This document shows, in pieces, positions 1 to 64,000 of a stretch of 64,000 nt of DNA. Made by a program: the position numbers and the translations under genes. Under the pieces are notes generated by a model. That model worked only from the letters and a program-made list of their open reading frames with translations. It searched no databases and was not told the DNA's origin. The DNA is taken from assembly GCF_000657795.2 (NCBI RefSeq), contig NZ_JHEP02000009.1, forward strand, positions 1 through 64,000. Direction: 5' to 3'. The stretch's first letter is position 1; every line of letters starts with the position of its first letter. The stretch is from Bordetella pseudohinzii. GTDB taxonomy: Bacteria; Pseudomonadota; Gammaproteobacteria; Burkholderiales; Burkholderiaceae_B.

Positions 1-77
1 AGCTCGGCAAGCCCGAGCATGTGCTCTATGACCTGAAATACGTGCTGACCGCCGAAGAAGCGGATCTGCGCCTGTAA
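1..77 (+). CDS. C-terminal end of a probable nucleotide-sugar dehydrogenase (partial)
   Basis: The window opens inside a reading frame whose codons start at base 3 and which stops at TAA 75-77. Only about 24 residues are visible. They include VLYDLKYVL and end in ADLRL. A C-terminus of the type 'LYD-K-VL ... D-RL' is typical of UDP-N-acetylhexosamine dehydrogenases of the VipA/TviB/WbpO group, which make uronic acid sugars for surface polysaccharide. That assignment rests on memory of the family tail only. It needs the upstream sequence to confirm. Confidence 0.45.
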   Translation, partial: LGKPEHVLYDLKYVLTAEEADLRL

Positions 78-80
78 GCC

Positions 81-689
81 TCAGCCGGGCCCGGTCCCGC
101 CGGCCAGGGTCGGCACGGGCGGGATGCGCTGCGCTGGCGGCGAGACGCGCCAGACGGCGCGCCGGCGCAGCGCGCCCAGGAGCTTGAGGCCCTGCGGCCA
201 GTTGCCCAGCCCGCTGTCGGCGTTGATATGGCCGGCGTCGCGCAGCACCACGAAGCGGCTGCCCCAATCCTGGGCGAAGGCGCGCGCTCGCGCCAGGTCG
301 CAATAAGGGTCGTTGTCACTGGCGACCACCACGCTCTGGAAACTCAGGGGCTGGCGCGGCACCGGCGCGAAGTCGCGCAGACAGGCCGGCATGCCGGCCT
401 GTTCCACATCGGCGGGCGCCACCAGCAAGGCGCCGGCCACCCGGGCGCGCAGGGCGACCGGCAGGGAGGCGGTGACCAGGCAGCCCAGGCTGTGGGCGAT
501 GAGCAGCACCGGTGAGACGGCTTCGTCCACGGCCGCCGAGAGCGCGGCCACCCATTCGGCGCGTTCGGGGTTTTGCCAATCACGCTGGGACAGGCGCCGC
601 GCGTGCGGCAGGCTGTCGGCCCAAAGCGTCTGCCAGTGCCCGGGTCCGGAGTCTTTCCACCCAGGAATGATGATAGGTTGGAGTCTCAT
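81..689 (-). CDS. RBBP9/YdeN-type alpha/beta serine hydrolase
   Basis: A 202-residue protein with the short alpha/beta-hydrolase fold of the RBBP9/YdeN (DUF1749-like) family. The N-terminus IIIPGWKDSGPGHWQ matches the family's oxyanion-side loop. The nucleophile elbow is AHSLG, and a late DAGHIN segment supplies the probable catalytic His. Length about 200 aa is normal for the family. I chose the ATG at 689 because the hydrolase fold begins at once after it; an in-frame ATG at 698 is also possible. The gene converges on the upstream partial gene with only 3 bases between stops. Its substrate cannot be read from the sequence. Confidence 0.85.
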   Translation of the reverse strand: MRLQPIIIPGWKDSGPGHWQTLWADSLPHARRLSQRDWQNPERAEWVAALSAAVDEAVSPVLLIAHSLGCLVTASLPVALRARVAGALLVAPADVEQAGMPACLRDFAPVPRQPLSFQSVVVASDNDPYCDLARARAFAQDWGSRFVVLRDAGHINADSGLGNWPQGLKLLGALRRRAVWRVSPPAQRIPPVPTLAGGTGPG

Positions 690-726
690 GACCGCCATAT
701 TGCCCGCGCGGCTATCCAACCCAAAC

Positions 727-766
727 GAATATATATTCCATTGCATATATCGTCAGGGATATATGC
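727..766. promoter_or_regulatory. Twin AT-rich palindromes between a divergent gene pair
   Basis: Two perfect inverted repeats lie close together. GAATATATATTC occupies 727-738. GCATATAT (743-750) is mirrored by ATATATGC (759-766) across an 8-base spacer. They stand out in a GC-rich genome and sit between the start of the minus-strand hydrolase (689) and the plus-strand binding-protein gene (886). This looks like an operator or an overlapping promoter/operator. The factor is unknown. Confidence 0.4.
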
Positions 767-885
767 CAGGCGGGCTTTGGCGCCCTCCAACGCCGGCGGC
801 GCTTCGGTTATGCTTGCCCTGCAAAATGCGCGGGCTGGCACCCGGGCATAGCTCAACGAAGACAAGCCAAAGAAGGAGCGACCCC

Positions 886-2010
886 ATGAAGAAACATTTC
901 CGCCTGACCCCGATCCTGGCCGCCTGCGGCGTGGCCATGGGGCTGGCATGGTCCGGCGCCCAGGCGCAGAACATCAAGATCGCGGTGGTCGGCCCGACGA
1001 CGGGCCCTGTGACGCAATATGGGGACATGGTGCGTGAAGGCGTCGATACCGCCATCGAACAGATCAACGCCGCCGGCGGCGTCAATGGCAAGAAGCTCGA
1101 GGCCGTGGTGATCGACGACGGCTGCGAACCCAAGCAGGGTCCGGTCGCGGCCAACCGCGTGGTCAATCAGAAGATCGGTTTCGTGGTCGGCCACGTCTGC
1201 TCGGGCGCCACCATCGCCGCCACTGAAATCTACAACAACGAGGGCGTGGTGATGGTCACGCCGTCGGCGACTTCGCCGGCCGTGACCGACGGCAAGAACT
1301 ACGAGTTCATCTTCCGCACGATCGGCCGCGATGATCAGCAAGGCCCGGCCGCGGCCAAGTTCATCCTCGACAAGATCAAGCCCAAGAATGTCGCGGTGCT
1401 GCACGATAAGCAGTCCTATGGCCAGGGCATCGCCACCGCCGTCAAGAACGACCTGGAGAAGGGCGGCGTCAAGGTATCGGTGTTCGAGGGCATCAACGCC
1501 GGCGACTCCGACTACTCGGCCGTGATCACCAAGCTCAAGAGCAACGGCGTGGATTTCGTCTATTACGGCGGTTATCACCCCGAAATGGGCCTGCTGCTGC
1601 GCCAGGCGGCCGAGCAAGGCGTCAAGGCCCGCTTCATGGGCCCCGAAGGCGTGGGCAATCCCGACATCAACGCCATCGCCGGCGACGCGGTCGAGGGCAT
1701 GCTGCTGACGCTGCCGGCCGATTTCGCCCAGAACCCGGCCAACGCCGCCATCGTCAAGGCCTTTCAGGACAAAAAGCGCAACCCCAACGGCGCTTTCCAG
1801 CTGACGGCCTATGCCGCCACCCAGGCCATCGCCGACGGCATCAAGGGCGCGGCCAGCACGGATCCGGCCAAGGTGGCCCAATACCTGCACGCCAACAGCT
1901 TCGAGACGCCGATCGGCAAGACCGCCTGGAACAAGCAGGGCGACTTGACCAACTTCGAGTTCCAGGTCTTTACCTGGCACAAGGACGGCAGCAAGACCGC
2001 CTTCAAGTAA
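886..2010 (+). CDS. Branched-chain amino-acid ABC transporter substrate-binding protein (orphan LivK/LivJ-like)
   Basis: A 374-residue periplasmic binding protein of the LivJ/LivK family. An N-terminal signal peptide (about residues 1-25, ending SGAQAQ) is followed by IKIAVVGPTTGPVTQYGD, the ligand-lobe start seen in Leu/Ile/Val-binding proteins. Two paired lobes fill the rest. The ATG at 886 has AAGGAG at 873-878. No permease or ATPase gene follows; a terminator ends the unit. It is a close paralogue of the livK at 8483-9598 (shared VIDDGCEPKQ/LIDDGCEPKQ and FRTIGRDDQQGP blocks). It may therefore feed the same LivHMGF complex with another ligand range. Confidence 0.9.
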   Translation: MKKHFRLTPILAACGVAMGLAWSGAQAQNIKIAVVGPTTGPVTQYGDMVREGVDTAIEQINAAGGVNGKKLEAVVIDDGCEPKQGPVAANRVVNQKIGFVVGHVCSGATIAATEIYNNEGVVMVTPSATSPAVTDGKNYEFIFRTIGRDDQQGPAAAKFILDKIKPKNVAVLHDKQSYGQGIATAVKNDLEKGGVKVSVFEGINAGDSDYSAVITKLKSNGVDFVYYGGYHPEMGLLLRQAAEQGVKARFMGPEGVGNPDINAIAGDAVEGMLLTLPADFAQNPANAAIVKAFQDKKRNPNGAFQLTAYAATQAIADGIKGAASTDPAKVAQYLHANSFETPIGKTAWNKQGDLTNFEFQVFTWHKDGSKTAFK

Positions 2011-2028
2011 GCCTCGCGCGCCAAGCAA

Positions 2029-2059
2029 AACGCTGCCCCGAGGGGCAGCGTTTTTTTTT
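2029..2059 (+). terminator. Rho-independent terminator after orphan livK-like gene
   Basis: An 11-base stem AACGCTGCCCC / GGGGCAGCGTT with a tiny loop is followed by nine T residues. It lies 19 bases after the stop codon. Confidence 0.9.
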
Positions 2060-2081
2060 GGCCGCGCGGGCGTCGGACGGT

Positions 2082-3170
2082 TTAGAGGCCGGCGACGCGG
2101 CGGCCGGTATCGGCCTCGAACCAGTGCAGCTCGTGGCGGCCGTCCGGGCCGATATTCATGGTCTCGCCGACCTTGACCGTCGATTCGGACAGCTGGCGGG
2201 TGGAGCAGCGCACGACGATCATGTTCTTGCCGTTGCGGCCGTGCACCAATTGCTCCGAACCCAGGGTTTCGATCATCTCGATCACGACCGGGATGCCCTG
2301 GGCATTGAGCAGCATGTGCTCGGGGCGCAGGCCCATGATGACCTTGCGTCCGCGCACGGCCGCCGGCACCTGCACGGGCGAGATCTGCAGGGCGGTGCCT
2401 TCGGCGGTGTGCATGGTGCCGTCGCCGGCCACGTCCACTTCGACGAGATTCATGGGCGGCGAGCCGATGAAGCCGGCCACGAAGGTGGAGGCCGGCTTGT
2501 CGAAGACTTCCATGGGGGTGCCGATCTGCTCGGGCACGCCCTGGTACATGACGACCATGCGGTGGGCCAGCGTCATGGCCTCGACCTGGTCATGGGTGAC
2601 GTACAGGCTGGTGGTGTTCAGGCGGCGGTGCAGCTTGAGGATCTCCAGGCGCATGGCCACGCGCAGCTTGGCGTCCAGGTTGGACAGCGGCTCGTCGAAG
2701 AGAAAGACCTTGGGCTCGCGCACGATGGCGCGGCCCATGGCCACGCGCTGGCGCTGGCCGCCGGAGAGCTGGCGCGGACGGCGGTCCAGCAGTTTGCCCA
2801 GTTCGAGGATCTGGGCGGCCGCCTCGACGCGCTTCTGGATTTCGGCCTTGGGCACTTTACGGATCTTCAGGCCATAGGCCATGTTCTCGAACACGCTCAT
2901 GTGCGGATAGAGCGCATAGTTCTGGAACACCATGGCGATGTCGCGTTCGGCCGGCTCCAGGTCGTTGACCGGCTTGCCGTCGATGATGATTTCGCCGCTG
3001 GTGACGGTCTCCAGGCCGGCGACCATCCGCATCAGCGTGGATTTGCCGCAGCCCGAGGGGCCGACGATGACAATGAACTCGCCATCGGCGATGTCCATGT
3101 CGATGCCATGGATCACCGGCACATTGCCGGCATAGGTTTTCTTGACGTTGCGGAAACTTAGGGTAGCCAT
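2082..3170 (-). CDS. ugpC: sn-glycerol-3-phosphate ABC importer, ATP-binding protein
   Basis: A 362-residue ATPase of the UgpC/MalK group that powers uptake of glycerol-3-phosphate and glycerophosphodiesters. Walker [10 protein letters not shown] is at about 37-45, the signature LSGGQRQRV at about 134, Walker [16 protein letters not shown] follows, and the last ~120 residues form the MalK-type OB-fold regulatory domain. [14 protein letters not shown]-type Q-loop residues are present. It is the last gene of ugpBAEC, 47 bases behind ugpE. Assignment to Ugp rather than a maltose system rests on the neighbouring UgpB, UgpA and UgpE. Confidence 0.93.
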
Positions 3171-3217
3171 ACGGTGTTATTCGTCTGCGGTATCTTGTCG
3201 GGAGGGCGGGTTGCCGG

Positions 3218-4069
3218 TCACTTTTCGGTATCGACCAGGCCCTTGACGAACCATTTCTGCATCAGGATCACGACCAGCGCGGGCGGGATCATGGCCAGCA
3301 GGGCGGTCGCCATGGTGATGTTCCATTCGGTGACGCTGTCGCCGCCGCTGATCATGCGCTTGATGCCGATGACCACGGGGTACATGTCCTCCTGCGTGGT
3401 GATCAGCAGGGGCCAGAGGTATTGGTTCCAGCCATAGATGAACTGGATGACGAACAGGGCGGCGATGCTGGTGCGCGCCAGCGGCAGCAGCACGTCAAAG
3501 AAGAATCGGACCGGCCCCGCGCCGTCGATGCGGGCCGCTTCGATCAGCTCGTCCGGCACCGTCAGGAAGAACTGGCGGAACAGAAAGGTCGCCGTGGCCG
3601 AGGCGATCAGCGGCAGGGTCAAGCCGGCGTAGCTGTTGAGCAGCCCCAGGTCCGCCACCACCTTGTAGGTCGGGGCGATGCGCACTTCGACGGGCAGCAT
3701 CAGGGTGACGAAAATCATCCAGAAAAAGAACATGCGCCCGGGGAAGCGGAAGTAGACCACCGCAAAGGCGGACAGCAGCGAGATCGCGATCTTGCCCAGC
3801 GAGATGGCCAGCGCCATGATCAGGCTGACATACATCATGCGGGCCACGGGCGTGCCCGAAGAGCCGCCGCCCGAACCGGCGAACAGGGCCTGCATGTAGT
3901 TGTCGACGAAATGCTTGCCGGGAATGAGCGACATCGGCGCCGAGGCGACTTCCTGGGCGGTCTGGGTGGATGCCACGAAGGTGACGTAAATCGGGAAGGC
4001 GACCAGCGCCACGCCCATCAGGAGGATGACGTGGGCCAGCGCATCTAGCCAGGGACGGCGTTCTACCAT
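3218..4069 (-). CDS. ugpE: sn-glycerol-3-phosphate ABC importer permease
   Basis: A 283-residue inner-membrane permease with about six hydrophobic segments. The MalG-type EAA coupling loop reads [23 protein letters not shown]-like at about residues 175-200. It pairs with UgpA to form the channel for glycerol-3-phosphate. The gene sits between ugpA (25-base gap) and ugpC on the same strand. Length and termini (a short cytoplasmic N-terminus beginning MVERRPW) match the family. Confidence 0.93.
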
Positions 4070-4094
4070 GGTTGCGAACCTTGTATTCGGAAAA

Positions 4095-4976
4095 TCAGTA
4101 CTGCACTTTGCGGTCGATGTAGCGGAACTGCACGACCGTCAACATGACCACGATGAACATCAGCACCACGGACTGCGCGGCCGAAGAACCGAGGTCCAGG
4201 CCGCGGAAACCGTCGCTGTAGACCTTGTAGACCAGGATGGAGGTCGAGGTGCCCGGGCCGCCCTGGGTCGTGGTGTCGACCACGGCGAAGGTGTCGAAGA
4301 AGGCGTAGATGACGTTGACCACCAGCAGGAAGAAGGTCGTCGGCGAAAGCAGCGGAAACACGATGGACCAGAAGCGGCGCGACGGCGAGGCGCCGTCGAT
4401 GGCGGCCGCTTCGATCAGCGAGCGCGGGATGGATTGCAGCCCGGCCAGGAAGAACAGGAAGTTATAGGAGATCTGCTTCCAGACAGCCGCGATCAGCACG
4501 AGAATCATGGCCTGGGTGCCGTCCAGGCGCGGATTCCAATCCACGCCCAGGCTGCGCAGCGCCACGGCCAGGATGCCCACCGAGGGCGAGAACAGGAAGA
4601 GCCAGAGCACGCCCACCACGGCCGGCGCGACCGCGTAGGGCCAGATCAGCAGGGTCTTGTACATGCCCGCGCCGCGGATGACGCGGTCGGCCATCACGGC
4701 CAGCAGCAGCGAGACCGACAGGCCCACGAAGGCCACCAGGATGGAGAAGACGGCCGTGACCTTGAAGGAATCGAGATAGGCGGGCTGGGAGAAGAGGTCG
4801 GCGAAGTTGGCCAGGCCGACGAATTCGGACGACAGGCCGAAGGCGTCTTCGAGGCGCATGGATTGCCACATCGCCTGCCCGGCGGGCAGGAAGAAGAAGA
4901 CCACCGTGATGATCAGCTGCGGCGCAAGCAGCAGGTAAGGCAGCGTTTTGTGGCCAAATACGACACGTTTTTCCAT
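4095..4976 (-). CDS. ugpA: sn-glycerol-3-phosphate ABC importer permease
   Basis: A 293-residue MalF-type permease. The N-terminal [22 protein letters not shown] stretch resembles E. coli UgpA closely. The EAA loop [17 protein letters not shown] lies at about residue 190. I chose the ATG at 4976 over the upstream in-frame TTG at 4991; neither has a strong ribosome site. A 283-base gap holding a large hairpin separates it from ugpB, longer than the other gaps of the operon. Confidence 0.92.
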
Positions 4977-5208
4977 GGGGCTGGACGGCAAGGGCGGCAG
5001 GGCCGCGGATACAAAGACCGCCGGAACGTCCGACGGGCGGATAGAAAAGGGAACTTCAGCCGAGTGATGCGCCGGTCGGCCTTGGCCGGACTCGCTGCCC
5101 CGCTAAAACGCAAACGCCGCAGACAGTCCGGGAAAACGCCGGCCGGGGCCGGGTCGGGACAGCTGCGGGGAACGGTGGTACTGCCGGGCCCATGCATACA
5201 TTCGGGCG

Positions 5209-5246
5209 GCGGCTCCGATACCGCCCTGGGACGGTTTCGGAGCCGC
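5209..5246 (-). other. Intercistronic stem-loop between ugpB and ugpA
   Basis: GCGGCTCCGA (5209-5218) pairs perfectly with TCGGAGCCGC (5237-5246), and ACCG/CGGT (5220-5223/5232-5235) extends the stem inward. It begins 13 bases beyond the ugpB stop and has no T-run. This position and form fit an mRNA-stabilising or partial-termination structure that raises binding-protein yield over the membrane subunits. Confidence 0.6.
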
Positions 5247-5259
5247 TTGGGCCGCAAGT

Positions 5260-6570
5260 TTACTTCACGCTCTTTTCGAACTTCTCGAGCAGGTCATTGC
5301 CGCGCTTGACAATGGTCTGCAGGCCGTCCTTGGCCGAGGTCTTGCCCGAGACGATGCGCTCGATCTCGGCGTCCTCGATTTCGCGGATCTGCGGCAGGTA
5401 GCCCAGGCGCAGGCCGCGCGACTGCGCGGTGGTCTGGACGTTGAGCTGCTTGACGCCCACATCGGTGCCGGGGTTCTTGTCGTAGAAGCCTTGTTTCTGG
5501 GTCAGCTCGTAGGCGGCCACGGTGACCGGCACATAGCCGGTCTGCTGGTGCCAGCGGGCGGCGATCTCGGGGCTGCCCAGGAACTTGAAGAACTTGGTCA
5601 CGCCCTTGTAGACCTCGGGCTTCTTGTTGGCGAAGACCCACAGCGAAGCGCCGCCGATGATGGTGTTCTGCGGCGCGCCTTTCACGTCGGCGTAGTAGGG
5701 CACGGTCGAGGTGCCGAACTCGAACTTGGCGTTCTTCATGATGTTGGCGCGCAGGCCGCTGGAGCCGGTGATCATGGCGCACTTGCCGCTGATGAACAGC
5801 GAGTTGGGCTCGTCGCCGCGCCCGCCGTACATGAAGATGCCTTCCTTGCCCAGCTTGGCCAGGTTTTCGAGGTGGCGCACATGCAGCGGGGTGTCGACCG
5901 CCAGGCGGGCGTCCAGGCCGCCAAAGCCGTTGTCCTTGGTGGCGTAGGGCACGTTATGCCAGGCCGAGAAGGTCTCCAGCTGCACCCAGGACGGCCACGA
6001 GGTCGTGTAACCGCACTCTTGTCCCGCGGCCTTCAGCTTCTGGCCGGCGGCGGTGACTTCTTCCCAGGTCTTGGGGGGCTTCTCGGGATCCAGGCCGGCC
6101 TTCTTGAAGGCGTCCTTGTTGTAGTAGAAGACCACCGTCGAGCTGTTGAAGGGCATGGAGACCAGCTTGCCCTCGGGCGAGGAATAGTAGCCGGCCACCG
6201 CGCCGATGAAAGCCTTGGGATCGATGGGATCGCCGACTTCCTCGGACATCTGCTGCACCGGCTTGATGGCGCCCTTGGCGTACATCATGGTGGCGGTGCC
6301 CACTTCGAAGACCTGCAGGATGTCGGGCGCGTTGCCGGCGCGGAAGGCGGCGATGCCGGCGTTCATGGATTCGCCGTAATTGCCCTTGTAGACCGCCTTG
6401 ATCTGGTAGTCGGGGTTTTGCTTGTTGAACTCTTCGACCAGCCCGTTGACGCGGTCGCCCAGGGCGCCTTCCATCGAGTGCCAGAATTGGATTTCCGTGG
6501 CGGCGTGAGCCGAGACGCTTGCAAAGGCCGCGATCAGGGCGGCGGCCAGGGCGATACGTTGGGGTCGCAT
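5260..6570 (-). CDS. ugpB: sn-glycerol-3-phosphate ABC importer periplasmic binding protein
   Basis: A 436-residue family-1 solute-binding protein. A signal peptide of about 23 residues ends ASVSAHA-A. The mature part begins TEIQFWHSMEGALGDRVN, the hallmark UgpB start, and contains the GSSGLRANI segment of the ligand cleft. GGAGGAAC stands just before the ATG. It is the promoter-proximal gene of ugpBAEC and diverges from proC. In E. coli this operon answers to phosphate starvation through PhoB. Confidence 0.95.
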   Translation of the reverse strand: MRPQRIALAAALIAAFASVSAHAATEIQFWHSMEGALGDRVNGLVEEFNKQNPDYQIKAVYKGNYGESMNAGIAAFRAGNAPDILQVFEVGTATMMYAKGAIKPVQQMSEEVGDPIDPKAFIGAVAGYYSSPEGKLVSMPFNSSTVVFYYNKDAFKKAGLDPEKPPKTWEEVTAAGQKLKAAGQECGYTTSWPSWVQLETFSAWHNVPYATKDNGFGGLDARLAVDTPLHVRHLENLAKLGKEGIFMYGGRGDEPNSLFISGKCAMITGSSGLRANIMKNAKFEFGTSTVPYYADVKGAPQNTIIGGASLWVFANKKPEVYKGVTKFFKFLGSPEIAARWHQQTGYVPVTVAAYELTQKQGFYDKNPGTDVGVKQLNVQTTAQSRGLRLGYLPQIREIEDAEIERIVSGKTSAKDGLQTIVKRGNDLLEKFEKSVK

Positions 6571-6632
6571 GAAGTGTTCCTCCGGTTTAAGCGACCGCGC
6601 GGCGGGTCTGCGCGCGCGAGGCGTTACACCTT

Positions 6633-6686
6633 ATGAATAGTTTGTGACAGAGGCGTGACTTTTACACTGCCGGGGAAGGCTGTCAA
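6633..6686 (-). promoter_or_regulatory. Candidate ugpB promoter with Pho-box-like element
   Basis: Read on the minus strand, TTGACA (6681-6686) is followed after 16 bases by TAAAAG (6659-6664), a modest sigma70 pair. Further downstream, 6633-6650 reads CTGTCACAAACTATTCAT. By eye it matches 13 of 18 positions of the Pho-box consensus (two CTGTCAT half-sites 11 bases apart). The second half-site is poor. PhoB control would agree with ugp elsewhere. Confidence 0.4.
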
Positions 6687-6764
6687 ATTGGGCCGCCGCC
6701 GGCGGCTCGGCCGCGGAGCATGCTGCATTCTGCATCCGGCCCGGCCGGTTTACAATGGCGTGCC

Positions 6765-7598
6765 ATGGAAAACCCTCTCTCTATCGCCTTTATCGGCGGC
6801 GGCAATATGGCCTCCGCCCTGGCCTTCGGCTTGGCCGACAAAGTGTGTCCTGCCCGCAACATTCACGTCGTCGACGTCAATGTCCAGGCGCATGCGGCCT
6901 GGCTGGCCCGCGGCATGAGCGCCGCCGCCGCGCCGGACGCGGCCCTGTCGCGTTGCCGTGTCTGGATCTTCGCGGTCAAGCCGCAGGTCATGCGCGAGGT
7001 CGTCCAGGCCGCGCGCCCCTGGCTGGAGCCCGATACGCTGGTCATCAGCGTGGCCGCCGGCCTGCGCGCCGACACCCTGGCCGGATGGCTGGGGCAGGCC
7101 GATCTGCCCTGGCGCCGCCTGGTGCGCTGCATGCCCAATACGCCGGCCCTGGTCGGGCAGGGCATGACCGGCATGACCGCCCTGGACGGCGTGAGCGCCC
7201 AGGACCGCCAGCTGGCCGAAACCCTGCTCTCGGCGGTGGGCGAGGTCGTCTGGGTGGACGGCGACGCCGCCCTGGACGCCGTGACGGCGCTGTCGGGCAG
7301 CGGTCCGGCCTATGTTTTTCTCTTTCTTGAGTCCCTGATCGCCGCCGGCCAGGCGGTGGGCTTGACGGCCGAACAGACCCGCCAGCTCGCCCTGGGCACC
7401 TTCGCCGGCGCCACGCGCCTGGCGCGCGAGGCCAGCGATCCGCCCTCGGTGCTGCGCGAGCGCGTGACGTCCAAGGGCGGCACGACCGCCGCGGCGCTGC
7501 AGGTCTTCGAAAGCGCCGATATGCGCGGCATGGTCGAGCGCGCCGTCCAGGCCGCCGCGCGGCGTTCGCGCGAGCTGGCCGAGGAGTTCGGCAAGTGA
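6765..7598 (+). CDS. proC: Pyrroline-5-carboxylate reductase
   Basis: A 277-residue cytosolic enzyme that reduces 1-pyrroline-5-carboxylate to proline with NAD(P)H, the last step of proline synthesis. The Rossmann motif IAFIGGGNMASAL starts at residue 5. The family signature ALSGSGPAYVFLFLE lies near residue 175, and the C-terminal dimerisation helices with TSKGGTTAAAL follow. The start at 6765 puts the nucleotide-binding strand at the N-terminus as usual. The stop overlaps the GTG of the next gene. Confidence 0.96.
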   Translation: MENPLSIAFIGGGNMASALAFGLADKVCPARNIHVVDVNVQAHAAWLARGMSAAAAPDAALSRCRVWIFAVKPQVMREVVQAARPWLEPDTLVISVAAGLRADTLAGWLGQADLPWRRLVRCMPNTPALVGQGMTGMTALDGVSAQDRQLAETLLSAVGEVVWVDGDAALDAVTALSGSGPAYVFLFLESLIAAGQAVGLTAEQTRQLALGTFAGATRLAREASDPPSVLRERVTSKGGTTAAALQVFESADMRGMVERAVQAAARRSRELAEEFGK

Positions 7599-8143
7599 GG
7601 CGTTTCGAGACCATGCGCGGCTATCAATTCCTGGTCGCGGTTTTCTGCATGGGCGCGGTGGTGGTGGGCTCCAACATCCTGGTCCAGGTGCCGCTGAACG
7701 ACTGGCTGACCTGGGGCGGCCTGTCCTACCCGGTGGCCTTCCTGGTCACCGACGTGCTGAACCGGCGCTTCGGTCCGGCGGCGGCCCGGCGCGTGGCCTG
7801 GTTCGGTTTCGCCGCGGCGCTGCTGGTGTCCGTATGGGTGGCCTCGCCGCGCATCGCGCTGGCCTCCGGCCTGGCCTATATCTGCGCCCAGCTGATCGAC
7901 ATCCAGGTCTTCGACCGCCTGCGCGACCAGCGCTGGTGGCGGGCGCCCCTGATCTCCGGGGTGATCGGCGCGGTGGCCGACACCGCCATTTTCTTCAGCG
8001 TGGCCTTTGCCGCCACCGGCACGCCCTGGCTGACCTGGATGCTGGGCGACCTGGGTATCAAGCTGGCGGTCAATATCAGCATGCTGGCGCCGTTTCGGGC
8101 CCTTATGTGGAATCTGGCGCGTCCGGTGCCGCAGGTCCGTTAG
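7595..8143 (+). CDS. Queuosine-precursor transporter (YhhQ/VUT family)
   Basis: A 182-residue integral membrane protein with about six hydrophobic segments. SYPVAFLVTDVLNRRFG and CAQLIDIQVFDRLR are typical of the VUT/YhhQ family, which imports the 7-deazaguanine precursors of tRNA queuosine. The proposed GTG start at 7595 overlaps the proC stop by 3 bases; an ATG at 7613 is the alternative. The preceding proC and this gene seem to be co-transcribed, although the pathways are unrelated. Confidence 0.85.
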   Translation: MRRFETMRGYQFLVAVFCMGAVVVGSNILVQVPLNDWLTWGGLSYPVAFLVTDVLNRRFGPAAARRVAWFGFAAALLVSVWVASPRIALASGLAYICAQLIDIQVFDRLRDQRWWRAPLISGVIGAVADTAIFFSVAFAATGTPWLTWMLGDLGIKLAVNISMLAPFRALMWNLARPVPQVR

Positions 8144-8482
8144 GGGCGGCGCCCGGCGGTGTATTCAACAAGCGCCAACAGATAATCAAAACAGAGCAAT
8201 TTCGTTTAAAAGCGGCCTGTTTCCGGCGGCGGATTTTTACACTTACATGAGGCTTACGGCGGTTAATTGGCCGGTTATTCCCGTTATCTGTCCCGTATTG
8301 GGGCGGCGCGCGCAATATTGGGGATTACACGCAGTGACACCCTTGGGCCTTGCTTTCAGAATACCCGCGACATCGAGCGCTGCGGTTTGATGACAGCGCG
8401 GTGTAAGCAAGGCTTGCGGAATAACGATGTTTCGCCTACCTACTAATAAGTCCGCTCCAATACTCTTGCCGGGAGAATCTGC
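8144..8482. other. Intergenic region ahead of the liv operon
   Basis: This 339-base stretch has no convincing gene. Its A+T content is clearly above the neighbouring genes, especially 8160-8300 and 8420-8465, as expected for a promoter region. I found no confident -35/-10 pair and no clear terminator after the transporter gene. Confidence 0.5.
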
Positions 8483-9598
8483 ATGAAGTTGTCGCAACGC
8501 TTTACCCCGCTAGCCGTCGCGATTGGCGCTCTGGCCCTGGCCGGCGCCGTGCACGCCGCCGATACCATCAAGATCGGTATTCCCCAGCCCATGACCGGTC
8601 CCAATACCCAATACGGCGACCAAATCCAGGCCGGCGCGCTGACCGCCATCGAGACCATCAACGCCAAAGGCGGCGTCAAGGGCAAGAAACTCGAACCCAT
8701 CCTGATCGATGACGGCTGCGAGCCCAAGCAGGCCGTGCCGGCCGCCAACCGCGTGGTCAATTCCGGCGCGAAGTTCGCCGTGGCCCATGCCTGCTCGGGC
8801 GTGACCGTGCCGGCCGTCAATGTCTACGAACAGGAAGGCATCGTCGGCATCACGCCGGGCGCGACCTCGCCCCTGGTGACCGACACGATCAAGCCGCACT
8901 ACTTCTTCCGCACGATCGGCCGCGATGACCAGCAAGGCCCGTTCGCGGCGCGCTACATCGCCAACACCATCAAGCCCAAGAAGGTCGCCGTGCTGCATGA
9001 CAAGCAGACCTACGGCTCGGGCGTGGCCAACCAGGTCAAGGCCACCCTGGAGAAGGAAAAGGTCAACGTCGCCCTGTTCGAAGGCATCAACGTCGGCGAC
9101 AGCGATTACTCGGCCATCATCACCAAGCTGAAATCGGCCGGCGTGGATTTCGTCTATTTCGGCGGCTACCACCCCGAGCTCGGGCTGCTGCTGCGCCAGT
9201 CGCGCGAGCAAGGCCTGAACGTCCAGTACATGGGTCCGGAAGGCACGGCCAACCAGGATCTGGTCGCCATCGCCGGCCCGGCCATCGACGGCCTGCTGGT
9301 GACGCTGCCCTCGGACTTCACCAAGCTGCCCGGCAACGAAGGCATCGTGAAGGCCTTCAAGGACGCCAAGCGCGATCCGGACGGCGCCTTCCAGATGCCG
9401 GCCTATGCCGCCGTGCAACTGCTGGCCGAAAGCATTACCGCGGTGGGCGAGGACCCCGCCAAGGTGGCCGATTATCTGCACAAGACGACTTTCAACACCG
9501 CCATCGGCAAAGTCGAGTACGACGCCAAGGGCGACCTGAAGGACTTCGAGTTCGCGGTCTTCAAGTGGGACAAGAACGGCAAGAAGACCCAGCTGTAA
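8483..9598 (+). CDS. livK: Branched-chain amino-acid ABC transporter binding protein
   Basis: A 371-residue LivJ/LivK protein. A signal peptide of about 24 residues ends GAVHAA-D, then IKIGIPQPMTGPNTQYGDQ opens the first lobe. GGGAG at about 8471 precedes the ATG. It heads a complete livKHMGF operon and should deliver Leu, Ile, Val or related amino acids to LivHM. It shares long conserved blocks with the orphan protein at 886-2010. A 12-bp hairpin follows before livH. Confidence 0.94.
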   Translation: MKLSQRFTPLAVAIGALALAGAVHAADTIKIGIPQPMTGPNTQYGDQIQAGALTAIETINAKGGVKGKKLEPILIDDGCEPKQAVPAANRVVNSGAKFAVAHACSGVTVPAVNVYEQEGIVGITPGATSPLVTDTIKPHYFFRTIGRDDQQGPFAARYIANTIKPKKVAVLHDKQTYGSGVANQVKATLEKEKVNVALFEGINVGDSDYSAIITKLKSAGVDFVYFGGYHPELGLLLRQSREQGLNVQYMGPEGTANQDLVAIAGPAIDGLLVTLPSDFTKLPGNEGIVKAFKDAKRDPDGAFQMPAYAAVQLLAESITAVGEDPAKVADYLHKTTFNTAIGKVEYDAKGDLKDFEFAVFKWDKNGKKTQL

Positions 9599-9647
9599 AC
9601 ACTCCGCGGGCCTGGCTATCCGCCAGCACCCTCCGCTGAGCCAAGGT

Positions 9648-9680
9648 TTCCGGCTCCGGGTGACACTACCGGAGCCGGAA
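9648..9680 (+). other. Intercistronic stem-loop between livK and livH
   Basis: TTCCGGCTCCGG (9648-9659) pairs perfectly with CCGGAGCCGGAA (9669-9680) around a 9-base loop. No T-run follows; the livH ribosome site TTGGAG comes 5 bases later. It occupies the same place, after the binding-protein gene, as the hairpin in the ugp operon. It probably protects the upstream message. Confidence 0.65.
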
Positions 9681-9700
9681 CTATTTGGAGCATTCGCAAT

Positions 9701-11861
<2,161 letters not shown>

Positions 11862-11865
<4 letters not shown>

Positions 11866-12629
11866 GTGAAACCCTGCTGAAAGTCTCCGGCCTGACCATG
11901 CGTTTCGGGGGCCTGCTGGCTGTCGACAGCGTGGCCTTCGAGGTCAAGCGCGATGAGGTCTTCGCGATCATCGGCCCCAACGGGGCCGGCAAGACCACGG
12001 TGTTCAATTGCGTGGGCGGCTTTTACAAGCCGAGCGCCGGCGATATCGTGATGGACGGCAAGTCCATCACCGGCCTGCCCAGCCACAAGGTGGCGCGCCA
12101 CGGCCTGGTGCGCACTTTCCAGAACGTGCGGCTGTTCAAGCAGCTGACCGTGCTGGAAAACCTGCTGGTGGCGCAACATACCCAGGTGGAGTCGCGCCTG
12201 CTGCCCGGCCTATTGAAGCTGAAGTCCTATCGCCAGGCCGAGGCCGACGCGCTGTCGCGCGCGGCGCAATGGCTGGATTTCATGGGCTTGCGCGAGCTGG
12301 CCAATCGAGAGGCCGGAAACCTGGCCTATGGCCACCAGCGCCGCCTGGAGATCGCGCGCTGCATGATCACCAAGCCGCGGCTGCTGATGCTGGACGAGCC
12401 GGCCGCCGGCCTGAACCCCCAGGAAAAACGCGATCTGCAGCAGCTGATCGATCAACTGCGCCGCGAGTTCGGCGTGGCCGTGCTGCTGATCGAGCATGAT
12501 ATGAGCCTCATCATGGGTATTTCCGACCGCATCCTGGTCATGGAGCACGGCAAGCCCATCACCACGGGCACCCCCGACGCGGTGCGCAATGATCCGCGCG
12601 TCATCAAGGCCTATCTGGGGGAAGAATAA
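11862..12629 (+). CDS. livG: Branched-chain amino-acid ABC ATPase LivG
   Basis: A 255-residue cytoplasmic ATPase. Walker [10 protein letters not shown] is near residue 38, the helical region has [13 protein letters not shown], the signature is represented by [13 protein letters not shown] (LivG-type YG variant of LSGGQ), and Walker B is [13 protein letters not shown]. The C-terminal tail ending VIKAYLGEE is typical of LivG. The ATG overlaps the livM stop and the TAA abuts the ATG of livF. Confidence 0.95.
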
Positions 12630-13331
<702 letters not shown>

Positions 13332-13352
13332 TCGTCCCCGGCCTGTTGCAAG

Positions 13353-13380
13353 CCCGCGCCCATGGCGCGGGTTTTTTTTT
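13353..13380 (+). terminator. Rho-independent terminator of the livKHMGF operon
   Basis: CCCGCGC (13353-13359) pairs with GCGCGGG across a short loop and is followed by nine T residues, 21 bases after the livF stop. Confidence 0.92.
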
Positions 13381-13392
13381 GGGCGCCGCGGA

Positions 13393-14136
13393 TCAGGCCG
13401 TCAGGGTGTCGGCGGCGAGATTGTGCGCTTGGTAATGGGCGATGGCCGCCTGGGCCAGGGCATCGATGGAGTCGGTCAGGGGAATGCCCAGGCTTTTGCG
13501 CAGCACATGCGGCACGGCCAGCGGCAGTTCGGTGCAGCCCAGCACCACGGCGTCGGCGCCGCGCATGCGCAGCCGGTTGATGCACTCGGCGGCCGGCGCG
13601 AAGGAGGCTTCGAGCTGGTTGCCCTTGACCGCGCGTATCGAGCCCATGCAGAGCGTGTCGATCTCTTCTTCGGTCGGGACGATGCAGGTGTAGCCGTGCT
13701 TCTCCAGGGTTTGCTGGTACAGACCCAGCGCCAGGGTGGCGGCCGTGCCCATCAGGCCGATGCGGCCGCGCGTGATGCCTTGGCGGCGCAGGTCTTCGGC
13801 GACGGCTTCGATGATGTGCAGCACTTCGCATTCGGAAGCCTGGGCCATCTGCTCGTACCAGAGGTGGGCGGTGTTGCAAGGCACGGCGATAAGGCGCGCG
13901 CCGGCGTCGTTGAGCATGCGGATGCCGCGCAGCATCGCGGGCCAGGGGTCGGCGCCGCCATACAGCCGGGCCGTGCTGCGGTCCGGGATGCGGGGGTCAT
14001 TCAGGAGCAGGGTGGGGATGTGCTGCTGATCGACGCTGGCCGGGGTCAGGGCCGCCAGGCGCATGGCGAATGCGGCGCCCGCAAGCGGGCCCATGCCCCC
14101 GAGTACGCCCAAGTAACAAGAAGCGGAGTGATTCAT
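13393..14136 (-). CDS. Aspartate/glutamate racemase family protein
   Basis: A 247-residue PLP-independent racemase. YLGVLGGMGPLAGAAF opens the protein as in aspartate racemases. The two catalytic cysteines are in VPCNTAH (about residue 86) and LGCTELPL (about residue 200). It should invert L-Asp or L-Glu for D-amino-acid supply or turnover. It converges on the liv operon with the terminator between. Substrate choice between Asp, Glu or another amino acid is not decided by these motifs. No strong ribosome site is visible. Confidence 0.88.
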   Translation of the reverse strand: MNHSASCYLGVLGGMGPLAGAAFAMRLAALTPASVDQQHIPTLLLNDPRIPDRSTARLYGGADPWPAMLRGIRMLNDAGARLIAVPCNTAHLWYEQMAQASECEVLHIIEAVAEDLRRQGITRGRIGLMGTAATLALGLYQQTLEKHGYTCIVPTEEEIDTLCMGSIRAVKGNQLEASFAPAAECINRLRMRGADAVVLGCTELPLAVPHVLRKSLGIPLTDSIDALAQAAIAHYQAHNLAADTLTA

Positions 14137-14153
14137 GACAAAGCGGTGAAACA

Positions 14154-14196
14154 GACGGGCGGATCGCCCGTCTTGTAACGGCTGTCCGGGACAGCC
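14154..14196 (-). promoter_or_regulatory. Paired stem-loops ahead of the racemase gene
   Basis: GACGGGCG (14154-14161) pairs with CGCCCGTC (14165-14172), and GGCTGTCC (14180-14187) with GGACAGCC (14189-14196). They lie 18-60 bases upstream of the racemase ATG and downstream of the GST gene. The first could be a leader structure or a weak terminator for the GST gene; no long T-run follows. Confidence 0.35.
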
Positions 14197-14298
14197 GGCC
14201 AGGTCGGCCAGCCTGTTGACACAAAAGGGGACAGGCTCTGCCGATCAAAACTACCGCTTCATCATACTGCGGAGTGGCTGATTTTGCCAGGGTTTACC

Positions 14299-15024
14299 CT
14301 AGGTTTGCTGCGTGGGCTTGTCGTCCAGCTCGACATAGTGGCGAAAAAGGTCCGCGCCCATGGCCAGGCGCCGCGGGCTGGTGAGGTAGGCCTGCAATTC
14401 GGGCAGATTGGCCACCCGGTCATGCAGGGCCATGACTTGCGGATAGTCGCGCGCGATCATGGCCATCCGATGCGGAAAGGCATAGAGCAGGCCAAAGATC
14501 ACGTGATAGAGGGACAGATCTACATAGCTCCAGCGCTCGCCACCGGCCAGCCAGCCGCCGCCGCCGGACAGGGCGCGCTCGAAATAAGCCAGGTATTTAG
14601 GCATTCTTTCCTTGCGGAAATAGGCCGCGCGGCGCAGGGCCTCGGTCTGCTGGTCTTCGTAGTACAGGCTGGCGGCGATGGGGTGGTGGACATCATGCGC
14701 CTCGGCCACGATGTCGGCGATGGTCAGCTGCAATTGGTTGACCCAGAGGCGGCCGGGGAGATCGGCCGGCGCCAGGCCGTGGCGCTCGCCCAGGAAATAC
14801 AGGATGTTGGCCGTCTGGCCCAGGGTCATGCCCTCGGCCACCAGATAGGGCGGGGCAAAGGGTGGATGCTGGCGGGTGCGCAGCATGTCCTCGATCAGGC
14901 CCTGGCTGCCCACCTGGGGCTCGCGGGCGCAGTCGCGGTAGGGGATGTTGGCGGCCTCCAGGGCCAGCCGCACGAATTCGCCCCGTCCGGGGATATCGCT
15001 CCAATACCAGAGTTCATAGCTCAT
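14299..15024 (-). CDS. Glutathione S-transferase family protein
   Basis: A 241-residue soluble protein. The N-terminal thioredoxin-like domain begins YELWYWSDIPGRGEFVRLAL; the W-x-D-x-x-GRGE pattern resembles sigma/mu-like GSTs. The second half is the all-helical GST C-domain. I chose the ATG at 15024 because the GST fold starts there; the open frame upstream has no domain. It is one of three GST-family genes within 3.3 kb. Substrate is unknown. Confidence 0.85.
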   Translation of the reverse strand: MSYELWYWSDIPGRGEFVRLALEAANIPYRDCAREPQVGSQGLIEDMLRTRQHPPFAPPYLVAEGMTLGQTANILYFLGERHGLAPADLPGRLWVNQLQLTIADIVAEAHDVHHPIAASLYYEDQQTEALRRAAYFRKERMPKYLAYFERALSGGGGWLAGGERWSYVDLSLYHVIFGLLYAFPHRMAMIARDYPQVMALHDRVANLPELQAYLTSPRRLAMGADLFRHYVELDDKPTQQT

Positions 15025-15106
15025 GCAGCGCTCCGCGAGGCGCGGGCCGGCCGCGCCTATGTTGCCGGGGCGGACCCCCCGGGGGCCGCCCGCCCGTGAC
15101 CGGCCG

Positions 15107-15721
15107 TCAGGCCAGGCCTTCCGCCTTGAGCACGGCCTGGACCTTGGGGTCGGCTTCCATGCGCTTGAAGAAGGCGGCCAGCCCATCATAGCCGCTCAGG
15201 TCGATGGACTTGGCATGCGCCCAGCGCAGTACGACGTAAAGGTAGGCATCGGCAATGCTGTGCTGCGCGCCGGTCAGGTAGGGGCGGCCGTTCAGACGGT
15301 CGTTGATGATGCCGAAGAGCACGCGCAACTGGCGCGCGGCGCTGGCGCGCAGGGCATTCTGGCCGGCTTCGTCTTCGATGTAGCGCTGGGCGCCAAAGAT
15401 CAGCGAGAAGGTCTTGTGCAGGTCGGAGTTGATCAGGCCCAGCCAGCGGCGCGTCTCGGCGCGGCCGGCCGCGCTGCCGTCGCCCATCAGCCCGGCTTCC
15501 GGGACCGATTCGGCCAGGTATTCGAGAATGGCGGTGTTCTGGGTGAGCACCAGATCGCCGTCCACCAGGGCGGGCACCGCGCCCAGCGGATTGATCTTCA
15601 GGAACTCAGGGCCCTTGAGGGCTTCGCGGCTGAGCATCTGCGTTTCATAGGGCTTGCCGGTCCATTCGAGGACGATGTGGTCGGCCAGCGAACAGGCGCC
15701 GGGCATGTAGTACAGTTTCAT
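15107..15721 (-). CDS. Glutathione S-transferase
   Basis: A 204-residue beta-class-like GST. MKLYYMPGACSLADHI carries the characteristic N-terminal Tyr5 and the Cys/Ser pair near residues 10-11. The cis-Pro region NPLGAVPALVDGDLVLTQN and the C-terminal helical domain with HSIADAYLYVVLRW are intact. Length fits the bacterial class (about 200 aa). Such enzymes conjugate or carry glutathione in detoxification. The 82-base gap to the next GST gene allows co-transcription. Confidence 0.92.
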   Translation of the reverse strand: MKLYYMPGACSLADHIVLEWTGKPYETQMLSREALKGPEFLKINPLGAVPALVDGDLVLTQNTAILEYLAESVPEAGLMGDGSAAGRAETRRWLGLINSDLHKTFSLIFGAQRYIEDEAGQNALRASAARQLRVLFGIINDRLNGRPYLTGAQHSIADAYLYVVLRWAHAKSIDLSGYDGLAAFFKRMEADPKVQAVLKAEGLA

Positions 15722-15826
15722 TGAGCGTGGTCTCCCAAAAGAGGACGTATCTTGTCCAGCGCATATGGTACGCCTGGTGGAGACGGCGTGTTCACACGCA
15801 TCCGACACCTGTCGCGGGGAGGTCTC

Positions 15827-16948
15827 ATGTTGTGTCACTGCTTCGGCCGGATGGTCCTGGCGATCGGCTTTTTGTCCCTGGGGTTGGCCCAGGCGGCGCC
15901 GGCGAAAGTGCGGGTCAGCGAGGTCGCAAGCGGCCTGTCCCATCCCTGGGCCCTGGCTTTCCTGCCGGAGGGCTCGGCGCTCATCACGGAAAGGACGGGC
16001 AGCCTGCGTCTGCTGCGCGGCGGCAGCCTGTCGCCGCCGATCTCGGGCCTGCCCAAGGTCCATGCCGAGGGGCAGGGCGGGCTGCTCGATGTGGCGCTGT
16101 CGCCGGGTTTCGCCCAGGACCGGCTGGTCTATCTGAGCTATGCCGAAGCCGGCGACGGCAAGAGCGGCACCGCCGTGGGCCGCGGCCGCCTGTCGGAGGA
16201 CGGCAAGGCGCTGACGGGCTTTACCGTCATCTTCCGCCAGCAGCCCAAGCTGTCGCGCGGACAGCACTATGGCTCGCGCCTGGCCTTTGACCGGCAGGGC
16301 AATCTCTTCGTATCCCTGGGCGAGAACAACCAACGGCCCACCGCGCAGGACCTGGACAAGCTGCAGGGCAAGATCGTGCGCCTGCGAGCCGATGGCGCGG
16401 TGCCCGAGGACAATCCTTTCCGCGCCGACAAGCGGGCCCGGCCGGAGATCTGGTCATACGGGCATCGCAATCCCCAGGGCCTGGCCTTCAATCCCTGGAG
16501 CGGCGCGCTCTGGGAGCACGAGCATGGCCCGCGCGGCGGAGACGAGGTCAATATCATCCAGCGCGGCGGCAACTATGGCTGGCCCCTGGCCACCCATGGC
16601 ATCAATTATTCCGGCCTCAAGATTCCCGAGGCCCAGGGGACGAGCCTGGCCGGCGGGGTGGACCCGCTCTACTGGTGGGAGAAATCCCCGGCCATTTCCG
16701 GCATGGCTTTCTATGACGCCCAGGCCTATCCCCAATGGCGGCACTCGCTCTTTATCGGCGCCCTGGCCGATCAGGCGCTGATCCGGCTGAGCCTGGAGGG
16801 CGACAAGGTGGTGGCCGAAGAACGGCTGCTCAAGGACCGCGGGGCGCGTATCCGCGATGTGCGGGTGGGGCCCGACGGCGCGGTCTATGTCCTGACCGAT
16901 GCGCCGCAGGGCGCCTTGCTGCGCGTGACGCCGGGAGAGGAAAAATGA
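15827..16948 (+). CDS. PQQ-dependent sugar dehydrogenase-like secreted protein (YliI/GDH-B family)
   Basis: A 373-residue six-bladed beta-propeller of the soluble glucose/sorbosone dehydrogenase family. A signal peptide (about residues 1-22, ending GLAQAA) directs it to the periplasm. GLSHPWALAFLPEG starts blade one, and GHRNPQGLAFNP and EHEHGPRGGDEVN are the family cofactor/metal site motifs. GGGAGG precedes the ATG. It oxidises aldose sugars in E. coli YliI. The stop overlaps the start of the following GST-like gene (ATGA). Confidence 0.9.
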   Translation: MLCHCFGRMVLAIGFLSLGLAQAAPAKVRVSEVASGLSHPWALAFLPEGSALITERTGSLRLLRGGSLSPPISGLPKVHAEGQGGLLDVALSPGFAQDRLVYLSYAEAGDGKSGTAVGRGRLSEDGKALTGFTVIFRQQPKLSRGQHYGSRLAFDRQGNLFVSLGENNQRPTAQDLDKLQGKIVRLRADGAVPEDNPFRADKRARPEIWSYGHRNPQGLAFNPWSGALWEHEHGPRGGDEVNIIQRGGNYGWPLATHGINYSGLKIPEAQGTSLAGGVDPLYWWEKSPAISGMAFYDAQAYPQWRHSLFIGALADQALIRLSLEGDKVVAEERLLKDRGARIRDVRVGPDGAVYVLTDAPQGALLRVTPGEEK

Positions 16949-17580
16949 GCGATATGGAATTGATAGGCTCGCGCGGCTGCGGCTCGGCCATTGTGGAGAT
17001 GGCGCTGGAACAGGCCAATATGCCCTATCGCCTGACCGACCTGCCTTATCTCAAGCCCGGCCCGGGCCGCGACCGCCTCCTGAGCCTGAACACCGCCGGG
17101 CAGGTGCCCACGCTGGTCCTGCCCGATGGGCAGGTGATGACCGAGAGCGCGGCCATCATGCTGCATCTGAACGATATCGCGCCGGCGGCCGGCTTGATCC
17201 CGCCCAAGGGGCAGGAGCGCGCGCGCTGCTGGAATCTGTTGATCCGGCTGGTGTCGTCCATCTACCCGACTTTTACCTATTCCGACATCCCGGAGAACTG
17301 GACGACGGCGGGCCCGCCGGCGCAGCGCCTGCGCCAGACCGTGCGCCAGCGGCGTGAGCAGCTCTGGCGCGAGTTCGAGTCGCAGACCGGCGAGCCCCAT
17401 GTGCTGGGCCGCCGCTACTCCGTGCTGGATCTCTATGTGGCCGTGATGACCCATTGGTATCCGGGGCGGGCCTGGTTCGAGGCCGAATGCCCCAGGATCC
17501 ACGCCGCCGCCTTGCGCGCGGCCGAGTCCCCGGTGGTGGCGGGGGTGCTCGCGCGGCATTTTGATCCGCCCCTGGAGTGA
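16945..17580 (+). CDS. GST-like protein
   Basis: A 211-residue protein with a thioredoxin-like N-domain (IGSRGCGSAIVEMALEQA, then AGQVPTLVLPDGQ with the cis-Pro and ESAAIMLHL with the glutathione-binding Glu-Ser). A helical GST C-domain follows, with YSVLDLYVAVMTHW. The start codon overlaps the sugar-dehydrogenase stop by 4 bases, so the two are translationally coupled. The stop abuts the stop of the convergent exporter gene with no gap. Confidence 0.88.
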   Translation: MSDMELIGSRGCGSAIVEMALEQANMPYRLTDLPYLKPGPGRDRLLSLNTAGQVPTLVLPDGQVMTESAAIMLHLNDIAPAAGLIPPKGQERARCWNLLIRLVSSIYPTFTYSDIPENWTTAGPPAQRLRQTVRQRREQLWREFESQTGEPHVLGRRYSVLDLYVAVMTHWYPGRAWFEAECPRIHAAALRAAESPVVAGVLARHFDPPLE

Positions 17581-18477
17581 TCAGGCGCGGCGGCGCTTGC
17601 CGGTTTCGCGCCAGGCGATGTACAGGCCGCTGCCGGCGATGAACACGGCGCCGATGGTGGCCGAGGCTTCGGGCTTTTCGTTCCAGATGAGCCAGCCCAG
17701 CAGCGTGGCCCACAGCAGGCCGGTGTAATCAAAGGGCGCCACCACCGAGGCCGGGCCGATGCGAAAGCCCTGGGTGATGAGCGTCAGGCCCAGCGTGCTG
17801 AACAGGGCCACGCCGGCAAACAGCGGCAGGTCCACCAGGCGCGGCGTGTCCCAGAACCAGGGCACGAGGGCGGCGCTGCACACCAGCTGGCCCGCCACGA
17901 TATAGACCATGGTGGTCAGCATGCCTTCACCTTGGCCGATGGCGCGCGCCGTGATCATCATGACGGCGTAGAGCAGGGCGGTGACCAGGGGCAGCAGGGC
18001 GGCCAGCTGGAAGCTCGCCGAGCCCGGGCGCACGATCACCAGCACGCCGGCAAAACCGGCAGCCACGGCCAGCCAGCGCCGGCCATCGACGTTTTCTTTC
18101 AGGAAGAATACCGACAGCGCCGTGACGAACAGCGGCGCGGCAAAGGCGATGGCGGTGTTCTCGGCCAGGGGCAGATAGCTCAGCCCCAGGTAGAAGCACG
18201 TGGCCGACAGGATGTTGATCGCGCCGCGCAGCAGGTGGATGCCGGGATGGCGGGTGCGCAGGCTGCGCCGCCCGCCCAGGCCGACCGCCAGCAGCAGCAC
18301 GAAGGGCGAGGCGATCAGCGCGCGCAGGAAGAGGATCTGGATGGGCGCATAGTGCGCGCCCAGCCACTTGGCCTGGGCGTCGCTCAGGGTGAGACAGAAA
18401 ATCCCCGCCACGACGCAGGCGATGCCCGCCAGCGGGCCCGCGCTCCGGCCGGGCGCCTGGGAAGGTGCGGCGGCCAT
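17581..18477 (-). CDS. EamA/DMT-family transporter
   Basis: A 298-residue inner-membrane protein with ten hydrophobic segments in two EamA halves (about 20-150 and 165-290). SDAQAKWLGAHYAPIQILFLRAL in the first half and TLGLTLITQGFRIGPASVVAPFDY in the second are typical of drug/metabolite transporters of the S-adenosylmethionine/RhaT-like set. It is likely an exporter of a metabolite. The substrate is not apparent. Confidence 0.88.
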   Translation of the reverse strand: MAAAPSQAPGRSAGPLAGIACVVAGIFCLTLSDAQAKWLGAHYAPIQILFLRALIASPFVLLLAVGLGGRRSLRTRHPGIHLLRGAINILSATCFYLGLSYLPLAENTAIAFAAPLFVTALSVFFLKENVDGRRWLAVAAGFAGVLVIVRPGSASFQLAALLPLVTALLYAVMMITARAIGQGEGMLTTMVYIVAGQLVCSAALVPWFWDTPRLVDLPLFAGVALFSTLGLTLITQGFRIGPASVVAPFDYTGLLWATLLGWLIWNEKPEASATIGAVFIAGSGLYIAWRETGKRRRA

Positions 18478-18481
18478 GGCG

Positions 18482-18859
18482 TTACAGGGGATGGCGCCAG
18501 ACGGTCCAGGCGATCAAGGCCCAGGACAGCAGAAAAGCCACCCCGCCCAGCGGTGTGATGGCGCCCAGGATGCGGGTGCCGGTGCCCGCCAGGAGATACA
18601 GGCTGCCGCTGAAGAGCACGATGCCGGCGAACATGAGCCAGCCGGCCACTGGCAGCAGGCCCGAGGTGTAGCGCGTGGCCAGCCAGGCCACGGCCAGCAG
18701 GCCCAGCGCATGGATCAGGTGATAGAGCACGCCGGTCTGCCAGACGGCGAGCATGTCCGGATCCAGCACCCGTTTCAGGCCATGCGCTCCGAATGCGCCC
18801 GCGCCCACGGCGATGATCATATTGAGGGCGGCAAGAACGATGAAGGGGCGGTCTGGCAT
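18482..18859 (-). CDS. DUF423 small membrane protein (YgdD-like)
   Basis: A 125-residue protein with four hydrophobic segments. AVGAGAFGAHGLKR near the N-terminus and the glycine-rich GTGTRILGAITPLGGVAFL near the end are DUF423 hallmarks. I took the ATG at 18859, where the family N-terminus begins. It ends 4 bases before the EamA gene start, so the pair may be one transcript. Function is unknown in the family. Confidence 0.88.
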   Translation of the reverse strand: MPDRPFIVLAALNMIIAVGAGAFGAHGLKRVLDPDMLAVWQTGVLYHLIHALGLLAVAWLATRYTSGLLPVAGWLMFAGIVLFSGSLYLLAGTGTRILGAITPLGGVAFLLSWALIAWTVWRHPL

Positions 18860-18937
18860 GGAATCCTCGGGTATTGCAGTGGCGGCGGGCCGCGACGGTG
18901 GGGCTATCATAGGACGCTTGTGTGCAAGGATAGCAGT

Positions 18938-19324
18938 GTGACCGAGAAGCTGAGATTGGACAAATGGCTATGGGCGGCGCGTTTCTACAAGACGCGCAGC
19001 CTGGCGGCCGATGAAATCGGGCGCGGGCGCGTGCTGGTCAATGATCAGCTCGCCAAGCCGGCGCGCGAAGTGGCGCCCGGCGACCGGGTCAGGGTGCGCA
19101 AGGAAGACCCGGCCATCGAGGTCTGGGTGCGCGGCGTGAGCGCGGTGCGCGGGCCGGCGCCGGCGGCGCGGCTGCTGTACGAAGAAACACCCGCGAGCCA
19201 GGCCGCGCGCGAGCAGGCCGCCGAAATGCGCCGCCTGGCGCCGGAGCCCGCCCGCGACATTGCCGACGGCCGGCCCACCAAGCGCGACCGCCGCGTCATC
19301 GACGCCTGGCGCGGCAAGCGCTGA
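18938..19324 (+). CDS. hslR: Hsp15-like S4-domain RNA-binding protein
   Basis: A 128-residue protein. The S4 domain lies at residues 1-65 (KLRLDKWLWAARFYKTRSLA ... GRVLVNDQLAKPAREVAPGD). A basic tail ends in DRRVIDAWRGKR. Hsp15 recycles stalled 50S subunits that still carry nascent chain. The start is GTG at 18938 with AAGGA at 18926-18930. It diverges from the DUF423 gene. Confidence 0.92.
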   Translation: MTEKLRLDKWLWAARFYKTRSLAADEIGRGRVLVNDQLAKPAREVAPGDRVRVRKEDPAIEVWVRGVSAVRGPAPAARLLYEETPASQAAREQAAEMRRLAPEPARDIADGRPTKRDRRVIDAWRGKR

Positions 19325-19348
19325 ATGCTCCCGGCGCCTCCCATTTGG

Positions 19349-19372
19349 TATAAAATATATTCCAATCGGAAT
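19349..19372. promoter_or_regulatory. Promoter/operator candidate of the Xre-RES module
   Basis: TATAAAAT (19349-19356) resembles a -10 box. Directly after it, ATTCC (19359-19363) and GGAAT (19368-19372) form an inverted repeat with a 4-base centre. It lies 28 bases before the antitoxin ATG. Autoregulation by the Xre antitoxin binding such a repeat is common for this toxin-antitoxin class. No good -35 is visible. Confidence 0.5.
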
Positions 19373-19399
19373 TTACTTGCCTCGTGCCGGAGAATCCTC

Positions 19400-19864
19400 A
19401 TGTCAGTCGCGCTTGCCAGCACCACCGAGCAGCCTGCCCGCCGCCGCGCCGGCAAGACTTCGCCTAAGACCTTTCTTGCGCTGGTCGATTCGGCCTTGCC
19501 GGACCTGGCCCGCGAGGTAGGCCGCGGCTTGTCGCCGCGGCTGGTCGACGACGCGGCGGATTTCCTGCAGGTCAGCAAGGCCGAGATCATGGCCATCACC
19601 GAGGTCAAGGCGGCTTCCCTGTCGCGCTGGAGCCGCGAGGGGCAGCCCCTGCCCATGGGCGAGTCGGATCGCCTGGCGCGGGTGGCGCGGGTGACGCGCC
19701 TGGCGCGCCAGTTGTTGGGCAGCGCCGAGGAGGCCGTGCAGTGGCTCAATACGCCGGTGCCCGCCCTGGGCAATGTGCGTCCGCTGTCGCTGCTGACCTC
19801 GGATGCCGGCAGCCGCATGGTGGAAGACACGCTGGCCCGTTCGGCGGCCGGAGTCCTGGCTTGA
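19400..19864 (+). CDS. Antitoxin, Xre/MbcA/ParS toxin-binding domain protein
   Basis: A 154-residue protein. Residues about 45-95 form a Xre-like helix-turn-helix region (DFLQVSKAEIMAITEVKAASLSRW), and the C-terminal ~55 residues are the DUF2384 toxin-binding domain (QLLGSAEEAVQWLNTPVPALGN). The family partners a RES toxin and blocks its active site. I chose the ATG at 19400 with GGAG at 19389-19392. An in-frame ATG at 19325 would add 25 residues over the probable operator. The stop overlaps the toxin start. Confidence 0.92.
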   Translation: MSVALASTTEQPARRRAGKTSPKTFLALVDSALPDLAREVGRGLSPRLVDDAADFLQVSKAEIMAITEVKAASLSRWSREGQPLPMGESDRLARVARVTRLARQLLGSAEEAVQWLNTPVPALGNVRPLSLLTSDAGSRMVEDTLARSAAGVLA

Positions 19865-20376
19865 GCACGATCTCGCTGTGGCGGATCGCCGCCACCGTGG
19901 GCAAGTATCGCGCCGACGACCTCAGCGGCGCCGGCGCGGCCGCGGTGGGCGGGCGGTATAACAGCGCCGGCATCGCCGTGGTCTACACCAGCAGCAGCGT
20001 GGCCCTGGCCGTGCTGGAGACGCTGGTCCATCTCGGGGTGAAGGCCGGCGGGCAGGCCAACCGCTACCTGGTCGAACTGCATGTGCCGCTGCCCGTCTAT
20101 GAGGCGCGCCAGACCTTGACGGTGGCGCAGCTGCGGCGCCAGCATCCTTTCTGGGATGCGGTGCCTTTTGCCGAGGCCTCGCAGCGCATCGGCGACGAAT
20201 GGGTGCGGGCGGGCAAATCCGCCCTGCTGGCCCTGCCCAGCGCCATCCTGCCGCACCAGGGCCTGCCCGATGGCAATGTGCTGATCAATCCCCGGCATGC
20301 CGACGCCGGCGCGATCCGCGTGGCGCGCTGCGAAAAATTCATCTACGACCCGCGGCTGGGGCCGCGTCCGGCCTGA
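19861..20376 (+). CDS. RES-domain toxin
   Basis: A 171-residue RES-family protein. LWRIAATVGKYRADDLSGAGAA holds the first conserved Arg. GGRYNSAGIAVVYTSSSVALAVLE carries the second Arg and Tyr/Ser, and ALPSAILPHQ and NVLINPRH complete the core. Characterised RES toxins deplete NAD+. The start is an inferred TTG at 19861 overlapping the antitoxin TGA, with GGAG 7 bases upstream; this coupling limits toxin made without antitoxin. All RES motifs look intact, so the toxin should be active. Confidence 0.92.
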   Translation: MSTISLWRIAATVGKYRADDLSGAGAAAVGGRYNSAGIAVVYTSSSVALAVLETLVHLGVKAGGQANRYLVELHVPLPVYEARQTLTVAQLRRQHPFWDAVPFAEASQRIGDEWVRAGKSALLALPSAILPHQGLPDGNVLINPRHADAGAIRVARCEKFIYDPRLGPRPA

Positions 20377-20487
20377 GCCGCCGCAAAAGCCGCGGGGCGG
20401 CCAGGGGTAAGGGAGGGCCGCGCCGCTGGCTGGGGCACAATGGCGCCATTGGCCACATGCGTGGCCCAGCCACGGGCGGGTAAGGAC

Positions 20488-21312
20488 ATGAATCAGGGCA
20501 GGATGGGCGGCTTGCGGGCCGGGATATTCGGATGGGGCCTGCTGGCGCTGTCGGTCTTCATGGGGACCGCCGCCCAGGCCCAGCCCCTGCGCATCGGTGT
20601 GATCGCCAGCGTGGCCAACGAGGCGACCGAAATCGCCATCCGGCAGGCCGCCGCCCAGGGGCTGGAGGTCAAGCTGGTCGAGTTCAGCGATTGGGTGCTG
20701 CCCAATATCGCCGTGGCCGATGGCTCCATCGATGCCAATTTTTTCCAGCATGAGCCGTTTCTGCAGCTGTTCAACCAGAGCCGGGGCACGCAGCTTACGG
20801 CCATCGCCTATGGGTATTCGACCACCATCGGCCTGTTCTCCAAGAAGCTCAAGCGCGGCGATGCGATTCCGCGGGGCGCGACCATTGCCGTGCCCAACGA
20901 TCCGGTCAATACCGGCCGCGCTTTGCTGCTGCTCGACCGCATCGGCCTGATCGGGCTCAAGCCGGGCGCGGGCCACCGCGCGACCTTGCAGGATGTGGCC
21001 GACAATCCGCGCGGCATCAAGCTGGTGCAGCTGGAGGGCTCGCAGTCGGCGCGCACCTTCGACGACGTTACGGCCTCGGTCACCTACACCACCTTTGCCA
21101 AGCACGCCGGCATCGACGAGAAGGACGGCCTGGCCTTTGACAATACCGATCCCGACACGGTCAAGCGCTATGCCATCCGCTGGGTGACCACGCCGCAAAA
21201 GGCGCAGGACCCGCGCCTCCTGAAATTCATCGCCCTCTACCAGCACTCGCCCGAAGTCAAGGCCACGCTCAAGCGCCTGTACGGCGACCTCATCCGTTTT
21301 CCCTGGGAATAG
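20488..21312 (+). CDS. MetQ/NlpA-family binding protein (orphan)
   Basis: A 274-residue NlpA/MetQ protein, the binding component of D/L-methionine ABC importers. The mature part starts LRIGVIASVANEATEIA, and NIAVADGSIDANFFQHEPFL is the family core motif. The leader ends in GTAAQAQ without a lipobox Cys, so it looks like a soluble periplasmic form, not the usual lipoprotein. No metN or metI is nearby. The start among ATGs at 20440, 20488 and 20503 is uncertain. Its last 23 bases overlap the convergent next gene. Confidence 0.88.
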   Translation: MNQGRMGGLRAGIFGWGLLALSVFMGTAAQAQPLRIGVIASVANEATEIAIRQAAAQGLEVKLVEFSDWVLPNIAVADGSIDANFFQHEPFLQLFNQSRGTQLTAIAYGYSTTIGLFSKKLKRGDAIPRGATIAVPNDPVNTGRALLLLDRIGLIGLKPGAGHRATLQDVADNPRGIKLVQLEGSQSARTFDDVTASVTYTTFAKHAGIDEKDGLAFDNTDPDTVKRYAIRWVTTPQKAQDPRLLKFIALYQHSPEVKATLKRLYGDLIRFPWE

Positions 21313-22483
21313 ACGCGGGGGCGGCGCGCGCGGCCAGCAGCGAGGGTTTCATGTCGGCGGGCGAGAGGATGCCCAGCATGGCCATGTCGCGGTCGACTTC
21401 CTCGCGCAGCAGCCGGATGGCATGGGCCACGCCGGCCTGGCCGCCGACGGCGGCCGCGTAATTGAAGGGGCGGCCGACAAAGACGAAATGCGCTCCCAGG
21501 GCCAGGGCCTTGAGCACATCGGTGCCGCGGCGGATGCCGCTGTCCATCATCACGACCATGCCGGCGGCCGCGCGGGCCACCTCGGGCAGCACGCGCAGGG
21601 GCGAGACCGTGCCGTCGAGCTGACGTCCGCCATGGTTGGAGACGATGATGCCGTCGGCGCCATGCTCGCGCGCCAGGGCGGCGTCGGCCGGATGCATGAT
21701 GCCCTTGATGATCAACTGCCCCTGCCAGCGGGCGCGGATGCGCGCCACATGCTCCCAATTGAGATGGTCGCGGGCGCTGAAGTCGCGCAGCACGCTGGCC
21801 GACATGATGGGGGCGCCGCGCGTGGCGAAAGAATTCTCGAAATGCGGCATCCCGTGGCGAGCCAGGGTGCGCAGGAAGACGCCGGCTGTCCAGCGCGGGC
21901 GGATCATGCCGTCCCAGGCCAGGCGCAGGCTGGGTTTGAGCGGCGTGGAAAAGCCGGTGCGGACGTTGTTTTCGCGATTGGCCGATACCGGGATGTCCAC
22001 GGTGAGCACCAGCTGGCGGTAGCCGGCGGCGGCGACGCGGTCGACCAGGGCGTCGATGCGTTCGACGTCGCCAGGCAGATAGGCCTGGAACCAGGTGCCG
22101 GGCGCGGCCTGGGCCACCTCTTCGAGGCGTATCAGCGAGGTGGCGCTCATGATGGCGGCAATGCCGGCCTGGCGCGCCGCGCTCGCCAGCACGATGTCGC
22201 CGCGATACGCCGACAGGGCGCTGATGCCCATGGGGGCGATGCCGAAGGGCATCGCGTAGCGGGTGCCGAAGAGCTCGACGCCCTGGTCGCGCGCCGAGAC
22301 CTGGCGCAGCACGCGCGGGACGAAGCCCAGTTCGGCGAAGGCGGCGCGGTTGTCATCACGCGATAGATTGTTCTCCGCCGCGCCGGCGATATAGCCGAAG
22401 ATCGGCCGCGGCAGGCGGCGGCGGGCCGCCTGTTCGAAATCGTCCAGGGACAGGATGGACTTGAGGGCGCGGGGCAGGGACAT
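21290..22483 (-). CDS. FMN-dependent alpha-hydroxy-acid oxidase (L-lactate dehydrogenase-like)
   Basis: A 397-residue TIM-barrel flavoenzyme of the LldD/glycolate-oxidase family. FGYIAGAAENN is the N-terminal motif. LIIKGIMHPADA carries the FMN-contact Lys. VSNHGGRQLDG holds the active-site His and Arg, followed by DSGIRRGTDVLKALALGA. It oxidises L-lactate, mandelate or a similar 2-hydroxyacid to the 2-oxoacid. The ATG at 22483 has GGAG at a good distance; the ATG at 22507 has none. Its 3' end overlaps the MetQ-like gene convergently. Confidence 0.9.
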   Translation of the reverse strand: MSLPRALKSILSLDDFEQAARRRLPRPIFGYIAGAAENNLSRDDNRAAFAELGFVPRVLRQVSARDQGVELFGTRYAMPFGIAPMGISALSAYRGDIVLASAARQAGIAAIMSATSLIRLEEVAQAAPGTWFQAYLPGDVERIDALVDRVAAAGYRQLVLTVDIPVSANRENNVRTGFSTPLKPSLRLAWDGMIRPRWTAGVFLRTLARHGMPHFENSFATRGAPIMSASVLRDFSARDHLNWEHVARIRARWQGQLIIKGIMHPADAALAREHGADGIIVSNHGGRQLDGTVSPLRVLPEVARAAAGMVVMMDSGIRRGTDVLKALALGAHFVFVGRPFNYAAAVGGQAGVAHAIRLLREEVDRDMAMLGILSPADMKPSLLAARAAPASIPRENG

Positions 22484-22594
22484 CGGGACTCCGGGCAGGC
22501 GCGGCATGCGCCAAAGACCGGCAATCTACCAGGGCCCCAATATGCCAGAAAGCGAATAAATCAGGAAATGATTGTTCGCTTTATGGAAAGTAGC

Positions 22595-23485
22595 TCAGAC
22601 GGCGAAGATGTCGGCGCTGCTGGCCGCGGGCAGGGCCAGGGTCTCGCCCATGCGGATGGGGCCGCGCACCGACGGCGTGTCCAGCCAGCGGATGCGGCGC
22701 GGCCCGAAGAGCACGATGACGGTCGATCCCAGCTTGAAGCGGCCCATTTCGGCGCCGCGCGCCAGCGTGATGGGCTGGCGGGCCTGGCTGTCATAGCGCA
22801 GGCTGCGCACCTGGCGCTTGTGCGGCGTGACCAGGCCGGCCCAGACGGTCTCGATGGAGGCGACGATCATGGCGCCCACCAGGACCAGGGCCATGGGGCC
22901 GTATTCGGTGTCGAAAATGCAGGCGACCCGTTCGTTGCGGGCGAACAATTCCGGCACATGGCTGGCGGTCAGCGGATTGACGGAGAACAGGCGGCCCGGG
23001 ATGTGGATCATCTCGCGCAGGGTGCCTGTCACCGGCATGTGCACGCGGTGATAGTCGCGCGGCGACAGATAGATGGTGGCGAAATCGCCGCCCTCGAAGG
23101 GCGCGGCGCGCTCGGCGTCGCCGCCCAGCAGGGCGTTCAGGCCGAAGCTATGCCCCTTGGCCTGGAAGATGCGGCCGGCCTGGATGGGGCCCAGCTGGCT
23201 GATGGCGCCATCGGCCGGCGAGACGATATTGCTTTCGTCGTCGTCCAAGGGCCGGGCGTCGGGTTTCAGGGCCCGGGTGAAGAAATCATTGAAACTCGCG
23301 TAGGCCCGCGGATCCTCGACCAGGGCTTCGCTCATGTCGACCCGATAGCGCCGCACGAAGCGCGAGATCATGGCGTTCTTGATCTCGGGCGCGCGGCTGT
23401 CGGCCAGCAGGCCCATGGCGCGCGAGACGAGATGATGGGGCGCGAGATACTGGCTGGCGAGGAAGAGCTGGTCTTTGATGGACAT
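22595..23485 (-). CDS. psd: Phosphatidylserine decarboxylase proenzyme
   Basis: A 296-residue membrane-associated enzyme that turns phosphatidylserine into phosphatidylethanolamine. [15 protein letters not shown] and VSPADGAI are family motifs, and [14 protein letters not shown] carries catalytic His residues. The self-cleavage site LGST lies at residues 252-255, so Ser254 would become the pyruvoyl group, leaving a short alpha chain of about 43 residues. This is the normal layout of the proteobacterial enzyme. Confidence 0.96.
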
Positions 23486-23557
23486 GGATACCCTGCATAG
23501 CCGGCTCTCTGGGGCCGGCGGGTCGAAACAAGGCTGAAGTGTAACGTCTGGGGCGCT

Positions 23558-24076
23558 TCAGTGCTTATCGCCTTCGGGCGCCAGCCACGGGGCGTCGGCC
23601 TGCGGTTCGGCCGCCTCGCGCGGCAGGTGCTCGACCGGCACGCCAGGGGGGACTTTGTCGATGCGGTCGCGGTGAATGCGGCGCAGGCTGAAGCTGGCGC
23701 TGCGGGCGGCCGCATTCTGCAGCAGCACCGACAGCACGGCGCCCTTGTCCTGGATCCATTGCGTCTTGCCGCGCAGCAGCTTGAGCGCCGAAGCGGGGTT
23801 GCCGAGCCGGTAGCTCATGGCATTGATCTGGGTGCTGTGCTTGCCGTCGAACAGGCCGGCGTCCAGTTCGGTGATGGCGACCGCGTCCAGGTTGTTGCTG
23901 TCGTGCTCGACACGGTAGACGAATTGCAGGCGGGTGTGCGGGTCGCGGATGACGACGAGCTTGTCGGCGCCCGACACATCGGAAAACATGCCGACCACCT
24001 CCGATTCCACGAGCTGTTTGCCGCGCTGTTCTTCGGTGTAGAGAAATATCGTGGGCAGGGAGGGGGATAGGGGCAT
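23558..24076 (-). CDS. Conserved-looking protein of unknown function
   Basis: A 172-residue protein I do not recognise. It has no signal peptide or membrane segment. It is rich in charged residues with a probable alpha/beta core (TIFLYTEEQRGKQLVESEVV, then KLVVIRDPHTRLQFVYRVE) and an acidic, Pro-rich end. I chose the ATG at 24076 with AAGG upstream, rather than the in-frame TTG at 24091. It lies between psd (72 bases away) and the aldehyde dehydrogenase gene (70 bases away), all on one strand. Confidence 0.7.
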   Translation of the reverse strand: MPLSPSLPTIFLYTEEQRGKQLVESEVVGMFSDVSGADKLVVIRDPHTRLQFVYRVEHDSNNLDAVAITELDAGLFDGKHSTQINAMSYRLGNPASALKLLRGKTQWIQDKGAVLSVLLQNAAARSASFSLRRIHRDRIDKVPPGVPVEHLPREAAEPQADAPWLAPEGDKH

Positions 24077-24146
24077 CGTCGACCTTGGCAAGAAAGCGCG
24101 GCATTCTACCCGCGCCGACCTGTTAACGGCCGCGATGCCCGGAACT

Positions 24147-25643
24147 TCAGCGCAGACTGATCCAGGTGGTCTTCAGGTCCGTGTACTTGTCCAGCGCGTG
24201 GAGGGATTTGTCGCGGCCGAAGCCGGATTGCTTCACGCCGCCGAAAGGCACGGAGATGTCGCCGTCGGCATAGCAGTTGACCCAGACCAGGCCGGCGCGC
24301 AGGCGGCGCGACAGGCGGTGCGCGCGCGACAGCGTGGCGGTCCAGAGGCCGGCGCCCAGGCCGTAGGCGGAGTCGTTCGCCAGGGCGATGGCCTCGTCTT
24401 CGTCGACGAAGCGCTGCACGGCCAGCACCGGCCCGAACACCTCTTCGCGCACCAGGGAGTTGTCCTGGCTGGCGCATTCCACGATGGTGGGCTCGATGTA
24501 ATAGCCCCCGGTTTCGTCGCGCACCCGGCGACCGCCCAGGCGCAGACTGCCGCCCTCGGCGCGGCCGGCCTCGATGCGGGCCAGGATGCCTTGCATCTGG
24601 CGTTCATCGACGATGGCGCCCATGGCGCTGGCCGGGTCCAGCGGGTCGCCGGGCTGCAGGGTGGCGGCGAACTCGGCCAGGCGCGCCATGAAACGGTCAT
24701 AGATGCCGGCCTGCACATAGAGTCGCGAGCCGGCGATGCAGACCTCGCCCTGATTGGAGAAGATGGCCAGCGCGGCGACTTCGGCGGCGCGGTCCAGGTC
24801 GGGGCAGTCGTCGAAGATGATGTGGGGCGACTTGCCGCCGCACTCCAGCCAGACGCGCTTGAGATTGGACTGGCCGGCGTACTCCATGAAGCGCTTGCCG
24901 GTCGCCGTGGAGCCCGTGAAGGCCAGGCAGTCCACGTCGGGATGGCGTCCCAGGGCCTGGCCGGCCACCGGGCCGAGCCCGGGGACGACGTTGAAGACGC
25001 CGGCGGGGATGCCGGCCGCCTCGACCAGGCGCGCCAGCCGCAGGGCCGACAGCGAGGACTGTTCGGCCGGCTTGAGCACCACGGAGTTGCCGGCGGCCAG
25101 GGCCGGGGCGACCTTCCAGGCGGCCATCATCAGGGGGTAGTTCCAGGGCACCACGGCCGCCACCACGCCCAGGGGTTCGCGGGTGATGGTGGCCAGGGCG
25201 TCGGGTCCGGTCGGGGCGATCTCGTCGTATTGCTTGTCGATGGCCTCGCCGTACCAGGCATAGCAGCGCGCCGTTTCCGGCAGGTCGAACAGCAGGGCGT
25301 CGCGGATGGGCTTGCCCATGTCCAGGGTTTCGAGCAGGGCCAGCGTTTCGCTGTCTTCCTCGATCAGGGCGGCCAGGCGCAGCAGGCGGGTCTTGCGTTC
25401 GCGCGGGGCGAGGCCGGCCCAGACGCCGGCTTCGAAGCTGCGGCGGGCCGCGGCCACGGCGCGGTCGATATCGGCCGTGCCGCAGGCGGCTACGTCGGCC
25501 AGTTTGCGTCCATCGATGGGGCTGTGCGCGGCGAAGGTCGCGCCGTCGGCGGCATCGCAATAGGCGCCGTCGATATACGCCTGGCCGGCGATGGAGAGGC
25601 TGGCCGCGCGGGCGTGCCAGTAGGCGGAGTCATGCAGAGTCAT
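24147..25643 (-). CDS. NAD(P)-dependent aldehyde dehydrogenase (PuuC-like)
   Basis: A 498-residue ALDH. PWNYPLMMAAWKVAPALAAGN is the coenzyme-site helix, FTGSTATGK binds the dinucleotide, the general base Glu lies in WLECGGKSP, and the catalytic Cys is residue 302 in GEVCIAGSR. The closest class by pattern is gamma-glutamyl-aminobutyraldehyde/omega-amino-aldehyde dehydrogenases. It is the last gene of the TRAP-linked operon, 66 bases after the amidohydrolase. It probably oxidises an aldehyde made by the upstream ThDP enzyme. Confidence 0.9.
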   Translation of the reverse strand: MTLHDSAYWHARAASLSIAGQAYIDGAYCDAADGATFAAHSPIDGRKLADVAACGTADIDRAVAAARRSFEAGVWAGLAPRERKTRLLRLAALIEEDSETLALLETLDMGKPIRDALLFDLPETARCYAWYGEAIDKQYDEIAPTGPDALATITREPLGVVAAVVPWNYPLMMAAWKVAPALAAGNSVVLKPAEQSSLSALRLARLVEAAGIPAGVFNVVPGLGPVAGQALGRHPDVDCLAFTGSTATGKRFMEYAGQSNLKRVWLECGGKSPHIIFDDCPDLDRAAEVAALAIFSNQGEVCIAGSRLYVQAGIYDRFMARLAEFAATLQPGDPLDPASAMGAIVDERQMQGILARIEAGRAEGGSLRLGGRRVRDETGGYYIEPTIVECASQDNSLVREEVFGPVLAVQRFVDEDEAIALANDSAYGLGAGLWTATLSRAHRLSRRLRAGLVWVNCYADGDISVPFGGVKQSGFGRDKSLHALDKYTDLKTTWISLR

Positions 25644-25709
25644 GGCGATGGGGGAATGCGGGTTGAAAGCCCGGGCCGTGGCGGCCCGGGCCTTGGGGGG
25701 CGCGCAACG

Positions 25710-26945
25710 TCAGGCGTTGGCGCGCGCCAGCATGGCATCGAGCAGGACGTTGGCGCCGGCCTCCAGGTCGGCGGGCTTGGCGTCCTCGATTTCGTTGTGG
25801 CTCACGCCGTCCTTGCAGGGCACGAAGATCATGGCCGTGGGCGTGACGCTGGCCATGTAGACGGCGTCGTGGCCGGCGCCGGTGACAATGTCCATGGCCG
25901 GCAGTCCGCGGCGCTGCGCGCCCTCGCGGACCCAGTTCACCAGTTCGGGGGCGAAGGGCGTCGGGGGGAAATACTGCACCGGGCGCACCTCGATTTGCAC
26001 GCCGTGCTCGCGCGCCACCTCGGCGGCGCGGGCCTGCCACTGCCGGTCCATCTCGGCCAGGGTGGCCTCGTCTTCGTGACGCAGGTCCACCGTCAGGCGC
26101 ACCTGGCCCGGAATGACGTTGCGCGAGCCCGGATGGGCGTGGATCTCGCCCACGGTGCCGCGGCCATGCGGGGCGTTGGCGCGCGCCAGCTCGACCACCG
26201 TCTGCAGCAGAAAGCTGGCGGCGTACAGCGCGTCCTTGCGGATGGGCATGGGCGTGGGGCCGGCATGCATTTCCATGCCGGTCACCGTGACGTCATACCA
26301 GCGCACGCCCAGCGAGCCGGTGACCACGCCCACCGTCTTGGCCTCGTGTTCGAGGATGGGGCCTTGCTCGATGTGCGCCTCGAAATAGGCGCCCACCGGC
26401 CGGCCGCCGACCGGATCCTCGCCGGCATAGCCGATGGCGCGCAATTCCTCGGCCACCGACTTGCCTTCGGCGTCGCGCGCCGACAGGGCCGTCTGCAGCG
26501 GGAACTTGCCCGCGAAGACGCCGGAACCCATCATGACGGGCAGAAAGCGCGAGCCCTCCTCATTGGTCCAGATGGCCACCTCCAGCGGCGCGCGGGTCTG
26601 CACGCCGTGGTCGTTGAGGGTGCGCATGACCTCCAGGCCCGCCATCACGCCATAGCAGCCGTCGAACTTGCCGCCCGTGGGCTGGGTGTCGATATGGCTG
26701 CCGGTCATGACCGGCGGCAGACTGTCGTCCAGGCCGGCGCGGCGGGCGAAGATATTGCCCACCTGGTCCACGCGCACGCTCAGGCCGGCGTCGCGCATCC
26801 AGCCGGTGACCAGGTCGCGGCCCTGGCCGTCCAGCGCGGTGAGCGCCAGGCGGCAATTGCCGCCCTTGGGCGTGGCGCCGATGCGAGCCAGGTCCATGAG
26901 CGACTGCCACAGACGGTTGCCGTTGACGGAGAGAGGGGTAGTCAT
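25710..26945 (-). CDS. M20-family amidohydrolase (hydantoinase/carbamoylase type)
   Basis: A 411-residue metallo-enzyme of the N-carbamoyl-L-amino-acid hydrolase/beta-ureidopropionase/allantoate amidohydrolase group. Metal ligands appear in GSHIDTQPTGG (His, Asp), WTNEEGSRF (Glu-Glu) and EAHIEQGP (His). The lid-domain motif EMHAGPTPM is present. These enzymes release ammonia and CO2 or a carboxylate from ureido or amide compounds. It is preceded by AGGA at good spacing and lies 24 bases after the ThDP gene. Substrate is not fixed by these motifs. Confidence 0.9.
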   Translation of the reverse strand: MTTPLSVNGNRLWQSLMDLARIGATPKGGNCRLALTALDGQGRDLVTGWMRDAGLSVRVDQVGNIFARRAGLDDSLPPVMTGSHIDTQPTGGKFDGCYGVMAGLEVMRTLNDHGVQTRAPLEVAIWTNEEGSRFLPVMMGSGVFAGKFPLQTALSARDAEGKSVAEELRAIGYAGEDPVGGRPVGAYFEAHIEQGPILEHEAKTVGVVTGSLGVRWYDVTVTGMEMHAGPTPMPIRKDALYAASFLLQTVVELARANAPHGRGTVGEIHAHPGSRNVIPGQVRLTVDLRHEDEATLAEMDRQWQARAAEVAREHGVQIEVRPVQYFPPTPFAPELVNWVREGAQRRGLPAMDIVTGAGHDAVYMASVTPTAMIFVPCKDGVSHNEIEDAKPADLEAGANVLLDAMLARANA

Positions 26946-26969
26946 GATGCGATTCCTAACTGATGCGGG

Positions 26970-28667
26970 TTACTGCTGACGTGCCAGGGCGGCGGCGCGG
27001 ATGCCGCTGAGCGTCTGCCCCGGCGCGATGCCGTCGGCGTCATAGCGGATCTCCAGCAGCGCCGGCAGGCGCTGGCTGTCGGCGAAGGCCAGGGCGCGTT
27101 CGAGCGCCGGCGCGAAATCCTCGCTGCGCTCGACGGCTTCGCCATGGCCGCCGTAGCCGCGGATGATCTGGGTGAAGTCCGGGTTCTCGAAGGTCAGCGC
27201 GATGGTGCGCGCCGGGAAGTCTCTTTCCTGGTGGGCGCGGATGGTGCCCCACATGCCGTTGTTGAACACCAGCACGACGATGCCGACGCGGTATTGCAGC
27301 GCCACGCCGAGTTCCTGGAGATTCATCTGGAAACAGCCATCGCCGGCGTAGCAGACCACGGTGCGTCCGGGGTTTTCCAGCTTGGCCGAGATGGCCGCGG
27401 GCAGGCCGTAGCCCATGGAGCCCACGGTGGGCGCCAGGCTGGTGCCCGGGCCCGTGAAGCGGCGGTAGCGGTGGGGATAGAGCGCGTAGTTGCCGGCGCC
27501 CACGGTGACGCAGGCATCGGCCGGAAGGCGCGCATCCACGCAGGCGGCCGCTTCATCCAGGCTCAGGGGCCCGGGCGAGGGCAGGGGCCGGGTGCTGTCC
27601 AGATAATCCTGGCGGGCCTGCACGACGTGCGCGGCGCGCGAGACCTGGTGGCCCGGGCGCAGCGAGGCGGCGGCCTCGGCAAAGCTCGCCACGTCGGCCA
27701 CGATGCCCTGGGTGGGCGCGAATACGCGGCCCAGCTCGCAGGGATCCGGATAAACATGGATGAGTTTCGGGCGCGGCATCGGGCTTTCGATGACCGTATA
27801 GCCTTCGGTGGTCGCCTCGCCCATGCGGGTGCCCACGGCCAGCACGAGGTCGGCCTGGCTCAGGCGCTCGCGCAGGGCGGGCGTCATGCCCCAGCCCACG
27901 TGGCCGGCGGCGTTGGCATGGCGCTGGTCAAAGCATTCGAGGCGGCGCCAGGCCGTGCCCACGGGCAGCTCGAAGCGTTCCGCGAAACCGGCGATCTGTT
28001 CGATGGCGGTGTGGGTCCAGCCGGATCCGCCCAGCAGCAGGAAGGGGCGCTCGGCCACGTCCAGCAGAGCCGTCATGCGGGCCAGGTCGGCCGCGCCGGG
28101 GTGGCTGCGGCTGCGCTGGTAGCGCGGCATGTCGGCCACGGCGGCGCGGCCCCACAGCGTGTCTTCGGGCAAGGCCAGCACCACGGGGCCGGGCCGTCCG
28201 CTGGTGGCCACGGCGTAGGCGCGGGCGATGAATTCCGGGATGCGGTCGGTGCGGTCGATCTGGGCCACCCACTTGGCCATCTGGCCGAACATGCGGCGGT
28301 AGTCGATTTCCTGGAAGGCTTCGCGCTCGTAGAAGTCGTTGCCCACCTGGCCCACGAACAGAATCATGGGCGTGGAGTCCTGGAAGGCCGTATGCACGCC
28401 GATGCTGGCATTGGTGGCGCCGGGGCCGCGGGTCACGAAGCAGATGCCCGGCTCGCCGGTGAGCTTGCCATAGGCTTCGGCCATATAGGCCGCGCCGCTT
28501 TCCTGGCGGCAGACGATGGGTTCGATGGCGTCCTTGTGCTCATTGAGCGCATCGATGCAGGGCAGATAACTCTCGCCGGGGATCATGAAAATGCGGCGCG
28601 CGCCATGAATGCGCAGCTGCTGCATCAGGATCTGGCCGCCGTTGCGTTCGACGAGGGGCTGGCTCAT
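26970..28667 (-). CDS. Thiamine-diphosphate enzyme of the acetolactate synthase/decarboxylase superfamily
   Basis: A 565-residue three-domain ThDP enzyme. The PYR-domain catalytic Glu is in CRQESGAAYMAEAYG (about residue 53). The central domain follows, then the PP-domain with YAGDGCFQMN ... FNNGMWG, the GDG-NN cofactor motif. An AAGGAG site precedes the ATG at 28667, which overlaps the lyase-gene stop by 4 bases. Its position among catabolic genes suggests a 2-oxoacid decarboxylase or carboligase more than biosynthetic acetolactate synthase; no small subunit gene is present. Confidence 0.88.
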   Translation of the reverse strand: MSQPLVERNGGQILMQQLRIHGARRIFMIPGESYLPCIDALNEHKDAIEPIVCRQESGAAYMAEAYGKLTGEPGICFVTRGPGATNASIGVHTAFQDSTPMILFVGQVGNDFYEREAFQEIDYRRMFGQMAKWVAQIDRTDRIPEFIARAYAVATSGRPGPVVLALPEDTLWGRAAVADMPRYQRSRSHPGAADLARMTALLDVAERPFLLLGGSGWTHTAIEQIAGFAERFELPVGTAWRRLECFDQRHANAAGHVGWGMTPALRERLSQADLVLAVGTRMGEATTEGYTVIESPMPRPKLIHVYPDPCELGRVFAPTQGIVADVASFAEAAASLRPGHQVSRAAHVVQARQDYLDSTRPLPSPGPLSLDEAAACVDARLPADACVTVGAGNYALYPHRYRRFTGPGTSLAPTVGSMGYGLPAAISAKLENPGRTVVCYAGDGCFQMNLQELGVALQYRVGIVVLVFNNGMWGTIRAHQERDFPARTIALTFENPDFTQIIRGYGGHGEAVERSEDFAPALERALAFADSQRLPALLEIRYDADGIAPGQTLSGIRAAALARQQ

Positions 28668-29554
28668 GCGTGTACTCCTTGGGCTGCATTGGCCCATTGT
28701 TCGAATTCGGCGTGGCGTGCGAGCAGGCGCCGGGCCGTGTTGTAGAGGGGGGGATCGACCGGGCTGGGCTGGCCGGCGGCCAGGTCGGCCTCGCGCCGGC
28801 CGACGAGTTCCCGCGCCCGGGCGACGTCGTCGGGCTGCGGCGTGAAGACCGCATGGATCTGACTGACCTGCTCCGGGAAGGTCGCGCACTTGGACTTCAG
28901 GCCAAGCCGGCGCGCCCAGCGCAGGTCCGCCTCGAGCGCCTGGGCGTCGCGGAAATTGAACGGGCAGTCGATGGGCAGGCAGCCCGCCGCCGTGCAGTCG
29001 ACCAGGAAGCGCGCGCGCACCGCGTGCAGCTCCAGGCCGTCGGGAGCGCGTTCGGCCCCCAGGCTGGCGCTCAGGTCTTCGGCGGCCAGCAGGCAGGCCG
29101 AGACGCGCGGGCTGGCCGTCAGGATGTCGTAGGCGCGCACCAGCCCCAACGCGGACTCCAGCGTGGGGATGATCTCGGTGCGGCCGGCGGGCAGGCCCAG
29201 GGCCTGTTCGCGCGCCGTGATGGCGGCGTCCAGCGCGGCGATCTGCGCGGCGCTTTCGGCATGGGGCAGGAAGATGGCGTCGGGCGCGCCGGGCATCACG
29301 CCGTCCAGGTCGGCCAGGCCATCGGCGTCGAGCTTGTTGATGCGCACCGCGGCGACCACCCGGCGCTCGCGGCATTCGCGCATCAGCGCCACGATGCGCA
29401 GGCGGGCCGCCGGCCGGTCCTCGGGACGGGTGAACTCTTCCAGGTCGGCCACCAGGGCGTCGGCCCCGCCGTCCAGCCCGGCCAATTGGGCCCGGGCATC
29501 CAGGCCCGGGACGAACATCCAGCTGCGGCGCAGCGCAATGGGTCGCAGCGTCAT
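28664..29554 (-). CDS. HpcH/HpaI aldolase family, CitE-like lyase
   Basis: A 296-residue TIM-barrel protein. The start RRSWMFVPGLD is the CitE/malyl-CoA-lyase N-terminus with the conserved Arg. ALVADLEEFT, IPTLESALGL (metal Glu) and LAAEDLSASLG (metal Asp) follow. The family cleaves beta-hydroxyacyl-CoA esters such as citryl- or malyl-CoA using Mg2+. It overlaps the genes on both sides by 4 bases, so it is tightly coupled to the TRAP permease and the ThDP enzyme. Confidence 0.88.
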   Translation of the reverse strand: MTLRPIALRRSWMFVPGLDARAQLAGLDGGADALVADLEEFTRPEDRPAARLRIVALMRECRERRVVAAVRINKLDADGLADLDGVMPGAPDAIFLPHAESAAQIAALDAAITAREQALGLPAGRTEIIPTLESALGLVRAYDILTASPRVSACLLAAEDLSASLGAERAPDGLELHAVRARFLVDCTAAGCLPIDCPFNFRDAQALEADLRWARRLGLKSKCATFPEQVSQIHAVFTPQPDDVARARELVGRREADLAAGQPSPVDPPLYNTARRLLARHAEFEQWANAAQGVHA

Positions 29555-30834
29555 TGCACATGCCTCGGCAGGAAGAGCACCAGCTCGGGCACGAAGGTCA
29601 GCAGCAGCATGACGGCCGTCATGGCGAGCATCATCCAGGACAGCGGACGCAGGGTCTGCATCATGTTGATCCCGCCTATCTTGCAGGCCGCCATGAGATC
29701 CACGCCCACCGGAGGCGTGTTGGCGCCGATGGCCATGTTGATCGACAGCAGGATGCCGAAGTGCACCGGATCGATGTTGTAGTGGGCCAGCACGGGCATG
29801 ACGACGGGGGCCACGATGATGATGACCGGAATGGCTTCCATGAACGTGCCCAGCGCCAGCAGCACCACGGTCAGCACCAGCAGCACGGCGACCTTGCTGT
29901 CGGTCCAGTCGACCAGCAGCTGCGACAGGGCCTGAGGCACCTGTTCGGCGATCAGCACCCAGGCGAACAGGCCCGAGGCGCCGATGATGAGCAGGATGGA
30001 GGCGCTGCCTTCGCCAGTGGATTTCAGGCTTTCCCAGAGCGACTTCAGCGTCAGCGTGCGGTACCAGAAGAAACCGATCAGCAGCGCATAGACGATGGCG
30101 CTGGAGGCGGCTTCGGTCGCGGTGAACAGGCCGAAGCGGATGCCGCCGATGATGAGCACCGGCACCATCAGGGCGGGAATGGCGTCGATCAGGGCGGCGC
30201 GCAACTCGCCCCAGCTGAAGGGCTGGCCGCCGGCCCAATTGTGCTTGCGCGCCTGCCAGATGGCCACGCCGATCAGCGACAGGCCCAGGAGCAGGCCGGG
30301 CACGATGCCGGCCAGGAAGAGCTTGCCCACCGAGGTGTCGGTGATCGTGCCATAGACGATGAGCACGATGCTGGGCGGGATGATGGTCGAGGTGGCGCCG
30401 GCGCTGCCGACGAGCGCGCAGCTAAAGCCCTTGTCGTAGCCGCTGCGGGCCATGGCCGGCAGCAGCAGGCTGCCGATGGCCACCACGTCGGCCACGCCCG
30501 AGCCGGACAGCGCGCCGAACATCAGGCAGGCCAGCACGGCCACCACGGCCAGGCCGCCCTTGATGTCGCCGACGATGGCCGCGCACAGGCGCACGATGCG
30601 CTGGGTCAGGCCCGCGCCGTTCATAAGCTGGGCGGCGAGGATGAACAACGGAATGGCCAGCAGCGTGAAGCTGTCCAGGCCGGCGACGTATTGCTGGGCC
30701 GCGACCATCATGGGCGCGGCGTCGTAGACGGCCAGATAGGCCAGGCAGGCGAGCACCAGACCGAAGGCGATCGGCATGTCGATCAGCACGGTCAGTGTGA
30801 AAACGCCCATGAGAAAAAGGGCACCGGTAGACAT
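29551..30834 (-). CDS. dctM: TRAP transporter large membrane subunit
   Basis: A 427-residue DctM protein with about a dozen hydrophobic segments. FGALSGSGVADVVAIGSLLLPAM and the GSAGATSTIIPPSIVLIVYG core, plus a NTPPVGVDLMAACKI segment near residue 385, are TRAP-M hallmarks. It uses an ion gradient to import an organic acid delivered by DctP. The ATG at 30834 lies 4 bases after the dctQ stop. Confidence 0.94.
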   Translation of the reverse strand: MSTGALFLMGVFTLTVLIDMPIAFGLVLACLAYLAVYDAAPMMVAAQQYVAGLDSFTLLAIPLFILAAQLMNGAGLTQRIVRLCAAIVGDIKGGLAVVAVLACLMFGALSGSGVADVVAIGSLLLPAMARSGYDKGFSCALVGSAGATSTIIPPSIVLIVYGTITDTSVGKLFLAGIVPGLLLGLSLIGVAIWQARKHNWAGGQPFSWGELRAALIDAIPALMVPVLIIGGIRFGLFTATEAASSAIVYALLIGFFWYRTLTLKSLWESLKSTGEGSASILLIIGASGLFAWVLIAEQVPQALSQLLVDWTDSKVAVLLVLTVVLLALGTFMEAIPVIIIVAPVVMPVLAHYNIDPVHFGILLSINMAIGANTPPVGVDLMAACKIGGINMMQTLRPLSWMMLAMTAVMLLLTFVPELVLFLPRHVQ

Positions 30835-30838
30835 CTTG

Positions 30839-31312
30839 TTATTCCTTTGCGGGCGCGGGCTCGAACAATTGCGCCAGGTGCACGATGACGGTGATCGCGC
30901 AGGCGAAGGGCAGGGCGAGATAGACCGCGCCGGCCGACACATCCAGCGCCGGCAGCGTCTGGTCCATGGTCAGGTCGGCCAGTTCCCAGCCGGCATAGCC
31001 CAGGACGATGAGACCGACGATGACGAACACCTGGTTCAGGCGCTCGAAGAAATTGAGGACGCGCGGGCTGCGCACCACGAAGGGCAGCAGGCCGGCCATC
31101 AGGTGGGAACGTTCGAAACTGCAGGTGACGCCGCCGATGAAGGCGGACCAGACCAGGACCAGGCGGGGCAGTTCCTCGGCCCAGTGGGGAGTGGTGTGCG
31201 TGACGAAACGCGAAAAAACCACGTAGCTGATCAGGATCGCCAGCAAGGCCACCGCCAGGGCGGCGACGGCCTTGCTGATGCCCGACAGAATGACGGACAG
31301 TCGTTGGAGCAT
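30839..31312 (-). CDS. dctQ: TRAP transporter small membrane subunit
   Basis: A 157-residue protein with four hydrophobic segments, the size of DctQ subunits. HWAEELPRLVLVWSAFIGG matches the conserved W-x-EE-x-x-R motif between the first two helices. I chose the ATG at 31312, 2 bases beyond the dctP stop. It scaffolds DctM in the importer complex. Confidence 0.92.
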   Translation of the reverse strand: MLQRLSVILSGISKAVAALAVALLAILISYVVFSRFVTHTTPHWAEELPRLVLVWSAFIGGVTCSFERSHLMAGLLPFVVRSPRVLNFFERLNQVFVIVGLIVLGYAGWELADLTMDQTLPALDVSAGAVYLALPFACAITVIVHLAQLFEPAPAKE

Positions 31313-31314
31313 GT

Positions 31315-32301
31315 TTATTTCGCCTCGCGATACTTCTGGACCAGGCCCATCAACTCGGGGCCGTAGGCGGCGGAATAGGTCTTCCACACGGGCTGGACGG
31401 CGGCGGCGAACGGCGTCTTGTCGACCTCGTTGACCTGCATGCCCTTTTCCTTGAGCTGGGCGATGTATTGGGCATCGCTCTCGGTGATCATCTTGCGCTG
31501 CTCGTCGCGCCAGTGGTCGGCGGCGGCCTGGACCACTTTGCGGTCATCGGCGGAGATGCGGTTCCAGACCGACTTGGAGACGATCAGGTTGGCCGGGCCC
31601 CAGACGTGGCCGGTCAGCGACAGATACTTCTGCACTTCGAAGAAGGACGAGGTGTAGATGATGGACAGCGGGTTCTCCTGCGCATCGAAGACCTTCTGCT
31701 GCAGGGCCGAGTACAGTTCGCCGAAGGCCAGCGGGGCCGGGTTGGCGCCCAGGGCGCTGAAGGTGTCCAGGCGCATCTTGTCGGGCGTGACACGGGTCTT
31801 CAGGCCGTTCAGGTCGGCCGGCGCGTTGATCGGGCCGCGGTTGTTGGTCAGATGGCGGAAGCCGTTCTCCCACCACGACAGGATGACCAGGTTTTTCTTC
31901 TCGGCCAGCTTGGCCAGCGCCGCGCCCAGCTCGCCGTCATAGGCGCGATAGGCCTGGGCCGCGGTGTTCCAGGTGTAGGGCAGCTCGACGATGCCGAACT
32001 TGGGCTCGATGGGCTGCAGCGAACCCGAACCGATGATGGCCGCGCCCTGGCTGCCGATTTGCAGGCCTTCGAGCATGGTCTTCTCATTGCCCAGCTGGCC
32101 GCTCGGGAAGAGGATGAAGTTCACGCGGCCATGGGTCTTTTCCTTGACCTCGGCGGCAAAGCCTTCGGCGGCCTTGTTCCAGCTATGGCTGGGCGCGAGC
32201 ACATGGCCGAGCTTGACATCCAGGGCGTGGGCGGCGGGGATGGCCGCCAGCGCCAGGCCGGCGCCGGCCACGAGAGAACGGAAGATACGGGTTAGCTGCA
32301 T
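31315..32301 (-). CDS. dctP: TRAP transporter periplasmic binding protein
   Basis: A 328-residue DctP-family protein. A signal peptide of about 26 residues ends IPAAHA-L. VKLGHVLAPSHSWNKAAEGFA opens the mature part and LNGLKTRVTP (about residue 170) holds the family Arg that contacts the substrate carboxylate. It is the first gene of the operon and starts behind AAGGTG. The ligand is probably a carboxylate, possibly carrying an amide or ureido group given the downstream amidohydrolase. Confidence 0.93.
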   Translation of the reverse strand: MQLTRIFRSLVAGAGLALAAIPAAHALDVKLGHVLAPSHSWNKAAEGFAAEVKEKTHGRVNFILFPSGQLGNEKTMLEGLQIGSQGAAIIGSGSLQPIEPKFGIVELPYTWNTAAQAYRAYDGELGAALAKLAEKKNLVILSWWENGFRHLTNNRGPINAPADLNGLKTRVTPDKMRLDTFSALGANPAPLAFGELYSALQQKVFDAQENPLSIIYTSSFFEVQKYLSLTGHVWGPANLIVSKSVWNRISADDRKVVQAAADHWRDEQRKMITESDAQYIAQLKEKGMQVNEVDKTPFAAAVQPVWKTYSAAYGPELMGLVQKYREAK

Positions 32302-32441
32302 GTTTCACCTTGGAATGTTGTGGCGGGTCCCCGCGAGGGGCCGTGCCGTCGGCCGGAACCGCCGGCGCAAACGGGCCCCGGCGCCTTTGTTGGCGCCTGT
32401 CGGGCAATACGGAAAAACGGTGGGAGAGGGTCAGTCTGTCG

Positions 32442-33167
32442 TCATCGGATGGGCCCGCTGCCGAAGTCTTCGCGCAGACGCGCCAGGATGCCGACCAGAT
32501 GGTCGTGCATGGCGTGGCGGGCGCGGATGGGGTCACGCTCGGTGATGGCCTCGAGGATGCGCTCGTGCTCGTCGCGCGCGGCGCTCCAGACCCGGGTCGT
32601 CACGAAATGGGTTTCCAGGCGGCTGAAGACCGGGCTGATGGTGCTCAGATGCCAGATATGCGAGATGGCGGCGGCCAGGGCGGCGTTGCCGCAGGCCGCG
32701 GCGATCGCGCCGTGAAACGCCTGGTCATGCAGGCTGGGGCTTTCGGTCAGCGACATGGCCTCATGGGCGGCGCGGATGGCGGCGATCTGGGCGGCCGAGG
32801 CTTTCTGGGCGGCCAGCGCCGCGCACTCGGGCTCCAGCAGCAGCCGGGTATCCAGCAGGTCGAAGGGGCCGATGTCGGTGCGCTCGGCGCCGTGGGAGGC
32901 GGACTGCGCGCTGCCGTACTGGCCGTCCTCGCGCGGGGCGCAGACGAAAACCCCCGTGCCCACGCGGACCTCCACATAGCCTTCGATTTCCAGCGCGATC
33001 AAGGCTTCGCGCACCGAGGCGCGGCTGACCTGCAACTGTTCGGCCAGGTCGCGCTCGGCGGGCAGCCGGCCGCCAGCGGCGAAGTCGCCCGCGCGTATGC
33101 GGCTGGCGATCTGGTCGGCAATCATGCGATAGAGGCGGGTGGGAGCAACCGCTTGGAAAATAGCCAT
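32442..33167 (-). CDS. FadR-subfamily GntR transcriptional regulator
   Basis: A 241-residue regulator. The winged helix-turn-helix at about residues 10-75 has GGRLPAERDLAEQLQVSRASVREAL and VRVGTGVFV for the wing. The C-terminal FCD ligand domain (about 95-225) has helices with HDQAFHGAIAAACGN and the metal His positions. FCD regulators answer to organic acids. It sits 140 bases upstream of dctP on the same strand and is the obvious local regulator of the TRAP-linked operon. Confidence 0.92.
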   Translation of the reverse strand: MAIFQAVAPTRLYRMIADQIASRIRAGDFAAGGRLPAERDLAEQLQVSRASVREALIALEIEGYVEVRVGTGVFVCAPREDGQYGSAQSASHGAERTDIGPFDLLDTRLLLEPECAALAAQKASAAQIAAIRAAHEAMSLTESPSLHDQAFHGAIAAACGNAALAAAISHIWHLSTISPVFSRLETHFVTTRVWSAARDEHERILEAITERDPIRARHAMHDHLVGILARLREDFGSGPIR

Positions 33168-33191
33168 TCTGTCTGGGTATCCGGTGGCCGA

Positions 33192-33213
33192 GTGGTCAGG
33201 CCACTGGACTATA
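33192..33213 (-). promoter_or_regulatory. Promoter/operator candidate of the GntR gene
   Basis: On the minus strand TATAGT (33208-33213) matches five of six bases of the -10 consensus. Just downstream GTGGTCAGGCCAC (33192-33204) is an imperfect palindrome whose GTGG and CCAC arms are exact. It sits 25 bases before the regulator ATG, where a bound repressor would block transcription. The -35 region is weak. Confidence 0.4.
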
Positions 33214-33265
33214 CCGGACTGCCGGCCGTAAAAAAATCATCAAGAACAGGATCTAGGGAAAACCA

Positions 33266-33643
33266 CTAGGCGCGCTTGAGCTGGTCCCGCAGGACTTCGA
33301 ACAGCACCTCGGCGTTGCTGTGTTCGCCGTCGCGCGAGGCATAGACCAGGGTCAGGCGCCGGCCGGCGGCGGCCTGGAGCAGGGCCTGCATCCCCGCCTG
33401 CTGCTCGGCCTGGGCCAGTTCGTGCCGGTAGGCCTTGCGGAAGTCGCCCCAGAGGGCGGGGTCATGGCAATAGGCCTTGCGCGCGGCTTCGCTGGGCGCG
33501 AGCGACTTGGCCCACTCGTCCAGCTTGAGCGTGTCCTTGGAGCGGCCCCGTGGCCAAAGACGGTCGACCAGGACACGGTATCCGTCCTCGGGCGCCGCGG
33601 CCTCGTAGGCGCGCTTCATGACGATGTCCTTGGGCTTGCGCAT
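33266..33643 (-). CDS. DUF488 family protein
   Basis: A 125-residue protein of the DUF488 (YeaO-like) family. YRVLVDRLWPRGRSKD is the family signature and CHDPALWGDFRKAY and LVYASRDGEHSNA complete it. AGGAGA precedes the ATG. The family function is unproven. It lies between the antiporter gene's terminator and the GntR gene. Confidence 0.93.
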   Translation of the reverse strand: MRKPKDIVMKRAYEAAAPEDGYRVLVDRLWPRGRSKDTLKLDEWAKSLAPSEAARKAYCHDPALWGDFRKAYRHELAQAEQQAGMQALLQAAAGRRLTLVYASRDGEHSNAEVLFEVLRDQLKRA

Positions 33644-33663
33644 GGCTGTCTCCTGCCGGAATG

Positions 33664-33691
33664 AAAAAGGGCGGACCCGTCGGGTCCGCCC
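33664..33691 (-). terminator. Rho-independent terminator after the antiporter gene
   Basis: GGGCGGACCC (33669-33678) and GGGTCCGCCC (33682-33691) form a perfect 10-bp stem. On the minus strand it is followed by TTTTT. It lies 29 bases beyond the antiporter stop. Confidence 0.9.
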
Positions 33692-33719
33692 TGAGCAGGG
33701 CCTGCCTGGGCCCGGGATG

Positions 33720-35420
33720 TCAGTGTGCCAGCATCATGGCGAAGTAGCCAAACACCGTGAGCAGCACGCCCGAGACCGCGTAGCCCACCGGGAAGCCCAG
33801 CCAGGGAACGCTGGAGCCGACTTCCTTGGCGGCTTCGCGCGCGGGCCCGGAGTGGCTGCGCGCGCCGGCGGTGGCCCCCATCAGCAGGGCCGGGTTGATC
33901 TTCATGATGTGAAAGCCGATGGCCCACACAATGATCGGCGGGATGGTCGAGGCCAGGAAGCCGACGATGAAGATCTTCAGGGCGATGGCGCCAGTGAGCT
34001 GGGTGAGCAACTCGGCGCCGGCATTGATGCCCACAATCGCCACGAAGCCGATCAGCCCGAGATCCTCCAGGATGTTGCGCGCGGCGTTTGGCGTATTGCC
34101 GAAGAAGCGCAGGCGCGACGAAATGGAGGACACGATGATGCCCGACAGCAGCAGACCGCCGGCATTGCCCAGGCCCACGGCGGCGCCGAAGGCCGGTACC
34201 TCGATCAGGCCGATCAGGAAGCCCAGGATCATGCCGGCCGACAGGGTCAGCAGGTCGGTGGCCGAGCTGTGCCGCGCGATCACGCCGAAGATCTGGCCCG
34301 CCTTGTCCACAGCCGTCTGCAGGCCGGTGACAAAGAGCACATCGCGCTTTTGCAGCTTGGTTTCCAGGCCCATGGGGATGGGCACGCCGCCGCGCTCGAT
34401 GCGCTGCAGCTGGATCTGGCCGGCCAGCGGATGGCTGCGGAACTCCTTGAGCGGGATGTTCATGGTTTCCTTGTTCATCACCAGGATCTCAGCTTGATCC
34501 AGCGGGATGTTCAAGGCCTTGGCATCCGGCACTTCGGGGCCGATCACGCCCATGTTCGCGGTCATGGACTCCAGATTGCCGCCCAGGGCCACCACGTCGT
34601 CTTTCTGCAGCACGGTCTTCTCGTCGGCGCCCAGCAGCTGGCCGCCGCGCTCCACGTTGACGACCTGGTACTCCGGAAAGCGGGCGCGGAACTCCTTGAT
34701 GGTCTTGCCCACGGGGGCATCGTTGACCACCCGGTAGGCGCGCACGTCGAAAGGATGGAAGGCGGTGATGCCGGCGTCATCGACGTTGGGCACGCCATGT
34801 TCTTTTTCGAACTGCAGCGCGGCTTCCTTGGCGTTCACGCCCCAGATGCGAGGCAGGTATTTGCACAACAGGATGATGCCGACCGTGCCCCAGATATAGG
34901 TGATGCCATAGGACAGGGCAATCATGGCATCGACCTGTTCCTTGGTCATGCCCTCATGGAGCGCCAGCGTGCCCGAGGAGATGGCCTGTTCGGCCGAGCC
35001 GATGGCCGCCGACATGGTCTGCGAGCCCGCCAGCATGCCGCCGGCCGCGCCCTGGGGCAGGCCGAAGAACTGCGCGCCGAGGACCACGATGGCCAGGCCC
35101 AGCACGGGGGCGATGATGGCCAGGATGGCGTAGTTGATGGAGTCCTTGTTCAGGGCATTGATGAAGGACGGACCCACGCGCAGGCCGACCCCATACATGA
35201 ACAGGTAGTAAAGCAGCGATTTGGCGAAGTCATCGAGGTGGAACTTCACGCCGAAGCTTGCGCCGAGCGTGGCCAGCAGGCATCCCACCACGATGGCCGC
35301 GGCCACCGAACCCAGGCCGTAGCCCTTGATGCTGAACTTGCCCACCCAGACCGACAAGCCGATGGTCAGAAAGAGCAGGATATACGGATTGTCCGCGAGA
35401 AACTGCATTGCTGAGTGCAT
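33720..35420 (-). CDS. AspT/YidE-family aspartate:alanine-type antiporter
   Basis: A 566-residue inner-membrane protein of the AAE exchanger family. It has the usual duplicated membrane domain (about 5-165 and 385-560) split by two RCK_C-like cytosolic domains (about 205-370). GSQTMSAAIGSAEQA and GATAGARSHSGPA are the two AspT-type signature loops. GGAG precedes the ATG. Known members swap aspartate for alanine to make proton-motive force. Here it lies directly downstream of gadB (83-base gap), so glutamate/GABA exchange is a reasonable guess. Confidence 0.9.
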   Translation of the reverse strand: MHSAMQFLADNPYILLFLTIGLSVWVGKFSIKGYGLGSVAAAIVVGCLLATLGASFGVKFHLDDFAKSLLYYLFMYGVGLRVGPSFINALNKDSINYAILAIIAPVLGLAIVVLGAQFFGLPQGAAGGMLAGSQTMSAAIGSAEQAISSGTLALHEGMTKEQVDAMIALSYGITYIWGTVGIILLCKYLPRIWGVNAKEAALQFEKEHGVPNVDDAGITAFHPFDVRAYRVVNDAPVGKTIKEFRARFPEYQVVNVERGGQLLGADEKTVLQKDDVVALGGNLESMTANMGVIGPEVPDAKALNIPLDQAEILVMNKETMNIPLKEFRSHPLAGQIQLQRIERGGVPIPMGLETKLQKRDVLFVTGLQTAVDKAGQIFGVIARHSSATDLLTLSAGMILGFLIGLIEVPAFGAAVGLGNAGGLLLSGIIVSSISSRLRFFGNTPNAARNILEDLGLIGFVAIVGINAGAELLTQLTGAIALKIFIVGFLASTIPPIIVWAIGFHIMKINPALLMGATAGARSHSGPAREAAKEVGSSVPWLGFPVGYAVSGVLLTVFGYFAMMLAH

Positions 35421-35503
35421 AGGGCGCTCCAGGTAGCATCCAAGCCAACGGCAACGCGCGCCAGTGGCGCGCGTTGCGCATCATGCAAACAACACGGCCG
35501 GCA

Positions 35504-36883
35504 TCAGCACTTGGCCGCTGTCGACTTTTCGTCCGCATGGCCATGCAGCTTCGGCGGCGTGGCGGTGCCGCCATGCTGCTCCAGCCACTTGCATGCGTTG
35601 ATGATGTCGTCGGCCAGCTTCATCGACACGTTGTGATTGATGTGCGGACGCACCACCACGCGCAGACTGTTGACCGATTCGGCGTTGGGCGGCATCTGGT
35701 AAGCCGACAGCACCCAGCCCTTTTCGCGCACCTTGTTCGAGACATCGAACTCGCTGAACTTCTTCACCTTCTTGTCCAGCGTCACGGCCACGACCGGGAT
35801 GCGCTGGGTGTCGTTCATGATGGTGAAGTAGCCGCTGTCGACCAGGCGCTGGCGCAGGGCCACGGCATTGTCCAGCGTACGCTGCATGATGCGCTTATAG
35901 CCTTCGAAGCCCAGGCGCAGGAACTGGTAGTACTGCACCGCGACCTGCATGGAGTTGCGGCTGAAGTTCAGCGTTGCGGTCGGCATTTCACCGCCCAGGT
36001 AGTTGACGTAGAACACCAGGTCTTCATTGAAGATCTTGCGCTCGCGGAACACCACCCATCCCAGGCCCGGGGGCGTCAGGCCGTATTTGTGGCCGGACGC
36101 ATTGATGGACTGCACGCGCGGCAGGCGGAAGTCCCACTTGTAGTCAGGGTAGAGGAAGGGGTTGACGAAGCCGCCCGAGGCGCCGTCGATGTGCATCGGG
36201 ATGGAGATGCCCGTCTTCTTCTCGTAGGCGTCGAGCCAGTCATGGATGCCCTGGATGTCGTCATCCTCGCCGGTGAAGGTCTGGCCGGCGATGGCCACCA
36301 CGGCGATGGTGTTCTCGTCGACGTATTTGTCCAGTTCTTCGGCGGTCAGGGTGTACTGGCCGGGCTTGAGCGGCACGATGCGCGGTTCGACATCGAAGTA
36401 GCGCAGGAATTTCTTCCATACGATCTGCACATTGCCGCCGGTCACCATATTGGGGCGCGAAGCGTCCTTGCCTTCCTTCTGGCGGCGCTGGCGCCAATTC
36501 CATTTGTGGGCCAGGCCCGCCAGCATGCACGCCTCGGACGAGCCGACGGTGGCCGTGCCATAGGGTTCGACGCCCTTGGGGCCGTTCCACAGCTCGTGCA
36601 GCCATTTGACCATGCGCGTTTCCATGGCGAACAGCTGCGGATACATGTCATGGTCGATGTAGTTCTTGAACATGTTCTGGTGCGCCACCGACCGGGCCTC
36701 GGGCTCGGCATAGGTGGTCACGAAAGACGACATGTTCAGCATCGGGTTGGTGTCGGTCCACTCGTCGCTGAGGACCAGGGCCTGGGCCGCCCGCGAGCTC
36801 ATCCCCATCTTGGGGAAATGGTCCTCGGGGACTTCGAAATTGAACTGGTCATACGGGGTCAAGAGATCAGGGGATTGGCTCAT
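35504..36883 (-). CDS. gadB: Glutamate decarboxylase
   Basis: A 459-residue PLP enzyme that turns glutamate into GABA and CO2, using up a proton. GTATVGSSEACMLAGLA binds the phosphate, HIDGASGGFVNPF carries the PLP-ring Asp, and SGHKYGL holds the Schiff-base Lys266. Length and motifs match E. coli GadB. GGAGA stands 8 bases before the ATG at 36883; the ATG 24 bases upstream is less likely. It is followed by the antiporter gene, which suggests an acid-resistance pair. Confidence 0.95.
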   Translation of the reverse strand: MSQSPDLLTPYDQFNFEVPEDHFPKMGMSSRAAQALVLSDEWTDTNPMLNMSSFVTTYAEPEARSVAHQNMFKNYIDHDMYPQLFAMETRMVKWLHELWNGPKGVEPYGTATVGSSEACMLAGLAHKWNWRQRRQKEGKDASRPNMVTGGNVQIVWKKFLRYFDVEPRIVPLKPGQYTLTAEELDKYVDENTIAVVAIAGQTFTGEDDDIQGIHDWLDAYEKKTGISIPMHIDGASGGFVNPFLYPDYKWDFRLPRVQSINASGHKYGLTPPGLGWVVFRERKIFNEDLVFYVNYLGGEMPTATLNFSRNSMQVAVQYYQFLRLGFEGYKRIMQRTLDNAVALRQRLVDSGYFTIMNDTQRIPVVAVTLDKKVKKFSEFDVSNKVREKGWVLSAYQMPPNAESVNSLRVVVRPHINHNVSMKLADDIINACKWLEQHGGTATPPKLHGHADEKSTAAKC

Positions 36884-37292
36884 GCTCGATTCTCCGAAAA
36901 GACACACGCTCTACGATTTGGGGCTGCCTGGCCTGAGCCACGGCAGAAATTCCTGGTCACGTCCGAGGAGGACAGGCCAGGGCCAGGCTTGAAAAGGCTT
37001 AGTTGCGAAGACAGAGGGCGGGGATGGCAGGCGGCGGCGCGGCCGAGGCGCCGTAGGGGGCAAGGCAGAACAAGGCAAGCGCGCTGACTTTCATAGGGTA
37101 GTGCTCACATAAACAATTTATGCAAACCGCTGCCCTTGATCCGGGCAACGGGCCCCAATGACTTGCGTTTTTCCTGCGGTGGCGCGGTGACGGGCATCGC
37201 GCCGGGTACCGTTGCGGTACCAATTTATTGATGATGCCTGATGTTCGAAATGATAACAACTGTGCCGCGTTTTTGTTACGACTTTTGCAATG
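36884..37292. other. Intergenic region upstream of gadB
   Basis: This 409-base region separates the MFS gene from gadB. It has an A+T-rich part at 37090-37135 and 37220-37290 suited to a promoter. GGTACC occurs twice (37205-37210, 37216-37221) around GTTGC; since GGTACC is its own complement the pair can act as a direct or inverted repeat. No confident promoter pair was found. Confidence 0.45.
36999..37094 (-). CDS. Possible 31-residue small protein or leader peptide upstream of gadB
   Basis: An ATG at 37094 opens a 31-codon frame. The product begins MKVSALALFCLAPYGASAA, which looks like a signal peptide, followed by a Pro-rich end. It lies in the 5' region of gadB on the same strand. No Shine-Dalgarno sequence is visible, and a frame this short can arise by chance, so this is a weak call. 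Confidence 0.2.
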   Translation of the reverse strand: MKVSALALFCLAPYGASAAPPPAIPALCLRN

Positions 37293-38990
37293 TCAGTCGC
37301 CGGCCTGCCCGTCCGGGTCGGCTGGCGTAAGAGCCTCCGCCCGGCTGCGGATGGCCAGATAGCTTACGCCCTGGCTGACCTGCGGCGGATGGGGACCCTG
37401 ATGATAGGCCTCCACGGCCTCCAGCACCATTTTGTCGGCCAGCGTCATGCGGTCCATCATGCGCAAGTATTGCAGCCAATTATCCACGACAAACACCTCG
37501 GTCCAGCGCGACAGATCATTCAGGTCGCGGAACATCTGCCATTGATCGGCGCCATTGCGCATGCGCATGCGGCGCAGCGGCCGCAGGCTGCTCAGAAAGC
37601 CCGGCTGGCGCGCTTCTTCAATGATGTAGTGCACATTGATGATGATGGCGCCGCGCTCCGGGTCGAAATCCTGCTTGCCGGGCGACTGGGACGCCAGCGG
37701 CCAGGCCGCCAGGTCCTGGGTTTCGTTCAGGCTGGGCAGATGGGAGCGGAAAAACAGCAGCGCCGTGAAGGTCAGCGTGATGCCGGCCGCGGCGAGACTG
37801 CCCTTGACCCCCAGTGTCTCGGTGAAATGCCCCCAGGCGAAGGAACCCAGCGCCAGCCCGCCGAACATCGACATCTGGTAGAGCGCCAGGGCGCGCGCCT
37901 TGACCCAGTCGGGCACCAGGACCTGAATGGACGTGTTGTAGGTGGCCAGCACCGCGATCCAGCAGCTGCCGGCCACCAGCAGGGCGGGAAAGAGCAGCGC
38001 CAGGCTGTCCACGGTGCCCAGCAGCAGCAGGCAGACCGACATCAGGAAAGCGCCGGCGCTGATCAGGCGGCCGGTGCCCAGGCGGCGCTGGGCCGCGCTG
38101 ATCCAGAAACTGCCGCCGATGGCCCCCAGGCCCAGGGCGCCCAGCATATAGCCGTAGAGCGAGGCGCTGCCGGAGGCGTGGGCGTGGGCCAGCAGCGGCA
38201 GCAGGGCCCATAGGGCGCTGGCCGAGATGCCGAAGCTGAAAGAGCGCAGCATGACCAGGCGGGTGACGCTGGAGTATTCGGTAAAGCGCAGGGCGGCGAC
38301 CACGCCTTCCAGGATGCGTTCGGGCGGCAGCGTGCGCTTGGGCAGCTCGCGGCGCCAGCTCCAGATGGCCCACATCAGGGCGCCGTAGCAGGCGCAATTG
38401 AAGAGGAAGACCCAGGGCGCGCCGAAGACGGCCAGCATCAGGCCGCCCAGGGCGGGGCCCAGGGCGCGGGCCACGTTGAAGTTCACGGAATTGAGCAGGA
38501 TGGCCCGGCCCACTTCGGGCTTGGGGACCTGTTCGCCCACGGCGGCCTGCCAGGCCGGCGTGACGATGGCGCTGCCGACCGACACGAAGAACACGGCGAT
38601 GATGAGGCTGAAGGGGTGCAGCATGCCCATGAAAGCCAGGGTCGTGATGACCAGGCCCATGATCAGTTCCAGCCCCATGCCCACCAGCATGACCTTGCGC
38701 CTGTCGTAGTTGTCGGCGAGCACGCCGGTCACGATGGACAGCAGCACCAGGGGCACGGCCGCGGCCACCTGGATCATGGCCACGACCACGGGGCTGCTTT
38801 GCTGGGTGGTCACGATCCAGGCCGCGGCCACGGATTGCGCCCAGACGCCCAGGTTGGCGAACAGATTGGCGATCCATATGGTGCGGAAAGCCTCCCGCCG
38901 CAGGGGAGCGAGCACGCCAGCCGAGGCGGGCGCCGTGCTGGGCGTGGTGCCCGGCGGCAGGTCGTTTTGTCCGGAAGGCGGTTGCAACAT
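37293..38990 (-). CDS. MFS exporter with C-terminal ABM-like domain (MFS_3 family)
   Basis: A 565-residue protein. After a Pro-rich N-terminus of about 30 residues come twelve hydrophobic segments (about 35-430) with GVLADNYDRRKVM as the loop 2-3 motif of the EntS/MFS_3 exporters. The last ~110 residues are soluble, with VFVVDNWLQYLRMMDRMTLAD, like the antibiotic-biosynthesis-monooxygenase-type tail found in many MFS_3 proteins. The substrate is unknown. The start at 38990 has AGGAG a little far away (12 bases). Confidence 0.82.
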   Translation of the reverse strand: MLQPPSGQNDLPPGTTPSTAPASAGVLAPLRREAFRTIWIANLFANLGVWAQSVAAAWIVTTQQSSPVVVAMIQVAAAVPLVLLSIVTGVLADNYDRRKVMLVGMGLELIMGLVITTLAFMGMLHPFSLIIAVFFVSVGSAIVTPAWQAAVGEQVPKPEVGRAILLNSVNFNVARALGPALGGLMLAVFGAPWVFLFNCACYGALMWAIWSWRRELPKRTLPPERILEGVVAALRFTEYSSVTRLVMLRSFSFGISASALWALLPLLAHAHASGSASLYGYMLGALGLGAIGGSFWISAAQRRLGTGRLISAGAFLMSVCLLLLGTVDSLALLFPALLVAGSCWIAVLATYNTSIQVLVPDWVKARALALYQMSMFGGLALGSFAWGHFTETLGVKGSLAAAGITLTFTALLFFRSHLPSLNETQDLAAWPLASQSPGKQDFDPERGAIIINVHYIIEEARQPGFLSSLRPLRRMRMRNGADQWQMFRDLNDLSRWTEVFVVDNWLQYLRMMDRMTLADKMVLEAVEAYHQGPHPPQVSQGVSYLAIRSRAEALTPADPDGQAGD

Positions 38991-39115
38991 GGGGGAGGAA
39001 GTCTCCTGCCGCGGCGGCCCATGGGGCCCGTAGGTATGAGATTCCCCCGCCGCCCGAGCGCCTGTCAAGTCAAGCCGCAAGGCAGGCGCGCAAAGCGCGG
39101 CCAGCATGCCCCGTC

Positions 39116-42100
39116 TCATTGCCGGCCGGCCAGCCAGGCTTGCAAGTCGGCTTCCAGGGCGTGCAGCGCCTGGACCAGGGCTTCGACGGCCGGCGCCGTG
39201 TCATCCTGGCCGCCGCGGGCGGCGGCTTCCAGGGCTTGCGCCTGGGCGACGGCCTGGTCGGCCGCCACCACGCGCGCGCCGCCGGCGATGCGGTGGGCCA
39301 GGTCGGCCACGGCCGTCTGGTCCCGGGCCTCGGCCGCCTGCATCAGGGCGGCGATGTCCTGACGGTTGGTCTTGAGCAGTTCTTCGGCGATGCGGCGCGT
39401 CATGACGGCATCGCCCTGGGTCAGGTCGAGCAGGCCCTGGGGCCGGAAGGTCGTGGGCGAGAAGGGCATGGCAGGGCGCTCGGCCTTGCGGACGGCCAGG
39501 GGATGCAGCCGCTGTTTGAGGGTGTCGATGTCCAGGGGCTTGAAGAGGCAGCCATCCATGCCCGCCGCTTCGCAGCGCGCGAATTCTTCGGCCTGCGCCG
39601 AGGCCGTGATGGCGTAGATGGCGATGGGTGGGCGCTGTTCCTCGCCCTCGATGCGGCGGATCTCGCGCGCCACTTCGTAGCCGCTCATGCCGGGCATATT
39701 GCAGTCGGTGAGCACAACGTCCAGGGCGTGCTGGCGCCACAGCGCCAGGCCCTGCGGGCCATCGGCCGCTTCCAGGACATCGTGGCCGATATAGGCCAGC
39801 TGCTGGCTCAGGAGCATGCGGTTGGGCGCGTGGTCATCGATGACCAGGACCCGCAGGCGGGCGGTCGGTGCGTCCTGCTGCGTCTCGGCCTGCATCGAGG
39901 AAGTCGCCGCCATGTCCGCCTTGATCAGCGGCGCGCGCAAATGCACGTCGATGCGCGTGCCCTTGCCCGGAATGCTGCTCAGTTCGAGGCTGCCGCCCAT
40001 GGCTTCGATGATGCGCCGGCTGATGGCCAGCCCCAGGCCGGTGCCGGCCACGCGGTTCTTGTTGGCGCGGGCTTCGTCGTGGACCTGGGTGAAGGGTTCG
40101 AACAGCTTGCGCCGGTCCGCCGCGCTGATGCCCGGGCCGCTGTCGTCGACGGCGATCTCGATGTTGACCTGGCCGTCGTCGGCGGCGACGGCGTTCAGCG
40201 TAACGGTGACCCCGCCCACTTCGGTGAACTTGAGGGCATTGCTCACCAGGTTGGACACCACCTGTTTCAGGCGCACGGCGTCCAGCGAGACACCCGGCGG
40301 AGATGGCGGCGTCATGGACAGTTTCAGGCTCAGGCCGTTTTGCCGCGCCATGCCCTGGAAGACGTTGACCACGCTTTCGAGCAGATGGCGCAGGTCGGTA
40401 GGAATCGGCGTCAGTTCGAGCTTATCGGCCTCGATCTTGGAAATATCGAGGATGTCGCCGATCAGGTCGAGCAGCGAGCGCGCCGAGTCGTAGGCGACCT
40501 GCAGCGCCTGGCGGTCGGCCTGCTGGTCGGGCGGGCGGCGCAGCACCAGTTCCAGCATGCCGATGATGGCGTTCATCGGGGTGCGGATTTCATGGCTCAT
40601 GGTCGCCAGGAAAGTGGTCTTGGCGCGGTTGGCGGCGTCGGCCTCTTCCTTGGCGTCATGCAGGTCGCGCAGCAGTTCCATGCGTTCGGTCAGGTCTGTC
40701 CAGCCGCCGATCAGGCCGCTGACATGGCCCAGCGAATCGGAATAGGGCATCAGCCAATGGTAGAGATGATGCTTCTCGCCATTGAACTTGACCTCCATGT
40801 CCTGGATGACGTGGCTGTTGGCCGTTTCCATGGCGTCCAGATACTGCTGGTGCACGCGCACGGCCTCTTCCGGGTTCTCGGCGTACATGGGGGATTCGGG
40901 CAGGGTGCGTCCCGTGACGTCCTCGGCGCTCAGGCCGAAGGTGTCGAGATAGCTGCGGTTGCAGGTCACCATGCGGCCTTGCCGGTCGCGCACGAACACC
41001 GGGTTGGGGATGCCGTCGATCAGCACGCGCATGAAGGCGAGCTGGTCGCTCAGGGCGCGCTCGGCCTCGCGGCGTTTGCGTATCTGCCTGCGCAGGTAAA
41101 GAATCCAGGCCAGGAATATGACCGCCGAGGCCGCCGCCGCGGCGATGAGCAGATAGATCTCCTGGCGGTAGGCATACCAGGTGTTGATGGTCGGCGGCGA
41201 CTCGGCGCGCCAGCGGTTCATGAGATAGATGGGCTCGTCGGCCGGCAGCGTCGCCAGCGCCTTGTTGATGATGCCTTGCAGTTCATCCTGGTCGCGCGGG
41301 AAGGCGAAGGCCAGCCGCGCCGGCATGGTATCCAGCGCGGTGACGATGCGCAGCTCGTCGCGGAAATAATTGCGCAGGTAGAAATTGGCCGCCACCTGGG
41401 TCTGCACGGCGAAGTCCGCCTTGCCGTCGACCACCTTGAGCAGGGCATCATTGGGGCTGGTCGCCGGCACCAGCCGGGCCTGGGGATAGTAGCGGCGCAA
41501 GGCATCGGAGGCCGTGCTGCTGGCCACGCTGGCGATGCGCATGCCCGCGAAATCCGCGCCGGCCGCCTGGTTGGGGCCGTCCTGCTTGCCGACCAGCACA
41601 AAGGCGGTGCTGAGATAGGGCGTGCTGAAATCCAGCACATCCTCGCGGCTTTCGCTCCAGAACAGGCCCGCGCTCATGTCGGCTTCGTGGTTTTGCAGCG
41701 CGGCCTGCATCTCGGCGGTGGAGTCCGCGCCCTCGATGTCGAAACGCAGCCCGGTCAGGCGGCCGATGCGTTGCAGCATATCGATGGACAGCCCGGACAG
41801 CGTGGGGCTGTCCTGGCTGTGCATGGAGAAGGGCGGAAAGACATTCAGCGCCCGCACACGCACCACGGGGTGGCGCTGCAGCCAGCGCCGTTCCCGCTCG
41901 GTCAGCGCAAGAGGGGGCGGCGCAATGAAGGCGCCGCTGGGCAGGCCCCAGCGGTAGACGGCGTTCTGGCGCCAGATGTCGGGGATGCTGGCTATGGTCT
42001 GATCCAGGATGTGGCGCAGCCGGCTGTTGGCGCGCAGCAGCGTATAGACATTGGCCCGCATGCCGAGGTCGTCGCGGCGCTGCACCTGCATATCGCTGAA

Positions 42101-42775
42101 GATGCCCGCCGTCAGGTAATAGGCCACGGCCAGCGGGTCTCCGAGATAGACATCGGCCTGTCCATAGGCCACGGCGCTCAGGCCCAGCAGCGGGTTGGCA
42201 TAGCTCGTCCAGCGGATCTGAGGCCCGCCTTGCCGCAGCGCGGCCGGCTGCGAGCGGGGGTTGACGGCGACGCGCAGCGTCTTGAGATCCTGGGGGAGAT
42301 CGCCCATTTCGCGCCGCGCCACGACCACGGCAGGGTGGCTGATATAGGGCTGGGTGGTGGAAAACCCGTCTCCCATGAGCGTGCCGCCGGCGACATCGTC
42401 GACCACGTCGACCTGGCCGTCGCTCAGGGCCCGCAGCGCGCTGTCGCGATCCGGGTAAATGGTCACCACAGGGATCAGGCCGAGATTGTGGCTGATGATC
42501 TTGAGGTAGTCCGCATTGAGGCCCTGGAAGCGCTGGCTCTGCGTAAACTGGAAAGGCGCGTAATCGGGCGCATATATGCCTACCCGCAATTCTCTTTGCT
42601 GGGCCAGCCACTGCCAGTCCTCGGCGTCCAGGTCGACGGCCAGCTTGGGCGTCTCGGCGGTCGAGCCCTCGGGCAGGCTGCGCCCAGCGGCGGACCCTGC
42701 GGCGGGCGCGCAGACCAGAAAGAGGGCGGCGGCCAGGCTGGACAGCAAAAGGCGCCAAGCCAGGGACAGCGGCAT
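39116..42775 (-). CDS. bvgS: BvgS-like unorthodox hybrid sensor kinase
   Basis: A 1219-residue inner-membrane kinase. Order: signal peptide (1-30), two periplasmic Venus-flytrap domains (about 60-290 and 300-535), a membrane helix (about 545-567), a PAS domain (about 590-690) with the Cys in VTCNRSYLDTFG, HisKA with His728 in SHEIRTPMNAI, HATPase_c with DDSGPGI and GTGLGLAISRR, a receiver with Asp1024 in LTDCNMPGMSG, and an Hpt domain with His1161 in LAHRIAGGAR. The architecture and length match B. pertussis BvgS (1238 aa). It starts 4 bases after the bvgA stop. Confidence 0.93.
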   Translation of the reverse strand: MPLSLAWRLLLSSLAAALFLVCAPAAGSAAGRSLPEGSTAETPKLAVDLDAEDWQWLAQQRELRVGIYAPDYAPFQFTQSQRFQGLNADYLKIISHNLGLIPVVTIYPDRDSALRALSDGQVDVVDDVAGGTLMGDGFSTTQPYISHPAVVVARREMGDLPQDLKTLRVAVNPRSQPAALRQGGPQIRWTSYANPLLGLSAVAYGQADVYLGDPLAVAYYLTAGIFSDMQVQRRDDLGMRANVYTLLRANSRLRHILDQTIASIPDIWRQNAVYRWGLPSGAFIAPPPLALTERERRWLQRHPVVRVRALNVFPPFSMHSQDSPTLSGLSIDMLQRIGRLTGLRFDIEGADSTAEMQAALQNHEADMSAGLFWSESREDVLDFSTPYLSTAFVLVGKQDGPNQAAGADFAGMRIASVASSTASDALRRYYPQARLVPATSPNDALLKVVDGKADFAVQTQVAANFYLRNYFRDELRIVTALDTMPARLAFAFPRDQDELQGIINKALATLPADEPIYLMNRWRAESPPTINTWYAYRQEIYLLIAAAAASAVIFLAWILYLRRQIRKRREAERALSDQLAFMRVLIDGIPNPVFVRDRQGRMVTCNRSYLDTFGLSAEDVTGRTLPESPMYAENPEEAVRVHQQYLDAMETANSHVIQDMEVKFNGEKHHLYHWLMPYSDSLGHVSGLIGGWTDLTERMELLRDLHDAKEEADAANRAKTTFLATMSHEIRTPMNAIIGMLELVLRRPPDQQADRQALQVAYDSARSLLDLIGDILDISKIEADKLELTPIPTDLRHLLESVVNVFQGMARQNGLSLKLSMTPPSPPGVSLDAVRLKQVVSNLVSNALKFTEVGGVTVTLNAVAADDGQVNIEIAVDDSGPGISAADRRKLFEPFTQVHDEARANKNRVAGTGLGLAISRRIIEAMGGSLELSSIPGKGTRIDVHLRAPLIKADMAATSSMQAETQQDAPTARLRVLVIDDHAPNRMLLSQQLAYIGHDVLEAADGPQGLALWRQHALDVVLTDCNMPGMSGYEVAREIRRIEGEEQRPPIAIYAITASAQAEEFARCEAAGMDGCLFKPLDIDTLKQRLHPLAVRKAERPAMPFSPTTFRPQGLLDLTQGDAVMTRRIAEELLKTNRQDIAALMQAAEARDQTAVADLAHRIAGGARVVAADQAVAQAQALEAAARGGQDDTAPAVEALVQALHALEADLQAWLAGRQ

Positions 42776-42779
42776 GGGA

Positions 42780-43403
42780 TTATCCGAGGTTGTTGCGCTT
42801 GGCCATGTCGATCAGCTCGACCAGCGTGGTGGCGTTCAGTTTCTGCAGCAAGCGGGTCTTGTAGGTGCTGATGGTCTTATTGCTCAGGAACATGCTGTCG
42901 GCGATGTCCTTATTGGTCAGGCCTTGCGCCAATAACTGAAGCACTGCCAACTCGCGGTTGGACAGCGAAGAAATCATCATTGCGTCGTCTTGATTCTCGA
43001 CGCCGCGTATATCGGTGAGCGTGGTTTTCGGAAAATAGGTGTAGCCGGCGACCACCGCCTTGGCGGCGTCCACGACTTCCTGCAGGTTGCCATGCTTGGA
43101 GACAAAGCCAGCCGCGCCGGCATTCAGACAGCGGCGGGCAAAGAGCGCCGGCTGCTGGCCGGTGAGGATGAGCACATGCATGGGCAGGCCCAGGGCCTGC
43201 AGCCGGGTCAGTACTTCCAGGCCATCCAGCTTGGGGATCCCGATATCCAGGATGACCAGGTTGGGCAGCAATTCTCGCGCCATGGTGATGCCGTCCAGAC
43301 CATTGTCGGTTTCGCCCACAACCTCGAAACCTTCTTTCTCCATCAAACCTTTTACTGCATAGCGGATGACGGGATGATCATCAATAATCAGTAGCTTTTG
43401 CAT
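42780..43403 (-). CDS. bvgA: BvgA-like response regulator (NarL/FixJ family)
   Basis: A 207-residue regulator. The receiver has Asp8-Asp9, the phospho-acceptor Asp53 in VILDIGIPKLDG, and a Lys in GFVSKHGNL. The LuxR-type helix-turn-helix is LSNRELAVLQLLAQGLTNKD, and the end (KTRLLQKLNAT, then ELIDMAKRNNLG) is close to identical to BvgA as I recall it. BvgA controls virulence and surface genes in Bordetella. I chose the ATG at 43403; an in-frame GTG lies at 43421. It forms an operon with bvgS. Confidence 0.94.
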   Translation of the reverse strand: MQKLLIIDDHPVIRYAVKGLMEKEGFEVVGETDNGLDGITMARELLPNLVILDIGIPKLDGLEVLTRLQALGLPMHVLILTGQQPALFARRCLNAGAAGFVSKHGNLQEVVDAAKAVVAGYTYFPKTTLTDIRGVENQDDAMMISSLSNRELAVLQLLAQGLTNKDIADSMFLSNKTISTYKTRLLQKLNATTLVELIDMAKRNNLG

Positions 43404-43841
43404 GGCCGTGCGCTGCCTCACAAATCTTCAGTTGTAATGATCGTTATTATGTTTGAAAAGCTGTAGTCAGCCAGAGGTGCTTTTTTCTCGTGGCGGGGAT
43501 CACATTGAAAGATAAGCATCCAAAGCTACAGGGTCAGCGACAAGTTAGAGCATATTCTGCTTTTTGGATACCACATGTTGCGAGAACACACGTCACGGTG
43601 AACCCAATAAAAATCAGGCTAGTTTAAGTATGTGCTCCAAGGGCAAGTCTAGGTTCTCAGACCGACCCTGTTCTTTCCGTCTTATCTGATGAAGCTGTCG
43701 GATATAGCGTAGCGAGCAGGTTCCGCCGGGCGAGCCGAGTCAGCCGGTAAGGAATATCGAATAAGACGATATGACCGCGAGCAGGGACAAACCGGGCTGG
43801 CGCCGCAGCCGGTTGTTGGAGTAACGCCCAGGTCCGTCCGC
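43404..43841. promoter_or_regulatory. Upstream region of bvgA
   Basis: This 438-base region holds no gene I can support and is A+T-rich between 43430 and 43640. On the minus strand CATAAT (plus 43446-43451) is a good -10 match but has no matching -35 at 16-18 bases. That pattern fits a promoter needing an activator, as with BvgA autoregulation. An imperfect GC-rich hairpin at 43792-43812 may end the REC-EAL transcript. Confidence 0.35.
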
Positions 43842-45041
43842 TCAGGTGTTGGCGACCATGGGGTTGAAGAGCCAGGATTCGTATTCGGCGCCGGACATGG
43901 GGCGCGCATACCAATAGCCTTGGCCCAGGGCGCAGCGCATATCGAGCAAGGCGTTGCGTTGGTCGGGGGTTTCGATGCCCTCGGCCACGACGGTGATCCC
44001 CAGGCTTTCGGCCAGGGAGAGCGTGGCGGCGATCACGCTTTCGCTGCGTGCATCGCCAGGAAGGCGTCGGACGAAAGAAGCGTCTATCTTGAGCTGATTG
44101 AACGGCAGGTTGCAAAGCCGCTCCATGGAAGAAAACCCGGTCCCGAAGTCGTCGATGGAAACCGTGCAGCCCAGCAGCCTGAGGCGTACCAGGGTTTCAA
44201 GCGTGGAGGCCTGCACCGACAGCAGGCCGGTTTCGGTCACTTCGATGGTGAGCGCCGTGGCCGGGAGCGCATGCCGCTCAAGGGCGGCGATGAGATCGGT
44301 CGTCAACTGGGCGCTGCCCAACTGGCAGGTTTCGACATTGAGCGCCAGGCTGGCGCCCCGGCCCATCAGCACCGACCGGGCGGTCTGGGCCATGGCCTGG
44401 TCGGCCAGCGCCGAGGTCATGCGGTCGAGCGCGTCGCAGTCCTTGACCGCCTCCATGAAGTAACAAGGCGAGAGCAGGCCGCGCTCGGGGTGATCCCAGC
44501 GGGCGAGCACTTCGGCGCCGGCCGGCTGCAGGGTGCGCACGTCGAACTTGGGCTGGTAATAGGGAATGAACTCGCCTCGATCCAGGCCGCGGCGGATTTC
44601 CTCGGCGCTGGGCGGCGCGTAGTCGGGCGTCTCGGCATTGCCCGGGGCGGCGGCCGAGTCGGTCTCGTAGCGGCGCAGCAGGGACTCCAGGCGGCTGAGC
44701 TTGAGGGGCTTGCCCAGGTCGCCCAGCACCTGTATGCCGGACAGGCTGGCCATGTGCAGGATGGCCGCGGTGAGATCGCTGGAGACGTCGCTGCTGAGGA
44801 TGAGGGATTTGACGAGCGTGCGCTGGCTGGCTTCGCGCAGGAACTGGGTGCCGTCCATGCCCGGGGTGCGGACATCGCAGATCACGATGTCGGCGGCGCC
44901 ATGCTCCTCGAGCTGCTGGAGCGCCTGCTGGCCCTCCGGCGCCTGCAGGATACGGGTGTACCCGAGCATCTCAAGGGCTCGGATTATGACCAGCCGCTGC
45001 ACAGGGTGGTCTTCGATCACGAGGACGGCCGGCTGTTTCAT
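43842..45041 (-). CDS. REC-EAL response regulator, c-di-GMP phosphodiesterase
   Basis: A 399-residue cytosolic protein. An N-terminal receiver (about 1-120) with Asp in ICDVRTPGMDG is followed by an EAL domain (about 145-390). The EAL motif reads EVLARW. The other catalytic residues are kept: Asn in ALNVETCQL, Glu in IEVTETGL, DD in SIDDFGTGF, Lys in LKIDASF, Glu in VVAEGIET and Gln in GQGYWYARP. It should therefore hydrolyse c-di-GMP. RocR of Pseudomonas has the same layout. It lies just upstream of bvgAS on the same strand; classical bordetellae carry the EAL protein BvgR next to bvgS instead. Confidence 0.92.
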   Translation of the reverse strand: MKQPAVLVIEDHPVQRLVIIRALEMLGYTRILQAPEGQQALQQLEEHGAADIVICDVRTPGMDGTQFLREASQRTLVKSLILSSDVSSDLTAAILHMASLSGIQVLGDLGKPLKLSRLESLLRRYETDSAAAPGNAETPDYAPPSAEEIRRGLDRGEFIPYYQPKFDVRTLQPAGAEVLARWDHPERGLLSPCYFMEAVKDCDALDRMTSALADQAMAQTARSVLMGRGASLALNVETCQLGSAQLTTDLIAALERHALPATALTIEVTETGLLSVQASTLETLVRLRLLGCTVSIDDFGTGFSSMERLCNLPFNQLKIDASFVRRLPGDARSESVIAATLSLAESLGITVVAEGIETPDQRNALLDMRCALGQGYWYARPMSGAEYESWLFNPMVANT

Positions 45042-45677
45042 GCGAAATAGTGACGATCAATGGTGGCAAAAGCATGAGGAACCGCACCGTGGTGGCGCGG
45101 CGCATGCGTTGCTGCCGGCTCTCTCCCGGGCTTGCCTAGGACAGAATCCCTGCGATTTATATCCGTTTTTATATCCGGTTGAGCACAAATTTCCAAGGTC
45201 ATGTCCCGTATATTGTCGACAACGGGGCTGCGCCTCGTTGGAGGGACCCGACAATGCCATAAGGATAAAGCGGTCGCCCTGCGGCGAATCGAGAAAATAT
45301 CCAGGCCCGATGCGCGTTAATTACCGATATCGTTGCCTCTGATCTTGAAAACTATCAGATAAATCTTTGGGTGCTATCGGCAATGCTGCGATCCAGGGCT
45401 GATCCCATGAAAAGGCTGGCTTGTTTCGCAACGGCGTATTACGTCCTTAACGTCCGCCGCCCGCGAAACTTTAACGTCCGGCGCGGCCCCGGGGCTTGAC
45501 TTGGCGCTTGTCGCGTCAGACAGTGGGCAGACCCCGGCGCGCGGGGCGGGCCAACCGGCCCGTCTTGCCGTATGCCATGCCGTCCAGGGTATTTGCGCGC
45601 CGGCCCGCCCTGGCGCGGCGGGCCGGCGCCAGGGGAAAGCGGCAGTCCAACGTGAGGCGGGCGCAGAGGGGAAAAGC
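45042..45677. other. Divergent intergenic region with TTAACGTCCG direct repeats
   Basis: This 636-base gap separates the REC-EAL gene from the divergent carboxypeptidase gene and has no convincing gene. TTAACGTCCG occurs at 45447-45456 and 45471-45480, 24 bases apart, with a shorter TTACGTCC just before at 45439. The part at 45130-45430 is A+T-rich and probably holds both promoters. The part at 45490-45660 is very GC-rich. Confidence 0.45.
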
Positions 45678-46955
45678 ATGGCGAAAGCGGTAAAAGCGGG
45701 GTGGCGGCTGGTCTTGGCCGCGGCGCTTCTGGCGGGCGGGTCCGCGATGGCCGAACCGTTGCAGCCGGTCCTGGACGCGGCGAAGGCGCAGGAAGCGGGG
45801 CTGTTGGACACCTTGCGCGACCTGGTGAACATCGAATCGGGCAGCCGGGATGTGCATGGCGTCAAGCGGATCGCCGAGCGGGTGGCCGAAGGGCTGCGGG
45901 CGCAGGGCGGGCAGGTGCAGGTGCTGCCGCCGGACGAGGTGTTCCGGATGGACGATACCCCCAAGGAAACCGGCCCCATGGTCCAGGCGGTCTTCAAGGG
46001 GCGCGGCCAGAAGAAGATCATGCTGATCGCGCACATGGATACGGTGTATCGCGACGGCATGCTCAAGGACCAGCCTTTTCGCATCGACGGCAAGCGCGCC
46101 TACGGTCTGGGCATTGCCGACGACAAGCAGGGCGTGGCGCTGATCATCCATGCGCTGGCGCTGCTGCGCGCGCTGGACTACCAGGACTACGGCACGCTGA
46201 CCGTCCTGGTGAACGGCGATGAGGAAATCAGTTCGCCGGGCGCGCGCGCCACCATCACGCGGCTGGCCGCCGACCAGGACGCGGTGTTCTCTTTCGAGGG
46301 CGGCGGCAGCGCCGGCGACCTGCGCCTGGCCACCAGCGGCATCGGCGCGGCCTATCTGACGGTGCAGGGCAAGACATCGCATGCCGGGGCGCGGCCCGAA
46401 GGCGGCGTGAACGCGCTCTACGAATTGGCGCATCAGGTCCTGCAGATGAAGGATCTCTCCAAGCCGGAGCAAGGCCTGAAACTGAATTGGACCCTGGCCC
46501 AGGCAGGCAGCAATCGCAATGTAATCCCCGGACAGGCCACGGCCCAGGCCGATGCCCGGGCGCTGCGCGTGGCCGACTTTGATGCGCTGCAGCAAGCCAT
46601 GGAGGAGAAGATACGCAACAAGCTGCTGCCCGAGTCCAAGGTCGAACTCAAGTTCGAAGTGCGCCGTCCGCCGCTGGAGGCCACCGAGGCTTCGCGGGCG
46701 CTGGCCCGCCACGGCGTGGCCATTTACCAAGAACTGGGCCTGCCCATGAAAGTGCTGGACCGCGCCACGGGCGGCGGCACCGACGCGGCCTTTGCCCAGC
46801 TCAAGGCGCGCGGACCCGTCATCGAGGGCTTCGGCCTGAGCGGCTTCGGCGCGCATTCCAACGACGCCGAGTATGTGGACACGCAAACCATCGTGCCGCG
46901 GCTCTACCTGACGGCCAGGATGATCATGGATATTTCGGCGGGCAAGGCGCCATAG
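45678..46955 (+). CDS. M20 glutamate carboxypeptidase (carboxypeptidase G2-like)
   Basis: A 425-residue secreted or periplasmic zinc peptidase. A signal peptide (about 1-25, ending GGSAMA-E) precedes the catalytic domain. Zinc ligands are in LIAHMDTVY (His, Asp), GIADDKQGV (bridging Asp), NGDEEISSPG (Glu-Glu) and the late GFGAHSNDAE (His). The lid domain carries KTSHAGARPEGG. Carboxypeptidase G2 removes C-terminal Glu from folate-type and peptide substrates. An AGAGGGG element precedes the ATG. Confidence 0.92.
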   Translation: MAKAVKAGWRLVLAAALLAGGSAMAEPLQPVLDAAKAQEAGLLDTLRDLVNIESGSRDVHGVKRIAERVAEGLRAQGGQVQVLPPDEVFRMDDTPKETGPMVQAVFKGRGQKKIMLIAHMDTVYRDGMLKDQPFRIDGKRAYGLGIADDKQGVALIIHALALLRALDYQDYGTLTVLVNGDEEISSPGARATITRLAADQDAVFSFEGGGSAGDLRLATSGIGAAYLTVQGKTSHAGARPEGGVNALYELAHQVLQMKDLSKPEQGLKLNWTLAQAGSNRNVIPGQATAQADARALRVADFDALQQAMEEKIRNKLLPESKVELKFEVRRPPLEATEASRALARHGVAIYQELGLPMKVLDRATGGGTDAAFAQLKARGPVIEGFGLSGFGAHSNDAEYVDTQTIVPRLYLTARMIMDISAGKAP

Positions 46956-47012
46956 CCGTCGGCCTGGTGGAAGTCCGGATTTTGGTATGATTCAGGTTCC
47001 TGTCAGATTATC

Positions 47013-47193
47013 GGGAAGATGGTCGCATGGACCGTCTTCCCCCTCTATGACCGAAGAGCCTCCATCTAGGCGCGGCCCATGCCGCGCCCCTTTGTCCCCT
47101 CGCGGACCCCAGCGTTTCATCTTCCGCCGCCCGCCGCGGCTGTTTTCGTTTTGTCATGCGCCCGCGCCTCGCCTTGAGGCGGCGGGCCTTTTT
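47013..47193 (+). promoter_or_regulatory. Structured 5' leader with terminator: candidate riboswitch (yybP-ykoY-like?)
   Basis: The leader of the terC-like gene folds into several elements. Hairpin 1 is 47013-47041 (GGGAAGATGGTC against GACCGTCTTCCC, one wobble). Hairpin 2 is 47069-47088 (GGCGCGGC/GCCGCGCC). A strong terminator lies at 47160-47193 (GCCCGC-GCCTC / GAGGC-GCGGGC, then TTTTT) only 16 bases before the ATG. CATCTTCC (47118-47125) can pair with GGAAGATG (47014-47021) and so compete with hairpin 1. Many terC-family genes are governed by the Mn2+-sensing yybP-ykoY riboswitch. I cannot confirm the family core here. Confidence 0.6.
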
Positions 47194-47209
47194 CGTTTGA
47201 GGAAAGTCG

Positions 47210-48751
47210 ATGCTGTTTGACTGGATGTCCGACCCCACGGCCTGGGTGGGCCTGGCCACCCTGATCGTGCTGGAGATTGTGCTGGGCATCGATAACCTGG
47301 TGTTCATCGCCATCCTGGCCGACAAGCTGCCCGCGCAGCAGCGCAACCGGGCCCGCATGCTGGGCCTGACGCTGGCGCTGCTCATGCGCCTGGGCTTGCT
47401 GGCCAGCATTGCCTGGGTGGTGACCTTGACCCAACCGCTGTTCACGGTGCTGGGCGCGGAGATCTCCGGGCGCGATCTCATCTTGATCCTGGGGGGGCTG
47501 TTCCTGCTGTTCAAGGGCACGATGGAGTTGCATGAGCGGGTCGAGGGGCGCGCGCACGCGACCGGCGGCCGCCAGCAGTACGCGGTGTTCTGGCAGGTGA
47601 TCGCCCAGATCGTGGTGCTGGACGCGGTGTTTTCGCTGGACTCCGTCATCACGGCCGTGGGCATGGTGCAGGACCTGAGCATCATGATGACGGCGGTGAT
47701 CATCGCCATGGCCGTGATGATGCTGGCCAGCCGTCCCTTGATGGCCTTTGTGGGGCGCCACCCGACGGTGGTCATCCTCTGCCTGGGCCTGCTGCTGATG
47801 ATCGGTTTCAGCCTGGTGGCCGAGGGCCTGGGCTTCGATATCCCGAAGGGTTATCTCTACGCCGCCATCGGTTTTTCCATCCTGATTGAGCTGTTCAACC
47901 AGCTGGCGCAGCGCAATCGCCAGCGCGATGAGCATGGCCTGGGACGGCGCGAACGCACGGCGCGCATGGTGCTCAAGCTGCTGCGCGCCGGCGACGGCCA
48001 TGGCGCGCCGGCCGAGCCGCAGGACGCGGGCGAGGAGGAGGCGGCCTTCGCCCCCGAGGAGAGCAGTCTGATCGAGGGGGTGCTGTCCATGGGGCAGCGC
48101 GACCTGCGCAGCATCATGGTGCCGCGCGGCGAGATGGTGTGGCTGGATGTGCGGGACGACGCCCAGACCGTGCTGGACAAGTTTGCCTCGGGCCATTCGC
48201 GCCTGCCCCTGTGCGATGGCGACCCGGCCAATGTGGTGGGCGTGCTGCACTTCAAGGACTTGCTGGGCCCCTTGCGCACACCGGGGGCGGTGGATTTGGT
48301 CGAGCTGGCCCAGGAGCCGCATTATGTGCCCGAGACGGTGCCGGTAATGAAGCTTCTCGAGGTCATGCGCGAATCGCGCGATCACCTGCTGATCGTGGTC
48401 GATGAGCATGGCGTGTGCGAGGGTCTGGTGACGCCCATGGATCTCTTGACCGCGGTGGCCGGCGATCTGCCCGAGCATTCGGGCGAGACCATCACGGGAG
48501 CGGCGCGCATGGCCGACGGCTCCTGGCTGCTCGATGGCCGGCTGGCCACGCCGGAAGCCGCGCGCATCATCGGCGCGCCGCAGCTGGGCCAGGACTACGC
48601 CGACGACGCCACCTTGGCCGGCTGCGTGCTGCGCGCCGCGGACAGCCTGCCCGAGGTGGGCGTGCGCGTGCGCTGGCGCGACTGGGAGTTCGAGGTCAAG
48701 CGTCTGGACGGCCGCCGCATTGCCCAGGTGCAGGCGCGCCAGCTGGCCTGA
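47210..48751 (+). CDS. TerC-CBS-CorC membrane protein (YoaE/YegH-like)
   Basis: A 513-residue protein. A TerC membrane domain (about 1-235) has [20 protein letters not shown] and [15 protein letters not shown], whose Asp residues are conserved in metal transport. Two CBS motifs follow (about 290-415, with [12 protein letters not shown] and [18 protein letters not shown]), then a CorC_HlyC domain (about 430-510). The fusion resembles E. coli YoaE/YegH. TerC proteins export Mn2+ or supply metal to secreted enzymes. Its leader contains a terminator, which suggests attenuation control. Confidence 0.92.
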
Positions 48752-48876
48752 GGGCCGGCGCGCCGCGCCCCGTACATCAAGTGATTTCTTAGATTTTTTA
48801 CTTTAATTATGGTAAATAAGCCACTGATTTAATTGGCAATAGGCGCCTGCTTGCAGGGGCGCCGCCTGATAACGGA

Positions 48877-49614
48877 ATGGCTTCTTCGATGACTGTCGCC
48901 CTGGCGCGCTTTGTTTACGGTTTTTCCCTGGCCTGGATCGCGGCCGCGATATTGCTGGCCCTGGCCGGGCTATGCCTGGTCCTGGTGCGGCGTGCCGTGC
49001 AGACTTTCGAGACGGAGCGGCATCAGGACCTGGCCAGCGGCGTCCTGGTGTTTGTGTCCGTGGTCGCGGCGCTGGCCGCCTGTTATGCCAGCGGCCATGC
49101 CTTGCATGCCTGGCTGGGCCGCAGCGCGCTGGTCGGCGGCCAAGCCCATTGGCTGGCGGGCAACAGCCATGTCTCGGCCGCCGCGCTGATGGGGGCGACC
49201 GCGGCCCTGGGCCTGGCCGCCGCCGCCCCCGGCCTGTGGCGCCGTCTGCGCGAACCGCGCGCCGAGAAAACCCCGCAGCGCCCCGCCAAACCTGTCATGC
49301 CCGCCAAGAGCGCGGCCAAGACCCGCAAGGCCGCCAAGCCCGCGCGGGCGCCGCGCGTGGCCGGCCTGGGCTGGGGCGCGCTCTTCCTGGTTCTGTTGGG
49401 CGGGATCTTGCTCGCCTTTGCCTATATCGTCGCGCCGCTGGATCCGGCGCCGCTGGCCGCCGGCGCGGATGCAAAGGCCATCGCGCGCGCCGGCCTGCAT
49501 GCCGAGCATGCCAGCCGCGCGCGGCCGGTCTATTACGCGGCGGCCGGTCTGCTGGGCGCGGGCGCGCTGGTTTTCCTGGGCTGGTTGTTCTCCCGCAGAC
49601 GCGAACAAGCCTGA
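48877..49614 (+). CDS. Membrane protein of unknown function with basic Pro/Ala/Lys linker
   Basis: A 245-residue protein I do not recognise. About five hydrophobic segments are visible (about 15-37, 52-72, 98-118, 168-190, 220-238). Between the third and fourth lies a basic, Pro/Ala/Lys-rich linker with KPVMPAKSAAKTRKAAKPAR. The end is Arg-rich (SRRREQA). The upstream 48780-48835 region is A+T-rich and probably its promoter. The ATG at 48877 or at 48889 could be the start. It is followed by the CSS-EAL gene after 68 bases. Confidence 0.7.
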   Translation: MASSMTVALARFVYGFSLAWIAAAILLALAGLCLVLVRRAVQTFETERHQDLASGVLVFVSVVAALAACYASGHALHAWLGRSALVGGQAHWLAGNSHVSAAALMGATAALGLAAAAPGLWRRLREPRAEKTPQRPAKPVMPAKSAAKTRKAAKPARAPRVAGLGWGALFLVLLGGILLAFAYIVAPLDPAPLAAGADAKAIARAGLHAEHASRARPVYYAAAGLLGAGALVFLGWLFSRRREQA

Positions 49615-49682
49615 GCGCGCAAAACTCAGGTACGCTGGAGCCACGAGGCAATGTGGCCTAGACACAGGGGCGATAGCGAAGA

Positions 49683-51257
49683 GTGCAAAACGCCGATTTG
49701 ACCGTCCGTCATGGCAGGCATTGGCGCTATATCGCGCTGGCGGCGGCCTTGCTGCTGCCCCTGCTGGCCTGCCTGCTGCTGACATGGGCCGGCGCGCAGC
49801 GGCTGAACCTGAAGCAGGCGCAGACCGAGGCCAGCATCAGCCGCAACCATATCGAGCGCATCCTGCGCGAGGCCTGGGCGGCGGTCGACGCCATGGGGCC
49901 GCTGCTGTCCGAGCCCTGCGAGGATGCCCAGCCCGTCCTGTCGCGCATCATCAGCATGCGCTCGTATTTCCGCGCCCTGGCCCTGTTCGACGGGCGGCAG
50001 GTGTATTGCTCCACGCTCATCACCCTGCCGCGCGGCACCGTGTACCAATGGCCCGCGGACATCCCGACCGGACGCTGGCTGCGTTTGGTCGGCGGCACGC
50101 CGCTCATGCAGGGGCGCCCGGCCTTGCTGGCCGGCGCGGCTGGCCCGGGCGAGCGCCACGCGATGGCGGTCATCGACAGCCAGCACCTGCAGGATCTGCT
50201 GGATTCGGTGGCGTCCTTGAACCAGCACCATATCGAACTGAAGATCGATGGCGGCATGATGCTGACCAGCCGTCCGGCGCAGGATCCGCCCATGGCGCCA
50301 GACGGCGCGGTGAGCGCCCGGGAGTCTTTCACCTCGGAGGGCGTGCCCGTCATCATCGAGGTGTCCTTGCCGGGCGCGGAGGTTCGGGAGGAATGGCGGA
50401 GCCTGTTGCTGGTCTTTCTTCCGGTGGCGCTGGTTCTGGGCTGCCTGATGGCATGGGGCGTGCATCGCCTGCAGATGCAGCGCCTGAGCTTCCGCGACCA
50501 GATGCAGCGCGGCATGCGCGCCGGTGAGTTCCATATGGAGTACCAGCCCATCTTCGGCATCGCCAGCGGCCGCTGCGAAGGCGCCGAAGCCTTGATGCGC
50601 TGGGAGCGGCCGGGGATGGGGGCGGTCAGCCCGGAGGTATTCATTGCCGCGGCCGAGGCCGAGGGCATCATCGTCGCCTTGACACGCCACGCGCTGCGCC
50701 TGATCGAGCGCGACCTGCCGCTGATGACCTTGCCGCCTGGTTTTCATCTGAGCGTGAACGTGGCGGCCGACCATCTGCGGCGCGACGATTTTATCGATGA
50801 CATCGAGACCTTCGCCGCGCGGGTCGCGCCCAGCGCGCCGCAACTGGTGCTGGAGCTGACCGAGCGCAGCCTGGTCGAGGACAGCGGCCGGGTGCAGCTG
50901 CATCTGCGCAGCCTGCGCGCCGCCGGGGTGCGCATCGCCATCGACGACTTCGGCGCCGGCTATTGCTCTTTGTCGTACTTGCAGCAGTTTCCGGTGGATT
51001 ACCTGAAGATAGACAAGCTTTTTATCGAGGCGATCACCGGTTCCGAGCCGGAAACGCCCGTCCTGGACCTCATTCTGGCGCTGGCCAGGCGCCTGGACCT
51101 GGCGGTGGTCGCCGAGGGCGTGAGCGAGCAGGCGCAACTGGACTATCTGCGCGCCCATGAGGTGACCTATGCCCAGGGTTTCCTGGTTTCGCGGCCCTTG
51201 CGGGCCGAGGCCTTTGCCCAGTGGTACCGGGTGCGGGGACAGGCCCCGCTCGCCTGA
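49683..51257 (+). CDS. CSS-motif EAL phosphodiesterase
   Basis: A 524-residue inner-membrane protein. Helix one (about 15-37) and helix two (about 237-257) flank a periplasmic CSS-motif domain with CEDAQP and YCSTLI, the conserved cysteines of the redox-sensing PdeC-type proteins. The cytosolic EAL domain (about 270-510) has GAEALMRWERPG, LSVNVAA (Asn), LELTERSL (Glu), IDDFGAGYCS (two Asp), LKIDKLF (Lys) and VVAEGVSE (Glu), so it should degrade c-di-GMP. The start is a GTG at 49683, the only start near the first helix. Confidence 0.92.
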   Translation: MQNADLTVRHGRHWRYIALAAALLLPLLACLLLTWAGAQRLNLKQAQTEASISRNHIERILREAWAAVDAMGPLLSEPCEDAQPVLSRIISMRSYFRALALFDGRQVYCSTLITLPRGTVYQWPADIPTGRWLRLVGGTPLMQGRPALLAGAAGPGERHAMAVIDSQHLQDLLDSVASLNQHHIELKIDGGMMLTSRPAQDPPMAPDGAVSARESFTSEGVPVIIEVSLPGAEVREEWRSLLLVFLPVALVLGCLMAWGVHRLQMQRLSFRDQMQRGMRAGEFHMEYQPIFGIASGRCEGAEALMRWERPGMGAVSPEVFIAAAEAEGIIVALTRHALRLIERDLPLMTLPPGFHLSVNVAADHLRRDDFIDDIETFAARVAPSAPQLVLELTERSLVEDSGRVQLHLRSLRAAGVRIAIDDFGAGYCSLSYLQQFPVDYLKIDKLFIEAITGSEPETPVLDLILALARRLDLAVVAEGVSEQAQLDYLRAHEVTYAQGFLVSRPLRAEAFAQWYRVRGQAPLA

Positions 51258-51325
51258 GGGCCGCGCCTCGGTGTACTCTGTGGCTCGCGCGCCGGCGCGC
51301 GTCACATATCACGATGAGGAAGATC

Positions 51326-52531
51326 ATGAAGGTTTGCTTGGGCGGCGTCCGGCTGCTGATGGCGGCGGGCTTGACGGCCCTGGGCGCGGCCGCGGCCGCG
51401 CAGGACACGATCCGGATCGGCGAGATCAACAGCTATAAGGCGCAGCCCGCCTTTCTGGAGCCGTATAAAAAAGGCATGCAGCTGGCCGTGGACGAGGTCA
51501 ACGCGGCCGGCGGCATCGGCGGCAAACCGCTCGAACTGGTGATCCGCGACGACAACGCCAATCCGGGCGACGCCGTGCGAGCGGCCGAGGAGCTGTTCTC
51601 GCGCGAAAAAGTCGATGTGCTGACCGGTTCTTTCCTCTCGCATATCGGGCTGGCGCTGAGCGATTTCGCCCGCCAGAAAAAGGTGTTCTTCCTGGCCAGC
51701 GAACCGCTGACCGACAAAATCGTCTGGCAGGACGGCAATCGCTACACCTACCGTTTGCGCACCTCGACCTATATGCAGGTGGCGATGCTGGTGCCCGAGG
51801 CCCTGAAACTGAAGAAAAAGCGCTGGGCCATCGTCTATCCCAATTATGAGTATGGCCAGTCGGCCGTCGGCACCTTCAAGACGCTCATGAAGGCCGCGCA
51901 GCCGGACATCGAGTTCGTGACGGAACAGGCCGTGCCGCTGGGCAAGGTGGACGCGGGCAGCGTGGCCCAGGCCCTGGCCGACGCCAGGCCGGACGCGATC
52001 TTCAATGTGCTGTTCGCCACCGACGTGACGAAGTTCGTGCGCGAAGGAACCACCCGCGGGCTGTTCACGAACAGGCCGGTCGTCAGCGTGCTGACCGGCG
52101 AGCCCGAATACCTGGACACTTTCCGCGACGAGACGCCCGAAGGCTGGATCGTCACCGGCTACCCCTGGCAGTTCATCGACACGCCCGAGCACCAGGCCTT
52201 CTTGAAGGCCTATGAGGCCAAGTTCAAGGATTATCCGCGCCTGGGCTCGGTGGTGGGCTATAGCGCCATCAAGTCGCTGGCCGAGGGCATGCGCCGCGCG
52301 GGTTCGACCGATACCGAGGCCATGATCAAGGCCTTCGCGGGCCTGAAACTCACCATCCCCTTCGGCCCGATCGAGTACCGCGCCCTGGACCATCAATCCA
52401 CCATGGGCGCCTATGTAGGCCGGCTGGCCTACAAGGACGGCAAGGGCATCATGACCGATTTCCGCTATGTGGATGGCGCCAAGGTGATGCCGCCGGACGA
52501 AGAAGTGCGCAAGCTGCGTCGGGCGGACTGA
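51326..52531 (+). CDS. Branched-chain-type ABC transporter substrate-binding protein
   Basis: A 401-residue LivJ/AmiC-type binding protein. The signal peptide (about 1-25) ends GAAAAAQ, then TIRIGEINSYKAQPAFLEPYKKG begins lobe one. GGKPLELVIRDDNANPGDA and TDVTKFVREG follow. It differs clearly from the two LivK proteins at 886 and 8483, so its ligand is probably not a simple branched-chain amino acid. GAGGAAG precedes the ATG at 51326; another ATG lies at 51314. It heads the operon running to 55926. Confidence 0.9.
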   Translation: MKVCLGGVRLLMAAGLTALGAAAAAQDTIRIGEINSYKAQPAFLEPYKKGMQLAVDEVNAAGGIGGKPLELVIRDDNANPGDAVRAAEELFSREKVDVLTGSFLSHIGLALSDFARQKKVFFLASEPLTDKIVWQDGNRYTYRLRTSTYMQVAMLVPEALKLKKKRWAIVYPNYEYGQSAVGTFKTLMKAAQPDIEFVTEQAVPLGKVDAGSVAQALADARPDAIFNVLFATDVTKFVREGTTRGLFTNRPVVSVLTGEPEYLDTFRDETPEGWIVTGYPWQFIDTPEHQAFLKAYEAKFKDYPRLGSVVGYSAIKSLAEGMRRAGSTDTEAMIKAFAGLKLTIPFGPIEYRALDHQSTMGAYVGRLAYKDGKGIMTDFRYVDGAKVMPPDEEVRKLRRAD

Positions 52532-52547
52532 GGCCGCGGCGAAGCGC

Positions 52548-54437
52548 ATGGATTTGACGGGTTTTCTGGCGCAGCTGCTCAACGGCCTGGCCGAGGCGTC
52601 TTCGCTGTTTCTGGTGGCGGCCGGGCTGTCGCTGATCTTCGGGGTCACGCGGCTGGTCAATTTTGCCCATGGCTCGCTCTATATGCTGGGCGTGTATATC
52701 GCCTATGCCCTGGTCGAGCGCATCGGGGGCGGCGCGCTGGGTTTCTGGTTCGGGGTGCTGGCCGCCGCCCTGGCGGTGGGCGCCCTGGGGGCGCTGATCG
52801 AGATAGTCCTGCTGCGCCGCATCTACCGCGCGCCTGAACTGTTCCAGTTGCTGGCGACGTTTGCCCTGGTGCTGGTGATCAATGACGCGGCGCTCTGGCT
52901 TTGGGGCGCGGAGGATTTGCTGGGCCCGCGGGCGCCGGGCTTGAGCGGGGCGGTCGACCTGCTGGGCCGGCGTTATCCGGTCTACAACCTGGTCCTGATG
53001 GCGATCGGCCCCGTGGTGCTGGGGCTGTTGTGGTTGCTCCTGACCCGCAGCCGCTGGGGCCGGCTGGTGAGGGCGGCCTCGCAGGACAGGGAAATGCTGG
53101 GCGCCCTGGGGGTGAACCAGGCCTGGCTGTTCACGGGCGTGTTCGCGCTGGGCGCCATGCTGGCCGGCCTGGGCGGCGCGCTGCAGCTGCCGCGCGAGCC
53201 GGCCAGCCTGGGCCTGGATCTGCGCATCATCGGCGACGCTTTCGTGGTCGTCGTGGTGGGCGGGATGGGATCGCTGCCGGGCGCCTATGTGGCGGCCCTG
53301 CTGATCGCCGAGATCAAGGCCTTGTGCATCGGCCTGGGCACGGTGCAGTGGCTGGGGATCAGCCTGTCGTTTTCCAAGCTGACGCTGGTGGTGGAGTTTC
53401 TCTTCATGGCCGTGGTGCTGGTCATCCGGCCCTGGGGCCTGTTCGGCAAGCCTCAGGTGGCCAGCCGCGGCACCGCGCCGGTGGAGGCGCCGCTGGCCTT
53501 TGCCTCGCCGCGCACGCTGGCGGTCTTTGCCGCCGTGCTGGCCTGCCTGGCGCTGCTGCCGCTGGCGGCCCAGGCGCTGCCCTATGCGGTGGTGCTGGCC
53601 CAGGACGTCCTGATCGCCGTGCTGTTTGCCGCCAGCCTGCACTTCATCATGGGGCCGGGCGGCATGCATTCCTTTGGCCATGCCGCGTATTTCGGGCTGG
53701 GCGCCTATGGCGCGGCGCTGCTGCTCAAGGCCGCCGCCTTGCCGATGGAAGCCGCGCTGCTGTTCGCGCCGCTGGCCGCCGGCCTGGGCGCCCTGGTCTT
53801 CGGCTGGTTCTGCGTGCGGCTGTCGGGCGTCTATCTCGCCATGCTGACCCTGGCCTTCTCGCAGATCGTGTGGTCGGTGGTGTTCCAGTGGGATGCCTTC
53901 ACGGGCGGCTCGAATGGCATGGTCGGCGTCTGGCCGGCCGATTGGCTGTCGGGCACGGCGTTCTACTATGCCGTCCTGGTCATGGCCGGGCTGTCGCTCT
54001 GGGCCTTGCGCCACATCCTGTTTTCGCCCTTTGGCTATGCTTTGCGCGCGGCGCGCGATTCGGCGCTGCGCGCCGAGGCCATCGGCATCGACGTCAGGCG
54101 CGTGCAGTGGGCCGCCTTTGTCGTGGCCGGCCTGTTCGGCGGCTTGGCAGGCGCGCTTTTTGCCTTTTCCAAGGGCAGTATTTCGCCCGATGTCATGGCC
54201 GTGGGCAAGTCGGTCGACGGCCTGGTCATGGTGCTGCTGGGCGGGGTGCAGACCCTGGTCGGCCCCATTGTGGGCGCGGCCAGCTTCACCTTCATCCAGG
54301 ATTATGTGATGCGCGCCACGGAGTACTGGCGGGCGCTGTTCGGCGCCATCATCCTCTTGCTGGTCCTGGCCTTTCCGCAAGGCATTGCCGGATTCTGCGG
54401 CCAGCTGGCGCGGCGCTGGCGGGGGGCGCGGGCATGA
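52548..54437 (+). CDS. Fused LivH-LivM ABC permease
   Basis: A 629-residue membrane protein joining two subunits that are separate in the 9701-11865 operon. Residues about 1-295 are LivH-like (NGLAEASSLFLVAAGLSLIFGV, RLVNFAHGSLYML, GGMGSLPGAYVAALL). Residues about 320-620 are LivM-like (GGMHSFGHAAYFGLGAYGA, RLSGVYLAMLTLAF, ALRAARDSALRAEAIGIDVRRV). A linker of about 25 residues joins them. No stop or frameshift lies at the junction. The stop overlaps the next gene by 4 bases. Confidence 0.92.
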   Translation: MDLTGFLAQLLNGLAEASSLFLVAAGLSLIFGVTRLVNFAHGSLYMLGVYIAYALVERIGGGALGFWFGVLAAALAVGALGALIEIVLLRRIYRAPELFQLLATFALVLVINDAALWLWGAEDLLGPRAPGLSGAVDLLGRRYPVYNLVLMAIGPVVLGLLWLLLTRSRWGRLVRAASQDREMLGALGVNQAWLFTGVFALGAMLAGLGGALQLPREPASLGLDLRIIGDAFVVVVVGGMGSLPGAYVAALLIAEIKALCIGLGTVQWLGISLSFSKLTLVVEFLFMAVVLVIRPWGLFGKPQVASRGTAPVEAPLAFASPRTLAVFAAVLACLALLPLAAQALPYAVVLAQDVLIAVLFAASLHFIMGPGGMHSFGHAAYFGLGAYGAALLLKAAALPMEAALLFAPLAAGLGALVFGWFCVRLSGVYLAMLTLAFSQIVWSVVFQWDAFTGGSNGMVGVWPADWLSGTAFYYAVLVMAGLSLWALRHILFSPFGYALRAARDSALRAEAIGIDVRRVQWAAFVVAGLFGGLAGALFAFSKGSISPDVMAVGKSVDGLVMVLLGGVQTLVGPIVGAASFTFIQDYVMRATEYWRALFGAIILLLVLAFPQGIAGFCGQLARRWRGARA

Positions 54438-55201
54438 TGCTGCACGTGCGCGACCTGGCCGTGGCCTTTGGCGGCGTGCGCGCCGTCGATGGCGTGAGTT
54501 TCGATTTGCGGGCCGGAGAGCTCCTGGCCTTGATCGGGCCGAACGGCGCCGGCAAGTCCACCCTGTTCAACCTGCTGGGCGGGCAGCTGCGCGCAAGCAA
54601 TGGGTCCGTGCGCCTGGATGGACAGGAACTGCTCGGCCGCAAGCCGCGCGAGATCTGCCGGCTGGGCGTGGGGCGCACCTTCCAGATCGCCGCCACCTTC
54701 GCCTCGCTGACGGTCGCCGAAAATGTGCAGATGGCTTTGCTGTCCCATCACGGCCAGATCTTTGCCTTCGGCCGGACGGCCGCCCGGCGTTACCGCGGCG
54801 AGGCGCTGGCCCTGCTGGCGCAGGTGGGCATGGCCGAGCAGGCCGACCGCCCTTGCAGCGAACTGGCCTATGGCGATGTCAAGCGGGTCGAGCTGGCCGT
54901 CGCGCTGGGCGGCGACCCCAAGCTGCTGCTGATGGACGAGCCCACGGCCGGCATGGCGCCGGGCGAGCGCCAGGCCTTGATGGCGCTCACCAAGCGCCTC
55001 GTCCTGGAGCGCGGCCTGGCGGTGCTCTTCACCGAACACAGCATGGACGTGGTCTTTGCCTATGCGGACCGCTTGATCGTGCTGGCGCGCGGGCAGCTTA
55101 TCGCGCAAGGGCAGGCCGATGCGATCCGCAATCATCCCAAGGTGCAGGAGGTGTATTTCGGCACCGGCAGGACGTTCGAAGCCGCGGGGGGGAACCGATG
55201 A
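54434..55201 (+). CDS. LivG-type ABC ATPase
   Basis: A 255-residue ATPase. Walker A GPNGAGKST is near residue 36, VGRTFQIAATFASLTV near 80, the signature region is ELAYGDVKRVELAVAL (LivG-type YG form), and Walker B is LLLMDEPTAGMAP. It starts inside the permease stop (ATGATG, ATG at 54434) and its end overlaps the next ATPase gene by 4 bases. It is the first of two ATPases for the fused permease. Confidence 0.92.
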   Translation: MMLHVRDLAVAFGGVRAVDGVSFDLRAGELLALIGPNGAGKSTLFNLLGGQLRASNGSVRLDGQELLGRKPREICRLGVGRTFQIAATFASLTVAENVQMALLSHHGQIFAFGRTAARRYRGEALALLAQVGMAEQADRPCSELAYGDVKRVELAVALGGDPKLLLMDEPTAGMAPGERQALMALTKRLVLERGLAVLFTEHSMDVVFAYADRLIVLARGQLIAQGQADAIRNHPKVQEVYFGTGRTFEAAGGNR

Positions 55202-55926
55202 GCACGCCCTTGCTTGCGGTGCGCGGGCTCGATGCCTGGTATGGCGCGGCCCACATTCTTTTCGGCGTCGACCTGGAGGTCGGCCGCGGCGAAGTCGTGG
55301 CCCTGATGGGGCGCAATGGCGCGGGCAAGTCCACCACGATCAAGAGCATCATGGGCCTGGTGGCGCGGCGGCGCGGCGAGCTGCGTTTCATGGGCCGGGA
55401 TATCGCGTCGCTCGCGCCCTATGAGGTGGCGCGCCTGGGCCTGGGCTATGTGCCCGAGGACAGGCGTATTTTCACGGAGCTGAGCGTGGCCGAGAACCTT
55501 GACATGGGCCGTCAGCCGCCGCGCCGCTGGCCGGACGGCAGCGAGGCGCCGAATTGGCGGCCGCAGGACCTCTATGCCTTGTTTCCCAATCTGGGCGCCA
55601 TGCCGCAGCGGCCGGGCGGACAGATGAGCGGCGGCGAACAGCAGATGCTGGCGGTGGCGCGCACCTTGATGGGCAATCCCTATCTGGTGCTGCTGGATGA
55701 GCCCTCGGAAGGGGTGGCGCCGCTTATTGTCGAGCAGATGGCGCGGATGATCCTGCGCCTGAAGGCCCTGGGCGCGAGCATTCTGCTGTCGGAGCAGAAC
55801 CTGCATTTTGCCGCCCTGGTGGCCGACCGCGCCTATGTGCTTGAAAAAGGCCAGATCCGCTTCCAGGGCAGCATGGGCGGGCTGATCGCCGACGAGGCCG
55901 CGCGGCGCGCCTATCTGAGCGTGTGA
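55198..55926 (+). CDS. LivF-type ABC ATPase
   Basis: A 242-residue ATPase. Walker A GRNGAGKST is near residue 38, GLGYVPEDRRIF follows near 81, the signature is MSGGEQQMLAVARTL and Walker B VLLDEPSEGVAP. The region after YVPEDRR has a short insertion with PPRRWPDGSEAPNW. It ends the operon and abuts the convergent yddG stop (1 base between). No terminator hairpin is evident. Confidence 0.92.
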   Translation: MSTPLLAVRGLDAWYGAAHILFGVDLEVGRGEVVALMGRNGAGKSTTIKSIMGLVARRRGELRFMGRDIASLAPYEVARLGLGYVPEDRRIFTELSVAENLDMGRQPPRRWPDGSEAPNWRPQDLYALFPNLGAMPQRPGGQMSGGEQQMLAVARTLMGNPYLVLLDEPSEGVAPLIVEQMARMILRLKALGASILLSEQNLHFAALVADRAYVLEKGQIRFQGSMGGLIADEAARRAYLSV

Positions 55927-55927
55927 C

Positions 55928-56836
55928 TCAGGCGCGCGCCCGCGTGGCCTGCCAGCACACCAGCGAGCCCAGCGTCACCATGGCCACGCCCTGCCAGAAG
56001 GCCGCGCCGGGCTGTTGCCGCAGCCAGACGGCGGCCAGGAGCGCCGAGAGCACGGGCGTGAAGTATGAGGCCGCGGCCAGAAAGGCCATATTGCCTTTCT
56101 GTATGCCGTGGTTCCAGCAGCTATAGCCCGTGGCCACCAGCGCGCCCAGGACCAGCACTTGCCCGGCCGCGCCCGGATGGGCGGCCAGGGCATCAAGCAC
56201 ATGGGCCTCGGCGCTCAGGCCATGTTGTATCCACAATAGCGTGGCGGTGGCCAGCAGGAATAGCGCCACGCCGTTTTCGCCGCGCCCGTAGCGGCGCGTG
56301 AGCACGGAATAAGCGGCCCACAGGCCGGCGGCCGCGAAAGCCAGGCCGTAGGCCAGCGGGTTGCCCGCGATATGGGCCTGCAGGCGGCCCAGCGACAAGA
56401 CCTGGCCATCGCCGGTGATCCAGACGATGCCCAGAAAGGACAGCGCGGCGCCCGGCCACAGCAGCCAGTTGCCGCGCGCCTGGCGCGCCAGCACGGCCAC
56501 GACGATGGTCAGGCTGGGCCAGAGATAGTTGATCATGCCCAGTTCCAGCGATTCGGCCCGGGTATGCGCCAGGCCGATGGCCAGCGCCAGGCAGATTTCA
56601 TAGGCGGCAAAGAGGGCGCCGCAGCCATAGAGATAGGCGGGATGAAAGCGCGAGAGGGCGGGCAGACCGCGCACCAGGCAGACCAGCAGGGCACTGACGG
56701 TGAACAGGCAGGCGGCGCCGCCTGCCGGACCCAGGGCTTCGGAAATGCTGCGTATCAGGCCGACGGCGGCGCTCCAGCAGACAATGGCGAGCAGGCCGAT
56801 GGCCGTGGCCCTGGACGGCGGGGAAGAGGAAGGCAA
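55928..56836 (-). CDS. yddG: Aromatic amino-acid exporter of the DMT family (YddG-like)
   Basis: A membrane protein of about 302 residues with ten hydrophobic segments. ATAIGLLAIVCWSAAVGLIRS, then EALGPAGGAA near the N-terminus, and NYLWPSLTIV and YSCWNHGIQKGNMAFL later, match E. coli YddG, which exports aromatic amino acids and paraquat. The start is uncertain: no ATG lies close to the conserved N-terminus. A TTG at 56836 gives the YddG-like length, and a TTG at 56887 would add 17 residues. Confidence 0.8.
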   Translation of the reverse strand: MPSSSPPSRATAIGLLAIVCWSAAVGLIRSISEALGPAGGAACLFTVSALLVCLVRGLPALSRFHPAYLYGCGALFAAYEICLALAIGLAHTRAESLELGMINYLWPSLTIVVAVLARQARGNWLLWPGAALSFLGIVWITGDGQVLSLGRLQAHIAGNPLAYGLAFAAAGLWAAYSVLTRRYGRGENGVALFLLATATLLWIQHGLSAEAHVLDALAAHPGAAGQVLVLGALVATGYSCWNHGIQKGNMAFLAAASYFTPVLSALLAAVWLRQQPGAAFWQGVAMVTLGSLVCWQATRARA

Positions 56837-56885
56837 GAGACGACTCGGTATACCAGGCAAGCGCGCATGGTAAAGCACATCGCCC

Positions 56886-56917
56886 AAAAAGAAACGCCGG
56901 CGGAGGAGCCGGCGTTT
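56886..56917 (-). terminator. Terminator of the DUF4148 transcript
   Basis: AAACGCCGGC (56892-56901) pairs perfectly with GCCGGCGTTT (56908-56917) around a 6-base loop. On the minus strand the stem is followed by TTTCTTTTT. It ends the transcript that carries the hairpin repeats at 56940-57047. Confidence 0.85.
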
Positions 56918-56939
56918 CCGGCCGGAACCTGTCCGGCCA

Positions 56940-57047
56940 AGGCCGATGTTCTGGCCTCTTGCTGCGCTGGACCGATGCTCTGGTCCAGGTACTGCGCGAG
57001 CCGATGCTCTGGCTCGCTACTGCAACTGCATCGCGCGTGGCTCGCGC
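56940..57047 (-). repeat. Tandem 29-nt stem-loop repeats in the 3' region of the DUF4148 gene
   Basis: Three stem-loops repeat with loops at 56945-56952, 56974-56981 and 57003-57010, exactly 29 bases apart. The 8-base loop is GATGTTCT, GATGCTCT and GATGCTCT (AGAGCATC in the transcript). The stems are 5, 7 and 7 bp and perfect: AGGCC/GGCCT, CTGGACC/GGTCCAG, GCGAGCC/GGCTCGC. Three stem positions differ between copies and each change is compensated on the other arm. A fourth, degenerate copy (57018-57047) keeps TACTGC and TGGCTCGC. The array lies between the DUF4148 stop and its terminator. Confidence 0.85.
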
Positions 57048-57054
57048 TGACTGC

Positions 57055-57384
57055 TTAGTTGGCGTGGGGCGGGTAGTCCAGATCGCCGAAGGTGTATTCA
57101 CCATTCGCCTTGGCGCGGGCCAGCTCGTCCTTGACTTGTTGGCGCGTCTTGCCGGAGGTGCTCACGGCCGTGACGGGCGGGTAGTCGTTTTCGCCGAAGG
57201 TGTATTGGCCGTTGGCCTTGGCCTGGGCCAGGTCTTCTTTCACCTGGGCGCTGCTCTTGGCCTGGTCTTGCTGGCCGTAGACGCCCTGGAAGGGGACGTT
57301 GTTGGGCTCGATGTTCTGCGAGGCATAGGCGCCGGCGCTCAGCACGGCCATGGACATCAACAGGGCGGAAGTCAGGGTTTTCAT
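57055..57384 (-). CDS. DUF4148 domain secreted protein
   Basis: A 109-residue protein. The signal peptide (about 1-21) ends GAYASQ. Two copies of the DUF4148 motif follow: VKEDLAQAKANGQYTFGEND-type at about 48-70 and VKDELARAKANGEYTFGDLD-type at about 83-105, each ending YPP. Such small periplasmic proteins are common in Bordetella, Burkholderia and relatives; their role is unknown. AAAGGAAA precedes the ATG. The 3' untranslated region carries the tandem hairpins. Confidence 0.9.
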   Translation of the reverse strand: MKTLTSALLMSMAVLSAGAYASQNIEPNNVPFQGVYGQQDQAKSSAQVKEDLAQAKANGQYTFGENDYPPVTAVSTSGKTRQQVKDELARAKANGEYTFGDLDYPPHAN

Positions 57385-57869
57385 AGCGGTTTCCTTTAGG
57401 TCTAGGTTCCTGGGAGCGGACCTGGCGGAGCTACCGTCAAAGTTCGTTTTTGTTTCCCAATGACTGCATTGTGCGCCTGCATTGATCTAGGATAAACCCG
57501 GTAATCCTGAAAAGATTATTCCATTTATCGATGTAATAAATGACAGAAAACGCTATTGACCTAATAGTAATGGAATTGGACCCCGGGCTTTCAAGGGGAC
57601 ACATCTTGGTCCATTGTGCTCGGTCGAGACGGCCCGTCAACATGGATTCGTTTTCGAACAAAAACGCGCTTATTCGCGGAGTTCCTTCGGTTCGGGGCGG
57701 CTCGGACGCCGGTCTTCCGGTTTTCGGGCCGCCTATGGCATAGTGGGGCGTATCCCTGGGTAACACGCTGGTTCCTGGGTGGCCGCGCCCTGGCGCCGGC
57801 CGCCCCTCGCGGGCCGGGTCACCGGCCTATCCGTTTCCGCCCCGGAAACGTTCATAGAGGGAGGTCCAC
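57385..57869. other. Intergenic region between divergent small-protein genes
   Basis: This 485-base gap separates the minus-strand DUF4148 gene from the plus-strand gene at 57870. The segment 57425-57600 is A+T-rich and probably contains the DUF4148 promoter; the segment 57770-57850 is GC-rich. A 109-codon minus-strand frame at 57437-57766 has no ribosome site or family look and I do not call it. No clear promoter pair was found. Confidence 0.5.
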
Positions 57870-58265
57870 ATGCACAAACGAATGCAATGCTGGCTGGCGG
57901 CCGCTTGCCTGGCCGCGGCATTGGGGCCGGCGCAGGCGCAGATCGCCACGCCGGCCGCGCCCGCCAAACCGGCGCCGCGCAGCGCCATCGTGGTCGATGG
58001 CAATGGCTGGCTGGCGGCTTCCGACCTGGAGCGGCGCGCCTTTCTGGTGGGCGTGGCCAATATGATCGTGGCCGAGAACGCCTATGCCAAGCGGCGCAAG
58101 CTGGACGAACCCGGAGCGGCCAAGGCGATTACCGAGGCGCTTAGCGGCATGAATCTCTGGCAGTGGAGCGAGCGGGTGAGCGCCTGGTACCGTGCCCATC
58201 CGGACAAGCTGTCCACGCCGGTCATGGGCGTCATCTGGCGCGACATCGTCAAGCAGGCTCGTTGA
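57870..58265 (+). CDS. Small periplasmic protein, possibly Rap1a/Tai-like
   Basis: A 131-residue protein. The signal peptide (about 1-23) ends GPAQAQ, followed by a Pro/Ala-rich stretch. The mature part, from GNGWLAASDLERRAFLVGVA to WYRAHPDKLSTPVMGVIWRDIV, has the helix pattern of Rap1a-type proteins (FLVGVA, then HPD and a final helix) but lacks their disulfide cysteines. That likeness is only suggestive. GAGGGAGGT precedes the ATG. The lipoprotein gene follows after 16 bases, so the two form one transcript. Confidence 0.75.
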   Translation: MHKRMQCWLAAACLAAALGPAQAQIATPAAPAKPAPRSAIVVDGNGWLAASDLERRAFLVGVANMIVAENAYAKRRKLDEPGAAKAITEALSGMNLWQWSERVSAWYRAHPDKLSTPVMGVIWRDIVKQAR

Positions 58266-58281
58266 GCAAGGAGGACAGATT

Positions 58282-58455
58282 ATGAAGCGGAAAGCCAAAT
58301 TCGCGGCGGCCCTCCTGGTGCTGGCGCTGGCCGGCTGCGCGACGGCCGCCGGCGGCCTGATCGGCGGGGGCGTGGACCGGGCTTCGGGCGGCGACGGCAC
58401 GGCGGGCGCCATGATAGGCGCCGGCGCCGGCATGATGATCGATATTTTCGATTGA
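58282..58455 (+). CDS. Small glycine-zipper lipoprotein
   Basis: A 57-residue protein. The lipobox LAGC follows a basic N-terminus and hydrophobic core, so the mature lipoprotein starts at Cys19 and has about 39 residues. These are dominated by Gly and Ala (GGLIGGGVDRASGGDGTAG, MIGAGAGMMI), a glycine-zipper pattern found in outer-membrane-associated small lipoproteins. A perfect AAGGAGG at 58268-58274 precedes the ATG. Function unknown. Confidence 0.85.
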   Translation: MKRKAKFAAALLVLALAGCATAAGGLIGGGVDRASGGDGTAGAMIGAGAGMMIDIFD

Positions 58456-58551
58456 AGCCGGTTTGACCCGGCGCAAGCCACGGGTACGCTGCCTGACGAT
58501 AAACTGAAACCAGGGCGGCCGCGAGGGCCGCTCTCCTAATAAGGAGTCAGT

Positions 58552-59130
58552 ATGAAATCCCTGGCTTTGCTGGCCGCCGGCCTGGCCTTGGCGGTGCAAG
58601 CGGCGCAGGCCGCGCCTGTCACCTACGACATTGATCCTTCGCATACCTATCCGAGTTTCGAGGCCGACCATATGGGCGGGCTGTCGACGTGGCGGGGCAA
58701 GTTCAATCGCTCCAGCGGAGTGATCGTGCTGGACCGCCAGGCCAAGAGCGGCACGATCGATGTCACCGTGGATATCAATTCGGTCGATTTCGGCCATGAC
58801 GAGATGAATAAGCACGCCGTGGCGCCGGATATTTTCGATGCGCAGAAATACCCGACGGCGACGTTCAAGGGACGGTTTACCGAGTTCGACGGCGACGAGC
58901 CTGAGAAGGCGCGGGGCGAGCTCACGCTGCGCGGCGTCACCCGCACCGTCACCCTGGACATCGACGACTTCAAGTGCATGATGCACCCCATGGAGAAGCG
59001 CGAGGTCTGCGGCGCCGATGTGTCGACCGAGTTCAACCGGCGCGATTTCGGGCTGGATTTCGGCTTGGACATGGGCTTTAAGCCCAAGGTGGAGCTGAAG
59101 ATCCAGGTCGAGGCCTTGCGGCGCCCCTAG
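58552..59130 (+). CDS. YceI-family periplasmic protein
   Basis: A 192-residue protein. The signal peptide (about 1-20) ends QAAQAA. The lipocalin-like YceI fold begins VTYDIDPSHTYPSFEADHMG and includes LRGVTRTVTLDI and the end FKPKVELKIQVEAL. The family binds isoprenoid-type lipids such as polyprenyl pyrophosphate or ubiquinone relatives. CGGACTCC-rich spacer and AAGGAG at 58541-58546 precede the ATG. Confidence 0.93.
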   Translation: MKSLALLAAGLALAVQAAQAAPVTYDIDPSHTYPSFEADHMGGLSTWRGKFNRSSGVIVLDRQAKSGTIDVTVDINSVDFGHDEMNKHAVAPDIFDAQKYPTATFKGRFTEFDGDEPEKARGELTLRGVTRTVTLDIDDFKCMMHPMEKREVCGADVSTEFNRRDFGLDFGLDMGFKPKVELKIQVEALRRP

Positions 59131-59156
59131 CCGGGGCAGGGATGGGGCCGGACCGA

Positions 59157-59200
59157 TATAATGGCGGATTCGGTTCGCTGCCGGGGCGTGGGGCCCCGGC
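59157..59200 (+). promoter_or_regulatory. Candidate -10 box and leader hairpin of the amino-acid ABC operon
   Basis: TATAAT (59157-59162) is a perfect -10 box, though the region 17 bases before it is a poor -35. About 18 bases later GCCGGGGC (59180-59187) pairs with GCCCCGGC (59193-59200). A TTTTT run occurs at 59210-59214. The hairpin would lie near the 5' end of the message. Confidence 0.4.
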
Positions 59201-59227
59201 ATTTACCCGTTTTTGCGCCCTATCCAA

Positions 59228-60016
59228 ATGAAAAAACTCAGTGCTGTCTTGATGATGTCCGCCTTGCTCGCCGCCTGCGGCCAGAGCGATAACGCCCCGC
59301 AGGCCAGCGCGCCTGCCGCGGCCGTGGCCCAGAAGGTCGTGGTCGGCCTGGACGATAATTTCCCGCCCATGGGCTTTCGGGATGAGAAAAACCAGCTGGT
59401 GGGTTTTGACATCGACATGGCCAAGGAAGCCAGCCGCCGCCTGGGCGTGGAGGTGGAGTTCAAGCCCATCGATTGGAGCGCCAAGGAGGCCGAGCTGAAC
59501 GGCAAGCGCGTCGATGTGCTCTGGAACGGCCTGACCATCACCGAGGAGCGCAAGAAGAACATCGCCTTCACGGCGCCTTATATGGCCAATCACCAGATCA
59601 TTCTGGTGGCCGCCAATTCGCCCATCAAGACTCGCGCCGACCTGGCCGGCCACGTCGTGGGCGCGCAGGACGGCAGCAGCGCCGTGGACGCCATCAAGAA
59701 GGACGAGGCGGTCTTCAAGAGCCTGAAAGAACTGAAGATGTTCGGCGACAACGTGACCGCGCTGATGGACTTGTCGGCCACGCGCCTGGACGCCGTGGTC
59801 GTTGACGAGGTGGTCGGCCGCTACCTGGCCTCCAAGCGCGAGGGCCAATACCGCGTGCTGGAAGAAAACTTCGGCACCGAGGATTATGGCGTGGGCGTGC
59901 GCAAGGACGACACCGAGCTGCTGGGCAAGCTGGATAAAACCCTGGCCGAGATGAAGCAGGACGGCACCTCGGGCCGCATCGCCACCCAGTGGTTCGGCGC
60001 CGACATCATCAAATAA
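59228..60016 (+). CDS. Polar amino-acid ABC transporter binding lipoprotein
   Basis: A 262-residue family-3 solute-binding protein. The lipobox LLAACG makes it a lipoprotein (Cys at about residue 17). VVVGLDDNFPPMGFRDEKN starts the ligand domain, VGFDIDMAKEASRRLG is the family signature, and WNGLTITEERKKNIAF carries the ligand Arg. The family takes up Gln, Glu, Arg, Cys or similar. It heads an operon with one permease and one ATPase, the HisJ/ArtJ-type layout. Confidence 0.92.
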   Translation: MKKLSAVLMMSALLAACGQSDNAPQASAPAAAVAQKVVVGLDDNFPPMGFRDEKNQLVGFDIDMAKEASRRLGVEVEFKPIDWSAKEAELNGKRVDVLWNGLTITEERKKNIAFTAPYMANHQIILVAANSPIKTRADLAGHVVGAQDGSSAVDAIKKDEAVFKSLKELKMFGDNVTALMDLSATRLDAVVVDEVVGRYLASKREGQYRVLEENFGTEDYGVGVRKDDTELLGKLDKTLAEMKQDGTSGRIATQWFGADIIK

Positions 60017-60044
60017 GGCCGGCGGGCCTTGGCCCGCTCACCCC

Positions 60045-60698
60045 ATGGACTACGTCATATCCCTGTTGGGGCCCATGGCCGAGGGTGCCAAGGTCACCCT
60101 CTCGCTGTTCTTCATTACCCTGGCCCTGGCCGTGCCCCTGGGCCTGGCCCTGGCGCTGGCGCGCATCTCCAAATTCAAGCTCTTGTCCAGGCTGGTCAAC
60201 GGCTATATCTGGCTGATGCGCGGCACGCCGCTGATGCTGCAGCTGCTTTTCATTTATTTTGCCTTGCCCTTCGTGCCGGTGGTGGGCGTGCGGCTGCCGG
60301 ACTTTCCGGCGGCCATCGTCGCTTTCGCGCTCAACTATGCCGCGTATTTCGCCGAGATCTTCCGCGCCGGCATCCTGTCGGTGGACCGGGGGCAGTACGA
60401 GGGCAGCAAGGTCCTGGGCATGACCTATCTGCAGACGCTGCGCCGCATCGTGCTGCCGCAGATGGTGCAGCGCGTGCTGCCGCCCATGAGCAACGAGACC
60501 ATCACGCTGGTCAAGGACACTTCGCTCATCTATGTGCTCGCGCTCAATGACATCCTGCGCACGGCGCGCGGCATCGTGCAGCGCGATTTCACCACCACGC
60601 CCTTTCTGGTGGCGGCGGCTTTTTATCTCATCATGACGCTGGTGCTGACCTGGTTCTTCCAGCACCTGGAAAAACGCTATGCCAAGTATGACGAATAG
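60045..60698 (+). CDS. Polar amino-acid ABC transporter permease
   Basis: A 217-residue HisM/GlnP-type permease with about five hydrophobic segments. [20 protein letters not shown] is the N-terminal family motif and [23 protein letters not shown] is the EAA-type coupling loop that docks on the ATPase. A single permease gene suggests a homodimeric channel, as in GlnP. The ATPase gene begins inside its 3' end. Confidence 0.94.
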
Positions 60699-61458
60699 CC
60701 CGCCCATGATCCGCGCCCAAGGCATCGTCAAATCCTTTGGCGCGGCCAGGGTGCTCGATGGTGTGTCGCTGACCCTGCAGAAAGGCGAGGTCGTGGCCGT
60801 GATCGGCCCGTCCGGTTCGGGCAAGAGCACGTTTCTGCGCTGCCTGAATCACCTGGAGACCATAGACGAGGGCGGCATCGAGGTAGAAGGCGAGGCGCTT
60901 GCCCGCGCCGTGCCGGGCGGCAAAAGCCAATATGCCCCGGACGCCGAGGTGCGCCGCATCTGCCGCAAGATGGGCATGGTGTTCCAGTCCTTCAATCTGT
61001 TTCCGCACATGACGGTGCTGCAGAATGTGATCGAGGCGCCCATGACGGTCAAGGGCATGAAGCGCGACGCCATCGTGCCCAAGGCCGAGGAGCTCTTGCG
61101 CAAGGTGGGTTTGATCAACAAGCGCGACAACTATCCGGGGCGGCTGTCGGGCGGCCAGAAGCAGCGCGTGGCCATTGCGCGCGCGCTGGCCATGGAGCCG
61201 GACATCATGCTCTTTGACGAGCCGACCTCGGCCCTGGATCCGGAGCTGACGGTGGAGGTGTTGCGCACCATGCGCCAGTTGGCCGAAGAGCACATGACCA
61301 TGCTGGTGGTCACCCACGAAATGGGCTTTGCCCGCGAGGTGGCCCATCGGGTCATTTTCATGGACCAGGGGCGCGTCGTGGAAGAGGCGCCGGCGCGCCA
61401 GTTTTTCGATGCGCCGCGGCAATCGCGCACCAAGGCCTTCCTGGGGCAGATGCTCTGA
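60688..61458 (+). CDS. Polar amino-acid ABC transporter ATPase
   Basis: A 256-residue GlnQ/HisP-type ATPase. Walker [10 protein letters not shown] is near residue 41, [16 protein letters not shown] is the family Q-loop region, the signature is [16 protein letters not shown] and Walker [15 protein letters not shown] chose the ATG at 60688, overlapping the permease stop by 11 bases; ATGs at 60679 and 60706 are alternatives. A terminator starts in its stop codon. Confidence 0.92.
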
Positions 61459-61478
61459 CGGCCCGCTGGGGCCGTTTT
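61458..61478 (+). terminator. Terminator of the amino-acid ABC operon
   Basis: ACGGCCC (61458-61464) pairs with GGGCCGT (61469-61475) and TTTT follows. The stem includes the last base of the ATPase stop codon, an unusually tight placement. Confidence 0.7.
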
Positions 61479-61494
61479 CCATCCCGCTGACCCC

Positions 61495-61517
61495 AAAAAA
61501 AGCGCTCCCTCGGGAGC
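61495..61517 (-). terminator. Terminator of the tctBA operon
   Basis: GCTCCC (61504-61509) pairs with GGGAGC (61512-61517). On the minus strand the stem is followed by a run of seven T. It lies about 45 bases beyond the tctA stop. Confidence 0.8.
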
Positions 61518-61561
61518 GGCCGCCCCCGCGGTGTCGGGGACGGCGGCCGCAATGGGCGGGC

Positions 61562-63079
61562 TCAGCCTTGCAGGGCCATGTCCTTGCGGCGCTGGCGCTG
61601 GCGCAGGGCCGAGATGCCGAGCAGGGCGATCAAGGCCAGGCAGGCCAGCACAAAGCCCAGGCTGATCGGGCGGCTGACGAAGACCGACAGATCGCCGCGC
61701 GACAGCAGCAGGGCGCGGCGGAAGTTCTCCTCCACCATGGGGCCGAGCACGAAACCGAGCAGCAGCGGCGCGGGCTCGAAGCGCAGGCGCATGAGCAGAT
61801 AGCCGGCCACCCCGAAGAAAGTCACCATGCCGACGTCGAAGAGATTGTTGTTGGTGCTGTAGACGCCGACGCAGACGAAGAACAGGGCCGCCGGGAAGAG
61901 ATAGCGGAAAGGCACGGTCAGCATGCGCACCCACATGCCGATCAGCGGCAGGTTGAGCAGGAGCAGCAGGACGTTGCCGACCCAGAAGCTGGCGATCAGG
62001 CCCCAGAACATATCGCCATGTTCGACCATCATCTGCGGACCCGGCTGGATGCCGTGGATGATGAGCGCGCCCAGCATCAGCGCCATCACCGGGTCGCCGG
62101 GGATGCCCAGGCTCATGGTGGGGATGAAGCTGGTCTGGGTGGAGGCGCTGGTGGCGGCCTCCGGGCCGGCGATGCCTTCGATGGCGCCGCGGCCGAAGCG
62201 CTGCGGTTCACGCGCCACTTTCTTCTCCGTGGCGTAGGAGATAAAGGAGGCGATCGTGGGGCCGGTGCCCGGCAGGATGCCGAAGGCCGCGCCGATGGCG
62301 GTGCCGCGCACCAGCGCGCCGCGCGCCTGCTTGATGTCGCCGGGCTGGGGGCGCATGGCGCTCATGCTGATCTTGCTGGTGGCGATGCCGCCGCCGTCGC
62401 CGATGCGGTTGATATTCTTCAGGAAGTCCGCGACGCCGAACAGGCCCATGGCCAGCGCGACGATCTGCAGGCCGTCGCTGAGCTCGAGGATGCCGAAATG
62501 GAAGCGCATGGTGCCGGTGTTGACGTCGGTGCCGACCACGCCCAGCAGCAGGCCCACGACCACCATGGCCACGCCCTTGAGCGCGGAACCCTTGGCCAGC
62601 GTGGCGCCGGCCAGCAGGCCCAGCATCATCATCGAGAAGTATTCGGCCGGACCGAACTTGAAGGCCACGTCCACCAGCATGGGCGAGAACAGAATCATCG
62701 CCAGGATGCCCACCGATGCGCCGCAGAAGGACGAGAACATCAGCATGAACAGCGCCGAGCCGGCCTTGCCATTGCGCGCCAGCGGATTGCCGTCCAGGCA
62801 GGCGACCGCGTGCGAGGCCGTGCCGGGCAGGTTGAGCATGATGGACGTGATGCCGCCGCCATACTGCGAGCCGTAATAGATGCCGGAAAGCATCACCAGG
62901 GCCGCCGTGGGCGTCATGGTGTAGGTCAGCGGCAGCAGGATGGAGATGGCGGCCAGCACGCCCATGCCGGGCAGCACGCCGATCAGGTTGCCCATGAACA
63001 CGCCGAAGACCGCCCACAGCAGGTTGTCCAGGGCGAAGGCCACGCTGAAACCGTGGGCCAGGTTGTTGAGGATTTCCAT
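61562..63079 (-). CDS. tctA: Tripartite tricarboxylate transporter large subunit
   Basis: A 505-residue protein with about a dozen hydrophobic segments. MGNLIGVLPGMGVLAAISILLP and SGIYYGSQYGGGITSIMLNLPG in the first half, and GILPGTGPTIASFISYATEKK with SLGIPGDPVMALMLGALI in the second, are TctA hallmarks. It imports citrate or another carboxylate with TctB and a periplasmic TctC/Bug protein. No tctC is next to it in the window. It starts 7 bases after the tctB stop. Confidence 0.95.
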   Translation of the reverse strand: MEILNNLAHGFSVAFALDNLLWAVFGVFMGNLIGVLPGMGVLAAISILLPLTYTMTPTAALVMLSGIYYGSQYGGGITSIMLNLPGTASHAVACLDGNPLARNGKAGSALFMLMFSSFCGASVGILAMILFSPMLVDVAFKFGPAEYFSMMMLGLLAGATLAKGSALKGVAMVVVGLLLGVVGTDVNTGTMRFHFGILELSDGLQIVALAMGLFGVADFLKNINRIGDGGGIATSKISMSAMRPQPGDIKQARGALVRGTAIGAAFGILPGTGPTIASFISYATEKKVAREPQRFGRGAIEGIAGPEAATSASTQTSFIPTMSLGIPGDPVMALMLGALIIHGIQPGPQMMVEHGDMFWGLIASFWVGNVLLLLLNLPLIGMWVRMLTVPFRYLFPAALFFVCVGVYSTNNNLFDVGMVTFFGVAGYLLMRLRFEPAPLLLGFVLGPMVEENFRRALLLSRGDLSVFVSRPISLGFVLACLALIALLGISALRQRQRRKDMALQG

Positions 63080-63086
63080 GGTGTGC

Positions 63087-63557
63087 TCAGCCCCAGCGGA
63101 ACAGCGGGAACTGCAGTTGCAGGCCCCAGGAGAAAATGGCGACGCCCAGGATGGTCACGCCGACGGCAAGAAGGGCCGCGCTCTTGAGGGTGTGCTGGCG
63201 GTCGCCGAGCGCGGAGATGAAGACCAGCGCCAGCGTGGCGGGCACGAGGCCGCCGTACTGGCCCAGCAGCATGAAGGCGGCCAGCCCGCCGGTGATGCAG
63301 CCCCAGCCGCGCCATTGGGGCGGGGCCTCGTGTTCGGCGGCTTCGGCTGGGTCTTCCTCGGGGCTGCGGCTGCGGGCGATGGCCAGGCCCAGCAACGCCA
63401 GCAACACACCCAGAATGGCCGGAAACAGGCCGGGGCCCATGCGGGCCAGCGTCCCGAGCGGGTAGGTGGTGGCCAGGGCGAAAGCGCCCAGCCCCAACAC
63501 GATCATGGTTCCGCCTGCCACCCACTCCCGGCGGGCAGGCCTTGGCTCTTGCTGCAT
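63087..63557 (-). CDS. tctB: Tripartite tricarboxylate transporter small subunit
   Basis: A 156-residue protein with four hydrophobic segments, typical of TctB. YPLGTLARMGPGLFPAILGVLL is the conserved N-terminal motif. A charged, acidic loop with SRSPEEDPAEAAEHE separates the halves. AAGAGGAGA precedes the ATG. It is the first gene of tctBA. Confidence 0.92.
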   Translation of the reverse strand: MQQEPRPARREWVAGGTMIVLGLGAFALATTYPLGTLARMGPGLFPAILGVLLALLGLAIARSRSPEEDPAEAAEHEAPPQWRGWGCITGGLAAFMLLGQYGGLVPATLALVFISALGDRQHTLKSAALLAVGVTILGVAIFSWGLQLQFPLFRWG

Positions 63558-63823
63558 CCTCGTCTCTCCTCTTGCTTGGCTGACGGATGTCTTAATCCAA
63601 GCTGACGTTGGGTTGAAAAGGCGTGCAGTCTAAAAGCCGAAACTTCCGTTCTGCTTTCAATCGTCGCTTAAGTGGCGCTAATTTACGGGAAAATACCTAT
63701 AACTTTCATTAAGCTTTCTTTAAGGTGTCGGAGTGGAAAGGCGGCGCGCGGCGCCGGGCATCCCGGGAGCGCGGCGCAAAAAAAAGCGGCCCGCAGGCCG
63801 CTTTTGGGTCATGCCGACAGCGT
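63558..63823. other. Intergenic region between icd and tctBA
   Basis: No gene is visible in these 266 bases. The segment 63590-63725 is A+T-rich and probably contains the tctBA promoter on the minus strand, but no convincing -35/-10 pair was found. The icd terminator occupies 63778-63801. Confidence 0.5.
63778..63801 (-). terminator. Rho-independent terminator of the isocitrate dehydrogenase gene
   Basis: GCGGCC (63786-63791) pairs with GGCCGC (63796-63801). On the minus strand the stem is followed by eight T. It lies 22 bases beyond the stop codon. Confidence 0.9.
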
Positions 63824-64000
63824 TCAGGCGATGGTGGCCAGGATGCTGTTGAGCGTGGCGCTCGGGCGCATGGCCTGGCTGGCCTTGTCGGCGTTGGGCT
63901 GGTAGTAGCCGCCGATGTCGACCGGCTTGCCTTGGGCCGCCTTGAGCTCGTCGAGGATCTTGGCCTCATTGGCCGCCAGGGCGGCGGCGGCCGGCGCGAA
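63824..64000 (-). CDS. icd: NADP-dependent isocitrate dehydrogenase, monomeric type (C-terminal part)
   Basis: The frame runs off the window edge and stops at 63824. The 58 visible residues include GKPVDIGGYYQPNADKASQAM and end in MRPSATLNSILATIA. The GKPVDIGGYY-P-D/N-A pattern and MRPSAT-N-I tail are characteristic of the roughly 740-residue monomeric NADP-isocitrate dehydrogenase (IDH-II), not of the dimeric enzyme. The enzyme makes 2-oxoglutarate and NADPH in the TCA cycle. Confidence 0.9.
   Translation of the reverse strand, partial: FAPAAAALAANEAKILDELKAAQGKPVDIGGYYQPNADKASQAMRPSATLNSILATIA

Follow-up and report, generated by a model that had tools for sequence, protein, structure and literature searches.

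CsrB/RsmY-type decoys repeat a constant loop on variable stems, with GGA in the loops, and REP/BIME elements are strong palindromes found at the 3′ ends of transcripts in many dispersed copies. The distal face of Hfq targets runs of ARN repeats, and the loops of the CcsR/CIN1 'cuckoo' RNAs are CU-rich. According to the accessible part of one report, several related RNAs of this kind in alphaproteobacteria (CcsR1-4 and CIN1) lie in tandem behind a small-protein gene, with one terminator (PMC10253847). A tandem, variable-number, GC-rich repeat with a unit of 75–91 bp, termed BRE, has been described from Bordetella intergenic regions (Hot et al. 2011, PMC3110155, accessible part), and the sRNA CT_533 of B. 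pertussis is derived from the 3′ UTR of bp2374 (PMC12235514, accessible part).

Here we describe three tandem hairpins in the 3′ untranslated region (UTR) of a DUF4148 gene of Bordetella pseudohinzii, located in a stretch of 64,000 nucleotides that was analysed as a whole (hereafter, the window). In layout, the array is closest to the CcsR/CIN1 RNAs as the available text presents them, consisting of related hairpins in tandem between a small-protein gene and a terminator; however, the upstream gene there encodes a DUF1127 protein and here only a DUF4148 protein, the units of the array are 29 nt, and the loops are CU-rich there but AGARCAUC in the array. The constant loop repeated on variable stems recalls the CsrB/RsmY decoys, but the array loops lack GGA, and the array lies in a 3′ UTR rather than in a separate sRNA. 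Strong palindromes at a transcript 3′ end are shared with REP/BIME, from which the array differs in its single locus, its constant loop and the lack of dispersed copies at E ≤ 0.01 in its own genome. The array and BRE, as characterized in the accessible text, are both tandem GC-rich repeats in Bordetella intergenic DNA, but BRE is dispersed over the genome whereas the array occurs at one locus. The likeness to CT_533, as far as its source goes, is that of an RNA from a 3′ UTR, processing of the array transcript being putative.

A search of Rfam 15 with window positions 55900–58000 returned six matches up to E = 5, all under the gathering score, and the accessible portions of PMC11722255 (on S17) and PMC8386462 (on RNase III and E) contain no mention of an array element. 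The original prediction knew of no described element of such a form, which is in line with the outcome for Rfam and with a search of the literature, mostly outside subscription journals. BRE was compared through a BRE-like repeat adjoining lexA, the place published in the accessible text, and not through the published BRE sequence. This repeat (genome G007, L152 888–1031) has an 82-nt spacing and a sequence unlike that of the array, and a search of the same genome with the array UTR gave no match, so that the array was rejected as a BRE. CRISPR was rejected because the loop is constant, the arms differ and there are no spacers. An ARN array for Hfq was likewise dismissed, as ARN runs are not enriched in the array UTR (the counts of ARN2 and ARN3 were reached by 136 and 80 of 200 shuffles, respectively). 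Hfq is present, and ARN runs are enriched in four or five Achromobacter arrays, with no clear enrichment in the arrays of Bordetella DUF4148 genes.

Organization of the array locus

The host mRNA of the array is that of a 109-aa DUF4148 protein encoded by an ORF on the minus strand (57055..57384; Pfam PF13663, 74.9 bits), whose TAA stop codon was read at 57057–57055. Three perfect hairpins with loops exactly 29 nt apart had been predicted between this stop codon and the terminator, and their number, spacing and place are borne out by the minus-strand sequence. Hairpin 1 (57017–56996, GCGAGCC-AGAGCATC-GGCTCGC) and hairpin 2 (56988–56967, CTGGACC-AGAGCATC-GGTCCAG) have 7-bp stems and the RNA loop AGAGCAUC, and hairpin 3 (56958–56939, GAGGCC-AGAACATC-GGCCTT) has a 6-bp stem including one G-U pair and the RNA loop AGAACAUC. 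They are perfect only with G-U allowed, since the third stem, taken strictly, ends in a G-U pair. A decayed fourth copy, also predicted, is a weak claim: the 5′ flank contains a further GCGAGCC arm and is able to form a 5-bp hairpin, but no AGARCATC loop is present in it, and by a count made by hand it is spaced 28 nt from copy 1 here versus 22 nt in B. hinzii LMG 13501, the nearest named relative found (DUF4148 protein 96% identical). A coding role of the array was rejected because the hairpins follow the stop codon; by eye, the repeat arrays of relatives keep no frame either (e.g. L201, with a 16-nt period and TAG codons).

On the same strand, the array is followed by hairpin 4 (56938–56920), which has a different loop and provides an internal contrast, its stem being kept between species and its loop not, and then by a strong intrinsic terminator (56919–56886) with the loop UCCUCC and a U run. 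The terminator is absent from the output of a simple terminator scan. Its loop (56902–56907) resembles an anti-Shine-Dalgarno sequence and reads CCCUCC in B. genomosp. 12. Three GCAGU elements precede the array (57019..57054), and the linkers hold a fourth GCAGU (56991–56995) and a GCAGC (56961–56965), all on the minus strand. The downstream ORF on this strand encodes an EamA-family transporter (55928..56887); the TTG codon listed as its start overlaps with the terminator end, and the true start is probably further inside.

A putative promoter, the promoter-like block TGGAATAATC ... GGGTTTATCC (57490..57523, minus strand), is common to DUF4148 genes. Among 15 aligned DUF4148 genes of Bordetella and Achromobacter, this block is strongly conserved and is accompanied by a conserved leader, CACAATGCAGTCATTGGGAAACA (together 57385–57523 on the minus strand of the window), which looks like the mark of a shared sigma factor or regulator.

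Folding of the UTR

The 173-nt 3′ UTR including the terminator has a folding z-score of −6.3, a value reached by none of 200 shuffles. In a 464-kb sample of the same genome (the window plus 400 kb of one contig; the genome comprises 4.54 Mb in 48 contigs), the array UTR ranked at the top of 119 runs of at least three hairpins, with 40 pairs in five hairpins, hairpin 4 and the terminator being counted; seven runs have five hairpins, and the next best run has 37 pairs. By the number of perfect hairpins within 260 nt past the stop codon, it was just 20th of 70 DUF4148-gene UTRs (z = 3.2, 40 shuffles), a modest rank because terminators and other stems score well too. The three matches to the core 12-mer CCAGARCATCGG in the window (at most one mismatch) are a count reached by 9 of 100 shuffles. 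The case for the array is its regular spacing and compensation, not the number of hairpins.

Compensatory changes in the stems

Twelve units from four species, 11 of them distinct, were aligned, and five of the seven stem pairs are altered on both sides. In total, 72 of 77 cells (93.5%) are paired, and the five unpaired cells all fall in the outermost pair. The six inner pairs (66 cells) are Watson-Crick or G-U throughout, with four G-U and no unpaired cells, and just two cells are changed on one side only, both being G-U. In copy 2, for example, two species have U-A and A-U pairs, a third has C-G and G-C, and the fourth has C-G with G-U. The copies hold their positions across the four species, and the structure is conserved by compensation. 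The covariation score was 0.613 versus 0.255 in shuffles (reached by 0/500), with slid-partner controls at 0.143 or below, whereas two of the five covariation measures were unexceptional (both-side pairs reached by 32/500 shuffles and pair types by 119/500), and all such significance is overstated because the units and sequences are related and shuffling does not remove this relatedness. When the whole UTR was aligned across the four species, both-side changes were confined to 4 of the 45 predicted pairs, with a covariation term of −0.38.

The original prediction attributed the pattern to selection on RNA or cruciform structure. The RNA alternative is favoured, because G-U forms a pair in RNA and a mismatch in DNA, and a DNA cruciform is less likely given the G-U pairs in the stems.

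Conservation of the loops

The AGARCAUC loop sits on a CC/GG neck, which is invariant except for one U-G, and all array loops have this sequence but one, AGAGCAAC; in copy 1 of B. hinzii, a loop base is changed. Among the four species, 3 of 24 loop columns are variable, compared with 47 of 109 third codon positions of the DUF4148 gene (one-sided Fisher test, p = 0.003) and 303 of 898 EamA columns (p = 0.019), in a small loop sample whose 24 columns come from three related, non-independent copies. In the stem arms, 11 of 42 columns are variable. For the adjacent hairpin 4, the six pairwise comparisons of species give 1, 3 or 4 differences over the five loop sites. These data support the view that the array loop may have a use. 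With the compensation between copies and among the four species and the G-U pairs in the stems, loops steadier than third codon positions also lend support to the original proposal of selection on structure plus loop. Folding suggested possible additional pairing within the loop around a bulged A in seven of eight folded units (A3-U7 at 17–25% and G2-C8 at 23–33%), as against 0% and 4%, respectively, in B. hinzii copy 1. In the array's own genome, AGARCATCGG occurs 27 times, versus nine times for the reversed control.

Distribution of the array

A covariance-model search, suggested along with the original prediction, found three strong unit matches at one locus in each of 4 of 15 Bordetella genomes, namely the genome analysed here, B. 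hinzii LMG 13501, B. genomosp. 12 and G014. No tandem unit matches were found by the model in the other 11, including the two incomplete genomes G008 and G012. When 61 genomes were searched at the DNA level with the UTR, four matched, the array's own included, and a plasmid search with the array locus gave no match. In the own genome, the three unit matches at E ≤ 0.01 all belong to the array, and three further weak ones reach up to E = 0.1. Among 200 genomes of the family, a set that included the own genome and B. hinzii and left out B. genomosp. 12 and G014, 87 had a unit-model match at E ≤ 0.1 under stricter filters, and outside the two array genomes no side-by-side pair was present among the matches listed.

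Of 13 single model matches inspected, seven lie inside open frames of at least 150 aa on the matched strand, two look intergenic (L157 and L159) and four are undecided; single matches in other genomes were taken as chance. L159 (G177, another genus) is a lone hairpin with an exact CCAGAGCATCGG core between an rpsU-like stop codon (named by eye) and a terminator, and it is probably also due to chance. A single copy of CCAGARCATCGG is uninformative because the 12-mer is found singly in 15/15 Bordetella genomes. A phage origin was rejected: one viral contig fits the double pattern, but by eye it is coding-like with a repeated motif and no hairpin context. Judged from these sequences, the AGARCATC array is limited to one clade and is one version of an apparently fast-changing 3′ UTR feature.

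GCAGU repeats and the 3′ UTRs of related genes

The 3′ UTRs of DUF4148 genes differ widely among relatives. With the terminator counted, 11 hairpins with several loops lie between stop codon and terminator in B. genomosp. 5, and four and two hairpins, respectively, follow two such genes of B. genomosp. 1; the B. trematum UTR has the terminator alone. Indels holding GCAG units separate the UTR of the own genome from that of B. hinzii. The recurring element is GCAGU: the UTR in the window contains four copies versus a shuffle mean of 0.5, and none of 200 shuffles reached four. In 18 of 20 tested UTRs the GCAGU count was reached by at most 2 of 200 shuffles, in a selected set that left out array-less relatives (e.g. 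G001, G002 and G007), whose Achromobacter members except L041 were chosen for having arrays, and in which the enrichment is circular for five UTRs of a second gene (in G003, G006, G009, G010 and G011) found via GCAGT clusters. The 464-kb sample contained two clusters of at least three GCAGT with gaps of at most 30 nt, and that of the array UTR, with four, is the larger. Over the 15 genomes, triple GCAGT clusters are rarer than those of the reversed control (134 versus 231 matches). The distinctive feature is dense, irregular GCAGT arrays at particular loci, not genome-wide frequency.

In Achromobacter (41 genomes searched, 39 with a match), six of 30 inspected loci have at least four GCAGT in the 3′ UTR, together with GAAGT and GTA repeats, and 16 have a terminator run 55 nt past the stop codon and no GCAGT. 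Hexamer and triplet arrays also occur in the Achromobacter DUF4148 3′ UTRs. Four of these UTRs (L188, L187, L181 and L201) carry long simple repeats, such as (GTA)n, before a second terminator; upstream of the repeats is a stem that resembles a first terminator but has an interrupted U tract. Perfect 15-bp tandem repeats starting GCAGTCAG were seen elsewhere in B. hinzii (L244, contig C2) and in the own genome (C2 1–50 and C9 83304–83368); they are crossed by several open frames in B. hinzii, and contig C2 of the own genome ends with one of the copies.

The second gene with such UTRs encodes a 77-aa protein that matched no Pfam family at E ≤ 0.001. GCAGT arrays follow its stop codon in six of the 21 loci listed, of which five are from Bordetella genomes and one is from a different genus (L249, L250, L251, L257, L260 and L263), and are absent in the species of the window. 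Its 3′ UTRs in the own genome (contig C23, L253) and two relatives (L252 and L254) hold large hairpins, one of which has a long C/U-rich, anti-Shine-Dalgarno-like loop.

Possible roles of the array

We tentatively propose, with a probability of about 0.42, that the 3′ UTR of the DUF4148 mRNA is a putative multivalent structured binding site, acting as a decoy or a 3′-UTR-derived RNA and also protecting the 3′ end. We infer transcription, processing, a partner and an effect of the array along the following lines. Three short hairpins would present the same 8-nt AGARCAUC loop, the sequence of the stems being irrelevant, and a trans-acting RNA-binding protein or RNA would read the loop, probably along with the GCAGU linkers. 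A decoy or docking platform would then be provided by the mRNA 3′ end itself or by a cleaved-off fragment ending at the terminator, and the stems may additionally shield the mRNA 3′ end. A partner that reads the loop is favoured because a constant loop and neck are set on freely covarying stems, whereas a pure exonuclease barrier would be indifferent to the loop. A deeply conserved reader of AGARCAUC is not expected, because the loop is confined to 4 of 15 Bordetella genomes, with different loops present in other species.

That indifference bears on a REP-like stabilizer of the mRNA 3′ end, in which strong stems block 3′–5′ exonucleases and loops and linkers are incidental. Stable stems ahead of a terminator are the feature in common, and relatives have strong hairpins with different loops (counting terminators, 11 in B. 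genomosp. 5 and four behind one gene of B. genomosp. 1), so this explanation is conceivable, if doubtful; it accounts neither for the GCAGU enrichment nor for a loop less variable than third positions and than the hairpin 4 loop, and B. trematum has the terminator alone. The growth and shrinkage of the UTR, seen in the GCAG indels relative to B. hinzii and in the hexamer and triplet arrays of Achromobacter, and the many relatives without arrays would suit a functionless, mutational origin, in which tandem duplication and quasi-palindrome template switching make and repair hairpins in a slippage-prone 3′ UTR. Template switching should, however, give Watson-Crick arms, whereas G-U accounts for 4 of the 66 inner cells and for both one-sided changes; the loops are also steadier than third positions and the copies keep their positions across four species, which makes this origin decidedly unlikely. 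More improbable still is a sponge or target of one specific sRNA pairing with AGARCAUC, whose seed would be GAUGUUCU-like if R pairs with U. Such pairing would survive the exchange of G and A found at the fourth loop position of several copies, but the own-genome homologue of RF02278 (the toxic sRNA/S17 type) shows no such sequence by eye; S17/toxic sRNA was rejected as the partner, no complementarity being visible by eye in this one homologue.

Beyond the multivalent binding site proposed for the DUF4148 mRNA, the arrays might belong to a class of multivalent 3′ UTRs, undescribed and quick to evolve, that small-protein mRNAs (those of DUF4148 and the 77-aa gene) carry in Bordetella and Achromobacter, and in which arrays of GCAGU elements and of constant-loop hairpins would be repeatedly rebuilt in varying forms for a shared factor, the AGARCAUC triple being one clade's version; we regard this broader reading as rather unlikely. 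The locus illustrates, on a small scale, an RNA structure that compensatory change maintains both among tandem copies and from species to species, and it comes from a respiratory genus in which post-transcriptional control is being studied. In the GCAGU arrays that recur, there is a specific signature by which a missing RNA-binding partner could be tested for, and these arrays also show a way in which multivalent 3′ UTRs may originate and be replaced.
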